Positions 1 through 42,646 of a stretch of DNA of 42,646 nt are shown piece by piece. The notes beneath the pieces were generated by a model. The model ran no database searches and had not been told where the DNA came from. It saw only the letters and a program-made list of their open reading frames with translations. Source of the DNA: Myxococcales bacterium (GTDB lineage Bacteria > Myxococcota_A > UBA9160 > SMWR01); NCBI GenBank assembly GCA_013215605.1, contig JABSQW010000009.1, positions 1 to 42,646 of the forward strand, in the 5' to 3' direction. The stretch's first letter is position 1, and each line of letters starts with the position of its first letter. The position numbers and the translations under genes were made by a program.

Positions 1-930
1 GTCCGCCACCCTCCGCAGCACTCGCAGCGGCCGGATCTTTCGACCGGGTTGCATCTCCATGATCGCCAGCAGTTCGCCGTCTGGGCGGATCGCCGCCAAC
101 CGTGTGCCGGGAGCCACAGGGGAGCGCCCTCCCGCAAGCTCGTTGCCATTCGTGACGCGCTCGACCTCATGGGATTCGAGTCGCAGCACCGGGAGACCCA
201 GCGCGTTGACGGGGTGGATCAGCCGGTGGGCGATGACGCCCGCTTCGGCCTCCGCCGCGAGAACCTCGGCCGACGTGGCGTGTTCGCTCAGGAACGGGCC
301 ACTCCGCGTACGCTCGAGATCCGCCAGGTACCCCCCGCAGCCCAGGCGGACCCCGAGGTCCGACGCGAGGACCCGCACGTAGGTACCGGCCGAGCAGTCG
401 ACCTCGATCTCCACTTCGGGTGCGTCGTAGCGCAGGACCTCGATCCGATCGATTTCGACGGTCTTGGGCTCCCGCTCGACCTCCCGACCCTCGCGTGCGA
501 GGCGGTGGAGCGGCACGCCGTCGCGCTTCACGGCGCTGTACATCGGCGGCACCTGCTGCACGTCGCCCACGAACGCCGCAAGGGAGTCGCGGATCTCGGC
601 CTCGGAGGGCAGATCTCCAGCGTGGGTGGCCACCACCTCTCCGTCGGCGTCGAGCGTGTCCGTGGCCTGGCCGAGCCGGATGATGCCCCGGTAACTCTTG
701 CGTCCCCTTTCGAGAAAAGGGACGAGCTTCGTCGCCTCGCGGATCGCGAGCGGAAGCACACCCGTCGCCAGCGGATCGAGGGTGCCGAGGTGCCCGACGC
801 GACGCGTACCCAGCCATGCACGGGCCGCGTCGACCACGTCGTGCGAAGTCCAGCCGCGCGGCTTGTCGACGACCAGGAACCCGGCGGGCCCCGGCTTCTC
901 GTTGTCGCGCCGGTTACGTCTTCTCGCCAT
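1..930 (-). CDS. truB: tRNA pseudouridine(55) synthase TruB (3' end cut by window edge)
   Basis: TruB converts U55 of the tRNA T-loop to pseudouridine. Translation of the minus strand from the ATG at 930 gives 310 codons with no stop before base 1, so the last residues lie outside the window. The N-terminal motif VVDKPRGWTSHDVV (about residues 20-33) and the catalytic motif GTLDPLATGVLP, with the nucleophilic aspartate at about residue 52, are typical of the family. Further on are PPMYSAVKRDGVPLHRLAR and CSAGTYVRVLASDLG. The length is already close to a complete bacterial TruB, so little is missing. The gene starts inside the last 17 bases of rbfA, which suggests translational coupling. There is no strong ribosome-binding site of its own. 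It is the last visible gene of the rimP-nusA-infB operon. Family assignment is secure. Confidence 0.95.
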   Translation of the reverse strand, partial: MARRRNRRDNEKPGPAGFLVVDKPRGWTSHDVVDAARAWLGTRRVGHLGTLDPLATGVLPLAIREATKLVPFLERGRKSYRGIIRLGQATDTLDADGEVVATHAGDLPSEAEIRDSLAAFVGDVQQVPPMYSAVKRDGVPLHRLAREGREVEREPKTVEIDRIEVLRYDAPEVEIEVDCSAGTYVRVLASDLGVRLGCGGYLADLERTRSGPFLSEHATSAEVLAAEAEAGVIAHRLIHPVNALGLPVLRLESHEVERVTNGNELAGGRSPVAPGTRLAAIRPDGELLAIMEMQPGRKIRPLRVLRRVAD

Positions 931-1276
931 CACTCAGCTTGGACAGGAGGCCGAGAATTCGGCTCCCGATTGAAAGAGACGGGTCGTGTCGGAACTGGAG
1001 CGCCGGGGTCCGGCGCAGCGGCAGAACGCTCGCGAGGCAGCGTCTGACATACGGCGCGGCGCTGTCGAGTCCGTCCGCGATGTCTTCCACTTCACCTTCT
1101 CCGTCGCCGCTCGATTCCATCGCGCTCCAGTACACCAGCGCGTTGCTCAGATCCGGCGCGACGTCGACCCGTGTGAGAGTCACCAGCCGGATGCGCGGGT
1201 CCGTGACCTCTTCTCGGAGCACGCGCGAGATCTCGCCGCGCAGTTGCTCGGCGATCCGTTCCGTACGCCGGGTCAT
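914..1276 (-). CDS. rbfA: 30S ribosome-binding factor A
   Basis: RbfA binds the immature 30S subunit and helps 16S rRNA 5'-end maturation. The 120-residue protein begins MTRRTERIAEQLRGEIS, followed by VLREEVTDPRI and VTLTRVDVAPDLSNALVYW, the usual RbfA KH-fold sequence, and later RRTPALQFRHDPSLSIG. The ATG at 1276 is chosen because known RbfA proteins begin just before this helix. A TTG at 1303 would add nine residues without a better ribosome-binding site. It lies between the DUF503 gene and truB, its common position in bacterial operons. Confidence 0.93.
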   Translation of the reverse strand: MTRRTERIAEQLRGEISRVLREEVTDPRIRLVTLTRVDVAPDLSNALVYWSAMESSGDGEGEVEDIADGLDSAAPYVRRCLASVLPLRRTPALQFRHDPSLSIGSRILGLLSKLSDGEKT

Positions 1277-1363
1277 CGGGTTTGGCCGGTGATCGGCGGG
1301 CAAAGCCCGTCGGCCGGCACGGAGCGGCTAGGCCGTACGTTGCCGACATCTAGCGCCGTTCTC

Positions 1364-1738
1364 TTAGTCGTCACGTTCGTGTCCGCCGATGTCTTCTGCC
1401 TCGTCTGTGTCACCGTATTCTTCGGACCACACCGGTCCGGTTTCCGCGTGTGGAAGACTCGTGATCGTCACGTCGGAATTCAGAACCTCGGCGAGGTACA
1501 GCCCCTCGATGAATACGAGCGCGCTCTCGAGCGTGGCGCGCACCACATCGCCGTTCGATCCCGCTGCGGCAAGGCCGAGGGTCGCGAGCTGCCAAGTTCC
1601 CTGACCGCCCACTTCGGCGACGGAGAGGTTGAATTTGTTGCGGACTCGTTGGCTGATGGATCGGACGACGCCTCGTTTGCGTTTGAGCGATTGGGAGTCG
1701 TGGACGCAGATCTCAACGACGGCGGCACCGATGATCAT
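1364..1738 (-). CDS. DUF503 family protein (YlxP-like)
   Basis: A 124-residue member of the DUF503/YlxP family, recognised from the start [20 protein letters not shown], then KRGVVRSISQRVRNKFNLSV, AEVGGQGTWQLATLGLA and a final helix ESALVFIEGL. The family fold is small and ferredoxin-like, and the gene commonly sits between infB and rbfA. Its molecular role is not well established, but the context points to ribosome biogenesis or translation. The C-terminus from about residue 97 is acidic and low complexity, which looks like a lineage-specific extension. Its ATG overlaps the infB stop codon by four bases (ATGA), so it is probably translated by coupling. Confidence 0.88.
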   Translation of the reverse strand: MIIGAAVVEICVHDSQSLKRKRGVVRSISQRVRNKFNLSVAEVGGQGTWQLATLGLAAAGSNGDVVRATLESALVFIEGLYLAEVLNSDVTITSLPHAETGPVWSEEYGDTDEAEDIGGHERDD

Positions 1739-4185
1739 TCGAGTGTCGCCGGCGTCTCCTCGAGCACGTAGGTTTCGATCACGTCACCGATCTTGACGTC
1801 GTTGTAGCCGTCGATCCCAATCCCGCACTCGAAGCCCGCGTTGACCTCGCGCGCGTCGTCCTTGAAACGCTTGAGCGAGCCGACCCGACCCTCGTAGATC
1901 TGCACGCCGTCGCGCAGCAGGCGGCATTGGCTACCGCGCCTCACCGACCCCTCGCTGATGTGCGAACCACAGATCAGCCCGAACTTGGGAATGTTGAAGG
2001 TCTCGCGCACCTCGGCGCGGCCCTGGAACGCCTCACTGACCTTCGGCGGCAGGAGGCCCACCATCGCGTTGCGAACGTCGTCGGTGACCTCGTAGATCAC
2101 CTTGTAGGCGCGCACGTCGACGCCCTGCCCCTCGGCGGCCTTGCGGCCAGCCGGATCCGGACGGACGTGGAACGCGACGATGATCGCCCCGCTCGCCTTC
2201 GCGAGCATGACGTCGGTCTCAGTCACCGCGCCGACGCCGGAATGCAGGATCTCCACCTTGACCGAGTCGGTCGACAGCTTGAGGAGCGACTCGCGCAGCG
2301 CCTCGACGGAGCCCTGCACGTCAGCCTTGATGACGAGAGGCAGCGCCTTCACGCCACCGCCCTCGGCCTGTGCGAAGAAATCCTCGAGGTTCACCATCGG
2401 TCGCTGGGGCTCGCGGGACTGCTTGCGGCCCTCGGCGAGACGGTGGTCGACGATGTCCTTCGCAATGCGCTCGCTCGCGACGACATGGAACGGGTCGCCC
2501 GCCTCGGGCACACCGGAGAGACCGACCAGCTGAACGGGCCTCGACGGTCCCGCCTCCTTCAGGCGCGTGCGGTTCTCGTCTTCCATGGCGCGCACCCGAC
2601 CGCTCATGGTCCCCACCACGACGGCGTCGCCGCGGCACAGCGTGCCTTCCTGGACGAGGACGGTGGCCACGGGGCCACGCCCCTTGTCGAGGTTGGCTTC
2701 GAGCACCACCCCGGCGGCCCGACGACCCGGATCGGCCTTGAGCTCGAGCAGCTCCGCCTGCAGAGTGAGCATCTCGAGCAGCTTGTCGAGGCCAGTGTGC
2801 TTCGTGGCCGAGACCTCGACGGAGATGACGTCGCCGCCGAACTCTTCACAGACCAGATCGTGCTCCATCAGACGCTGGCGAACCTGCTGGGGATCCGAGC
2901 CGGGCAGGTCGCATTTGTTGATCGCGACCAGGATCGGAACGCCCGCGGACTTCGAGTGATCGATCGCCTCGATCGTCTGCGGCATGATGCCCTCGGTTGC
3001 CGCGACGACGAGCACCACGATGTCGGTGGCATCGGCGCCACGGGCGCGCATCTGCGTGAACGCCGCGTGTCCCGGGGTGTCGATGAAAGTGAGCTTCTTG
3101 CCCTCGATGCTCGCCTGGTAGGCGCCGACGTGCTGTGTGATGCCGCCGTCTTCTCTGGCCGCCACGTCGGTCTCGCGCAGGGCGTCGAGTAGCGACGTCT
3201 TGCCGTGGTCGACGTGACCCATCACGGTGATCACCGGCGGACGTCCCTCGAGCGTCGACGAGTCGGCGGCTTCGGTCAACTCCTCGAGGAAGACCGACTC
3301 CTTGAAGCCGACGTCCTGCACCTCGTAGCCGAACTCGGCCGCGACCTTGGTCGCAGTCTCGATGTCGATCGCCTGGTTGATCGATACCATCGTCCCGAGG
3401 GCCATGAGCTTGCGCTGCACGTCGGGGGCCTTCGCACCGAGCATCCGCGCGAGCTCACCGACAGCCACAGAACCCTCGACGCGCGCGACGCGCTTCACCT
3501 CCTGCGGGGCGGACTTCGCGACCGGCTTGGCGGGAGCATCGCGACGTTTCCGCCGGGGCGAGGTGAGGTTGCGCGGCTCGAGCATGACCTGCCGCCGCAG
3601 TGCCCCGCGACTCGTCGCCTGGCTCGCGAGGCGCTCCTGCTCCTTGAAGTTGACGACTTCGCGAGCCCTCTTCCGCTGCTTCGCGGCGCCGCGATCCGCG
3701 CCGGGACTCGGTCCCTGCCCTTGGCCGGATTCCGGACCGGTTCCCGCCTGGTCTTTCGCCGCGAACGCAGGTTGCGAGCTGCGCTCGGGTCCGGGCGCAG
3801 GAATGGGCACGACCGGTTCGGGTTCGGAGGGGGCCTCGGGCAACGCGGGCGCTTCGGCCTCGATGGGCTCCACGACGGGTACCGCTTCCCGGGTCTCGAC
3901 TTCGGACGCCGGCACCTCGGCGACGACGACGGGCTCCGGGACGGGCTCGATCTTCTTGCGCCGGCGGATCACGGCGCCGCCGGCCCTCGTCTCGACCCGA
4001 CGCTCGGTGACCGGACCCTTCTTCTTCACTCCACCGAGCTTCTGGCGCAACAGATCGGCGGTTTCGCCGTCGATGGACGCCATCGGGCTCTTCAGCGTGA
4101 CGCCAATCACGGCCGCCTTTTCGACGAACTCGGATCGATCGATTCCGAGTTCCTCGGCGATCTTGTAGGCCCTGATGTTCGCCAT
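1735..4185 (-). CDS. infB: Translation initiation factor IF-2
   Basis: IF-2 is the GTPase that brings initiator tRNA to the 30S subunit and promotes 50S joining. The 816-residue protein starts with an IF2 N-terminal domain ([20 protein letters not shown]), followed by a long Pro/Glu/Ala-rich linker (about residues 70-165) and a basic stretch. A second N-terminal module lies at about 235-290. The GTPase domain begins near residue 318, with G1 GHVDHGKT, G3 DTPGHAAF and G4 NKCD. Domains II, III and the initiator-tRNA-binding C-terminal domain follow ([22 protein letters not shown], then [20 protein letters not shown]). The ATG at 4185 has a good purine-rich ribosome-binding site (GAAGGAAGGA). 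It lies downstream of nusA with 92 bases between; the ylxR gene found there in some bacteria is absent. Confidence 0.98.
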
Positions 4186-4277
4186 TCCTTCCTTCTCGAC
4201 GTCGTCCCGACGTCCCGTCCTTGGTGCCCGCGTCGCGGGCGGTCTTCACCGTGAGTGGGTCGAGGTTCAGTTCGCCA

Positions 4278-5741
4278 TCAGCCGCCCGCTCGTTCCTCGA
4301 CGTTGTCTTCCGCGTCCGCTGCGACTTCGACTTCCGGTGCGCTTTCGCCATCCGCTGCGCTTTCGCCATCCGCTGCGCCGGCCTCCTCGGCGGCCGCCTC
4401 CGCTGCCGCTGCCTCCGCTGCCGCCGCTGCCGCCGCTGCTTCCGCCTCGGCGGCCTCCTGGGCGAGCCGTTCGGCCTCGAGGCGCGCCGCCTCTTCCTCT
4501 TCCGCGGCCTTGCGCTCGGCGAGCACGACTGCCTTTTCCTTGATGGAAGCAGCGCCGGACTCGCTGATGCCGGGAATCGAAGTGAGCAGATCGACGGGGC
4601 AGTTCGCGAGATCCTCGAGCGACGTGATGCCCTGCTGGAGCAGAAGCTCCGCGTCGGCGTCGCCGCAGCCCTCGACCACCGAGACGGCCTCGGAGAGCCA
4701 TTGCGCGAGCTCGCGCATCTTCGACTCGCTCTTGATGTCGATCCTCCAGCCGGTCAGCTGGACGGCGAGCCGCACGTTCTGGCCCTTGCGCCCGATCGCG
4801 AGGGAGAGCTGATCGTCGGGCACGATGACGTCCATGGAGTTCTCGCCGTCGTCGATGATCACCTTCGACACCTGCGCGGGCGACAGCGCCGTGCACACGT
4901 AGCGCGCGGGGTCGGAGCTCCACGGCACGATGTCGATGCGCTCGCCTCGGAGCTCCTGCACGACGGCTTGCACGCGGCTGCCTTTCATGCCGACGCACGC
5001 GCCAACGGGATCGACGTCGCTGTCGCGGGACACCACGGCGATCTTCGAGCGCCCGCCCGGCTCGCGCGCCGCGGACTGGATCGACACGATTCCCTCGTAC
5101 ATCTCCGGCACTTCCTGCTCGAAGAGCTTCGTGAGCATCTCCATGCACGTGCGGGAGAGGACGATCTGCGAGCCCTTCGCGGCCTTGTTGACCTCGAGCA
5201 CGTAGGCGCGCACGCGGTCGTTGGGGCGGTAGGTCTCGCGCGGTACCTGCTCGTTCAGGGGCAGTACCGCTTCCGCACGGCCAAGGTCGACGATTATGGC
5301 TCCCTTCTCGAAGCGCCGGACGATGCCGTTGACGATCTCGCCCTGGCGATCCTTGTACTCGTCGTAGACGTTGTCCCGCTCCGCTTCGCGAATGCGCTGG
5401 ATGATCACCTGCTTGGCGGTCTGGGCGAGGATGCGCCCAAAGCCGGACGCATCGATCTTCACGCCGATCTCGTCGCCGACCTCCGCCTCGGGATCGAACT
5501 CGTGGGCCTGAGTGAGGGTGATCTGCGTGAGTTGATCGTCGACCACCTCGACGACCTCGCGGAACTCGAAGAGCTCGATCTCGCCGAGCTCGTCGTTGTA
5601 GCGGGCGTCGATTTCGCCTTCGGGGCGGTCGTCGCGACGTGCCGCCTGCCGCATCGCCTCTTCGAGCGCGGAGATGATCTCGTTCTTGTCGATCCCCTTG
5701 TCCTTGGCGACCTGTTCGATTTCGCGTTTTAGACCGAGCAT
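4278..5741 (-). CDS. nusA: Transcription termination/antitermination protein NusA
   Basis: NusA binds RNA polymerase and nascent RNA to control pausing, termination and antitermination. The 487-residue protein has the polymerase-binding N-terminal domain (about 1-125), an S1 domain (about 130-200, with VNGIVRRFEKGAIIVDLG), and two KH domains (about 230-345, including DPVGACVGMKGSRVQAV and SLAIGRKGQNVRLAVQLTGW). A helix-hairpin-helix module follows at about 365-420 (LANCPVDLLTSIPGISESGA). The last 60 or so residues are an alanine/glutamate-rich tail, not part of the conserved core and encoded by repetitive DNA. The ATG at 5741 follows GGAGG at good spacing. It sits 17 bases after rimP in the same operon. 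Confidence 0.97.
   Translation of the reverse strand: MLGLKREIEQVAKDKGIDKNEIISALEEAMRQAARRDDRPEGEIDARYNDELGEIELFEFREVVEVVDDQLTQITLTQAHEFDPEAEVGDEIGVKIDASGFGRILAQTAKQVIIQRIREAERDNVYDEYKDRQGEIVNGIVRRFEKGAIIVDLGRAEAVLPLNEQVPRETYRPNDRVRAYVLEVNKAAKGSQIVLSRTCMEMLTKLFEQEVPEMYEGIVSIQSAAREPGGRSKIAVVSRDSDVDPVGACVGMKGSRVQAVVQELRGERIDIVPWSSDPARYVCTALSPAQVSKVIIDDGENSMDVIVPDDQLSLAIGRKGQNVRLAVQLTGWRIDIKSESKMRELAQWLSEAVSVVEGCGDADAELLLQQGITSLEDLANCPVDLLTSIPGISESGAASIKEKAVVLAERKAAEEEEAARLEAERLAQEAAEAEAAAAAAAAEAAAAEAAAEEAGAADGESAADGESAPEVEVAADAEDNVEERAGG
4338..4373. repeat. Two perfect 18-bp tandem copies within the nusA tail
   Basis: The unit tgcgctttcgccatccgc occurs twice in tandem (4338-4355 and 4356-4373). 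It lies next to a GCC/GCT-rich low-complexity tract that extends to about 4450. In frame it encodes a repeated Ala-Asp-Gly-Glu-Ser-Ala element and then poly-Ala/Glu in the NusA C-terminal tail. The 18-bp unit keeps the frame, so copy number could vary by slippage without breaking nusA. Confidence 0.85.
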
Positions 5742-5758
5742 TCGCTACCTCCGCGACC

Positions 5759-6262
5759 TCAGCTCGAGGTGGCCCCGCGCGCGAAGTCGGCGCGAGTGAA
5801 TTTGTAGACGACGTTCGCGCTGGCGACGTCGCCGAACGGAATCTCGACCTGGCGACCTTCGATATCGAGGCGGGCGATTCCACTGGCGAACTTCACAAGC
5901 GTTCCGCGAAAGCGACGCCTTCCATCGAGTGGCTCGCGCGTCTGCAGCTTGATTTCCGTGCCGCATGCAGCGATGAAGTCCTTCTCTCTCGCGAGAACCC
6001 GATCGAGTCCGGGCGACGTCACCTCGAGGCGGTAGGCCACCGGAATCGTGTCCCGCGCGTCGAAATTCGAAACGACTTCCCGCGCCACGTCTGCACATCC
6101 CTCCACCGACACTTTTCCATCGCCCTCGCGTGTATCCAGAATCACTTTCACCGACCAGGGCTGACGTCCCCTCGTCACGATCACGTCGAGGAGGTCGAAA
6201 CCGGCCCCGTTCGCAACAGGCTCGATCAACTCTCGGAGTCCCTCCGGGATATCCCGATACAT
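5759..6262 (-). CDS. rimP: Ribosome maturation factor RimP
   Basis: RimP is needed for 30S subunit maturation. The protein (167 residues from the ATG at 6262) has the expected N-terminal alpha/beta domain (LIEPVANGAGFDLLDVIVTR, then VKVILDTREGDGKVSVEGCA), the family signature YRLEVTSPGLDRVLAREKDF, and a C-terminal SH3-like domain (RFRGTLVKFASGIARLDIEG). The ATG is preferred over an in-frame TTG at 6283 because it is preceded by GGTGAAG, although the spacing is short, and because it gives the usual family start. It is the first gene of the operon rimP-nusA-infB-DUF503-rbfA-truB. Confidence 0.95.
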   Translation of the reverse strand: MYRDIPEGLRELIEPVANGAGFDLLDVIVTRGRQPWSVKVILDTREGDGKVSVEGCADVAREVVSNFDARDTIPVAYRLEVTSPGLDRVLAREKDFIAACGTEIKLQTREPLDGRRRFRGTLVKFASGIARLDIEGRQVEIPFGDVASANVVYKFTRADFARGATSS

Positions 6263-6270
6263 CTTCACCG

Positions 6271-6295
6271 CGTCCGAAAACAAAAAAAGCGGACG
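6271..6295 (-). promoter_or_regulatory. Inverted repeat with U-rich loop just upstream of rimP
   Basis: The arms CGTCCG and CGGACG (6290-6295 and 6271-6276) flank a 13-base loop that is almost all U in the minus-strand transcript. The hairpin ends eight bases before the rimP ATG and would border its ribosome-binding site. It could modulate translation or processing of the leader. It could also be fortuitous, and if translation starts at the TTG at 6283 it would partly lie in coding sequence. Confidence 0.35.
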
Positions 6296-6453
6296 ATTCG
6301 CCCACTTCTCCGCAGCATCCCGATTCAGCGCCCGTTCACACCAGCGCGTCCGAATCGACCGCTACTCCCCCAGATCAGCCGGCCTCGCACCGACTCGCAA
6401 TCTTGAACCACAGTTCCGCAGGCACACCTGGCAACGGCGAGCTAAGCCCGCGT

Positions 6454-6482
6454 AAAATAACTGAATTACTGCTCCCCCGCAA
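6454..6482 (-). promoter_or_regulatory. Candidate sigma70-type promoter for the rimP operon
   Basis: On the minus strand, TTGCGG (6477-6482) and TATTTT (6454-6459) are separated by exactly 17 bases, in the most AT-rich part of the 293-base gap between rimP and pyrD. Matches to the consensus are only 3/6 and 4/6. Placement upstream of the operon is the main support. I saw no tRNA or other gene in this gap. Confidence 0.33.
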
Positions 6483-6555
6483 ATCTGGTCGAGAGCCCGC
6501 AGAGCGCCAAATTCCGGGGGGAACTCCCACCGGGCGTGAACAGGATCAAACGGGG

Positions 6556-7515
6556 TCAGGACTGGGGAGGCCCCACCGGGTCAAGGAGCGCCCCAGTGAG
6601 TTCGGCGACCTTGGCGAATCCATGCCGCGCCGCATAGGCGACGATGCCGTCGGCGATCTCGCCCGCCACCGCGGGATTCAGGTAGTTGCTCGTGCCGACC
6701 TGTACGGCCGTGGCACCGCAGAGCAGAAACTTCACCGCGTCTTCGGCGCTCGCGATCCCGCCGATGCCGCAGATCGGGATCGATACCGCCTGGGCGGCCT
6801 GCCACACCATGCGCAGCGCAATCGGCCGGATGGCCGGCCCCGACAGCCCGCCAAGGCGATTCGCCAATACCGGCCGGCGCGTCTCGACGTCCACTTCGAG
6901 CGCCTGGACTGCGTTGATGAGCGAGATCCCGTCCGCGCCCTCCGCTTCGCAGACCTTCGCCATCTCGGAGATGCTCGTGACGTTCGGGGAGAGCTTGACC
7001 AGCAGCGGCACGTCGGTCGAGCGGCGCACGGTTCGGACGAGCTCCGCGAGCACGCTCGGGCTCTGCCCGAACTCGATCCCACCGGCCTCCACGTGGGGAC
7101 ACGATGCGTTCACTTCGAGGCCCGCCACGCGCGGCACGCCGGTCAGACGCTTTGCGACCTCGCCGTAGCCCTCGATCGAGGTCTCGAAGATGCTCGCGAT
7201 GATCGTGACGCCCTCGGGCAGTGCGGGGAGCTTCTCACGGACGAACGCCTCGACACCGACGTTCTCGAGACTGATGGCGTTCAACAGAGCCGACGGCGCT
7301 TCGGCAATGCGCGGCGGCGGGTTCCCGAAGCGCGGCTCGAGGGTCAGGCTCTTCGCCACGAAGCCGCCAATTCGGGTGAGATCGAGAAACGGCGAGAACT
7401 CGGCCCCGTAGCCGAACGTCCCGGACGCCGTGAGAACCGGATTGCGCAGCGGAATACCCGCGAGGTCGACGGCAGAATCGACGTTTTCCGGAAGCAGCTC
7501 GGCGCTTCTCGTCAC
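6556..7515 (-). CDS. pyrD: Dihydroorotate dehydrogenase, catalytic subunit (class 1B)
   Basis: This FMN enzyme oxidises dihydroorotate to orotate in de novo pyrimidine synthesis. The 319-residue protein contains AGIPLRNPVLTASGTFGYG, the active-site segment NASCPHVEAGG with a catalytic cysteine near residue 138 (cysteine marks class 1 enzymes), LVKLSPNV, GISLINAVQ, the loop LGGLSGPAIRPIAL, and the FMN phosphate-binding region ICGIGGIASAEDAVKFLLCG. The GTG at 7515 is chosen because it has GGAGGGG just upstream and overlaps the pyrK stop by four bases (GTGA). The open frame extends upstream to 7722, but that part is pyrK read out of frame. PyrK next door confirms the PyrDB type, which passes electrons to NAD+. 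Confidence 0.96.
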   Translation of the reverse strand: MTRSAELLPENVDSAVDLAGIPLRNPVLTASGTFGYGAEFSPFLDLTRIGGFVAKSLTLEPRFGNPPPRIAEAPSALLNAISLENVGVEAFVREKLPALPEGVTIIASIFETSIEGYGEVAKRLTGVPRVAGLEVNASCPHVEAGGIEFGQSPSVLAELVRTVRRSTDVPLLVKLSPNVTSISEMAKVCEAEGADGISLINAVQALEVDVETRRPVLANRLGGLSGPAIRPIALRMVWQAAQAVSIPICGIGGIASAEDAVKFLLCGATAVQVGTSNYLNPAVAGEIADGIVAYAARHGFAKVAELTGALLDPVGPPQS

Positions 7516-8381
7516 GGCAGCCCCTCCCACGCGACCGCCTCGGCGTCGAACACGGGCCCCTCGCGGCACACGAGGCCGAAGCCGCCTGCGCTGAGCGGCG
7601 CCGCGCAACCGAGGCAGACGCCGAACCCGCACGCCATGTGGTTCTCGAGAGACACGACACAGCCGATGCCGTGGGTCTTCGCCACTTCGGCCGCTCGGCG
7701 CATCATCCCCACTGGCCCGCACGCGTAGACGCGCGCGCGGCTCGAGTCGATGCCGTCGGCCAGAGCGGCGGCCAGGAGATCCGTCACGAGTCCGCTCGAC
7801 CCACGGCTGCCGTCCTCCGTTGCGATGCTCACGGCCACAGCGTCGAGCGCCTCGAAGTCGTCGACGCCCATCAAATCCCCAGCGCTGCGCGCGCCGAACA
7901 GCACGCTGACCGAGCCGTCGCGCACGCGGGTGCGCTCACGAGCCAGCTGATAGATCGAGGCGACGCCGGTGCCACCGCCCACGAGGATGGCCTGCTCGCC
8001 GGGGATGGCCCCGGGGAAGGGCGTTCCGAGGGGACCCACGAGCGAAACGACATCGCCGGCGCGTGCTTCGGAGAGCAGCGCCGTGCCGCGACCGCCGACC
8101 TTGAACAGGATCTCGAGGTCGGGAGAGCCAGAGCCGTCGATCTCGCGGTAGATGGCCATGGGGCGCGGCAGCAGCGGGTCGGTCCGCGGCGCCGCCATCA
8201 CGGGCCCCGCTCCGATCATCACGAACTGCCCCGCCGCAAAACCCGGCCAGCCCTCCACCCGGACCCGAATACGGCGGTTCGCTCCGCCCTCGTCGAGCAC
8301 CTCGAGCACCGTGGCCCCGGCGCGCAGCGGCTCGGGAACCGGCTCGCCCGGCCCGGAGGGGCTACGAGGGGTTTTGACCAC
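7512..8381 (-). CDS. pyrK: Dihydroorotate dehydrogenase electron-transfer subunit
   Basis: PyrK carries FAD and a [2Fe-2S] cluster and transfers electrons from PyrD to NAD+. The 289-residue protein shows the FAD-binding region with LLPRPMAIYR, the NAD-binding segment AILVGGGTGVASIYQLA, VYACGPVGMMR, and the C-terminal cluster motif CGFGVCLGC followed by a fourth cysteine in LVCREGP. The start is a GTG at 8381 with GAGG at suitable spacing. It forms a two-gene operon with pyrD, transcribed away from the giant TPR gene. Confidence 0.94.
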   Translation of the reverse strand: MVKTPRSPSGPGEPVPEPLRAGATVLEVLDEGGANRRIRVRVEGWPGFAAGQFVMIGAGPVMAAPRTDPLLPRPMAIYREIDGSGSPDLEILFKVGGRGTALLSEARAGDVVSLVGPLGTPFPGAIPGEQAILVGGGTGVASIYQLARERTRVRDGSVSVLFGARSAGDLMGVDDFEALDAVAVSIATEDGSRGSSGLVTDLLAAALADGIDSSRARVYACGPVGMMRRAAEVAKTHGIGCVVSLENHMACGFGVCLGCAAPLSAGGFGLVCREGPVFDAEAVAWEGLP

Positions 8382-8616
8382 GAAAACCTCGAAACGGCCC
8401 CGGGCGGCGGCGAGATCGGAACGCGGGGGAATCTGGGTTCAGGGCGGAGCTGCGTGGCCCCGAAGCGGCGCCGCGATGCTCTAACTCTCCGAAAATTCTT
8501 ATCAAAATCGAAAACTAACGCAACGGTGTCGATTCAAGAATACGCGACGACCGACCGATAGTCCCGCCGACCAGCCCGGGCGCAACTCCGCTGCGGGAAA
8601 CGCCGGAGGTGTCGCC
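8382..8616. promoter_or_regulatory. Divergent intergenic region between pyrK and the giant TPR gene
   Basis: This 235-base gap must hold promoters for both directions. Its notable part is an AT-rich island at about 8488-8545 that stands out in this GC-rich window. I could not find a convincing -35/-10 pair on either strand. A copy of accgatagtcc (8554-8564) also occurs upstream of the dnaK-like gene. The ribosome-binding site GGAGGT of the TPR gene is at 8605-8610. Confidence 0.4.
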
Positions 8617-11600
8617 TTGTCATCAGCCCTCGAACGCCATCAGGAGCGCTTCCGACGGGACCCCGGAAACAACCGGGCCTTCGAAGCCCTGGACGAACAC
8701 CTGTTCCTCGGGGGCGAGTGGGATTCGCTGATCGATCTGTACGAACGGAGGCTGACCTGCACCTCCGCTCGCGCGAACCGCCGGGAGAAGGCCGACCTCA
8801 TGTTCCGCCTGGGCCAGATCTGGGAGGAGCGGATCGGTCAGATCGACAAGGCGGTCGAGTGCTATCGCGAGACGCTGCGAGCCGATTCCCAGCACCTTCC
8901 AGCGCTGGGACAAATGCGCGGTATCTACGCCAGCCGCGCGCAGTGGGACGTCGTCCTGCAGATCGCAGAGATGGAAGTGGCGCTCCCGATGCCCGCCAAC
9001 GAGCGCGCCGAACTTCTCACGGGCATCGGAACCCTCTGGCTCGAACAGCTCGGTGATCCCGAGCAGTCACTCGCCCACTTCCAGCGCGCACTCGCGGAGT
9101 CCGCGGACCATGGGAAGGCGCTCGAGGGAGCGGCGGTCGGATTCGAGCGGCTGGGCCGCCACCCCCAGGCCGCCGAGGCGTGGCGGCGACGCGTCCCGCA
9201 GCTGCGCGGCACGGATCGCGCTGCCGCGCTCGTGAAGCTCGCGCGGTTGACGGGCGGTCCGCTCGGCCAGCCCGACGCCGCAGCCGAGCTCTACCGGAAG
9301 GCGCTCACCGACGACCCGATGCAGCCCGCCGCGGTGGAAGCGCTCACGAGCTACGCCACTGCGCGCGGCCAATGGGCCCTCCTCGCCGACCTCGGGGGGC
9401 GCCGCTTCGAGCTCGCGACCCGAGCCGGCGACGTCGCCCGGCAGGCGGCGATCGCCCTCGAGACCGGGCGCCTCCACCTCGAATCACTTCACGAACCGGC
9501 CTCCGCGGAGATCTGGCTGAACCGGGCGCGCGAGCTCGCCCCATCGGAGGCCGGCGTCTACCAGGCGCTGGGCGACCTGGCGAGAGAGAGAGAAGACGAC
9601 CCCGCGCTCCTCGAGTGCGTCGAACAGCTGCTGTCGCTGACGGACGATGCACCGCCGCTTTCTGCGCTGCTCGAAGCAGCGACGATGCGCTCCGAACGCG
9701 GTGAGCACGACCAGGCGCTACCGCATCTCGAGCGCGCGGTCGCGTCGGCGCCCGAAGACGCACTCGTCGTCGAAGCGCTGTCCGAAACGCTCTCGCACCT
9801 CGGCGACTACCCCGCGCTGGTCGACGCGCTCGAACGCCGCGCCGCGCTCGCAGTCGACGACCCCGAGACGCGCTCCGCGGTGCTCGTCGAGCTCGCAACG
9901 GTGCAGCGCGACCGTCTTCAGAACCCGGACGCGGCGCGCGAAGCCTTCGAACTCGCCTTCGACTCCGACCCGAAGGCCCAGGGCCTGGTAGCGATCCTCG
10001 AGCAGACCTACCGCAAGGTCGACGATGTCGAGTCACTCCGCTCGCTCTACGAGCGCGCGGGTTGCGACGGCCCCGTGGAGCGCCGTCCCCACCACCTGTG
10101 CCTGCTCGGCGAACACCAGGGCGAACGGCTGGGCGACACTTCGGAGGCGCGACGCAGCTTCGAGCGCGCGCTCGAAATCGATCCTGCGTGGGCGCCTGCC
10201 CACGAAGGACTGCAGAAGCGCGCGCAGGAGGACGGCGACCGCGAGGCTCTCGAGCACGCGTACGCGCTCGAGGTTCCCGTCGCCCGGGACACCGAACGAC
10301 TCGCGTTCCTCGTGGGTGAGCTCGTGTCGCTGTGCGAGGCGCGCCACCAGACTGCAGAAGCCCTCGACTGGGCGAGTCAGCTCGCGACTGCGACGCCCGA
10401 GAGCGCACCGGTGCTGCTCGAGTGCGCGCGTTTGCAGGAGAAGCTCGGTCGACGGGACGACCTCCTCGCGACCCTCGGAAACATCGAACCGCTCCTCGCC
10501 GGCAGCGCTCTCGCCGACCACCGGCGGCGCATTGCGGCACTCCACCGCGACGCCGGCCGCCACGACGCGTCGATCGCCACGTTCCAGAACGCCCTCGCAG
10601 CGAATCCCGAGGACCGCGAGGCTCTCGAATCCCTGCTCGCCCCGCTCGAAACCGCGGGGCGTCTCGACGAGCTCGCGCGGGCGCGGCGCCAGCTCGCGGA
10701 CCTGCTCCCGCCCGCCGAGCGCGCGACCTGCCTCAACGAGCTCGCGACCCTCCTCACGGATCGCCTCGGCGACACCAACGGCGGAATCGAGATCCTCACC
10801 GAATTGTGTCAGGGGCCCCGGGAATTCTGGCCGGCCGACGACATGGACGGGCGACTCGAAGCCGCACTCGAGCGCGCCGGCCGCTACGAAGAGCTCGCCG
10901 TGCGACTCGCTGAACGCATCGAGGCCTTCGGCGCCGGGCACCCCGAAGCCGGCAACCTCGAACTGCGCCGCGCGAACCTCCTCCTGGATCACCTGGACCG
11001 ATTCCGCGAGGCAGCGGATGCTTTCGAACGCGCGCGCCAGTGGGGCTCCGGGTCCGAGCGCGCCAGCGAGGGACTCGAGCGGGCGCTGCGTGCCGCCGGC
11101 GACGCCAACCAACTCGCTGCGTTCCTTCTGGACCGCGTGAACGACCTCGCAGACCCGCTGCTGAGCCAGCGAGCCGCGTTCGAACGAGCGGTGCTCCTCG
11201 AGGACGAACTCGGCGATGAACAGGGCGCGCGCGAAGCGATTGCGTCTCTCGCAGACACCGCCGAGGACCGCGGGCTGCGCCACGCCGCGTCCCGCCGACT
11301 GCAAGCGCTACTCGAGCGGACGAGTGCGTGGAGCGCGCTGCGCGAACACCTCGAAGCCGTCCTCACGCGGGCCGAGGCTGACGACCCCGCCGAGCTCCAC
11401 GAGCGCATCGCAGAGCTGTGCCGCGATCGGTTGAACGACCCCGTCGGCGCCGTCGCTCATTTCGAGGCCGCCACGGCCGTCGATCCGGGACGCGCCGATC
11501 TCTGGCGGGCGCTGGCCCATCTCTACGATCGAGCGGGTCGCAGCGAGGATCTCGTGCAAGCTCTCGAAGGCGAGCTCGAGACGGGTCCGTCTCCCGAGCG

Positions 11601-14600
11601 TGAACTCACGCTGCGCGGGCGAGCCGTCGAGGTGTGCGCGGGCGCGCTCTCCGACGTCGAACGGGCCCGGATGCACGCCGAGCGCGTCATCGAGCTCGAC
11701 GCCACGCACTCGGCCGCCACCGAGTTCTTGATCGACTTCTGGGAACGCGCCGGCCAGGCGAGTGCGGTCGTACGACTGCTCGAGAACCGGCTGCAGTCAC
11801 TGCGGGCGACATCGCCCGCGCCCGGCGGATCCGACGCGCTGCGCATGCAGCAGACCTCGCTTCAGCTGCGCATCGCCGCCGTGCGCTCGGCGCAGCTCGA
11901 CGACGTCGACGGTGCGATCGCCGCACTCGAACAGGCCCTCGACGACGTGGGACCGCGCACCGCGGTGGCCGAACCGCTCGCGGACCTCTACGAGGGAGCC
12001 GGCTACGACGAGGAACTCCTGGACGTCTGTCGACGCGCCGCGGACGCCAACGGGGACCCCAGCGAGCGCGCAAATTGGCTCCTGCGCCTCGGCGCCGCGC
12101 TCTGCGAGCGACGCCAGGACGGCGAAGCCCTCGACGTCTACCGCCGTGTACTCACCGACCGGCCCGACGACCGCGAGGCCCAGGCCGCCCTCCGAGACCT
12201 CTACCGGCGGGGCCGCGAGCCCGAGCCCCTGGCCCGCTTGCTCGAGGTGAAGCTCTGCCACGCGACCGGGCTCGAGGAGATCGAAGCGCGCCTCGAGCTC
12301 GCGGATCTTCTCGCCGACCCACTCGGCAAGCCCCAGGACGGACTGCGCGAGCTACGCCGCGTACTGCAGCTCGATCCGGCGCGTGACGACGTGCGCGAAC
12401 GCACCGTGCAGCTCGCGGAGCGCATGGGCGATCACGACACCGTACTCCAGCTGATCGACGAGGCACTTGCGCGCCCGCGTGGGTCGGACTCGCGCGCGGC
12501 GCTCCTCGCTCGGCGCGGGTCCGTCCTCGCCGACAGCGAGCGCCTCGCGGAAGCCTGCGACGCGTACCGGGAGGCACTGCGGCTCGACGCGATGCTCGGC
12601 GAGGCCCGCGGCGCCTTGCGCCGCTGCCTCGAGCGCCTTGGGCGCCACGCCGAAGTGCTCGACTGCCTCTACCAGGAGTCCTGCAACGCCCAGGGCGAAG
12701 CGCGTGTCGCGCTGCTCACCGAGGCCGCGGAGTTCGCGCGCGTCAACATCTCGCTCGATGCCGCTCTGCCGTGGCTGCAGCGGCTGCGGCGCGAGCGACC
12801 GACCGACGACGAGATCGCCTCGCGCATCACCGACGTCCACCGACGCGCGGGTCGAGCCGAGGCGCTCTTGCGCGCCCTGGAGGAAGAGGTTGCGCTGACC
12901 ACCGACACCGCGCGATGGCGTGAGCTCTCGATCGAGCGCGCCGGACTGCTCGAGTCGGCGTGGAAGGCTCCGGCACGCGCGGCGCGCGTGCTCGAAGAGG
13001 TGCGGGAGACCGCACCCGGTGCGGACGTGCTCGAGAACCTCGAGCGGCTCTACCGAGCAACGGATCGCAGCCGCGAGCGCGTCGACGTCATCGAAGAGCT
13101 CGTCGCTTGGCACGGCGGCTCATCTCCTGCGCTCGCCCCACTGCACCGCGAGGCAGCGGCGCTCTGTGAGGGCAGCCTGCGCGATCCCGAACGAGCTTCC
13201 CACCACTGGTATGCAGCGCTGTGCGCGACACCGCCCGGCAGCCAGGAGCACATCGCAACGCTGCGCTCCCTCGCCAACGCGCTTCGCGCATCTCAGCAGA
13301 TCCTCGCGTGGTCGCGCTGCGGTGAGGCCGAGCTCGCGGCGCTCGATCCGTCGCAGCCCGTCTTCGATGAGCGGCGTCAGCAGCTCCACGCGGAGCTCAC
13401 TGGCGCCTACGAGCAGGAGTTGGGCCGCCCCGATCACGCGCTCGGGCACCTGCGCGCCCTGGTCGACTCGCTGTCGCTCGCGGAGCCGTCGAAACAGCCG
13501 GGCGCGCGCGCGCCCGGCGCGGAGTTCGACGAGCCGGAGAAGTCGCTGTTGAGGTTGCTTCGCGCCCACAGCGCGTGGATCGAGCTCGAGCGGCGGCTCA
13601 CCCGCCGCCTCGAACGGATCACCCTCGACGATCGCCAGACCGACGACCCGGAGGCGTGGCTCGAGCTCGCAAGACTCCGCGACGACCCGATTCGCGATCG
13701 CCGCGGTGCCGCCACCGCCTACCGCCACGTGCTCGAGATCGAGCCCGATTGCCTGCCCGCGCTGCAGGGGCTGCGCGGAACCTGCGAGCGACTGTGCGAG
13801 TGGGCGGAGGTGGCGAGTACGCTCGAGCGCGAAATCGAGCACGCCCAGACGCACTCGCCCGGCCAACGCGCCGCCCTGCTCGGCCGCCTCGGCGACCTCT
13901 ACTGGCACCGCCTCGAATCGACCACGGGCGCGAGCCGCGCCTACGCGATGGCTCTCGAAGCGAACCCGAGCGACATCGACTCGCTGCGGTCGTTCGAGAA
14001 GCTCCTCGAATCGATGGAGGACTGGCGCGGCGCGATGGACCTCTACGAGAGCGAGGTCGAAACCCTCGGCGACGCGAATCCGGACCGCCGCTACGAGGTC
14101 TGGCTTCGCATTGGCGACATCGCGCGCGCGGGTGCGGACGATCCACACCGCGCGCTGCGCGCCTACCGGAGCGCCGCCGCCATCCAGTCGCTTCCGCCCG
14201 CACGCACGCTCGATCTCGCAACACTCCACCGCGAATGCGGAAGCCTCGAGGATCACGCAGAAGTCTTTGGCACCTGGTGCGACGATCCCGCGTCGGGCGC
14301 GCGCTGCGTCGACCACGTCTCCCTCGCAGACACCCAGAGCGAGCTCGGGCACGCCGACGCCGCACAGCGGCGCATCGACCGCGCGCTCGAGATCGACGAC
14401 GGCTTTTCCCCCGCCTGGGACGTGGCTGCGCGCCTGGCTCTTGCACGCGGCGAGTCCGAAAACGCCGCCGCGGCACTCGAACGCGCGGCGTCGCTTCTGC
14501 CGGATCCCGACGCGTCGATCCGACTGCAGCGGGCGGCGCGAATCGTCGAGAGCACCGACCGGAACCGGGCGTTGGCGCAGCTTCGAAAGGCCGTCGAGCG

Positions 14601-16599
14601 GGATGCGGGAAACGCGACCGCCTGCCTCGACCGAGCCCGCCTCGCCGAGAGCCGGGGGTTTCACGAGGAGGCGGAAAAGGCTGCGGAACAAGCGCTCGAG
14701 CTCCTCGCGAGCCCGCCCGCGTCAGAGGGCCCGGCGGAAGAGCTGCGCGAGCTGTCGCTGTGCGCGGCGCTGATCGGCGGACGGAGCGCGGTGCAGCGGG
14801 GTCGACTCGACGCGGCCTCGACGTGCTACGCCGAGGCGCTCGCGTCAGCGCCCGATCACCCGGAGGCCCTCGCGGGATACGCCGAGACGCTCGGTGCCCT
14901 CGGCGACTTCGCAACGGCGCGACGCCCGCTCGAACGCCTGCTCTCGCTCGAGTCCGAGGCGGCGCGGCGCCCGCTCCACCTGACCCTGCTCGCTCGCGGT
15001 CTCGAACTCGACGACGAGCCCGACGCAGCGATCGCCCGCCTCGAAGAAGCGCTGCACCTCGAACCGGGCCTCGATCTCGCTCACGAGCGGCTGGTCGCCA
15101 TCCACGAAGCGAACGCCGACATCGCGAACGCTGTCGCGGCGCTCGAGCACTGGGCGGAGATCGCAGCGAATCCCTCCCAATTCGGCGCGCGCATGCTGCG
15201 CGCTGCAGAGTGGGAGCTCGCGGACAGCACGCGTCACGAGTCGGCGGAACGCCACTTGCGCGCGGTGCTCGAAGCGCAGCCAGACAGCACATCCGCCTGG
15301 CGGCACCTTGCAAAGCTCTTGTGGGACGCCTCCCGGTCGACGGAGGCGCTCGAAGTCGCCAGCCGCGCGCTGTCGGCGATCGAGGAAACAGGGCGCAACG
15401 ACGCGGACCTCCAGGCGGCGCGCGCGCCGCTTGCGCTGATCATGGGCCGTGCGCTCGAGGAGCAGGACGCTCGCCGCGAGGCGGCGCGTGCCTTCGCGAT
15501 TGCGGCGGAAGCCGATCCCGACTGCATCGAGGCCGCGCTGTCGACCGCACGGCTGCTGCGCGCGCTCGGCGAATGGACCGCAGCCGCCGAGGCGCTCGAA
15601 ACCTTCGCCAGCCGACACCCCGAGGACGACGGCCCCGGCCTCGCCGAGGTCCTCGAACAACTTGGCCGGCTGCTGGCGGGTCCGCTCGAGGAGGTCGATC
15701 GGTCGGTCACGGTCTACCGCCGCGCCATCGCGCTGGACCCCTCTCGGCGCGAGGTGCGCACCAGCCTCGCCGAGCTTCTGAGTCACCGCCCCGGTGACTT
15801 CGAGGAAGCGCGGGGACACCACCGGGTGCTCCTCGAGGACGAGCCCGCAGACGCCAGGCTGCTTCGCGTGGTGCTCCGGTCCGCAGAGCAGCGCGGCGCC
15901 GACAGCGCCGCGGCCACCGGGCGGCGCATCCTCGAATCCCTCGGCGCCGCGGGCGCGAGCGACATGGACGCGCCGGCGGCAGAACCGACGGCCCCCCTCG
16001 CCGGCAACCGGAAGCTCTCCGATCCACTCTGGGAGAAGCTGCGGAGCGTCGCCAACGAGTCGGCGAAGGAGATCGCCGAGGCACTCGGTGCGTCCGGACA
16101 GCCGTCGCTACCCGGCGCGGGCGAAGCCCACAGCGACTTCCAGAGCGCGCGCCTCGCGGCCGAAGCCGAGCTGCTGGCGCCCGCCCTGCTGCCTCTCTCC
16201 GATGAAAAAGTGGGAGAGGTCCTGACGCTGATCGCCGCGCTGGTGATCGACCCCGAGACCGTGCGTGGCGACGGACAGCTCGTGAACTCGCTCAGCGCCG
16301 CGCTCGGTCGTCGCACCCGTCGCCGACTGCGCAACCTGCTCGCCGGGGAGTCGGTCGAGACGATCGAACAGATGGACTTCACCGCCTGGCGCCGCGAGTG
16401 CCGCGGCCTCGCCGCGGCGATGGCCCTCGACGCGACACAGGGCTCGCTTCGAGATGTGCTCGTCGCCCTCGTCTGCGAAGCGCAGGAGCGTGACCCGTCC
16501 GAGTTCGCGGAGGGTGACATCAGCGCGCTGGTAGGAGCGAGTCCCGAGGCTCGGGCACTGCTGCGGCGGGCGGTGCGCTCGTGGTTGTCGAGTCTTTGA
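8617..16599 (+). CDS. Giant tetratricopeptide-repeat protein (2,660 residues)
   Basis: Almost the whole protein is an alpha-helical TPR solenoid. Typical repeat pieces recur dozens of times, such as DKAVECYRETLRADSQHLPAL, EARRSFERALEIDPAWAPAH, and GASRAYAMALEANPSDIDSL, often inside longer units alternating with phrases like LARLRDD or LGDLYWHRL. No signal peptide or membrane segment is visible, so it is probably cytoplasmic. From about residue 2,450 the repeats stop and an approximately 200-residue helical C-terminal domain follows (with LTLIAALVIDPETVRGDG and LGRRTRRRLRNLLAGE), which I do not recognise. The TTG start is supported by GGAGGT seven bases upstream; no other start lies nearby. 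Such proteins are generally scaffolds for protein-protein interaction; the partner is unknown. Confidence 0.9.
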   Translation: MSSALERHQERFRRDPGNNRAFEALDEHLFLGGEWDSLIDLYERRLTCTSARANRREKADLMFRLGQIWEERIGQIDKAVECYRETLRADSQHLPALGQMRGIYASRAQWDVVLQIAEMEVALPMPANERAELLTGIGTLWLEQLGDPEQSLAHFQRALAESADHGKALEGAAVGFERLGRHPQAAEAWRRRVPQLRGTDRAAALVKLARLTGGPLGQPDAAAELYRKALTDDPMQPAAVEALTSYATARGQWALLADLGGRRFELATRAGDVARQAAIALETGRLHLESLHEPASAEIWLNRARELAPSEAGVYQALGDLAREREDDPALLECVEQLLSLTDDAPPLSALLEAATMRSERGEHDQALPHLERAVASAPEDALVVEALSETLSHLGDYPALVDALERRAALAVDDPETRSAVLVELATVQRDRLQNPDAAREAFELAFDSDPKAQGLVAILEQTYRKVDDVESLRSLYERAGCDGPVERRPHHLCLLGEHQGERLGDTSEARRSFERALEIDPAWAPAHEGLQKRAQEDGDREALEHAYALEVPVARDTERLAFLVGELVSLCEARHQTAEALDWASQLATATPESAPVLLECARLQEKLGRRDDLLATLGNIEPLLAGSALADHRRRIAALHRDAGRHDASIATFQNALAANPEDREALESLLAPLETAGRLDELARARRQLADLLPPAERATCLNELATLLTDRLGDTNGGIEILTELCQGPREFWPADDMDGRLEAALERAGRYEELAVRLAERIEAFGAGHPEAGNLELRRANLLLDHLDRFREAADAFERARQWGSGSERASEGLERALRAAGDANQLAAFLLDRVNDLADPLLSQRAAFERAVLLEDELGDEQGAREAIASLADTAEDRGLRHAASRRLQALLERTSAWSALREHLEAVLTRAEADDPAELHERIAELCRDRLNDPVGAVAHFEAATAVDPGRADLWRALAHLYDRAGRSEDLVQALEGELETGPSPERELTLRGRAVEVCAGALSDVERARMHAERVIELDATHSAATEFLIDFWERAGQASAVVRLLENRLQSLRATSPAPGGSDALRMQQTSLQLRIAAVRSAQLDDVDGAIAALEQALDDVGPRTAVAEPLADLYEGAGYDEELLDVCRRAADANGDPSERANWLLRLGAALCERRQDGEALDVYRRVLTDRPDDREAQAALRDLYRRGREPEPLARLLEVKLCHATGLEEIEARLELADLLADPLGKPQDGLRELRRVLQLDPARDDVRERTVQLAERMGDHDTVLQLIDEALARPRGSDSRAALLARRGSVLADSERLAEACDAYREALRLDAMLGEARGALRRCLERLGRHAEVLDCLYQESCNAQGEARVALLTEAAEFARVNISLDAALPWLQRLRRERPTDDEIASRITDVHRRAGRAEALLRALEEEVALTTDTARWRELSIERAGLLESAWKAPARAARVLEEVRETAPGADVLENLERLYRATDRSRERVDVIEELVAWHGGSSPALAPLHREAAALCEGSLRDPERASHHWYAALCATPPGSQEHIATLRSLANALRASQQILAWSRCGEAELAALDPSQPVFDERRQQLHAELTGAYEQELGRPDHALGHLRALVDSLSLAEPSKQPGARAPGAEFDEPEKSLLRLLRAHSAWIELERRLTRRLERITLDDRQTDDPEAWLELARLRDDPIRDRRGAATAYRHVLEIEPDCLPALQGLRGTCERLCEWAEVASTLEREIEHAQTHSPGQRAALLGRLGDLYWHRLESTTGASRAYAMALEANPSDIDSLRSFEKLLESMEDWRGAMDLYESEVETLGDANPDRRYEVWLRIGDIARAGADDPHRALRAYRSAAAIQSLPPARTLDLATLHRECGSLEDHAEVFGTWCDDPASGARCVDHVSLADTQSELGHADAAQRRIDRALEIDDGFSPAWDVAARLALARGESENAAAALERAASLLPDPDASIRLQRAARIVESTDRNRALAQLRKAVERDAGNATACLDRARLAESRGFHEEAEKAAEQALELLASPPASEGPAEELRELSLCAALIGGRSAVQRGRLDAASTCYAEALASAPDHPEALAGYAETLGALGDFATARRPLERLLSLESEAARRPLHLTLLARGLELDDEPDAAIARLEEALHLEPGLDLAHERLVAIHEANADIANAVAALEHWAEIAANPSQFGARMLRAAEWELADSTRHESAERHLRAVLEAQPDSTSAWRHLAKLLWDASRSTEALEVASRALSAIEETGRNDADLQAARAPLALIMGRALEEQDARREAARAFAIAAEADPDCIEAALSTARLLRALGEWTAAAEALETFASRHPEDDGPGLAEVLEQLGRLLAGPLEEVDRSVTVYRRAIALDPSRREVRTSLAELLSHRPGDFEEARGHHRVLLEDEPADARLLRVVLRSAEQRGADSAAATGRRILESLGAAGASDMDAPAAEPTAPLAGNRKLSDPLWEKLRSVANESAKEIAEALGASGQPSLPGAGEAHSDFQSARLAAEAELLAPALLPLSDEKVGEVLTLIAALVIDPETVRGDGQLVNSLSAALGRRTRRRLRNLLAGESVETIEQMDFTAWRRECRGLAAAMALDATQGSLRDVLVALVCEAQERDPSEFAEGDISALVGASPEARALLRRAVRSWLSSL

Positions 16600-16658
16600 C
16601 GCCATCGACACTTCGCCAGCGGTCCCATCCAGACCCGCGAACGCGAAAACAGGCCACG

Positions 16659-16687
16659 TTGACAGGGAGTTAGAGCCGCACCAGACT
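16659..16687 (+). promoter_or_regulatory. Candidate promoter before the epimerase gene
   Basis: A perfect -35 hexamer TTGACA (16659-16664) is followed after 17 bases by CAGACT (16682-16687), a weak -10 with 3/6 matches. It lies in the 191-base gap after the TPR gene and 103 bases before the epimerase start codon. No intrinsic terminator was seen for the TPR gene. Confidence 0.4.
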
Positions 16688-16790
16688 GTTTTCTGCCCCT
16701 TCCAAGGCGGTGCGCGTTGTCTCTGGTCGATCGATCCTTCGTCAATCCCGTCTGCGACGAGCGCCCCAGCCGCTGCAGCCCAGACCGACG

Positions 16791-17771
16791 ATGAGTGGCT
16801 TCTACCGCGGCAGGCGCGTCCTCGTGACCGGCGGCCTGGGCTTCGTCGGCAGCAACCTCGCGCTCCGCCTCGTCGAGCAGGGCGCCGACGTACTGCTCGT
16901 CGACTCGATGCTCCCCGAGTACGGCGCCAGCCTCGCCAACGTGGCACCCGTCGCGGACCGGCTCCGCATCGACACCTCGGACGTACGCGACCGCAAGAGC
17001 CTGTCCGCCCTCGTGCTCGACCAGGAGCTGATCTTCAGCCTCGCCGGCCAGATCAGTCACAGCGAGAGCATGCGCGACCCGTTCACCGATCTCGACATCA
17101 ACTGCACCAGCCAGCTGTCCCTGCTGGAGTGCTGTCGCGCAGGCAATCGAGACGCCAAGATCGTATTCGCCAGCACCCGCCAGCTGTTCGGCCGGCCCCA
17201 GTACCTGCCGGTGGACGAGCAACATCCCCTGAATCCAGTCGACGTGAACGGGATCAACAAGCTGGCCGCGGAGATGTACTACTTGCTCTACGACCGGGTC
17301 TTCGGCATCAAGAGCGTGAGTCTGCGGCTCACCAACACCTACGGGCCACGCCTCGACCTCGCGAGCGACGTCAAGGGCTTCGTCGGCATCTTTTTGCGCC
17401 GCGCACTGCGCGGGGAAAGGATCCAGATCTACGGGACCGGCGAGCAGAAGCGCGACTTCAACTACGTGGACGACGTGGTCGACGCCCTCCTGCTCGCGGG
17501 TGAGAGTGATGCCGTAAACGGCGAGGTCTTCAATCTGGGTCATCCACAGCCAGCCACGCTCATTGAATTCGTCGAGACGCTGGGACGCTTCGCCGACTTC
17601 GAGATCGAGATCGTGCCGTTTCCCGAGGAAGCAAAGGCCATCGACATCGGCGACTACTACGCGGACTTCAGCAAGTTCACCCGAGCCACCGGGTGGAGCC
17701 CGAAGATCGACCTCGCGACCGGAATCGAGCGCACCCTCGATTACTTCCGCGCTTTAGGCGAACCCGTATGA
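16791..17771 (+). CDS. NAD-dependent epimerase/dehydratase family protein (extended SDR)
   Basis: A 326-residue extended short-chain dehydrogenase of the nucleotide-sugar epimerase/dehydratase type. The Rossmann motif VTGGLGFVGSN is at residues 12-22, with FSLAGQ, IVFASTRQLFG, RLTNTYGPR and RDFNYVDDVVDAL further on. In the active site the usual YxxxK reads NGINK (153-157): the lysine is kept but the catalytic tyrosine is replaced by asparagine. The ATG at 16791 is chosen because the fold begins immediately after it; the upstream open frame has no homology-like content. It likely acts on a sugar nucleotide for surface polysaccharide, but the substrate cannot be read from sequence. Confidence 0.88.
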   Translation: MSGFYRGRRVLVTGGLGFVGSNLALRLVEQGADVLLVDSMLPEYGASLANVAPVADRLRIDTSDVRDRKSLSALVLDQELIFSLAGQISHSESMRDPFTDLDINCTSQLSLLECCRAGNRDAKIVFASTRQLFGRPQYLPVDEQHPLNPVDVNGINKLAAEMYYLLYDRVFGIKSVSLRLTNTYGPRLDLASDVKGFVGIFLRRALRGERIQIYGTGEQKRDFNYVDDVVDALLLAGESDAVNGEVFNLGHPQPATLIEFVETLGRFADFEIEIVPFPEEAKAIDIGDYYADFSKFTRATGWSPKIDLATGIERTLDYFRALGEPV

Positions 17772-17784
17772 CCGACCGACGGGG

Positions 17785-18132
17785 CTAGTCGTCGAATTCG
17801 AGACGGCGAGCGATTTTCGAGATCATCACCTTGTCGGTGAACTCGATTCCGATACCCGGCGATCCCTGTGACGACCCCCCCGAGCCGGCGTTGGTTGCGG
17901 GCGGAGTCGACCAGACCACGCGTCCCAACAGCGTGAAGTACTCGTCGCCGTCCGGCAGCTTGAAGCGCAGATTCAGCGACGTCCCCTCGATGAGTGGATT
18001 CGCCATCTCCACGAAGAGCCCCCCTGCGCCGAGGGTGGTGGCGGTGGCGCGGTACCCGTCGTCGGGAGTGCGGAGTTCGACGTCCACGCGGACCGTGCGA
18101 CGCCGATAGCGGCGCGAGCGATTCGCGTTCAC
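17785..18132 (-). CDS. PilZ domain protein
   Basis: A 115-residue single-domain PilZ protein; PilZ domains commonly bind cyclic di-GMP. The arginine motif RRTVR (residues 11-15) fits RxxxR. The second motif, normally D/NxSxxG, is here degenerate in TTLGAGGLFVEM, so ligand binding is uncertain. Beta-strand segments LNLRFKLPDGDEYFTLLGRVVW and GIGIEF complete the fold. A Gly/Ser-rich insertion lies at about 85-93. It starts at a GTG six bases after lpxC, so it is probably the last gene of the kinase-lpxC-pilZ unit. Confidence 0.85.
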   Translation of the reverse strand: MNANRSRRYRRRTVRVDVELRTPDDGYRATATTLGAGGLFVEMANPLIEGTSLNLRFKLPDGDEYFTLLGRVVWSTPPATNAGSGGSSQGSPGIGIEFTDKVMISKIARRLEFDD

Positions 18133-18138
18133 CTTCAG

Positions 18139-19059
18139 CTATTGCCGGGCGCCGAGCGATGCCAGCGCGAACCCACCCGGGAAGCGACCCGGCTCGTGAA
18201 CGCGCCAGGCGTCCGGGTCGGCGTGGATCGCCCTGACGAGAGCGTGGTGGAGCGAGTGACCGCCGCGCTCGACGCGCACGTGTCCCACGAGCCGCATGCC
18301 GAGTGTGGCGAGGTCGCCGAGCAGGTCGAGCACCTTGTGGCGCACGAACTCGTCGGGCCAGCGCAGTCCTTCGGGATTCAGCACGCCGTCGGCATCGAGA
18401 ATCACCGCGTTGTCGAGCGAGCCGCCGCGGGCGAAACCCGTGCGGCGCATGGCTTCGACCTCGTCGAGAAAGCCGAACGTTCGCGCCGAGGCGATCTCGC
18501 GTTCGAAGGCTGCGGGGTCGTCGGCGTCCAACTCGAACTCCTGGCGTCCGATGTCGCGGTGGCTGAAGTCGACGGCGTAGGAGACGCGCAGACCGCGCGC
18601 GGGCGCCACCGCGATGCGCGAGCTTCCCGAGCGGACCTCGATCAGCCGGCGCACGCGCAGCACCGGACGCACCTCTGGCTGGGCAAGGCGCCCCGCACAG
18701 TGGATCAGATAGGTGAACGACGCGGCGCTCCCGTCGAGCACCGGAAGCTCGGGACCATCGACCTCCACCCGAAGGTTGTCGACGCCGAGACCGTAAGCGG
18801 CCGCCAGCAGGTGCTCGACGGTCTGCATGCGCGCGCCGCCGCTCGCGAGGGTGGTCGCAAACCGGGTGGCCGAAACGTTCGCGGAGTGTGCCGCGATCTC
18901 GGCGCGGGGCTCGAGGTCCGTGCGGACAAACACGACACCGGTGCCGGCGCGCGCGGGAAACAGCGACAGGTGGACCAGCTGACCGCCGTGAAGCCCGATG
19001 CCTGTACACGAGATCTTCTCGGCGATGGTGTGCTGGCGCATGAGCCCCCCCCCGTTCAT
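18139..19059 (-). CDS. lpxC: UDP-3-O-acyl-N-acetylglucosamine deacetylase
   Basis: LpxC is the zinc enzyme of the first committed step in lipid A synthesis, so the organism makes a lipopolysaccharide-type outer membrane. The 306-residue protein contains GIGLHGGQLVHLSL, the metal-binding MQTVEHLLAAAYGLGVDN, VDGPELPVLDGSA, SARTFGFLDEVE, GGSLDNAVI, and the second metal site DEFVRHKVLDLLGDL. The histidine of GGHSLHHALVRAI is in place. The ATG at 19059 is given; a second ATG at 19041 preceded by a run of G could be the true start and would remove six residues. It lies 31 bases after the membrane kinase gene. Confidence 0.96.
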   Translation of the reverse strand: MNGGGLMRQHTIAEKISCTGIGLHGGQLVHLSLFPARAGTGVVFVRTDLEPRAEIAAHSANVSATRFATTLASGGARMQTVEHLLAAAYGLGVDNLRVEVDGPELPVLDGSAASFTYLIHCAGRLAQPEVRPVLRVRRLIEVRSGSSRIAVAPARGLRVSYAVDFSHRDIGRQEFELDADDPAAFEREIASARTFGFLDEVEAMRRTGFARGGSLDNAVILDADGVLNPEGLRWPDEFVRHKVLDLLGDLATLGMRLVGHVRVERGGHSLHHALVRAIHADPDAWRVHEPGRFPGGFALASLGARQ

Positions 19060-19090
19060 CCCGAACCATCCCGATCGACGCCGACGCCGC

Positions 19091-21679
19091 TCAGCCCCCG
19101 AGCGCTTCCCCCACCCGAGTCAGGATGTCCCTGGCGGATTGGTAGCGGTCGGCCGGGTCCTTCTGCAAGCACTTGCGGATGATCTCTGCGATCAGCTCCG
19201 GCAGCTCTCGATTGAAGTCATGGGGATCGGGGGGTGGGGTGTGGACGTGGTGATAGGGGAGATTTCCCTCCCGGAAGGGAAGTGTCGCCGTAGCGAGCTC
19301 GAACAGCGTCACGCCGAGCGAGTAGATGTCGGTGCGGTGATCGACGTTGCGTCCGAGCGTCTGCTCCGGGCTCATGTAATACGGGGTACCCGAGACGACG
19401 GTGGTGTGGTTTCGCACCTCTTCGATCACCTTCGCCAAGCCGAAGTCCATGATCTTCGTCGCGCGATCCCGGGTCCACATCGTGTTCGCGGTCTTGATGT
19501 CACGGTGCACGATCTTCTTGTCGTGGGCGAAGGCGAGGGCCTCGCACATCCCCGTCAGCACGTGGATGATGCCCGCTGCGGAGATCTTGCCTCGGTGCTT
19601 GACGATCTCCTTCAGCGTGTTGCCGTCCACGTACTCCATCGCGATGTAGAAGAGGCCGTCCTGCTCCCCGGCGTCGTAGACGGTGACGATATTCGGATGG
19701 TTGAGCTGCGCGGCGCTCTTGGCCTCGCGCAGAAAATTCTTGAGCGCCTGCGGGTTCTCCTTCAGCGTCTCGGGGAGCACCTTGAACGCGACGGTTCGGT
19801 CGAGCACCGTGTCATTCGCCTTGTAGACGATGCCCATGCCGCCGCGGCCGAGCTTGCCCGTAATCTGGTACCGCCCGCCCCTTCCCGAGGCCAGAAGCGG
19901 TGAGTTCGACTCGCAACCAGAGATCTTCAGAGCCTCCACCGCATCGAGGCGTTCCCGGACGCCCGCCAGACGCTGTTCGGTGTCGCCGTAGTGGTAGTCG
20001 AAGGCGAGAATCTTCTCGTACAGGTCGCGCGCGTCGCGGAGCTCGTCGTTGCTGTCGTGAGCCGTCGCCAGCTCGTAGAACGCACGGATGTTGTCGCGCG
20101 TGACCTCCTGGTCTCCAATCGCGTGATTGAGCGTCTTCACCGCCAGCGAGTGCATGCCGCGTTCGCGGAAGATCTCGCCGAGCAGCGCCGAGGCGCGCGG
20201 ACTCTCGGGGTGTGCGGATTCGACCGTCTGGAGGGCACGAATCGCCTCGTCCATGCGCCCGTCGCGGTGGTGGAGCTCGCCGGCCTTGAGGGGCTCGCCG
20301 GCCATCTCGAGCATCTCCGCCTCGTGCTCGCCGTCTCCTGCGAGCGCGTAGCTCTCGGCGGCGTCGGCGTAGCAGCGGGCTCGCTCGTACGCTTTCGCGG
20401 CGCGCATCCGATCGCCGGCGAGCCGGAACATCTCGGCGGCCTGTTGGTCATCGCCATGGCGCTCGTAGCACTCGGCGGAGCGGTCGTACTGCTCGAGGAG
20501 GTGGTAGAGATCGGCAGCCGCCTGATCGTCGCCGGCCTCCTCGTAGAGTCGCGCCGCATCCTCGATCTCGTCGCGGTCGCGGTGGTACTCGGCGAGCACT
20601 CGCGCGGCGCCGCTGGTGTCGCCGAGGCGGACGAGGAGCTCCGCGCCGCGCACCGTGTCTCCGGCCTCGAGGAGCAGGTCTGCGGCCTTGCGCTCTTCGC
20701 CGCGGTAGAGGGCCACCTCGGCGGCCTCCCGGTTGCAGCCGCCCTTGATGAGGATGGCCTGTGCGCGGTCGTCGAGACCGGCCCGGCGATAGAGGTTGCC
20801 CGCCATCTTGTGGAGCTTGCGGGCCTCGGCCTGCTTGCTCGCGTCGAGCAAGCTTCCGCTGTGGTCGTCGACGATGGCCTCCTCGAGACAGCGCGCGGCC
20901 TTCTCCCACGATTCGCACTTCACGTACACCTGCGCGGCGTGGCGCGGGAAGCCCGAGCGGGCGAAGCACTCGGCGGCCTGAGCGAAGTTCCCGGCCTCGA
21001 CAAACATCTCCGCGGCCACGCTGTCGCTGCCGGCCTCGAGAAAGGCGTCCGCGGCGCGTCCAAACTCTCCCTGCTGGTTGAAGATGTTGCCGGCCGCGTC
21101 GTAGCGGCCGGCCTTCAGGTACAGCTCGGCCGACTCGATGAAGCGGTTCTGATCGTGGCGAATCTCGGCCGCTCGCTCGGGCTCGTCGGCGTCGAGGAAG
21201 TACTGCGCGGCCTCGTCGAGCAGTCCCGACGAGAACGCGAGCTCGGCGGCGTCCAGCACTGCGCCCTTCTTCGCGAGAGTCGCGGCGGTCTTCGCCACCT
21301 TCTTGCGCCCGCGCTTGTCGGCGGGGACGCCCGAGCCATCGAAGCTCGAGAAGCCCGCCGGCGTCGCCTCCTCTTCGCGCCGCTTGCCGGGGAGCAGCGC
21401 TCCGATCAGCAACACGACGCCGACCCCGGCGAACACGTAACGCGCGGGACCTTCGAGCGAATCCTGGAGAATTTGCGGGAGCGCGCGGGGTACGCCAGCT
21501 GCCGCGAGCGCCGGCTGCTCGACGAGATGGTTCACGCCTCCGATCAGCGCTTCGTGGCAGGCGCGCGCGGCGCGGTGCTCGGGCTGCCAATCGAGCGCGA
21601 GTTCCACACCTCCAACCGCGAGCAACAGCCCACCGATCAGCGCAAAGACACCGCGCGAAACGAGCCTCAGAAACGCCAC
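19091..21679 (-). CDS. Membrane-anchored TPR-like solenoid with C-terminal Ser/Thr protein kinase
   Basis: The 862-residue protein (from the GTG at 21679) has two transmembrane helices (about 7-27 and 80-98) separated by a short presumably periplasmic loop. A 450-residue alpha-solenoid of short TPR-like helices follows (for example NIFNQQGEFGRAADAFLEAG and AAEMFRLAGDRMRAAKAYER). A PknB-type kinase domain occupies about 600-862. Key kinase residues are present: glycine loop GRGGMGIVYKA, lysine in VAFKVL, catalytic HRDIKTAN, DFGLAK and SGTPYYMSPEQ. It should be an active cytoplasmic kinase held at the inner membrane. An ATG at 21967 would add 96 low-complexity residues and overlap ruvB; the GTG directly before the first membrane helix is more plausible. 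Substrates are unknown. Confidence 0.88.
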   Translation of the reverse strand: MAFLRLVSRGVFALIGGLLLAVGGVELALDWQPEHRAARACHEALIGGVNHLVEQPALAAAGVPRALPQILQDSLEGPARYVFAGVGVVLLIGALLPGKRREEEATPAGFSSFDGSGVPADKRGRKKVAKTAATLAKKGAVLDAAELAFSSGLLDEAAQYFLDADEPERAAEIRHDQNRFIESAELYLKAGRYDAAGNIFNQQGEFGRAADAFLEAGSDSVAAEMFVEAGNFAQAAECFARSGFPRHAAQVYVKCESWEKAARCLEEAIVDDHSGSLLDASKQAEARKLHKMAGNLYRRAGLDDRAQAILIKGGCNREAAEVALYRGEERKAADLLLEAGDTVRGAELLVRLGDTSGAARVLAEYHRDRDEIEDAARLYEEAGDDQAAADLYHLLEQYDRSAECYERHGDDQQAAEMFRLAGDRMRAAKAYERARCYADAAESYALAGDGEHEAEMLEMAGEPLKAGELHHRDGRMDEAIRALQTVESAHPESPRASALLGEIFRERGMHSLAVKTLNHAIGDQEVTRDNIRAFYELATAHDSNDELRDARDLYEKILAFDYHYGDTEQRLAGVRERLDAVEALKISGCESNSPLLASGRGGRYQITGKLGRGGMGIVYKANDTVLDRTVAFKVLPETLKENPQALKNFLREAKSAAQLNHPNIVTVYDAGEQDGLFYIAMEYVDGNTLKEIVKHRGKISAAGIIHVLTGMCEALAFAHDKKIVHRDIKTANTMWTRDRATKIMDFGLAKVIEEVRNHTTVVSGTPYYMSPEQTLGRNVDHRTDIYSLGVTLFELATATLPFREGNLPYHHVHTPPPDPHDFNRELPELIAEIIRKCLQKDPADRYQSARDILTRVGEALGG

Positions 21680-21920
21680 GATCCGTCCGCCGACCTCCGT
21701 CTCACCGTTTTCAGCCCCGCCGCAGGCGCACCGGCGTACGGGGAGGGCCAGCCCGGTCCCCGGGCGGACTCCTCCGGGCTTCTCGTATCGGCCACCCCCT
21801 CGACGCCTTTGAGCCCGGACGGGCGCCAGACAGGCCCTACCCGGTGGGTCGCGGGTCGTACCCCGAAGCCCCGCGAGGGCGAAGCAGGCGCAGTGAGGCG
21901 CCCGGACCGGGACCCCGAGA
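21680..21920. other. GC-rich gap between ruvB and the kinase gene
   Basis: These 241 bases are open in the kinase frame but code for Arg/Gly/Pro-rich sequence without family character, so I treat them as noncoding. The part near 21860-21910 holds short repeated gcgaag-like and ccccg stretches similar in style to the yebC-ruvC gap. No clear promoter or terminator was identified. Confidence 0.4.
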
Positions 21921-22982
21921 CTAAAGGAGCTTCGGCTGCTCCTCGACCGCTGCGGTCGGAGCGGCATCCGCTAGCGGAATGCCGAAGTACTCCCGCGCCA
22001 GCCGCGTCGCTACGCGACCCCGCGGCGTGCGAGCCAGGAAGCCCTCGTGGATCAGGTAGGGCTCGACGACGTCCTCGAGCGTGCCACGGTCCTCGCCGAC
22101 TGCGGCGGCAAGCGTATCGAGACCCACGGGCCCGCCGTCGAACTTCTCGAGCAGCGTGAGAAGCAGGCTTCGGTCGAGCCGATCGAAGCCCGATTCGTCG
22201 ATGTCGAGGCGTTCGAGGGCGAAGCGGGTGCGCTCGCGGTCGACGGGCTTGCCTCGGCCGTCAGCGACCTCGGCGAAGTCGCGGACGCGGCGCAACAGTC
22301 GGTTCGCGATGCGGGGCGTCCCACGGGAACGCCCGGCGATCTCCTCGCGCGCCTCGAAGGCAAGCTCTACGCCGAGGACGCAGCCCGAACGCTCGATGAT
22401 GCGCTCGAGGTCCGACGGCGGATAGTACTCGAGGCGGGCCGCCCAGCCGAAGCGATCGCGGAGCGGCGAGGTGAGAAGCCCGGCCCGGGTGGTGGCGCCG
22501 ACCAGCGTGAAGCGCGGCAGGTCGAGCCGCATCGAGCGCGCGCCCGCTCCCTGACCCACCAGGATGTCGAGCTTGTAGTCCTCCATCGCGGGATACAGGA
22601 TCTCTTCGACAACGGCGGGCAACCGGTGAATCTCGTCGATGAAGAGCACGTCGCCCTCGTCGAGATTCGACAGCAACGCCGCGAGGTCGCCGGGGCGCTC
22701 GATGGCTGGACCGCTCGTGACCCGCAGCGGCGCCTCCATCTCGGCGGCCACGACGTGGGCGAGGGACGTCTTGCCCAGGCCAGGAGGTCCGTGGAAGAGG
22801 ACATGGTCGAGCGCCTCGCCGCGCTCGCGAGCCGCGCGGACGAATACGGCGAGGTTCTCGCGGAGCCGATTCTGGCCGACCATCTCGGCGAGGTTGCCGG
22901 GGCGCAGGCGCGCCTCGATGCTGGCCTCGCCCGGCAGGGCCTTCGCACCGAGATCGCCCCGCTCGTCCGTCGTCTCGCTCAC
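21921..22982 (-). CDS. ruvB: Holliday junction branch migration ATPase RuvB
   Basis: RuvB is the AAA+ hexameric motor that drives branch migration with RuvA. The 353-residue protein has the family start [12 protein letters not shown], Walker [14 protein letters not shown], Walker [11 protein letters not shown], the sensor segment [21 protein letters not shown], the arginine-finger region [15 protein letters not shown], and a winged-helix C-terminal domain ([20 protein letters not shown]). The start is a GTG at 22982 that overlaps the ruvA stop (GTGA). Confidence 0.98.
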
Positions 22983-23599
22983 CGCGCGAGCCTCTTGAGC
23001 GACGCTCGCACCAGATCTTCGAGACTGGCCTCGGGCCCGGTGTCCTCGAGCGCGGCGTCGAGCACGCGCTCCGCGTGGGCCTTCGGGTAGCCGAGGTTGA
23101 CCAGTGCGGACAGCGTCTGCTCTCGCACGCTCTCGCCGCTGGCCCGCGCGCCAAGGGCCCCGCTCGCATCGCCGCTCTGCGAGAGCAGAGCGGCGAGCTC
23201 GCCGAGCCGATCCGCGAGCTCCACCAGCATCCGATCGGCCATTTTCGCGCCGATACCCGGTACGGCGCGCAGGAGCGCGGCGTTGCCGTCGCGGATGGCG
23301 ACGTGGAGCTCCGCGGGTGAAATCCCCGACAGAATGGTCTGGGCGAGCCTCGGCCCGACGCGGTTGGCGAGCAGCAGCAGCTCGAACGCGGCGCGCTCGG
23401 CGCGGGTCTGGAACCCAAACAGCTGGATCGCCGACTCGCGCATGTGGGTGTGGACGTGGAGGGCGATCGTCTTCCCGACGTCGGGGAGTTCGGTGAACGT
23501 CGACAGCGGAACGAGCACCTCGTAGCCAACGCCGCTCACGTCGACGACCACCCGCGTGGGCGCCGACTCGAGCAGGACGCCTTCGAGACGTGCGATCAA
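22979..23599 (-). CDS. ruvA: Holliday junction DNA helicase subunit RuvA
   Basis: RuvA holds the four-way junction and recruits RuvB. The 206-residue protein starts (M)[11 protein letters not shown], then [39 protein letters not shown], the helix-hairpin-helix segments [19 protein letters not shown] and [20 protein letters not shown], and ends with the RuvB-binding domain ([20 protein letters not shown]). The TTG at 23599 gives the normal N-terminus, has GAGG upstream and overlaps the ruvC stop by four bases (TTGA). The frame stays open to 24310, but that part is ruvC out of frame. Confidence 0.96.
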
Positions 23600-24144
23600 C
23601 GCACCGGCCTCACGGCGACCGAGAGCCCGCGACGCGAACGGCCACGGCGCGACGCGGGCGCAACACCGAGCGCTGCGAGCTTTCCCGCCTGGGCGTGACA
23701 GATCGCCGCAGCGAGGGCGTCGGCGGAATCCTGGGCGGGGAGCTTCGCGAGTTCGAGGAGGCGGCGCACCATCGATTGCACCTGTTTCTTGGTCGCCCGC
23801 CCGCTCCCGGTGACGGCCTGCTTGATTTGGCTCGGCGGGTACTCGGTGACGATGACTCCGCGCGAGCCGAGCGCCGCCAATACCGCCCCGCGCGCCTGGC
23901 CGAGTACGAGCGCCGACCGCGCACTCGCCGCGACGAACACCTGCTCGACGGCCGCGACATCGGGCTCGTAGCGCTCGATGACGTCGAGGAGCAGCTCGTG
24001 GAGCTCGTAGAGCCGCGTGGGGAGCGTGTGGGTGCGGGTCAGCGGAAGGTTGCCGTGGGCGACGTGACGGACCTGGCCGCCGTCGCGGTCCACGACGCCA
24101 AAGCCGGTGATGTTCGAGCCCGGATCGATCCCGAGAACGCGCAT
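23596..24144 (-). CDS. ruvC: Crossover junction endodeoxyribonuclease RuvC
   Basis: RuvC resolves Holliday junctions. The 182-residue protein begins [18 protein letters not shown] with the first catalytic aspartate at residue 7, followed by [20 protein letters not shown] with the catalytic glutamate, the segment [20 protein letters not shown], and the last acidic pair in [14 protein letters not shown]. The ATG at 24144 is preceded by AGGAG. The C-terminus is a short Arg-rich tail. It is upstream of ruvA and ruvB in a compact operon. Confidence 0.97.
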
Positions 24145-24328
24145 GGCGCTCCTGCCGAATTGCGGCGGACAGCCGCGGTGAGCGGCGGCGTCGGCGAACG
24201 ATTGGAGGAAGTTCGGATCGACGACCTGGGCGTGGCGCCGCGAGCTTAGCCCGAACAAGCCTGGAAGCGCGACCCGCGACTCGCCCCGCAGGCGAAGGCT
24301 GGCACGGCAAGGCGAGCGAAGCACGGGT

Positions 24329-24351
24329 CGATCCGGGCTCCGCCCGGATCG
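24329..24351 (-). terminator. Strong GC hairpin after yebC
   Basis: A perfect ten-base-pair stem (arms 24329-24338 and 24342-24351) with a three-base loop lies 14 bases after the yebC stop codon. It resembles the stem of an intrinsic terminator but no U-tract follows on the minus strand. It may slow transcription or protect the 3' end between yebC and ruvC, or act only partially. Confidence 0.4.
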
Positions 24352-24364
24352 GGCCCCCGACGAC

Positions 24365-25111
24365 TCATGCCAGGCGCGCCATTTCCTCTTCGGTGATGTC
24401 GAAGTTCGCGTAGACGTTCTGGACGTCGTCGAGGTCCTCGAGGGCGTCGGCCACGGCGAGCATCTTCTCGGCCTGCTTTCCCTCGAGGTGCACGGTCGTC
24501 GAGGGCTCCATGCAGATGTCCGCCACCTCGGACGCGAAACCGTCGTCTTCGAGGCTCTTCTTCACGGCTTCGAACGTCCCGGCCTCGGTGACGACGTCGA
24601 TCGTCTCGTCGCTGTCGACGACGTCGTCGGCACCGGCGTCGAGGGCGGCTTCGAGCAGCGCATCCGCGTCGATGCCCTCGCGGTCGAAGCTGAGCAGGCC
24701 CTTCTTCTCGAAGAGGTAAGCCACGCAGCCGCTCGCGCCGAGGTTGCCGCCGTGCTTCGTGAGTACGTGGCGGATCTCACCCACGGTTCGGTTCTTGTTG
24801 TCCGTGAGGGCCTCGACATAGATCGCCGTCCCGCCGGGTCCGTAGCCCTCGTAGACTGCCTCCTCGAAGCTCCCGCCCTCGTCATCGCCCGTGCCCTTCT
24901 TGATGGCCCGTTCGATGTTGTCCTTGGGCATGTTGGCGCCACGGGCCTTCTCGACGGCCAGGCGCAGGCGCGGATTCGCGTCGGGATCGCCCCCGCCGAG
25001 CCCGGCAGCCGTGGCGATCTCACGAATCAGCTTCGTGAAGATCTTTCCACGCTTGGCGTCGGCGGCACCCTTCTTGCGCTTGATGGTCGACCATTTCGAA
25101 TGTCCGGACAT
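24365..25111 (-). CDS. yebC: YebC/PmpR family protein
   Basis: A 248-residue, full-length member of the YebC family. Members have been described as DNA-binding regulators (PmpR) and, more recently, as factors easing ribosome stalling. The start [20 protein letters not shown] is the family signature, followed by [55 protein letters not shown] and a typical C-terminus. The ATG has GAGAGG upstream. It precedes ruvC, a common arrangement, but is separated from it by 220 bases containing a hairpin. Confidence 0.96.
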
Positions 25112-25262
25112 CGGTGCCTCTCGTTGTCCAAAGCCGCCGTGCGGCGCTCATCAGGTGTAGTCGGCCCGCGGACCCCGAGCAACGCTGCCCCTCGGGGGCT
25201 GCCCGCTTAGGCCACTCCTCAGTCTACCGATAGTCCGAATACCGGAAGGATCCTGGATTCGG

Positions 25263-25289
25263 GCCGGCGCGATCTCGGAGCGCGCCGGC
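25263..25289 (+). promoter_or_regulatory. 9-N9-9 perfect inverted repeat before the dnaK-like gene
   Basis: GCCGGCGCG (25263-25271) and CGCGCCGGC (25281-25289) are exact reverse complements separated by nine bases, ending 37 bases before the ATG. The 9-9-9 geometry is that of the CIRCE heat-shock operator, but the sequence is unrelated to CIRCE. It could be a repressor operator or a hairpin in the mRNA leader. Confidence 0.5.
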
Positions 25290-25326
25290 GAACAGGCCGC
25301 AGCATTCGCAGGGGTGGAGGAACGAC

Positions 25327-27534
25327 ATGGCGGATATCGCCATCGGAATCGATCTCGGAACGAGCAACTCGTGTGTCGCGCGCGCCGAGGATGGAACGGT
25401 CGACGTGCTCGCCAACCCGTATGGCGAGAAGATCACGGCCAGCGTGGTCGCCTTTCGCGAGGACGGCTCGATCACGGTGGGAAATTCCGCCAAGGCAAAC
25501 ATCATCCACGACCCCGAGAACACGGTCTCCTCGGCGAAGCGCCTGATTGGCCGGTACTACTTCTCGGAAGAGGTGAAGAAGGCCAGGGCGATCTGCGCCT
25601 ACGACATCGCCGAGAGCGAGGGTCACGGCCTGCGCATCAACGTGCGCAACGAGCAGTTCTCACTTCCCGAGATCTCCGCCATGGTGCTGCGCGAGCTCAA
25701 GGCGATCGCCGAGGCGCGTCTCGGCCAATCGGTCTCGAAGGCGGTAATCACCGTTCCCGCCTACTTCAACGACAACCAGCGCCAGGCCACCAAGGACGCG
25801 GGCCGCATCGCCGGCCTCGAAGTGCTGAGGATCATCAACGAGCCCACCGCGGCCGCCCTCGCCTACGGCTTCGGCAAGGGTCTCAAGCAACGCGTTGCCG
25901 TGTACGACCTCGGCGGCGGTACGTTCGATATCTCGGTGCTCGAAATCGGCGAAGATATCTTCGAGGTGCTGTCGACGTGCGGCGACACGTTCCTCGGTGG
26001 CGAGGACTTCGACGACCGCCTGATCGACATGCTCGCGGACGAATTCCTGGCAAATACGGGCATCAACCTCCGCAACGACCGCTTCGCCCTCGAGAAGCTG
26101 AAGGTCGCCTCCGAGGACGCGAAGAAGGCGCTGTCCGTCGACAGCGCGGTCGACATCCGGATCCCCGACATCATCGAAGGGCCCGAAGGCATGCTATCCG
26201 TCGAGCACCAGCTGACGTCTGTCGAGTTCGGCTCGCTGGTCAACGACCTGCTGCAGCGCACCTTCAAGGTGTGCGACGAGGCGGTGCAGGAGGCCGGCGT
26301 GGTGGCGCGCGATCTCGACGGCGTCGTGCTCGTCGGCGGTCCAACGCGCCTCCCGATCATCCGGGACGCGGTGCGCGCGTACTTCCAGATGGAGCCGAAG
26401 ACCGACGTCGACCCCGACCTGGCCGTGTCGATGGGTGCGGCAATCCACGCGTCATCCCTCGTCAACCCGAAGAACGATACGTTCCTCCTCGACGTGACGC
26501 CGCTCTCCCTTCGCATCGGTGTCGCCGGCGGGATCGCGGAGTCGGTGATCGAGCGCAACACGCCGGTGCCCATCGAGCAGACCCGCACGTTCACGACGTT
26601 CAAGGACTACCAGGAGTCGGTGTCGATTCGCATCTACCAGGGCGAGTCGCGCGAGGCCGAGGAGAACGAGCCGCTCGGCCAGTTCGAGTTCTCGGGCTTC
26701 GCGAAGGCGCGGCGCGGCGAGGTCGAGATCGACGTCACGTTCGAGATCGACACCGACGGCATCGTCAACGTCACCGCGCGCGATCGCGACACCGGCCAGA
26801 AGGCGTCGATCCGCATCACGTTGTCGTCCGGTCTCTCGGAGAGCGAGATCGAGAGCATCATCGAACGCGCGAACACCGACCGCGTCGAGACGACGACTCT
26901 CGAAATCACGCCGCCGCCGGTGTCTCGGGACCCGCGGAGCGAGCTCGAAGAGGCCCTCTCGACTCCACCTCTCTCCGACAGCCAGCGCGCGCTCGAGCCT
27001 GTCTCGGAGTCCGACCCGGCCGCGTCGGCTGCCTCGTCGACCCCGGCCCACGCACCGGATGAGGCGACGCCGGCCGACGCCGTGACGCAGCCTTTCCTCG
27101 GGATGAGCCCGGACTCCGACGATCTGCTGCTCGACGAAGAGCCCGCGCCCCTGCTCGCCGAGCCGGCGCGCCTTTCGGGCGAACCCCAGCTGGCCGCGCC
27201 GGAGCCGATCGTCGCCGCAAGCCCCGAGCCCTTCTTCGAAGAGGCCCCGACCGACGAGATGGTCGCCTACACCAAGAACCCGAAAGCCATGGATCTCGAC
27301 CTCGAGCCCGACCCCGTCGGACTCGACATCGACACGGAGGTCGAGACCGAGGACAACCAGGTCGTCGAACTCACCGATGATCTCCACATCGCGAACACTC
27401 AAACCGCCAGCGAGCTGCACGATCCCGAACCGGAGGCGGAGCCGCAGGTGCTCGAGGAGAACCCTCACGACCTCTTCGAGCCCGCCGGCACCGACCTCAC
27501 GACGCTCGACGAAGCGGAAGACGAGAAGGGCTAG
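25327..27534 (+). CDS. DnaK-like Hsp70 with disordered acidic C-terminal tail
   Basis: The 735-residue protein has a complete Hsp70 ATPase domain (about 1-380), with IGIDLGTSNSCVA, AVITVPAYFNDNQRQATKDA, INEPTAAALAYGF, VYDLGGGTFDISVLE and VVLVGGPTRLPIIRDAV. The beta part of the substrate-binding domain follows to about 505 (LDVTPLSLRIGVAGG, NTPVPIEQTRTFTTFKDYQ). Only a short helix remains after it; from about residue 535 the usual helical lid is replaced by about 200 residues rich in Pro, Glu, Asp and Ala. This argues for a specialised paralogue, not the housekeeping DnaK. The ATG follows GGAGG. A J-domain gene starts three bases downstream, so the two likely work as a pair. Confidence 0.92.
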   Translation: MADIAIGIDLGTSNSCVARAEDGTVDVLANPYGEKITASVVAFREDGSITVGNSAKANIIHDPENTVSSAKRLIGRYYFSEEVKKARAICAYDIAESEGHGLRINVRNEQFSLPEISAMVLRELKAIAEARLGQSVSKAVITVPAYFNDNQRQATKDAGRIAGLEVLRIINEPTAAALAYGFGKGLKQRVAVYDLGGGTFDISVLEIGEDIFEVLSTCGDTFLGGEDFDDRLIDMLADEFLANTGINLRNDRFALEKLKVASEDAKKALSVDSAVDIRIPDIIEGPEGMLSVEHQLTSVEFGSLVNDLLQRTFKVCDEAVQEAGVVARDLDGVVLVGGPTRLPIIRDAVRAYFQMEPKTDVDPDLAVSMGAAIHASSLVNPKNDTFLLDVTPLSLRIGVAGGIAESVIERNTPVPIEQTRTFTTFKDYQESVSIRIYQGESREAEENEPLGQFEFSGFAKARRGEVEIDVTFEIDTDGIVNVTARDRDTGQKASIRITLSSGLSESEIESIIERANTDRVETTTLEITPPPVSRDPRSELEEALSTPPLSDSQRALEPVSESDPAASAASSTPAHAPDEATPADAVTQPFLGMSPDSDDLLLDEEPAPLLAEPARLSGEPQLAAPEPIVAASPEPFFEEAPTDEMVAYTKNPKAMDLDLEPDPVGLDIDTEVETEDNQVVELTDDLHIANTQTASELHDPEPEAEPQVLEENPHDLFEPAGTDLTTLDEAEDEKG

Positions 27535-27537
27535 ATC

Positions 27538-28050
27538 GTGGCCGCGCTCGCCCCGGCGGAGATCTTGGCGTTGGCGCGCATCTCGGAGGAGCTCGACTAC
27601 TACCAGCTCCTCCACCTGCAAGACGACGCCAACGCGCGCCAGATCAAGGACGCGTACTACGAGACGTCGCGCACGTTCCACCCGGATGCGTGCCGACACC
27701 TGCCGGACGACGTGCGGCGCGCCGTGGCCGTGATCGCCAAGCGAATCAGCGAGGCCTATTCCATCCTTCGAGATCCCCGTCGGCGCCCCGCCTACGACCG
27801 CCACCTCGAATCCGGTGGCGGCGCACGGATGCAGCTCGCGCAGGCCGAGGGGGCACAGCGCGCCGAGGTCGAAGGCAAGACGCCCCAGGGCCGCCAGTAC
27901 TTCACCCTCGCCAACCAGGATATCCGCCGCGGCGACTTCGCGGCGGCTGCCCGCAACCTGCAGACGGCCCTCACCTTCGAGCCGGGCAACGAAGGGTTCG
28001 AGAAGCTCCTCGTGGAAGTTCGAGAGAAGCTCGAGCACTCGTCCGCCTGA
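27538..28050 (+). CDS. J-domain (DnaJ-like) co-chaperone
   Basis: A 170-residue type III J-protein. The J domain spans about residues 20-88 (YYQLLHLQDDANARQIKDAY, then AKRISEAYSILRDPRRRPAY) and contains the essential HPD motif at 48-50. Glycine-rich and zinc-finger regions of classical DnaJ are absent. The C-terminal half contains a helical pair resembling one TPR unit (FTLANQDIRRGDFAAAARNL and QTALTFEPGNEGFEKLLVEV). The GTG start is three bases after the dnaK-like stop, which indicates co-transcription and a dedicated partner role. Confidence 0.88.
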   Translation: MAALAPAEILALARISEELDYYQLLHLQDDANARQIKDAYYETSRTFHPDACRHLPDDVRRAVAVIAKRISEAYSILRDPRRRPAYDRHLESGGGARMQLAQAEGAQRAEVEGKTPQGRQYFTLANQDIRRGDFAAAARNLQTALTFEPGNEGFEKLLVEVREKLEHSSA

Positions 28051-28150
28051 GCTTCGTCGCCCCGGGGCGTCTTCGAGGGCGTGCGCTGTGCACGGGCGTG
28101 TTCGCTCCGCACAGGTGAACCCCGCAGCACTTTCTCTTAGACTGACCGCC

Positions 28151-30217
28151 GTGCGCTGTTCAAGACTCCCGACGGTGTTCCTCACCGCGCTTCTCGTCTC
28201 CTGCAGCTCCGGCGATGCGGCGGAAGAAGCGCCCGATGGCAGCACATCGAGCCCGGTCCGCGCGGCCTCCAGCGCGGGAGGCGACGGCCACGACCACTCG
28301 AAACGCAAGGATCGGCCGCTGCCGGCGTTCTCGGGGTTCACGCTCGGTGGCGAGCAGCTCTCGGTGTCATCGCTGATCGGTCGACGTTTCCTCCTCTTCT
28401 TCTTCAACCCCAAGGTCAAGGCCGCAAAGAACGCCACGGCAGCGGTAAACGCCGTGGCCGCGCTCGGCGCCGAGTACAACTTCTCGGTGGTGGGTGTCGC
28501 GGTCGCCTCGTCGCAAGACGAATCCCGCCGTTTCGTCGCCGACTACGGCATCGCGTACCGCGTCATCAACGACTCGAATGCGAAGATCTCTCAGCGCCTC
28601 GGCTTGCGGTCGCCGGTCGCTCTCCTCGGTGTCGACTCGGAGGGTTACCTGAAGTTCGGCTTCGCGAACCTCCCGGACGACGCGGAAGCGATCGAGATGC
28701 AGCTGCGCACTGGGCTGCGCCTGCCGGCGAAGAGAGACGCGCCGCTCGCACTCGCGAGCCGCCGCCCCATGGCGCCCGACTTCCTCGCCGACATTCTCGA
28801 CGACGACGTGCCCTTCTCGCTCTCGGCGCATCGCGGCCGGGCCGTCGTCATGATGTTCTTCCTGCACACATGTCCCCACTGCCACGATGCCCTCGCGTTC
28901 ATGAAGAAGGCGCTCAGCGAGATTCCGGAGGACAAGCGCCCCGTCTTCGCGGGCATCGAGGTGTCTGGACGCTCGGGAGCAGTGCGCACCGAGCTCCGCG
29001 AGGCGGAGCTCGACTTCTTCCCCGTTCTGTTCGATCACGACGGGAAGATCCGCAAATTATTCGGCGTACACGGTGGTGTGCCGGACACCTTTCTCATCGA
29101 CCCCAAGGGTCGCATCGCGAGGCGCGTGGTTGGCTGGCGCAAGAACACCGATCCGCCGTTGATGCGCATGCGGATAGCGAAGCTATCCCGCGCGACGGTG
29201 CCGATGCTCCTGCGGCCCTCGGGCTATTCGGGAAACGAGGTCTGCGGTGTCTGCCACGAGTCGCAGCTCGTCACGTGGCAATTCACCAAGCACGCGGGGG
29301 CGTTCGGAACCCTCGTAAAGCACGGCGAGGATGGGAACGCTGAGTGCATCGGCTGCCACGTCGTCGGGTGGGAGCAGCCGGGCGGATTCACGCGGTCACA
29401 ACCCGACTCGGCGCTCGAGAACGTCGGGTGTGAGTCGTGCCACGGGCGCGGCGGGCCCCACCTCTCGGCCGGCTTCGTCACCGAGGCGAACTACGCCCCG
29501 GTCTGTGCGAGCTGTCACGACGCCGAGCACTCCCTACGATTCGATTACGCGACCTTCCACCCCAGGATCTCGCACAGCGCGAACTTCCACCTGACAATGC
29601 TCTCGGCCGATGCGCGGCGCGCGAAGCTCGCCGCTCTCGGGCGCCCGGGAGGCGATGTCCTTTCGAGCGCCGCCGAAACCGTGGGCTCGGAAGCGTGCGC
29701 GGCCTGCCACTCGAGCGAGTACGCGACCTGGTCCGCGAGCCCGCACGCAAGAGCTCACGCCACGCTCGAGGCGAAGGGCGCAACCGGCGACGCCGAGTGT
29801 CTGCGCTGTCACACCACCGCGATGGGCAAGCCCGGTGGTTTTCCCGAATCTGGGAATTTCGCGCAGCTCGCGAGCGGGAACCCCGATCTCGCGAGGGTCG
29901 GCTGCGAGTCGTGTCACGGTCCCGGCGGCGACCACATCGCTCCCGAAGCGACCAAGATCGGGACGATCCTCTCGCTGGGCGACAAGTGCGACTCGTGCGC
30001 GATCCAGCTGATCTGCGGCGGCTGTCACGACGAGGCCAACGACCCGGGCTTCGTATTCGAGGTACAGGACAAGATCGAGCGACAGCGCCACGGCACGATC
30101 GAGCCCGGCACGGGGAAGGCCCTCGGTACGTCGGCGAGCCTTCCCGTCGACACCTCCCCGGCCTCGGATCACGAACTCGCCGCCCGCGTGTTCTCGGCGC
30201 TCGACGAACGGAGCTGA
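28151..30217 (+). CDS. Lipoprotein with two thioredoxin-like domains and an octaheme cytochrome c region
   Basis: From the GTG at 28151 the protein is 688 residues. A lipoprotein signal (LLVSC, Cys18) places it in a membrane facing the periplasm. The first thioredoxin-like domain (about 55-195) lacks redox cysteines (NPKVKAAKNATAAV where CxxC is expected). The second (about 205-350) has a TlpA-like active site HTCPHCH at about 241-245. Then come eight CxxCH haem sites at about residues 365, 399, 427, 452, 516, 550, 585 and 622, in two similar sets of four, each with CESCHGxGG as third member. The haem part resembles cytochrome c554-like proteins. It probably moves electrons between haems and thiols or an unknown acceptor. 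The start is uncertain: a GTG at 28115 is also in frame. Confidence 0.87.
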   Translation: MRCSRLPTVFLTALLVSCSSGDAAEEAPDGSTSSPVRAASSAGGDGHDHSKRKDRPLPAFSGFTLGGEQLSVSSLIGRRFLLFFFNPKVKAAKNATAAVNAVAALGAEYNFSVVGVAVASSQDESRRFVADYGIAYRVINDSNAKISQRLGLRSPVALLGVDSEGYLKFGFANLPDDAEAIEMQLRTGLRLPAKRDAPLALASRRPMAPDFLADILDDDVPFSLSAHRGRAVVMMFFLHTCPHCHDALAFMKKALSEIPEDKRPVFAGIEVSGRSGAVRTELREAELDFFPVLFDHDGKIRKLFGVHGGVPDTFLIDPKGRIARRVVGWRKNTDPPLMRMRIAKLSRATVPMLLRPSGYSGNEVCGVCHESQLVTWQFTKHAGAFGTLVKHGEDGNAECIGCHVVGWEQPGGFTRSQPDSALENVGCESCHGRGGPHLSAGFVTEANYAPVCASCHDAEHSLRFDYATFHPRISHSANFHLTMLSADARRAKLAALGRPGGDVLSSAAETVGSEACAACHSSEYATWSASPHARAHATLEAKGATGDAECLRCHTTAMGKPGGFPESGNFAQLASGNPDLARVGCESCHGPGGDHIAPEATKIGTILSLGDKCDSCAIQLICGGCHDEANDPGFVFEVQDKIERQRHGTIEPGTGKALGTSASLPVDTSPASDHELAARVFSALDERS

Positions 30218-30218
30218 C

Positions 30219-30398
30219 GTGGCAAACGTGTCGACCACCCGTGACGACGGCGGCATTCACACGATGTGTGAGATGGAGGAGTCCACGTCGATGAAATACC
30301 TGCGCGAGATGATCGTCCTCACCTCGCGCACGCACGACGCGATGGAAGGCATCAGCGCCTTCTTCGAGAAACGGGATCCCGCGTGGACGGGTCGCTGA
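30219..30398 (+). pseudogene. Small ORF matching the C-terminal end of enoyl-CoA hydratases
   Basis: This 59-residue frame starts with GTG after GGAG at good spacing, one base beyond the cytochrome stop. Its second half (MKYLREMIVLTSRTHDAMEG, then ISAFFEKRDPAWTGR) reads like the last 35 residues of enoyl-CoA hydratase/isomerase proteins, where AMEGIxAFxEKRxPxWxGR is the usual ending. The catalytic crotonase core is absent and upstream DNA is the cytochrome gene. It is most simply a remnant of a deleted hydratase gene. Because the start region is intact it may still be translated and may couple translation to the uracil-DNA glycosylase gene, whose GTG lies within its last 16 bases. Confidence 0.55.
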
Positions 30399-31216
30399 AC
30401 CGCGAGGCGCAGGACCTGCTCGGGTCCGCGCGCGCGCTCGTCGAGGAACTCGCCGAGGAAGGCGTCGATCGTTTCGACGAGGTGCCCGCCCCCGCGGTGA
30501 CCACGGCAGCCCCCGAGACGTCGGCCCCCGCCGCAACCTCGAGACCCGCCGAGAGCGAACCAACCAGGGGTCCGGTCGTGGAGCGCCCGGCGGAGCCGCC
30601 GCCGATCTTTGCCGAGCCGGCGCCTCTGGGCCTCGCGTTCGAAGCCACTTGGGGCCCGAACCCGACCCTCGACGACGTCCGCACCGCTCTCGGCGACTGC
30701 ACGCGCTGCAAGCTCCACGAAAAGCGGCGCACGATCGTCTTCGGCGACGGCAACCCGGACGCCGACCTCATGTTCGTTGGCGAGGGCCCGGGCGAGAACG
30801 AGGACGCACAGGGCCTGCCCTTCGTTGGCCGCGCCGGTGAACTCTTGACCCAGATGATCGAGAAGGGTCTCGGCATCGCGCGCGCCGATACGTACATCTG
30901 CAACATCGTAAAGTGTCGACCGCCGGAAAACCGAACGCCGCTGCCCAACGAAGTCTCGACGTGCCGCCCCTATCTCGACGGTCAGATCGATGCGGTGCGC
31001 CCAAAGGTGATCGTCGCCCTCGGCAAGCCGGCGGCGAGCCTGCTGCTGGGACGCGACGTCCCGATCACGAGGGTGCGCGGCACGTGGCACGAGTACCGCG
31101 GCATCCCGCTCATGCCCACGCTCCACCCCGCCTACGTGTTGCGCCAATACACCCAGGAGGTGCGGCGCAACGTGTGGAACGACCTGAAAGCCGCACTCGA
31201 ACGAACGCGCTCCTGA
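30383..31216 (+). CDS. Uracil-DNA glycosylase, family 4 (Fe-S)
   Basis: This enzyme removes uracil from DNA to start base-excision repair. The 277-residue protein has an N-terminal Ala/Pro/Glu-rich extension (about 1-90), then the catalytic domain. Four cysteines fit the [4Fe-4S] pattern of the family: C106 and C109 (CTRC), C178 (NIVKCRPPENR) and C194 (VSTCRPYL). Motif A GEGPGENEDAQGLPFVGRAG and motif B LHPAYVLR are intact. The GTG start overlaps the upstream hydratase-like ORF. It ends 13 bases from the convergent DUF3604 gene. The N-terminal extension is reminiscent of phage SPO1-type polymerase-related members of the superfamily, but length and motifs favour a stand-alone glycosylase. Confidence 0.92.
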   Translation: MDGSLNREAQDLLGSARALVEELAEEGVDRFDEVPAPAVTTAAPETSAPAATSRPAESEPTRGPVVERPAEPPPIFAEPAPLGLAFEATWGPNPTLDDVRTALGDCTRCKLHEKRRTIVFGDGNPDADLMFVGEGPGENEDAQGLPFVGRAGELLTQMIEKGLGIARADTYICNIVKCRPPENRTPLPNEVSTCRPYLDGQIDAVRPKVIVALGKPAASLLLGRDVPITRVRGTWHEYRGIPLMPTLHPAYVLRQYTQEVRRNVWNDLKAALERTRS

Positions 31217-31229
31217 CCCGAGCGCCCGA

Positions 31230-33149
31230 TCAGGGAGTGTGCCAGATGGGTGAGGTCCAGGCCCGCTCCTGCAGCGTCTTCGGGTAGTCGGTATTGCAGC
31301 AGTGCTCGTATCCCGGCTGGATCGTGTCGCGGTCCATGCAGTCGACGCCCGCTTCCACGCACAGATACTGGCTCCAGCGACAGGTCGGATTCTCGAGCAC
31401 GCGCGCGTAGTAGAAGGCCGGCTGCGACTCGTTGAACTCCGGGTCCTCCCAGACCTCGCAGAGACTGCGCGCGCCCGCGCCGAGCGCCTCGCACGTCGTC
31501 AGATCGACGCTCGCGCCGGTATCACCGCCTGCGACGTCGAACACTTTTTCGTGCGTCTTCCCGTTTGCGACCCAGCCCTTCACGATCTGAATGCGCTGCA
31601 ACATCGTTCCGGTCGCCGAGTCGCGGAGGGCGGATACGGCGAACGCGGGGCCCTTCGAGCCGATGCGCGACGGCAGATCGCCGCCCATCGGGACACCCGT
31701 CGCGTAGCCCCACTCGATGAAGTCGTCTTGCGCGCACAGGTTCTTCGGGAACTTCCAGCCGCCGAAGAAGCGCACGATGGGGCGCGTTCCGCTCGTGCCG
31801 TAGACCTCCTTGCGCTGCATCGCTGCAAAGAGGGAATCGCGCGTGTTCTCCTCGGCCCACACGACAGCGAGACCGCCCGGGTTGAACTCGATGTTGTCCG
31901 GCAGACCGACTGGCACACCCGTTGCCGACGACATCCCGGCACCTCCGTGCCCCACGTGTCGCTTCTCCGCCGTGAGTCCCGGTGTGCCGAGGTGCGTGTC
32001 CGTGCTGGCGATGATCCCGTACTTGAAGCGGTTCACTCCCAGCTTCCGCTGCTCGGCGATTCCGCGCTTGAGGGCGTCGCGCACGTAATCCGATGGCACG
32101 GGATCGAGCGCGCTTCGGTCGCCCAGGGGCGTCAGTCCGCTCACGCCCGCAAAGCTGTTGTACGGGAGCTTCTCGAACCCGCAGGCCTCGTCGGTCGTAC
32201 TGCCACCGAGGAGACACTCCGAGTCTCCCTTGTGCTGCATGATCTCGACCAGCGGCTCGAAGCGCGCTCTGCGTTGGGCGTCCCGCGGCGTCACCGGCAG
32301 ATTGCGGTCCTCGAGGGTTTCGATCTGCCCGGACGAGAACATCAACCCCGCGCTCAGGTTCGAGTTGTGGGGGATCGTCAGGACGTCGCAGCCGCTGCGG
32401 TTCAGGCACTCCTTCTCCAGGCTGTCCCAGAGGCGCGACGCCGATCGGGCGTCGATCGAGCTCGTTGCGGTGCCGGGGACCCTGTCGTTGCGAAAGACGA
32501 CGTTGCGATGGAGGTTGTTCCCCTGCCCCATCGAGCCGGTCCACTCATAGCCGATGAAGCTCGTGAACGAGCAGGTGGAGCTCTTGTCGTAGGCCTCGTT
32601 GGCCGCCGCCTGGACTTCCTGCCACGCCTCGCGCGCGGCCCCGATGCAGAGCTCGTCGTTCTCGCCGCAGAACCCCCAGCGGTCCTTCGCGAGGGACCCG
32701 CGCAGTCCCATCAGGAGCAACCCCATGCCGGGGATGGTGTTGTACGCCCAGCAGATGTCGGAGTCGCTGCCCGGCCCGTCGCCGCCGCAGATGCGCACCT
32801 CGCCGAAGAACTCCGCGTGGTCGGTGACGACCGTCCAGTCGAGCGGGCGGTCGAGCTTCACCGTGCGGAGCGGCTTTCCGTTCGCGTCGTAGGGCTGGAT
32901 GCCGAGGGCCTCTCCCTTCGCGAAGCGCCAGGCATCGCGCGGCGTGTTTCGCGTGCTCTGGGAGGCCGCGTCGAAGGAGTAGCTGGTGTGGACGTGGGTG
33001 TCCCCGAAGAACGGCTGGCGGAGCGAGGCAAAGTTCTGGCACGCCTCGCGTTTCTCGGTCTGGTCATAAGGCCGTTTCTCGGCCGGCGCCTCTGCGGCCA
33101 GTGACAGAACCAACGCGATCGACACCCACCCGTACCGGCGGCTTCCCAT
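31230..33149 (-). CDS. DUF3604 family protein (secreted, PHP-like metal site)
   Basis: The 639-residue protein has an N-terminal signal sequence (about 1-23) and family hallmarks: FGDTHVHTSYSFDA with an HxH pair at about 52-54, VVTDHAEFFGE at about 108-117, IGYEWTG, LTIPHNSNLS, STDTHLGTPG and VVWAEENTRDSLFAAMQRKE. These histidines and aspartates resemble a PHP-type metal centre, so a periplasmic hydrolase is plausible. The real reaction and substrate are not known to me. Several cysteines in the C-terminal part may form disulfides. The ATG at 33149 has GGGGAGG upstream; the open frame above it is noncoding. It is divergent from the SDR gene. Confidence 0.9.
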   Translation of the reverse strand: MGSRRYGWVSIALVLSLAAEAPAEKRPYDQTEKREACQNFASLRQPFFGDTHVHTSYSFDAASQSTRNTPRDAWRFAKGEALGIQPYDANGKPLRTVKLDRPLDWTVVTDHAEFFGEVRICGGDGPGSDSDICWAYNTIPGMGLLLMGLRGSLAKDRWGFCGENDELCIGAAREAWQEVQAAANEAYDKSSTCSFTSFIGYEWTGSMGQGNNLHRNVVFRNDRVPGTATSSIDARSASRLWDSLEKECLNRSGCDVLTIPHNSNLSAGLMFSSGQIETLEDRNLPVTPRDAQRRARFEPLVEIMQHKGDSECLLGGSTTDEACGFEKLPYNSFAGVSGLTPLGDRSALDPVPSDYVRDALKRGIAEQRKLGVNRFKYGIIASTDTHLGTPGLTAEKRHVGHGGAGMSSATGVPVGLPDNIEFNPGGLAVVWAEENTRDSLFAAMQRKEVYGTSGTRPIVRFFGGWKFPKNLCAQDDFIEWGYATGVPMGGDLPSRIGSKGPAFAVSALRDSATGTMLQRIQIVKGWVANGKTHEKVFDVAGGDTGASVDLTTCEALGAGARSLCEVWEDPEFNESQPAFYYARVLENPTCRWSQYLCVEAGVDCMDRDTIQPGYEHCCNTDYPKTLQERAWTSPIWHTP

Positions 33150-33329
33150 GAATCCTCCCCTGGATTGCGGACGCGCCGAGTGCCGCCGTTCGCGCAACGG
33201 ATCGGAGCATAGTGGAGCGATCGCCGTCGGCGCCCAAGTCGCAGCGGTCTCGCGAAACGCCCCGGTTCTGCGAACGCCGGGGGTACCATCAACGAGCAGA
33301 CCCCGCCCCGCACCCCGAGAGAGACCTCC

Positions 33330-34178
33330 ATGCCCGACCTGTTCAGCGGACGCAACGTCATCGTCACCGGCGCGAGCCGGGGAATCGGCGCCGGAATCTC
33401 CCAGCGCTTCGCCGCGGAGGGCGCCAACGTCGCCATCACGGCGCGCACCGTCGACGCCCACCCGACGCTTCCGGGCAGCCTCAACGAGACGCTCGAAACC
33501 ATGGTCGGCGTCGGCAGCGGAAAGCACGTCGCGATCTCGGCGGACCTGTCAGATGCCGAGGACCGCGCGCGCATCGTCCCCGAGGCGACAGCCGCTCTCG
33601 GACCGATCGACATCCTCGTCAACAACGCCGCCGCGGCGATCTACCAGCCCCTCAGCGACTACCCGCTCAAGCGGCGCCGCCTGATGATGGAGGTCAATCT
33701 CCAGGCGCCGATCGATCTCGCGCAGCAGGTGGCCGCGTCGATGCGCAAGCGCGGCGAGGGGTGGATCGTCAACGTGTCGAGCGCGAGTGCGGTTCACGCG
33801 CCAGGGCCCCCTTTCGCCGAAGATCCGTTCGTGGCGACGATCGGCTACTACGGCGCCACGAAGGCGGCTCTCAACCGCGCGACGAACACGCTGGGCCACT
33901 CCTTCTACGGTACAGGCATCCGCGTCAACGCCGTCGAGCCCCGCGCCAGTGTGCTGTCGCCGGGCGCCGAGGTCCTCGCCGGTGCACGGCTCACCGAGGA
34001 TCAGATCGAGTCACTCGAGGCGATGGTCGAGGCCACGATCGCACTCTGCGAGTGCGGCCTCGAACGCACGGGGGGCTGCTACTCGAGCCTCGACCTGCTC
34101 GACGAGCTGAGCCGAACCGTGATGACCCTCGACGGAAAGAGCGAGTACCCGGGCGGCTACCGAACCACTCGTCAGTAG
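33330..34178 (+). CDS. SDR family oxidoreductase
   Basis: A 282-residue classical short-chain dehydrogenase/reductase. The cofactor motif [10 protein letters not shown] is at about 14-23, NNAA at about 97-100, catalytic serine in VNVSSASA, and the active-site YGATK. The ARTVD after the second strand suggests NADP preference, but this is weak. The C-terminal part ([20 protein letters not shown]) differs from the common family ending. Substrate is unknown. The ATG follows a GAGAG-type site. The 3' end overlaps the convergent purE gene by seven bases. Confidence 0.9.
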
Positions 34179-34669
34179 GGTCGCTCTGGGACCCCCGCGG
34201 ACTGCGCCTCGCGGTATTTTTCGAGGCGCTCACGCACCGCGGAATCGCTGAGAGCGAGGATGGCGGCTGCGAACAGCGCGGCGTTCTTTGCGCCGGCGCG
34301 ACCGATGGAGAGGGTTGCCACTGGGATGCCGCCGGGCATCTGCACGGTGGCGAGCAGCGCATCCATCCCGTTCAGATCCGAGCTCGGCAGCGGCACGCCG
34401 AGCACCGGCAGGAGCGTGTGAGCGGCGGTCACACCGGCGAGGTGCGCGGCGTGGCCGGCGGCCGCGATGATCACCTCGATGCCGTCGTCCTCGGCGGTGG
34501 CGAGAAAGCGGGTCAGTCGCTCGGGGGTGCGGTGCGCGGAGATGACCCGCGCGTCGCTCTCGATCTCGAGGTCGGCGAGGGTCTTCTCGGCGACCTGCAT
34601 GACTTCCCAGTCGCTCTGACTTCCCATGATGATGGCGACGCGCGATCGCGCCTTCGATTCCTTGGCCAC
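34172..34669 (-). CDS. purE: 5-(carboxyamino)imidazole ribonucleotide mutase
   Basis: PurE rearranges N5-CAIR to CAIR in purine synthesis. The 165-residue protein has [58 protein letters not shown] and [15 protein letters not shown], all expected of class I PurE. The GTG at 34669 with GGAGAA upstream gives the normal start; upstream in-frame sequence is not conserved. No purK is present nearby, so the carboxylating partner must be encoded elsewhere. Confidence 0.95.
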
Positions 34670-34840
34670 GGTGCTTCTCCTCGCTCGGCCGCTCACAGCG
34701 GGCCCGGAGCGCAGGCACAAGATGCCAGAAGCCGGCCTTCGGCTCACCTGGCGGGCAATCTCCGATTTTCGGCACGGAAGCCCGCCCTGACCACGGGTGT
34801 AGCGCCACGGGCTGGGGGGGCGCTACACCGCGGGGCAGAC

Positions 34841-35698
34841 ATGATGTCCCTCCCCGATCCGACACCCCGGGCGATCTCCCCCACGACGGCGCTCTGCGGC
34901 ATCGTCCTCCACCCGGCCGGCCACACGCGGTCGCCCGCGATGCACAACGCCGCGTTCGCCGCCCTCGGCGTCGACGCCGCCTATCTGGCCTTCGACGTCG
35001 CGCCCGCGGATCTCCCCGGCGCCGTGGCGGGGATGCGCGCGCTCGGCATCCGCCAGCTCGCCGTCTCGATCCCCCACAAGGTCGCCATCATGGAGCTCCT
35101 CGACGAGGTCGACGAAACGGCGTCTCGGATTGGTGCGGTGAACACTGTCACGCTGCGAGACGGTCGCCTGCTCGGCAGCAACACCGACCACCTGGGCGTC
35201 ACCGCTTCTCTCGAGGCGGAGACACGCCTCGAGGGTCGGCGGGCCGTCGTGCTGGGCGCGGGGGGAGCCGCACGAGCCGCGGTGTGGGGCCTGGGGCAGC
35301 GCGGCGCCGAGGTCGTCGTTCTGAACCGGACCGTGGCTCGCGCTCAGGAGCTCGCGCAGTCACTCGGCGCCGCGGGTGCCGGCGGACTCGACGACTTTGC
35401 GGACACTCCCCACGACGTCCTCGTCAACACGACATCCGTGGGTCTTCGATCCGACGAGTCGCCGGTCGACGCCGGTGCGCTGCGGCAGGGATCCGTCGTC
35501 ATGGACGCGGTCTACGATCCGGCCCGCACGCGCCTGCTCGAAGACGCCGAGGCGGCGGGAGCACGAACCATCGGCGGCAAGTGGTGGCTCATCCACCAGG
35601 CTGCGCGTCAGCTGCAGCTGTGGACCGGGCGCGAGGCGCCGATCGACGTGATGGCAGAAGCCTTCGATCGCGCCGCTTCCGGAGAGTCGTCCGGCTAG
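34841..35698 (+). CDS. aroE: Shikimate dehydrogenase
   Basis: AroE reduces 3-dehydroshikimate to shikimate in the aromatic pathway. The 285-residue protein has the substrate site HTRSPAMHN, the catalytic lysine in VSIPHK (about K80), GAVNTV, GSNTDHLG, the NADP-binding segment VLGAGGAARAAV followed by NRT, and MDAVYDPART. The C-terminal GGKWWLIHQAARQLQLWTG corresponds to the usual GxxMLxxQ region with Trp substitutions. The ATG at 34841 begins MMSLPDPTPR. The longer open frame above it is noncoding. It is divergent from purE. Confidence 0.93.
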   Translation: MMSLPDPTPRAISPTTALCGIVLHPAGHTRSPAMHNAAFAALGVDAAYLAFDVAPADLPGAVAGMRALGIRQLAVSIPHKVAIMELLDEVDETASRIGAVNTVTLRDGRLLGSNTDHLGVTASLEAETRLEGRRAVVLGAGGAARAAVWGLGQRGAEVVVLNRTVARAQELAQSLGAAGAGGLDDFADTPHDVLVNTTSVGLRSDESPVDAGALRQGSVVMDAVYDPARTRLLEDAEAAGARTIGGKWWLIHQAARQLQLWTGREAPIDVMAEAFDRAASGESSG

Positions 35699-35753
35699 GA
35701 AGCAGCGCCGCAAGGCTGGCAGGCGCGCTTGGCCCGCCGAAGCCCCGCTCAGA

Positions 35754-36107
35754 CTAACCCGAGTAGCCCCACTTGGCCTTGTTCTCTTCGATCTGCTCGG
35801 GGCTTGGCTTCTCCTTCTCCTCGACTTCGGGAACCGAGAAGGCGTCCTTCGCGTCGAGCATCTTCGCGTTGAGTGCAGTGTCGTCGACGAAGACGTCCGG
35901 GACCTGCTCGTCCTCGAAGATGGCCTCCCAAGGGCACTCCGGCTCGCATACACCGCAGTTGATGCACTCCTCCGGATCGATGTAGAGCTGCTTCGGGAAC
36001 GCACTGCTGTCGGCACCGTCGTAGCTATAGATGCAGTCGACAGGACAGACCTCGACACACGCCTGATCCAGACAATCCCGACAGAGCCGCGTAATCACCC
36101 AGGTCAT
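35754..36107 (-). CDS. 7Fe-type ferredoxin ([3Fe-4S]/[4Fe-4S])
   Basis: A 117-residue ferredoxin of the Azotobacter FdI/FdxA type, a small cytoplasmic electron carrier. Cysteines are at 9, 12, 17, 21, 25 and at 48, 51, 54 and 58 (CRDCLDQACVEVCPVDC, and CINCGVCEPECP). By comparison with FdI, Cys9, Cys17 and Cys58 would bind the 3Fe cluster and Cys21, 48, 51 and 54 the 4Fe cluster. There is an insertion after residue 27. A C-terminal extension of about 40 residues ends KWGYSG, rich in Glu/Lys. The ATG has GAGG upstream. It is last in the rplX-rpmG-ferredoxin group. Confidence 0.93.
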   Translation of the reverse strand: MTWVITRLCRDCLDQACVEVCPVDCIYSYDGADSSAFPKQLYIDPEECINCGVCEPECPWEAIFEDEQVPDVFVDDTALNAKMLDAKDAFSVPEVEEKEKPSPEQIEENKAKWGYSG

Positions 36108-36148
36108 CGCTGAAATCCTCGCGGATTGAATTGGACGCAGAGCGCCAG

Positions 36149-36319
36149 CTACTTGAGCTTCGTCTCTTTGTACATCACGTGCTTGCGCACGACCGGATCG
36201 TACTTCTTCATCTGGAGCTTGCCCGGAGTGTTGGTCTTGTTCTTCATCGTCGTATAGAAGTGACCCGTCCCGGCGGACGACTCGAGCTTGATCTTCTCGC
36301 GCTTGCCCCTCTTTGCCAC
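36149..36319 (-). CDS. rpmG: 50S ribosomal protein L33
   Basis: A 56-residue L33 of the zinc-free type (no CxxC pairs). The sequence reads (M)[20 protein letters not shown], then [20 protein letters not shown] and [15 protein letters not shown], close to proteobacterial L33. The GTG start follows a GGGGG ribosome-binding site. It lies 12 bases after rplX and 41 before the ferredoxin gene. The secE/nusG genes that often follow rpmG are not here. Confidence 0.96.
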
Positions 36320-36331
36320 GGCGGCCCCCGA

Positions 36332-36664
36332 TTAGATCTGTGCCGGCTCGGGAACGGGATCGCCACTCTTGGCGAACACTCGCACCTTCCGGTCGCCATC
36401 CCTCTGGACGCGCACCCGGCTCGGCTCGTTGCTGCTGGGATCGACGAGCATGACGTTGGAGGCGTCGACGTAGCCCTCGATCTCCACGATTCCACCGGTG
36501 CGGGCGCCCTTGCGTCCCGGCTTCAGGTGGTGCTTCTGCAGGCGGACCTTCTCCACGCGCAGCCTTCCGGCCTGACGATCGACCGCCAGCACGCGCCCCT
36601 GCTTGCCGCGGTCTGCGCCCGTGACGACCTGGACGAGGTCTCCCTTTCGAATTCGCATTGCCAT
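36332..36664 (-). CDS. rplX: 50S ribosomal protein L24 (outside the usual spc operon)
   Basis: A 110-residue L24, an early assembly protein of the large subunit. The KOW motif is in RKGDLVQVVTGADRGKQGRV, followed by KVRLQKHHLKPG, GGIVEIEGYVDASNVMLVDP and RKVRVFAKSGDPVP, a full-length family match. It is not flanked by rplN or rplE as in the spc operon, but by rpmG and a ferredoxin gene. The first ATG (36664) is chosen because GGAGG lies ten bases upstream; a second ATG at 36658 is in frame. A hairpin sits directly before the ribosome-binding site. Confidence 0.95.
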   Translation of the reverse strand: MAMRIRKGDLVQVVTGADRGKQGRVLAVDRQAGRLRVEKVRLQKHHLKPGRKGARTGGIVEIEGYVDASNVMLVDPSSNEPSRVRVQRDGDRKVRVFAKSGDPVPEPAQI

Positions 36665-36680
36665 GGAAATCGAGCCTCCG

Positions 36681-36698
36681 GCGAACGCATACGTTCGC
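36681..36698 (-). promoter_or_regulatory. Leader hairpin abutting the rplX ribosome-binding site
   Basis: GCGAACG and CGTTCGC form a perfect seven-base-pair stem with a four-base loop, and the 3' arm touches CGGAGG, the rplX ribosome-binding site. A protein binding this stem could control translation, as ribosomal proteins often do with their own mRNAs. This is inference from position only. Confidence 0.42.
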
Positions 36699-36830
36699 GT
36701 TGCGGGTAGTGGGGCGTCAACCCCTCCAGGGCGATTTCTTTGATGATTTTCGGGGATTTGTGGCGATCCACCAGTGGGAGGGGGATTATCGGAGCCGGCC
36801 CGCAATCGAGCGATCCGACCTTGGAGATCC

Positions 36831-38336
36831 ATGCCGCGATTGGTGAAATGCATTGGCATCGCGGTCTCGATGCTCGCGGTGTTGGGGGCGGGGGCGTGCT
36901 TCCTGCTACCCGAGCGCTTCGCGGTCAACGTTCCGCTGGGCTCGATGCTGACCGGGACGGGGCCAGGTGCCCCCACCAATGACCAATTTGCCACCCGGAT
37001 CCGCGTTCCGGACGGGTTCTCGGTCGGCCTGTACGCAACGGACATCGAGAACGCCCGATTCCTGCGCTTCACCTCCAGCGGCGACCTCCTCGTGAGCCAG
37101 CCGCGGCGCGGTGAGATCCTCCTCCTCGAACGCGATCGCAACGGCGACGGCCTGCCCGATGGGCGTCGCACCCTGCTCTCGGGACTCGATCGCTCCCTGG
37201 GGCTCGACCTGGATGACGGCTGGCTCTACATCGGCGAGGGCAGCGCCGTAGCGCGCGTGCGCTTCGACGCGGAGGCTGGCACCACAGTGGGCGACATCGA
37301 GCGAATCGTGACGGGAATCCCCGAAGGCGGCAACCACTGGACCCGGACGCTGCGCATCGGACCGGATGGCCACATCTACCTGTCGGTCGGCTCGAGTTGC
37401 AACGTCTGCGAAGAGTCCGACCCGCGCCGTGCGGCGATGCTCCGCTACCGGATCGACGGCTCCGGCGAGGAGATCTACGCCGCTGGGATGCGCAACTCGG
37501 TGGGCTTCGACTGGCGACCGGGCACGAACGAACTCTATGCCACCGACAACGGCCGCGACCTGCTGGGCGACGATTTCCCCCCGTGCGAGCTCAACCGCAT
37601 CGAACGGGGGGGCTTCTACGGCTGGCCCTACGCGAACGGCGACAACGCCCCCGATCCGGATTTCGGAGCGGGGAACGAAGCCAAGGTCCGCAGCGCCCGG
37701 GCGCCCGACCACGGCTTCCGCGCCCACAACGCACCGCTCGGCATGACGTTCGTCCGGGGCGACGCGGCGCCCGGCTACCGAGGTGCGGCGCTGGTCGCCC
37801 TCCACGGCTCGTGGAATCGCTCCGCGAAGGACGGCTACAAGGTGGTTTCGCTCCACTGGCCCAGCAACGGCCGCGCGGGTCCTCTCGAGGAGCGCGACTT
37901 CTTGTGGGGGCTCGAAGTCGACGACGACGTGATCGGCCGGCCCGTCGATGTGATCGAGGGTCCCGACGGTGCCTTCTACATCAGCGACGACTACGCGAAC
38001 TCCGTGTACCGCGTGGCGTACGGAAGCGCTGCCCGAGCCACGGCCGCCCCCGGCGCCGCCACGACGACCCGTGATCCCCTCGCCGCCGTTCAAGAGGCGG
38101 CCCGTCCGCACCTCGCGGCAACCGGCTCCGCCCTCTACGCCCGCCACGCCTGCGCGACCTGTCACGACCCCGCCACCGCCCGACCGGGCGTCGTGCCCGT
38201 CGTGCTCGAAGACCTCGCGACCCGCTACGACGTGCCGCGCATGATGTCGTTCCTCGCGGCACCGACGCCCCCGATGCCGGCCTTCGACCTGACCGAAGAC
38301 GATCGCCGCGCCCTGGCCGTGCATCTGCTTCGATAG
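36831..38336 (+). CDS. Sugar dehydrogenase beta-propeller (PQQ-type) fused to cytochrome c
   Basis: The 501-residue protein begins with a membrane anchor or signal (about 8-27). A propeller of the glucose/sorbosone dehydrogenase type follows: RVPDGFSVGLYATDIEN, LERDRNGDGLPDGRR, IPEGGNHWTRTLRIGPDGHI, YLSVGSSCN, GMRNSVGFDWRPGTNELYAT, DNGRDLLGDDFPPCELN, RGGFYGWPY and ALHGSWNRSAKDGYKV. The cytochrome c domain carries haem site CATCH at 441-445 and a likely axial methionine near 482 (PPMPAF). The fusion suggests oxidation of a sugar or aldehyde with direct transfer to the respiratory chain. The ATG follows GGAG. Cofactor PQQ is inferred from family; no PQQ synthesis gene is in the window. Confidence 0.9.
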   Translation: MPRLVKCIGIAVSMLAVLGAGACFLLPERFAVNVPLGSMLTGTGPGAPTNDQFATRIRVPDGFSVGLYATDIENARFLRFTSSGDLLVSQPRRGEILLLERDRNGDGLPDGRRTLLSGLDRSLGLDLDDGWLYIGEGSAVARVRFDAEAGTTVGDIERIVTGIPEGGNHWTRTLRIGPDGHIYLSVGSSCNVCEESDPRRAAMLRYRIDGSGEEIYAAGMRNSVGFDWRPGTNELYATDNGRDLLGDDFPPCELNRIERGGFYGWPYANGDNAPDPDFGAGNEAKVRSARAPDHGFRAHNAPLGMTFVRGDAAPGYRGAALVALHGSWNRSAKDGYKVVSLHWPSNGRAGPLEERDFLWGLEVDDDVIGRPVDVIEGPDGAFYISDDYANSVYRVAYGSAARATAAPGAATTTRDPLAAVQEAARPHLAATGSALYARHACATCHDPATARPGVVPVVLEDLATRYDVPRMMSFLAAPTPPMPAFDLTEDDRRALAVHLLR

Positions 38337-38345
38337 TTTGGCTGG

Positions 38346-38379
38346 GTAGCGGCGAGCAAAACCCGCTTGCCCGCGCTAC
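38346..38379. terminator. Imperfect hairpin between convergent genes
   Basis: GTAGCG...CGCTAC outer arms enclose a second stem GCGAGC...GCTTGC with a short bulge and an A-rich loop. It starts ten bases after the dehydrogenase stop and covers the flippase stop codon, a position expected for a shared terminator. A T-tract is missing on both strands. Confidence 0.3.
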
Positions 38380-39815
38380 GACGACGCGCGGCGCGCGGTG
38401 CGGACGATCTCGCGCAGCTCATCGCGCGGCAGCAATCCGAGCCCCACCGCAAGGGCCGCGTAGGCGACCGGGAAGGCGACCGCCACGGCCACGCGCTCGG
38501 CACCACCACCCGACCACGTCGCGGCCGGCCACGCGGCGAGCATCGGGAGCAGCAGCGCCAGCGTGCGGCCGAGGGGAAGCCAGAGGCCGCCGCGCCAGCC
38601 GAGACTCGTGTACGCGAACGCGAAGAAGAACGCGCCGGCTGCCGCGTAGACGGCGGAGATGCGAAACGCGGCGCCGTCGTTCGGTCCTTCCACCACCCAC
38701 AGCAGGCCGACCACGGTCGTGAGGGCGTAGAGGAAGCTGTTCGTGGACCCCACCCGCGGCAGCTCGCGCACGAAGAGCAGCCCGTTGCAGCTCGCGCCGC
38801 AGCAGAAAAAGGCGGTGGCCACGAGGATCAGGGTCGCGCAGGAGTAGACGGGCGCGAAGGCATCGGTGAGCACGAAGCCGACGATCGCCTCGCCGAGGAG
38901 CGCCCAGATCACCACGACGAGCGACAGCGACGCCGCGCTGTAGCGCATCATCACACTGCCCCAGTAGGCGAGACGCTCGTCTTGCCCCGCGGCCTGCAGC
39001 TCCGACAGGATGGGCATGAGCGATCTTCGCGCCGAGATGAAGAGCACCTGAAGCAAGCTGTAGAGCTGCACCGAGATCCCGAGGTAGCCGGCCTCCTCTC
39101 GCGTCACCCAGCTCGCTACCGCGAATACCGAGAACTGCACCTGGAACATCGACGAGAGCGCCCCCACGAACGTGGCGGCCGCAAAGGGTGCGTGGGGGCG
39201 GAGCATCGACCAGTCGAAACGCGCCGGCGACACGGGAGCGACGCGGCGCAGCAGGCGAAAGGCCGACACGAGCAGGCCGCCCTGCAGCACGGTCATCCCG
39301 GTGAAGGCGCCGAGCATACCGAAGCCTGGAAACAGGAAGATCACCGCCGGCAGTGTCAGCGCCGCCCGGGCGAAGTCGAGCGCTGCGAGACCGCCCACGC
39401 GACCCAGCGGAAGCAGCAGACTCTTCGTCGCCTCGAGCGCGAAGCGGAGCAACGCGAACACACCGAGCATCCCGCACAGAGAGGCTCCCACCCCGAGCTG
39501 CGGCGAGAGGAGGATCCAGACCATCAGCACCGCACTGCCCACGACGGCGAGGGCGACCCGGGCGGTCCAGAGGGTTGCCGCGAGGGTCTCCGCCGGGGCG
39601 CGATCCGCCCGTTGCCAGAGCGGTGCGAGGAAGCGCACCTCGACCGTGGGCAGACCGAACGCCGAGCCCGTCTGCACGATGGAGACCACCGCCATGATGG
39701 CTGCGAAGAGTCCGTAGTCCTCGGCGCCCAGCACACGGGGAATCAAGAATGCCGACACCACCAGTACGGCCTGGGTGGCGAGCCTCCCCGACGTCATCAC
39801 CGCGAGGTTGCGCAC
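38376..39815 (-). CDS. Polysaccharide flippase (MATE/MOP superfamily, Wzx-like)
   Basis: A 479-residue membrane protein with about 12-14 hydrophobic helices, beginning RNLAVMTSGRLATQAVLVVS and GLFAAIMAVVSIVQTGSAFG. Such transporters move lipid-linked glycans across the inner membrane. The third helix pair, ALLRFALEATKSLLLPLGRV, resembles the Polysacc_synt family. The GTG at 39815 is a conservative start. A CTG at 39854 is also possible: it has GGAGG seven bases upstream and overlaps the sulfotransferase stop (CTGA), like the other junctions in this cluster. The last helices end in a short basic tail. Together with the glycosyltransferase and sulfotransferases it suggests export of a sulfated polysaccharide. 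Confidence 0.88.
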   Translation of the reverse strand: MRNLAVMTSGRLATQAVLVVSAFLIPRVLGAEDYGLFAAIMAVVSIVQTGSAFGLPTVEVRFLAPLWQRADRAPAETLAATLWTARVALAVVGSAVLMVWILLSPQLGVGASLCGMLGVFALLRFALEATKSLLLPLGRVGGLAALDFARAALTLPAVIFLFPGFGMLGAFTGMTVLQGGLLVSAFRLLRRVAPVSPARFDWSMLRPHAPFAAATFVGALSSMFQVQFSVFAVASWVTREEAGYLGISVQLYSLLQVLFISARRSLMPILSELQAAGQDERLAYWGSVMMRYSAASLSLVVVIWALLGEAIVGFVLTDAFAPVYSCATLILVATAFFCCGASCNGLLFVRELPRVGSTNSFLYALTTVVGLLWVVEGPNDGAAFRISAVYAAAGAFFFAFAYTSLGWRGGLWLPLGRTLALLLPMLAAWPAATWSGGGAERVAVAVAFPVAYAALAVGLGLLPRDELREIVRTARRASS

Positions 39816-39850
39816 GCCCCGTTCGGCGTGCTGGTCTCCGCTCGGGGTCG

Positions 39851-40687
39851 TCAGCGCCAGGCCTCCGCGGGGCCGCCGAGTCGATCGGCCACACCCCGGA
39901 TCTCGTCGGCGTAGAGCGCGCGAAGGTGTTCGCGGAAGGCGTCGGGCAGCGGTGCCGACAAGCCGGGTTTGATCTGATCGCTGTACGGAAACGTCGACCA
40001 GTCGACATCGGTGCGCGCCCCGATGTGCTCGAGAATGCCCGTCAAGAGCTCTCGCGGCCGCTCGCGGATCGATTCGAAGAAAACCACGTGGAGCGCCGAC
40101 GCCGGGAACACGGACAACCAGCGGTCGAGGATGGACACGTAGCTGCCGTTGCGGCGCGCGCTCGGCGAGGCGAAGTGCGCGAAGAACTCCCACTCGGGAA
40201 CATCCTCGACACGGCGCTGCTTCGTGTCGGCGAGGTCCATCACGGCGTGCGACCAGGCGCGATCGATCGGGTTGCGGAGGATGAGCACGAGCTTCACGTC
40301 CGGCAGGAGCTTGCGGATGAAGCGGATTCGCGAAACGCCAAGCGCGCCGTAGCCCGGGGTGATGTCTCCGGTGAAATGGTCGCCCGCGGGCGCGAAGAAT
40401 TCCGCGTACTGCGCGGGACTCATGTAGAACCTCGCGTCGAAGAAGCGGATCTCCTTGATGTGCGGGGGGAAGTAGAAGTCGGGGTGGTGCTGGAGGTTCT
40501 GATGGAGCCAGGTCGTCCCGGCCTTCTGCGCGCCGATGCCGAGAAAGTCCGGCAGGCGGAGCCCTGCTGTCGAGCGCAGACCCAGGCTGTAGAGCCACTT
40601 CTCTGGGAGCGCGTGAGGGCGGCGCAGCCACTCCGAGGCGAGCTTCGCTGCGTTGGCGATCTTCTCGGTCTTGCGAACCGTCGTCAC
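39851..40687 (-). CDS. Sulfotransferase (Sulfotransfer_1-like)
   Basis: A 278-residue PAPS-dependent sulfotransferase. The 5'-phosphosulfate loop is GIGAQKAGTTWLHQNLQHHP and the 3'-phosphate site is VLILRNPIDRAWSHAVMD. The segment FPPHIKEIRFFDARFY recalls glycosaminoglycan-type sulfotransferases (KExxFFD), so a sugar acceptor is likely. GSYVSILDRWLSVFP and HVVFFESIRERPRELL complete the fold. The GTG at 40687 follows GGGGGGAG and overlaps the preceding gene (GTGA). No signal peptide is visible, so it acts in the cytoplasm before export. Confidence 0.9.
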   Translation of the reverse strand: MTTVRKTEKIANAAKLASEWLRRPHALPEKWLYSLGLRSTAGLRLPDFLGIGAQKAGTTWLHQNLQHHPDFYFPPHIKEIRFFDARFYMSPAQYAEFFAPAGDHFTGDITPGYGALGVSRIRFIRKLLPDVKLVLILRNPIDRAWSHAVMDLADTKQRRVEDVPEWEFFAHFASPSARRNGSYVSILDRWLSVFPASALHVVFFESIRERPRELLTGILEHIGARTDVDWSTFPYSDQIKPGLSAPLPDAFREHLRALYADEIRGVADRLGGPAEAWR

Positions 40688-41703
40688 GGCTCGCTCCCCC
40701 CCACAGCGCCCGAGTCGCGGCTGCGACGCGGGCCGCGCTTCCGCACCGCTGCACCGCTGATCACCTCGAGGGCCCACGGAACGCGATCGCGCAGCCGCGC
40801 GAGCAGGAGCGCGGCAGCACCGAGAGCCGGAGCTGCGCGCGTGTAGCCGAGTCCTTCGAGGTGCTCCCCGGCCGCTCGCTCGATCAGTGCAATCTGTATG
40901 GGCGAGAGCTTCTCCCGCCAGGCCTCGAGCCGACCGGGATCGAGCGGGCGCAGGGTATTGAGCTTCCAGCTCTCGGACGGGTCGAAGCCGAGTTCGCTCC
41001 CGGGTCGCTCGTAGTAGCGCAGCATCGCGGGATCGAAGTCCTCGCCGAGGAACTCGCAGACACCGCGCAGGGTCGATTCCGGATCGGTGACGAGATCCTC
41101 GTAGCGAAGCATCATGTATCGGTGGGGCGGTAGCGATCGCTCGAGCTCCCGGTGCTCATCGATCACACGGCGCCAGCGGCGGCCGATCTGGTCGACGGAT
41201 CGCGCTCCCCAGACCGCACCGAGCTCGGAGCTCACCACACCTCGCGGGTCGCGCAGGCTCGCGATGAAGCGCGCCTTCGGGAAGCAGCGTGCCATCTCCG
41301 GGACACAGTGGATGTGTCCCGGACTCTTGTCGCCCACGCGGGTTTTTTGGCGCGGGCGCGCCCAGGCGGTGAGCAGCGCGACGAGCAGATCCGCGTAGTC
41401 GGCGCCGGTTTCGGGCAGCTCGGCGGCGATCGCGGCGGGGTCGAGCTTCAGGTCGCGGATCGAGCAGTCGACCGAGCCGAGGAATGCAATGGCCTGCTCT
41501 CGTCCGGCGGGAGTGGCGAGATCGCCGAGGGTCTCGCGCTTTGGCCAGACCTCCTGGAAGTACTGCGTCTCGGGCGGGACCGTGATCGCGGGATGGGTAT
41601 TCAACATCGACTGCAGGAGCGTCGTGCCACCCCGGTGGTTTCCCACCACGAAGAACAGTCCGTCGCGAATCGCGCCGCCCAGCCTGTTCGGGGCCCCGCT
41701 CAC
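40684..41703 (-). CDS. Sulfotransferase (Sulfotransfer_3-like)
   Basis: A 339-residue PAPS-dependent sulfotransferase of a type different from its neighbour. The 5'-phosphosulfate loop is FVVGNHRGGTTLLQSMLNTH and the 3'-phosphate site is FIASLRDPRGVVSSELGAVW. YMMLRYEDLVTDPESTLRGV and CEFLGEDFDPAMLRYYE are typical of the family. The last 60 residues (from about RAAPALGAAALLLARLRDRV) are hydrophobic and basic and may touch the membrane. The GTG at 41703 overlaps the glycosyltransferase stop (GTGA). Two sulfotransferases suggest two sulfated positions or sugars on one glycan. Confidence 0.9.
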   Translation of the reverse strand: MSGAPNRLGGAIRDGLFFVVGNHRGGTTLLQSMLNTHPAITVPPETQYFQEVWPKRETLGDLATPAGREQAIAFLGSVDCSIRDLKLDPAAIAAELPETGADYADLLVALLTAWARPRQKTRVGDKSPGHIHCVPEMARCFPKARFIASLRDPRGVVSSELGAVWGARSVDQIGRRWRRVIDEHRELERSLPPHRYMMLRYEDLVTDPESTLRGVCEFLGEDFDPAMLRYYERPGSELGFDPSESWKLNTLRPLDPGRLEAWREKLSPIQIALIERAAGEHLEGLGYTRAAPALGAAALLLARLRDRVPWALEVISGAAVRKRGPRRSRDSGAVGGSEP

Positions 41704-42646
41704 GGGCGCGCGCCGATGACGTCTCGAAACAGGGCGAGGTGCTCTTCGGCCGTGCGCGCCCAGGAGAAGCCCGCCGCGCGTTCGAGGCCGCGGGCGCACA
41801 GGTCGTCGCGGAGCGCGGAATCGCCGGCGAGGCGCGCGAGGGCTTCGCTGATCGCGCCCAGCGAGCGCGGATCCACGAGCAGCGCGGCGTCGGACGCCAC
41901 CTCGGGACAGGCGGTCACGTTCGAAGTGAGCACCGGGCAGCCGCAAGCCATGGCTTCGAGGATCGGCATCCCGAACGTCTCGTGCAAGGATGGAAAGACG
42001 AAGGCGAGCGCACCGCGGTACCAGCGTGCGAGCTCGTCGGGGTCGAGGCCGTGTACCACCCAGTGGACGCCGGGATGCTCCGGGGGGCGGCCGGGAACAC
42101 CGGGAACCACCAGGACGAGGTCCGGCCGACCGGCCTCGGCGAGCCCGGCGTACGCCGCGAGCAGGCGCTCGAGGTTCTTCTTGCGCTGGAAGCTCGACAC
42201 GTGAAGGAAATAGGGGCGCTCCCGCTCGTGGGCCTCGCCCGCGACCCGAAAAACGGCGTGGTCGACGCCGTGGTGGATCGCGCTGACCTTCGCGTCGGGC
42301 AGATCGAAGGCGCGCGCGACCTCTTCGGCGCCGAACCGCGACACCGCGACCAGCTTCGCCAGGCCCGGTCCAAAGCGCCGCCATTCGAAGACCCGCCGTC
42401 GCTTGGTGATCTCGAGAGCGACGCGTTCGCGTACGCCGCGCGCCAGCTCCGCGGCGGGCAGCGAAAAGGCGCGCACACCGTGCATCGTGCCGACGATGGG
42501 AGGTGCGCCCCTCCCGTCCGAACCCGCCCGCCCCATGAGGCGGAGCAGTACGCGCGGCACCTTCGCGAGACCGAGTCCCGGATCCCAGACGAGATCGCTG
42601 CCGGACGGCACCGGACCCTCGAGGGGAAACGCAAGCACCTCGACAT
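41700..42646 (-). CDS. Glycosyltransferase family 4 (N-terminus beyond window)
   Basis: The visible 315 or so codons are open through the right edge, so the N-terminal acceptor-binding part is incomplete. The visible part has TMHGVRAFSLP, LVAVSRFGAEEVARAF, HHGVDHAVF, FLHVSSFQRKKNLERLLAAY, VVHGLDPDELARWYRGALAF, and the GT4 donor site VFPSLHETFGMPILEAMACG with its E-x7-E glutamates, followed by CPVLTSN. GTs of this type transfer a sugar from an activated donor with retention. It is first of the visible genes in the glycan cluster. A GTG at 42638 exists but is probably internal because the fold begins earlier. Confidence 0.9.
   Translation of the reverse strand, partial: VEVLAFPLEGPVPSGSDLVWDPGLGLAKVPRVLLRLMGRAGSDGRGAPPIVGTMHGVRAFSLPAAELARGVRERVALEITKRRRVFEWRRFGPGLAKLVAVSRFGAEEVARAFDLPDAKVSAIHHGVDHAVFRVAGEAHERERPYFLHVSSFQRKKNLERLLAAYAGLAEAGRPDLVLVVPGVPGRPPEHPGVHWVVHGLDPDELARWYRGALAFVFPSLHETFGMPILEAMACGCPVLTSNVTACPEVASDAALLVDPRSLGAISEALARLAGDSALRDDLCARGLERAAGFSWARTAEEHLALFRDVIGARP

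Follow-up and report, generated by a model that had tools for sequence, protein, structure and literature searches.

The gene at positions 28151–30217 of the window, by which we denote the whole analysed stretch of 42,646 nucleotides from contig JABSQW010000009.1, raises the question whether thioredoxin-like domains and two tetrahaem modules are truly joined in one exported protein and, if so, what such a protein would do. The forward strand carries here one unbroken frame with a GTG start and 688 codons plus stop, with the following features:

28151..30217, forward strand: whole gene, encoding a 688-residue lipoprotein in the order degenerate thioredoxin, CPHC thioredoxin, tetrahaem A, tetrahaem B (open reading frame; homologues in relatives)
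28151..28204, forward strand: lipoprotein signal peptide up to the lipobox cysteine C18 (lipobox motif LLVS-C18)
28298..28726, forward strand: domain 1, cysteine-free and thioredoxin-like, residues about 50–192 (profile-profile match to domain 2)
28736..29200, forward strand: domain 2, thiol-disulfide domain of ResA/TlpA fold, residues 196–350 (Pfam, NCBIfam ResA below cut-off, AF2 model, Foldseek)
28871..28885, forward strand: active site C241-P-H-C244 followed by H245, CPHCH (conservation in 62 aligned homologues)
29078..29083, forward strand: Val310–cis-Pro311 loop of domain 2 (Pro in 62/62 homologues)
29225..29584, forward strand: tetrahaem module A, residues about 359–478, CxxCH at 365, 399, 427 and 452 (Cytochrome_C554; four motifs in 62/62)
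29681..30100, forward strand: tetrahaem module B, residues about 511–650, CxxCH at 516, 550, 585 and 622 (homologous to module A; four motifs in 62/62)
29987..29998, forward strand: extra non-haem CxxC, C613-D-S-C616, directly before the last haem motif at C622 (near-invariant in 62 homologues)

The single frame, the Pfam and profile matches and the homologues confirm the original prediction of a degenerate thioredoxin, a CPHC thioredoxin and a duplicated tetrahaem module in one lipoprotein. A linker lies between the signal peptide and domain 1, and the lipobox cysteine is aligned in 29 of 31 homologues from the same order. No NCBIfam model spans the whole 688-residue protein, a literature search of open-access papers yielded no description of this domain order or fusion, and a plasmid search gave no match. 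The protein represents an un-named but real, conserved fusion family.

To delineate its spread, we surveyed 284 genomes, all from the phylum Myxococcota, with a homologue threshold of E ≤ 1e-40. A homologue was present in 81 of the 284 genomes, comprising 51/53 from the order, 6/7 from the class beyond that order and 24 from other families, and strong matches (best E ≤ 1e-112) occurred in 57 of the 61 genomes nearest to that of the window. Among the strong matches listed there was no internal stop, and some matches were cut by contig ends. We aligned 62 homologues (31 from the order, 7 from the class, 24 others), and in every one a thioredoxin domain with CxxC precedes eight CxxCH motifs in one frame, with both catalytic cysteines, the cis-proline and all eight haem motifs invariant (62/62). 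Separate genes read through by sequencing error, the alternative raised alongside the original prediction, are thereby ruled out. Homologues outside the class, which a maximum-likelihood tree splits from the class with full support, adopt a short form without domain 1 (11 of 24 inspected); with the whole protein as query, no match outside the class in the 284-genome survey extended before residue 183. Domain 1 is, as far as the sampled sequences go, limited to the class, and the fusion is, by the same sequence record, old within the lineage.

The domain search proposed with the original prediction returned AhpC-TSA, a ResA-like match below cut-off and Cytochrome_C554 twice. The AhpC-TSA match covers residues 207–323 (E 5.2e-22), and ResA is the best NCBIfam match of domain 2. 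An AF2 model of domain 2, calculated from a four-row alignment of the window and L039 sequences, reached a pLDDT of 81; L039, the one locus found in a contig scan, comes from a Myxococcota MAG. Foldseek placed ResA (1su9) first for this model with TM-scores of 0.79/0.89 and also listed CcmG and TlpA, so that domain 2 adopts a ResA-like thioredoxin fold. The full-length AF2 model, based on two sequences, was unusable (pLDDT 33.6). Profile-profile comparison matched domain 1 to domain 2 with a probability of 99.5% (E 4.9e-23), while a control pairing of domain 1 with one of the haem halves gave no match. In the alignment of the two domains the positions of C241 and C244 correspond to a PKVKAAK stretch in domain 1, which also showed a weak match to the PRK09437 peroxidase. 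As predicted, domain 1 lacks redox cysteines: it has no cysteine at all in this protein and no conserved cysteine column across the aligned homologues.

For the haem region, Pfam matched Cytochrome_C554 (PF13435) in two stretches (E 4.9e-26; 91.9 bits, above the gathering cut-off of 20.8). Modules A and B (residues 355–478 and 506–652) aligned with a profile-profile probability of 99.9% and an E-value of 7.6e-35, and by BLAST they share 44% identity over 88 residues. The internal tetrahaem duplication was thus borne out, as was the arrangement of the eight CxxCH motifs in two sets of four with a common CESCHGxGG third site, which reads CESCHGRGG in module A and CESCHGPGG in module B. In NCBIfam the haem modules came closest to the C-terminal region of NF041198, a UshA-like (seleno)protein, at 193.1 bits and below the cut-off of 275, and no Pfam match to the UshA metallophosphatase part was found in the 688-residue protein. 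The extra cysteine pair, which the earlier note had not listed, is conserved at 61/62 (C613) and 62/62 (C616). Conserved non-motif histidines of the haem region are located at 381, 437, 460, 475, 532, 595 and 647 (58–62 of 62), with an eighth at 391 in the class (38/38) and at 380 outside it (23/24). Seven common and one clade-specific histidine amount to eight per clade, equal to the number of haems, and as putative ligands would suffice for eight bis-His haems. Covalent haem would be expected at the eight invariant CxxCH motifs.

The original prediction had further asked whether CPHCH, which fits the haem-binding pattern, could become haem-loaded. As a general property this is unsupported. 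H245 is found in all 31 order sequences (31/31) and in 6/7 from elsewhere in the class (37/38 together), but in none of the 24 homologues outside the class, where the residue after the second cysteine is Q, R, L, S, E or T. H245 is therefore clade-specific and a ninth haem is not a family property, so that the nine-haem protein was dropped as default reading. One class sequence, L051, has CSYCR in place of CPHCH and keeps all eight haem motifs and everything else; this sequence (L051:3953-5953) is a second copy in its genome (G192) and groups with order sequences in the tree. Moreover, since the non-motif histidines equal the haems in number, no obvious distal ligand is left over, and the thioredoxin fold and its invariant cis-proline are kept. 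In DsbC a histidine likewise comes after the active-site CGYC, and DsbC is not known as a cytochrome. DsbC is a thioredoxin-fold protein with this CGYC active site (PMC4460558). CPHCH is thus probably not a haem site and a ninth haem within the class is unlikely; that the motif carries a ninth covalent haem or another metal there has, despite H245 in nearly all class members, very little chance of being right.

We compared the active-site type of the fused family with 20 unfused ResA/TlpA-like paralogues from genomes of the same order. The dipeptide ends in histidine (CxHC; H243) in 61 of 62 fused homologues, with CSYC in the remaining one, whereas CxPC was found in 20/20 of the unfused controls; glutamate at position +3 from the second cysteine occurs in 1/62 fused proteins as against 16/20 controls. 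The fused family therefore shows neither the proline before the second cysteine nor the Glu +3 of ResA, CcmG and TlpA, both of which are present in the characterised CcmGs dedicated to cytochrome maturation (PMC5909903). The residue preceding the cis-proline is valine in 37/38 class sequences and threonine in 24/24 short forms, and the CPHC with Val-cisPro of the window's protein corresponds to the DsbA type, being the commonest pairing among bacterial DsbAs (PMC4460558). Neither the DsbA family PF01323 nor Thioredoxin_4 was among the Pfam matches at E ≤ 1. The domain 2 site is a CxxC and not a Sco-type CxxxC with distal histidine, and by reading we found no peroxidatic PxxxTxxC motif of peroxiredoxins, the sequence preceding C241 being VVMMFFLHT. 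Together, CxHC without Glu +3, unlike the unfused paralogues, suggests that the ResA fold carries a site of the oxidase type here, and the oxidase direction is favoured, a direction that we infer from the motif type.

The thiol systems of related genomes were assessed at Pfam sensitivity. DsbB was detected in 17/53 and VKOR in 5/53 genomes of the order, counts to be read with the partly incomplete MAGs in mind, and 22 of 35 high-quality genomes of the order had neither. A VKOR match was present in 186/224 genomes from the rest of the phylum, including all 24 genomes with a short form. DsbA-like Thioredoxin_4 proteins were found in 41/41 relatives and DsbD/CcdA, which supplies electrons to extracytoplasmic thioredoxins, in 39/41; ResB was not detected in the window's own genome. 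The scarcity of DsbB and VKOR alongside the fusion is a lineage-level association, uncorrected for shared ancestry, as is its Fisher p-value. Owing to VKOR in the short-form genomes (24/24), the fusion is not simply a substitute for a quinone-linked oxidase, and we rejected the simple VKOR replacement.

Analysis of the gene neighbourhood showed a uracil-DNA glycosylase gene downstream in 16/16 and an aroE-bearing frame in 15/16 of the class loci compared, as well as a dnaK and J-domain pair upstream in 9/16. In the window this pair, an hsp70 (dnaK-type) and a J-domain gene at 25327–28050, lies directly upstream of the exported cytochrome gene, and it is kept in many class genomes. Short-form neighbours differ from those of the class; large proteins with hydrophobic stretches (cluster c1) precede the short-form genes at L060, L064 and L077, and the two from L060 had no Pfam match. 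As there is no obvious redox partner among the neighbours in the loci sampled, class or short-form, we inferred no function from context. Elsewhere in the window, positions 36774–38336 encode a protein resembling glucose/sorbosone dehydrogenases, the C-terminal region of which weakly matches cytochrome c (CBB3-type); several class genomes have a homologue of it close to the fusion gene. Downstream on the reverse strand, 31230–33527 encodes a DUF3604 protein, found near the fusion gene in one other compared locus only, and 8617–16599 is a 2660-residue open frame with tetratricopeptide repeats.

Based on these data, the electron exchange between thiols and haems put forward in the original prediction is plausible and is strengthened by the invariant cis-proline, the near-invariant CxHC and the C613/C616 pair; thiol-haem coupling would be the likeliest function. 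Our main reading, at a probability of roughly 45%, is an exported, lipid-anchored thiol-haem electron-transfer protein, most likely a thiol oxidase feeding the octahaem module. The ResA-fold domain with its DsbA/PDI-type CxHC would take two electrons from substrate dithiols or a DsbA-like protein, and these would pass from CPHC to the octahaem module, plausibly via the dithiol C613/C616 next to the last haem, whereupon the haems would hand single electrons on to another redox partner. Domain 1, in the class only, would be a catalytically dead duplicate for binding or scaffolding. The coupling of thiols to haems is suggested by the invariance of the catalytic cysteines, the cis-proline and the eight CxxCH motifs and the near-invariance of C613/C616, and the oxidase direction by the differences from the unfused paralogues in CxHC and Glu +3, by the CPHC/Val-cisPro pairing in most of the class and by an order short of DsbB and VKOR in which Thioredoxin_4 proteins and the fusion are widespread (41/41 and 51/53, respectively). 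Counting against this reading are VKOR in all short-form genomes, DsbD/CcdA in most relatives, gene neighbours among which no redox partner emerged, and the fold itself, which is that of ResA, a reductase.

This fold would also suit a flow of electrons in the reverse direction, with haems fed by the respiratory chain reducing the CPHC disulfide and, through it, disulfides or oxidised sulfur outside the cytoplasm. In its favour, Shewanella mutants of the multihaem Mtr system have a severe defect in the reduction of an organic disulfide outside the cell (PMC10986466), but the oxidase-type CxHC without Glu +3 renders this direction unlikely on balance. Domain 2 has the fold of ResA and ResA as its best NCBIfam match, and it is fused to a substrate with 16 haem-motif cysteines; this is also what would be expected of an in-cis maturation factor, a ResA/CcmG-like domain that holds the CxxCH cysteines of its own protein in the reduced state for haem attachment and takes no part in the mature electron path. 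Such a factor is quite improbable, as the CxPC and Glu +3 of dedicated CcmG/ResA proteins (PMC5909903) are missing and related genomes have unfused ResA/TlpA-like paralogues. We give similarly low odds to thioredoxin domains that are mainly docking or structural elements or a peroxidase, with C613/C616 as a structural disulfide: the cysteines already lost from domain 1 and the AhpC-TSA label of domain 2 would agree with it, but the catalytic pair and cis-proline are kept in 62/62 homologues and the peroxiredoxin motif is missing.

If the thiol-oxidase reading holds, a single protein links the two-electron chemistry of thiols and disulfides to a multihaem wire, and electrons from protein thiols may go straight into haems in these bacteria. 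A haem-wired disulfide-forming enzyme, with electrons running from thiols through CPHC and C613/C616 to the octahaem module and bypassing the DsbB/VKOR-quinone route, could even be the main reoxidation route in a Myxococcota order where most genomes lack both, a speculative extension that we consider doubtful. The fusion protein also makes it testable how bacteria that have no recognisable DsbB or VKOR form their envelope disulfides.

Among known systems, Sco-cytochrome c fusions likewise join a thioredoxin-fold thiol domain to haem; theirs is a single haem with a CxxxC copper-binding Sco site, in contrast to the eight haem motifs and the CxxC found here. The UshA-like (seleno)protein NF041198, for which PMC13188914 lists a CxU redox motif, is the nearest NCBIfam match of the haem modules, whereas the fusion protein scores below its cut-off of 275 and has neither the UshA part nor selenocysteine. 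Each haem half resembles the tetrahaem module of the cytochrome c554 family (PF13435), from which the fusion protein differs by its tandem modules, the thioredoxin domains ahead of them and the extra CxxC before the last haem. With DsbA it shares CPHC with Val-cisPro, yet it lacks a DsbA-family Pfam match and has a ResA fold with a fused octahaem module. Finally, domain 2 has the fold of ResA, CcmG and TlpA (TM 0.79/0.89 to 1su9) and is exported as they are, but the fusion protein differs from them in having CxHC instead of CxPC, no Glu +3, valine or threonine before the cis-proline, and haems attached.
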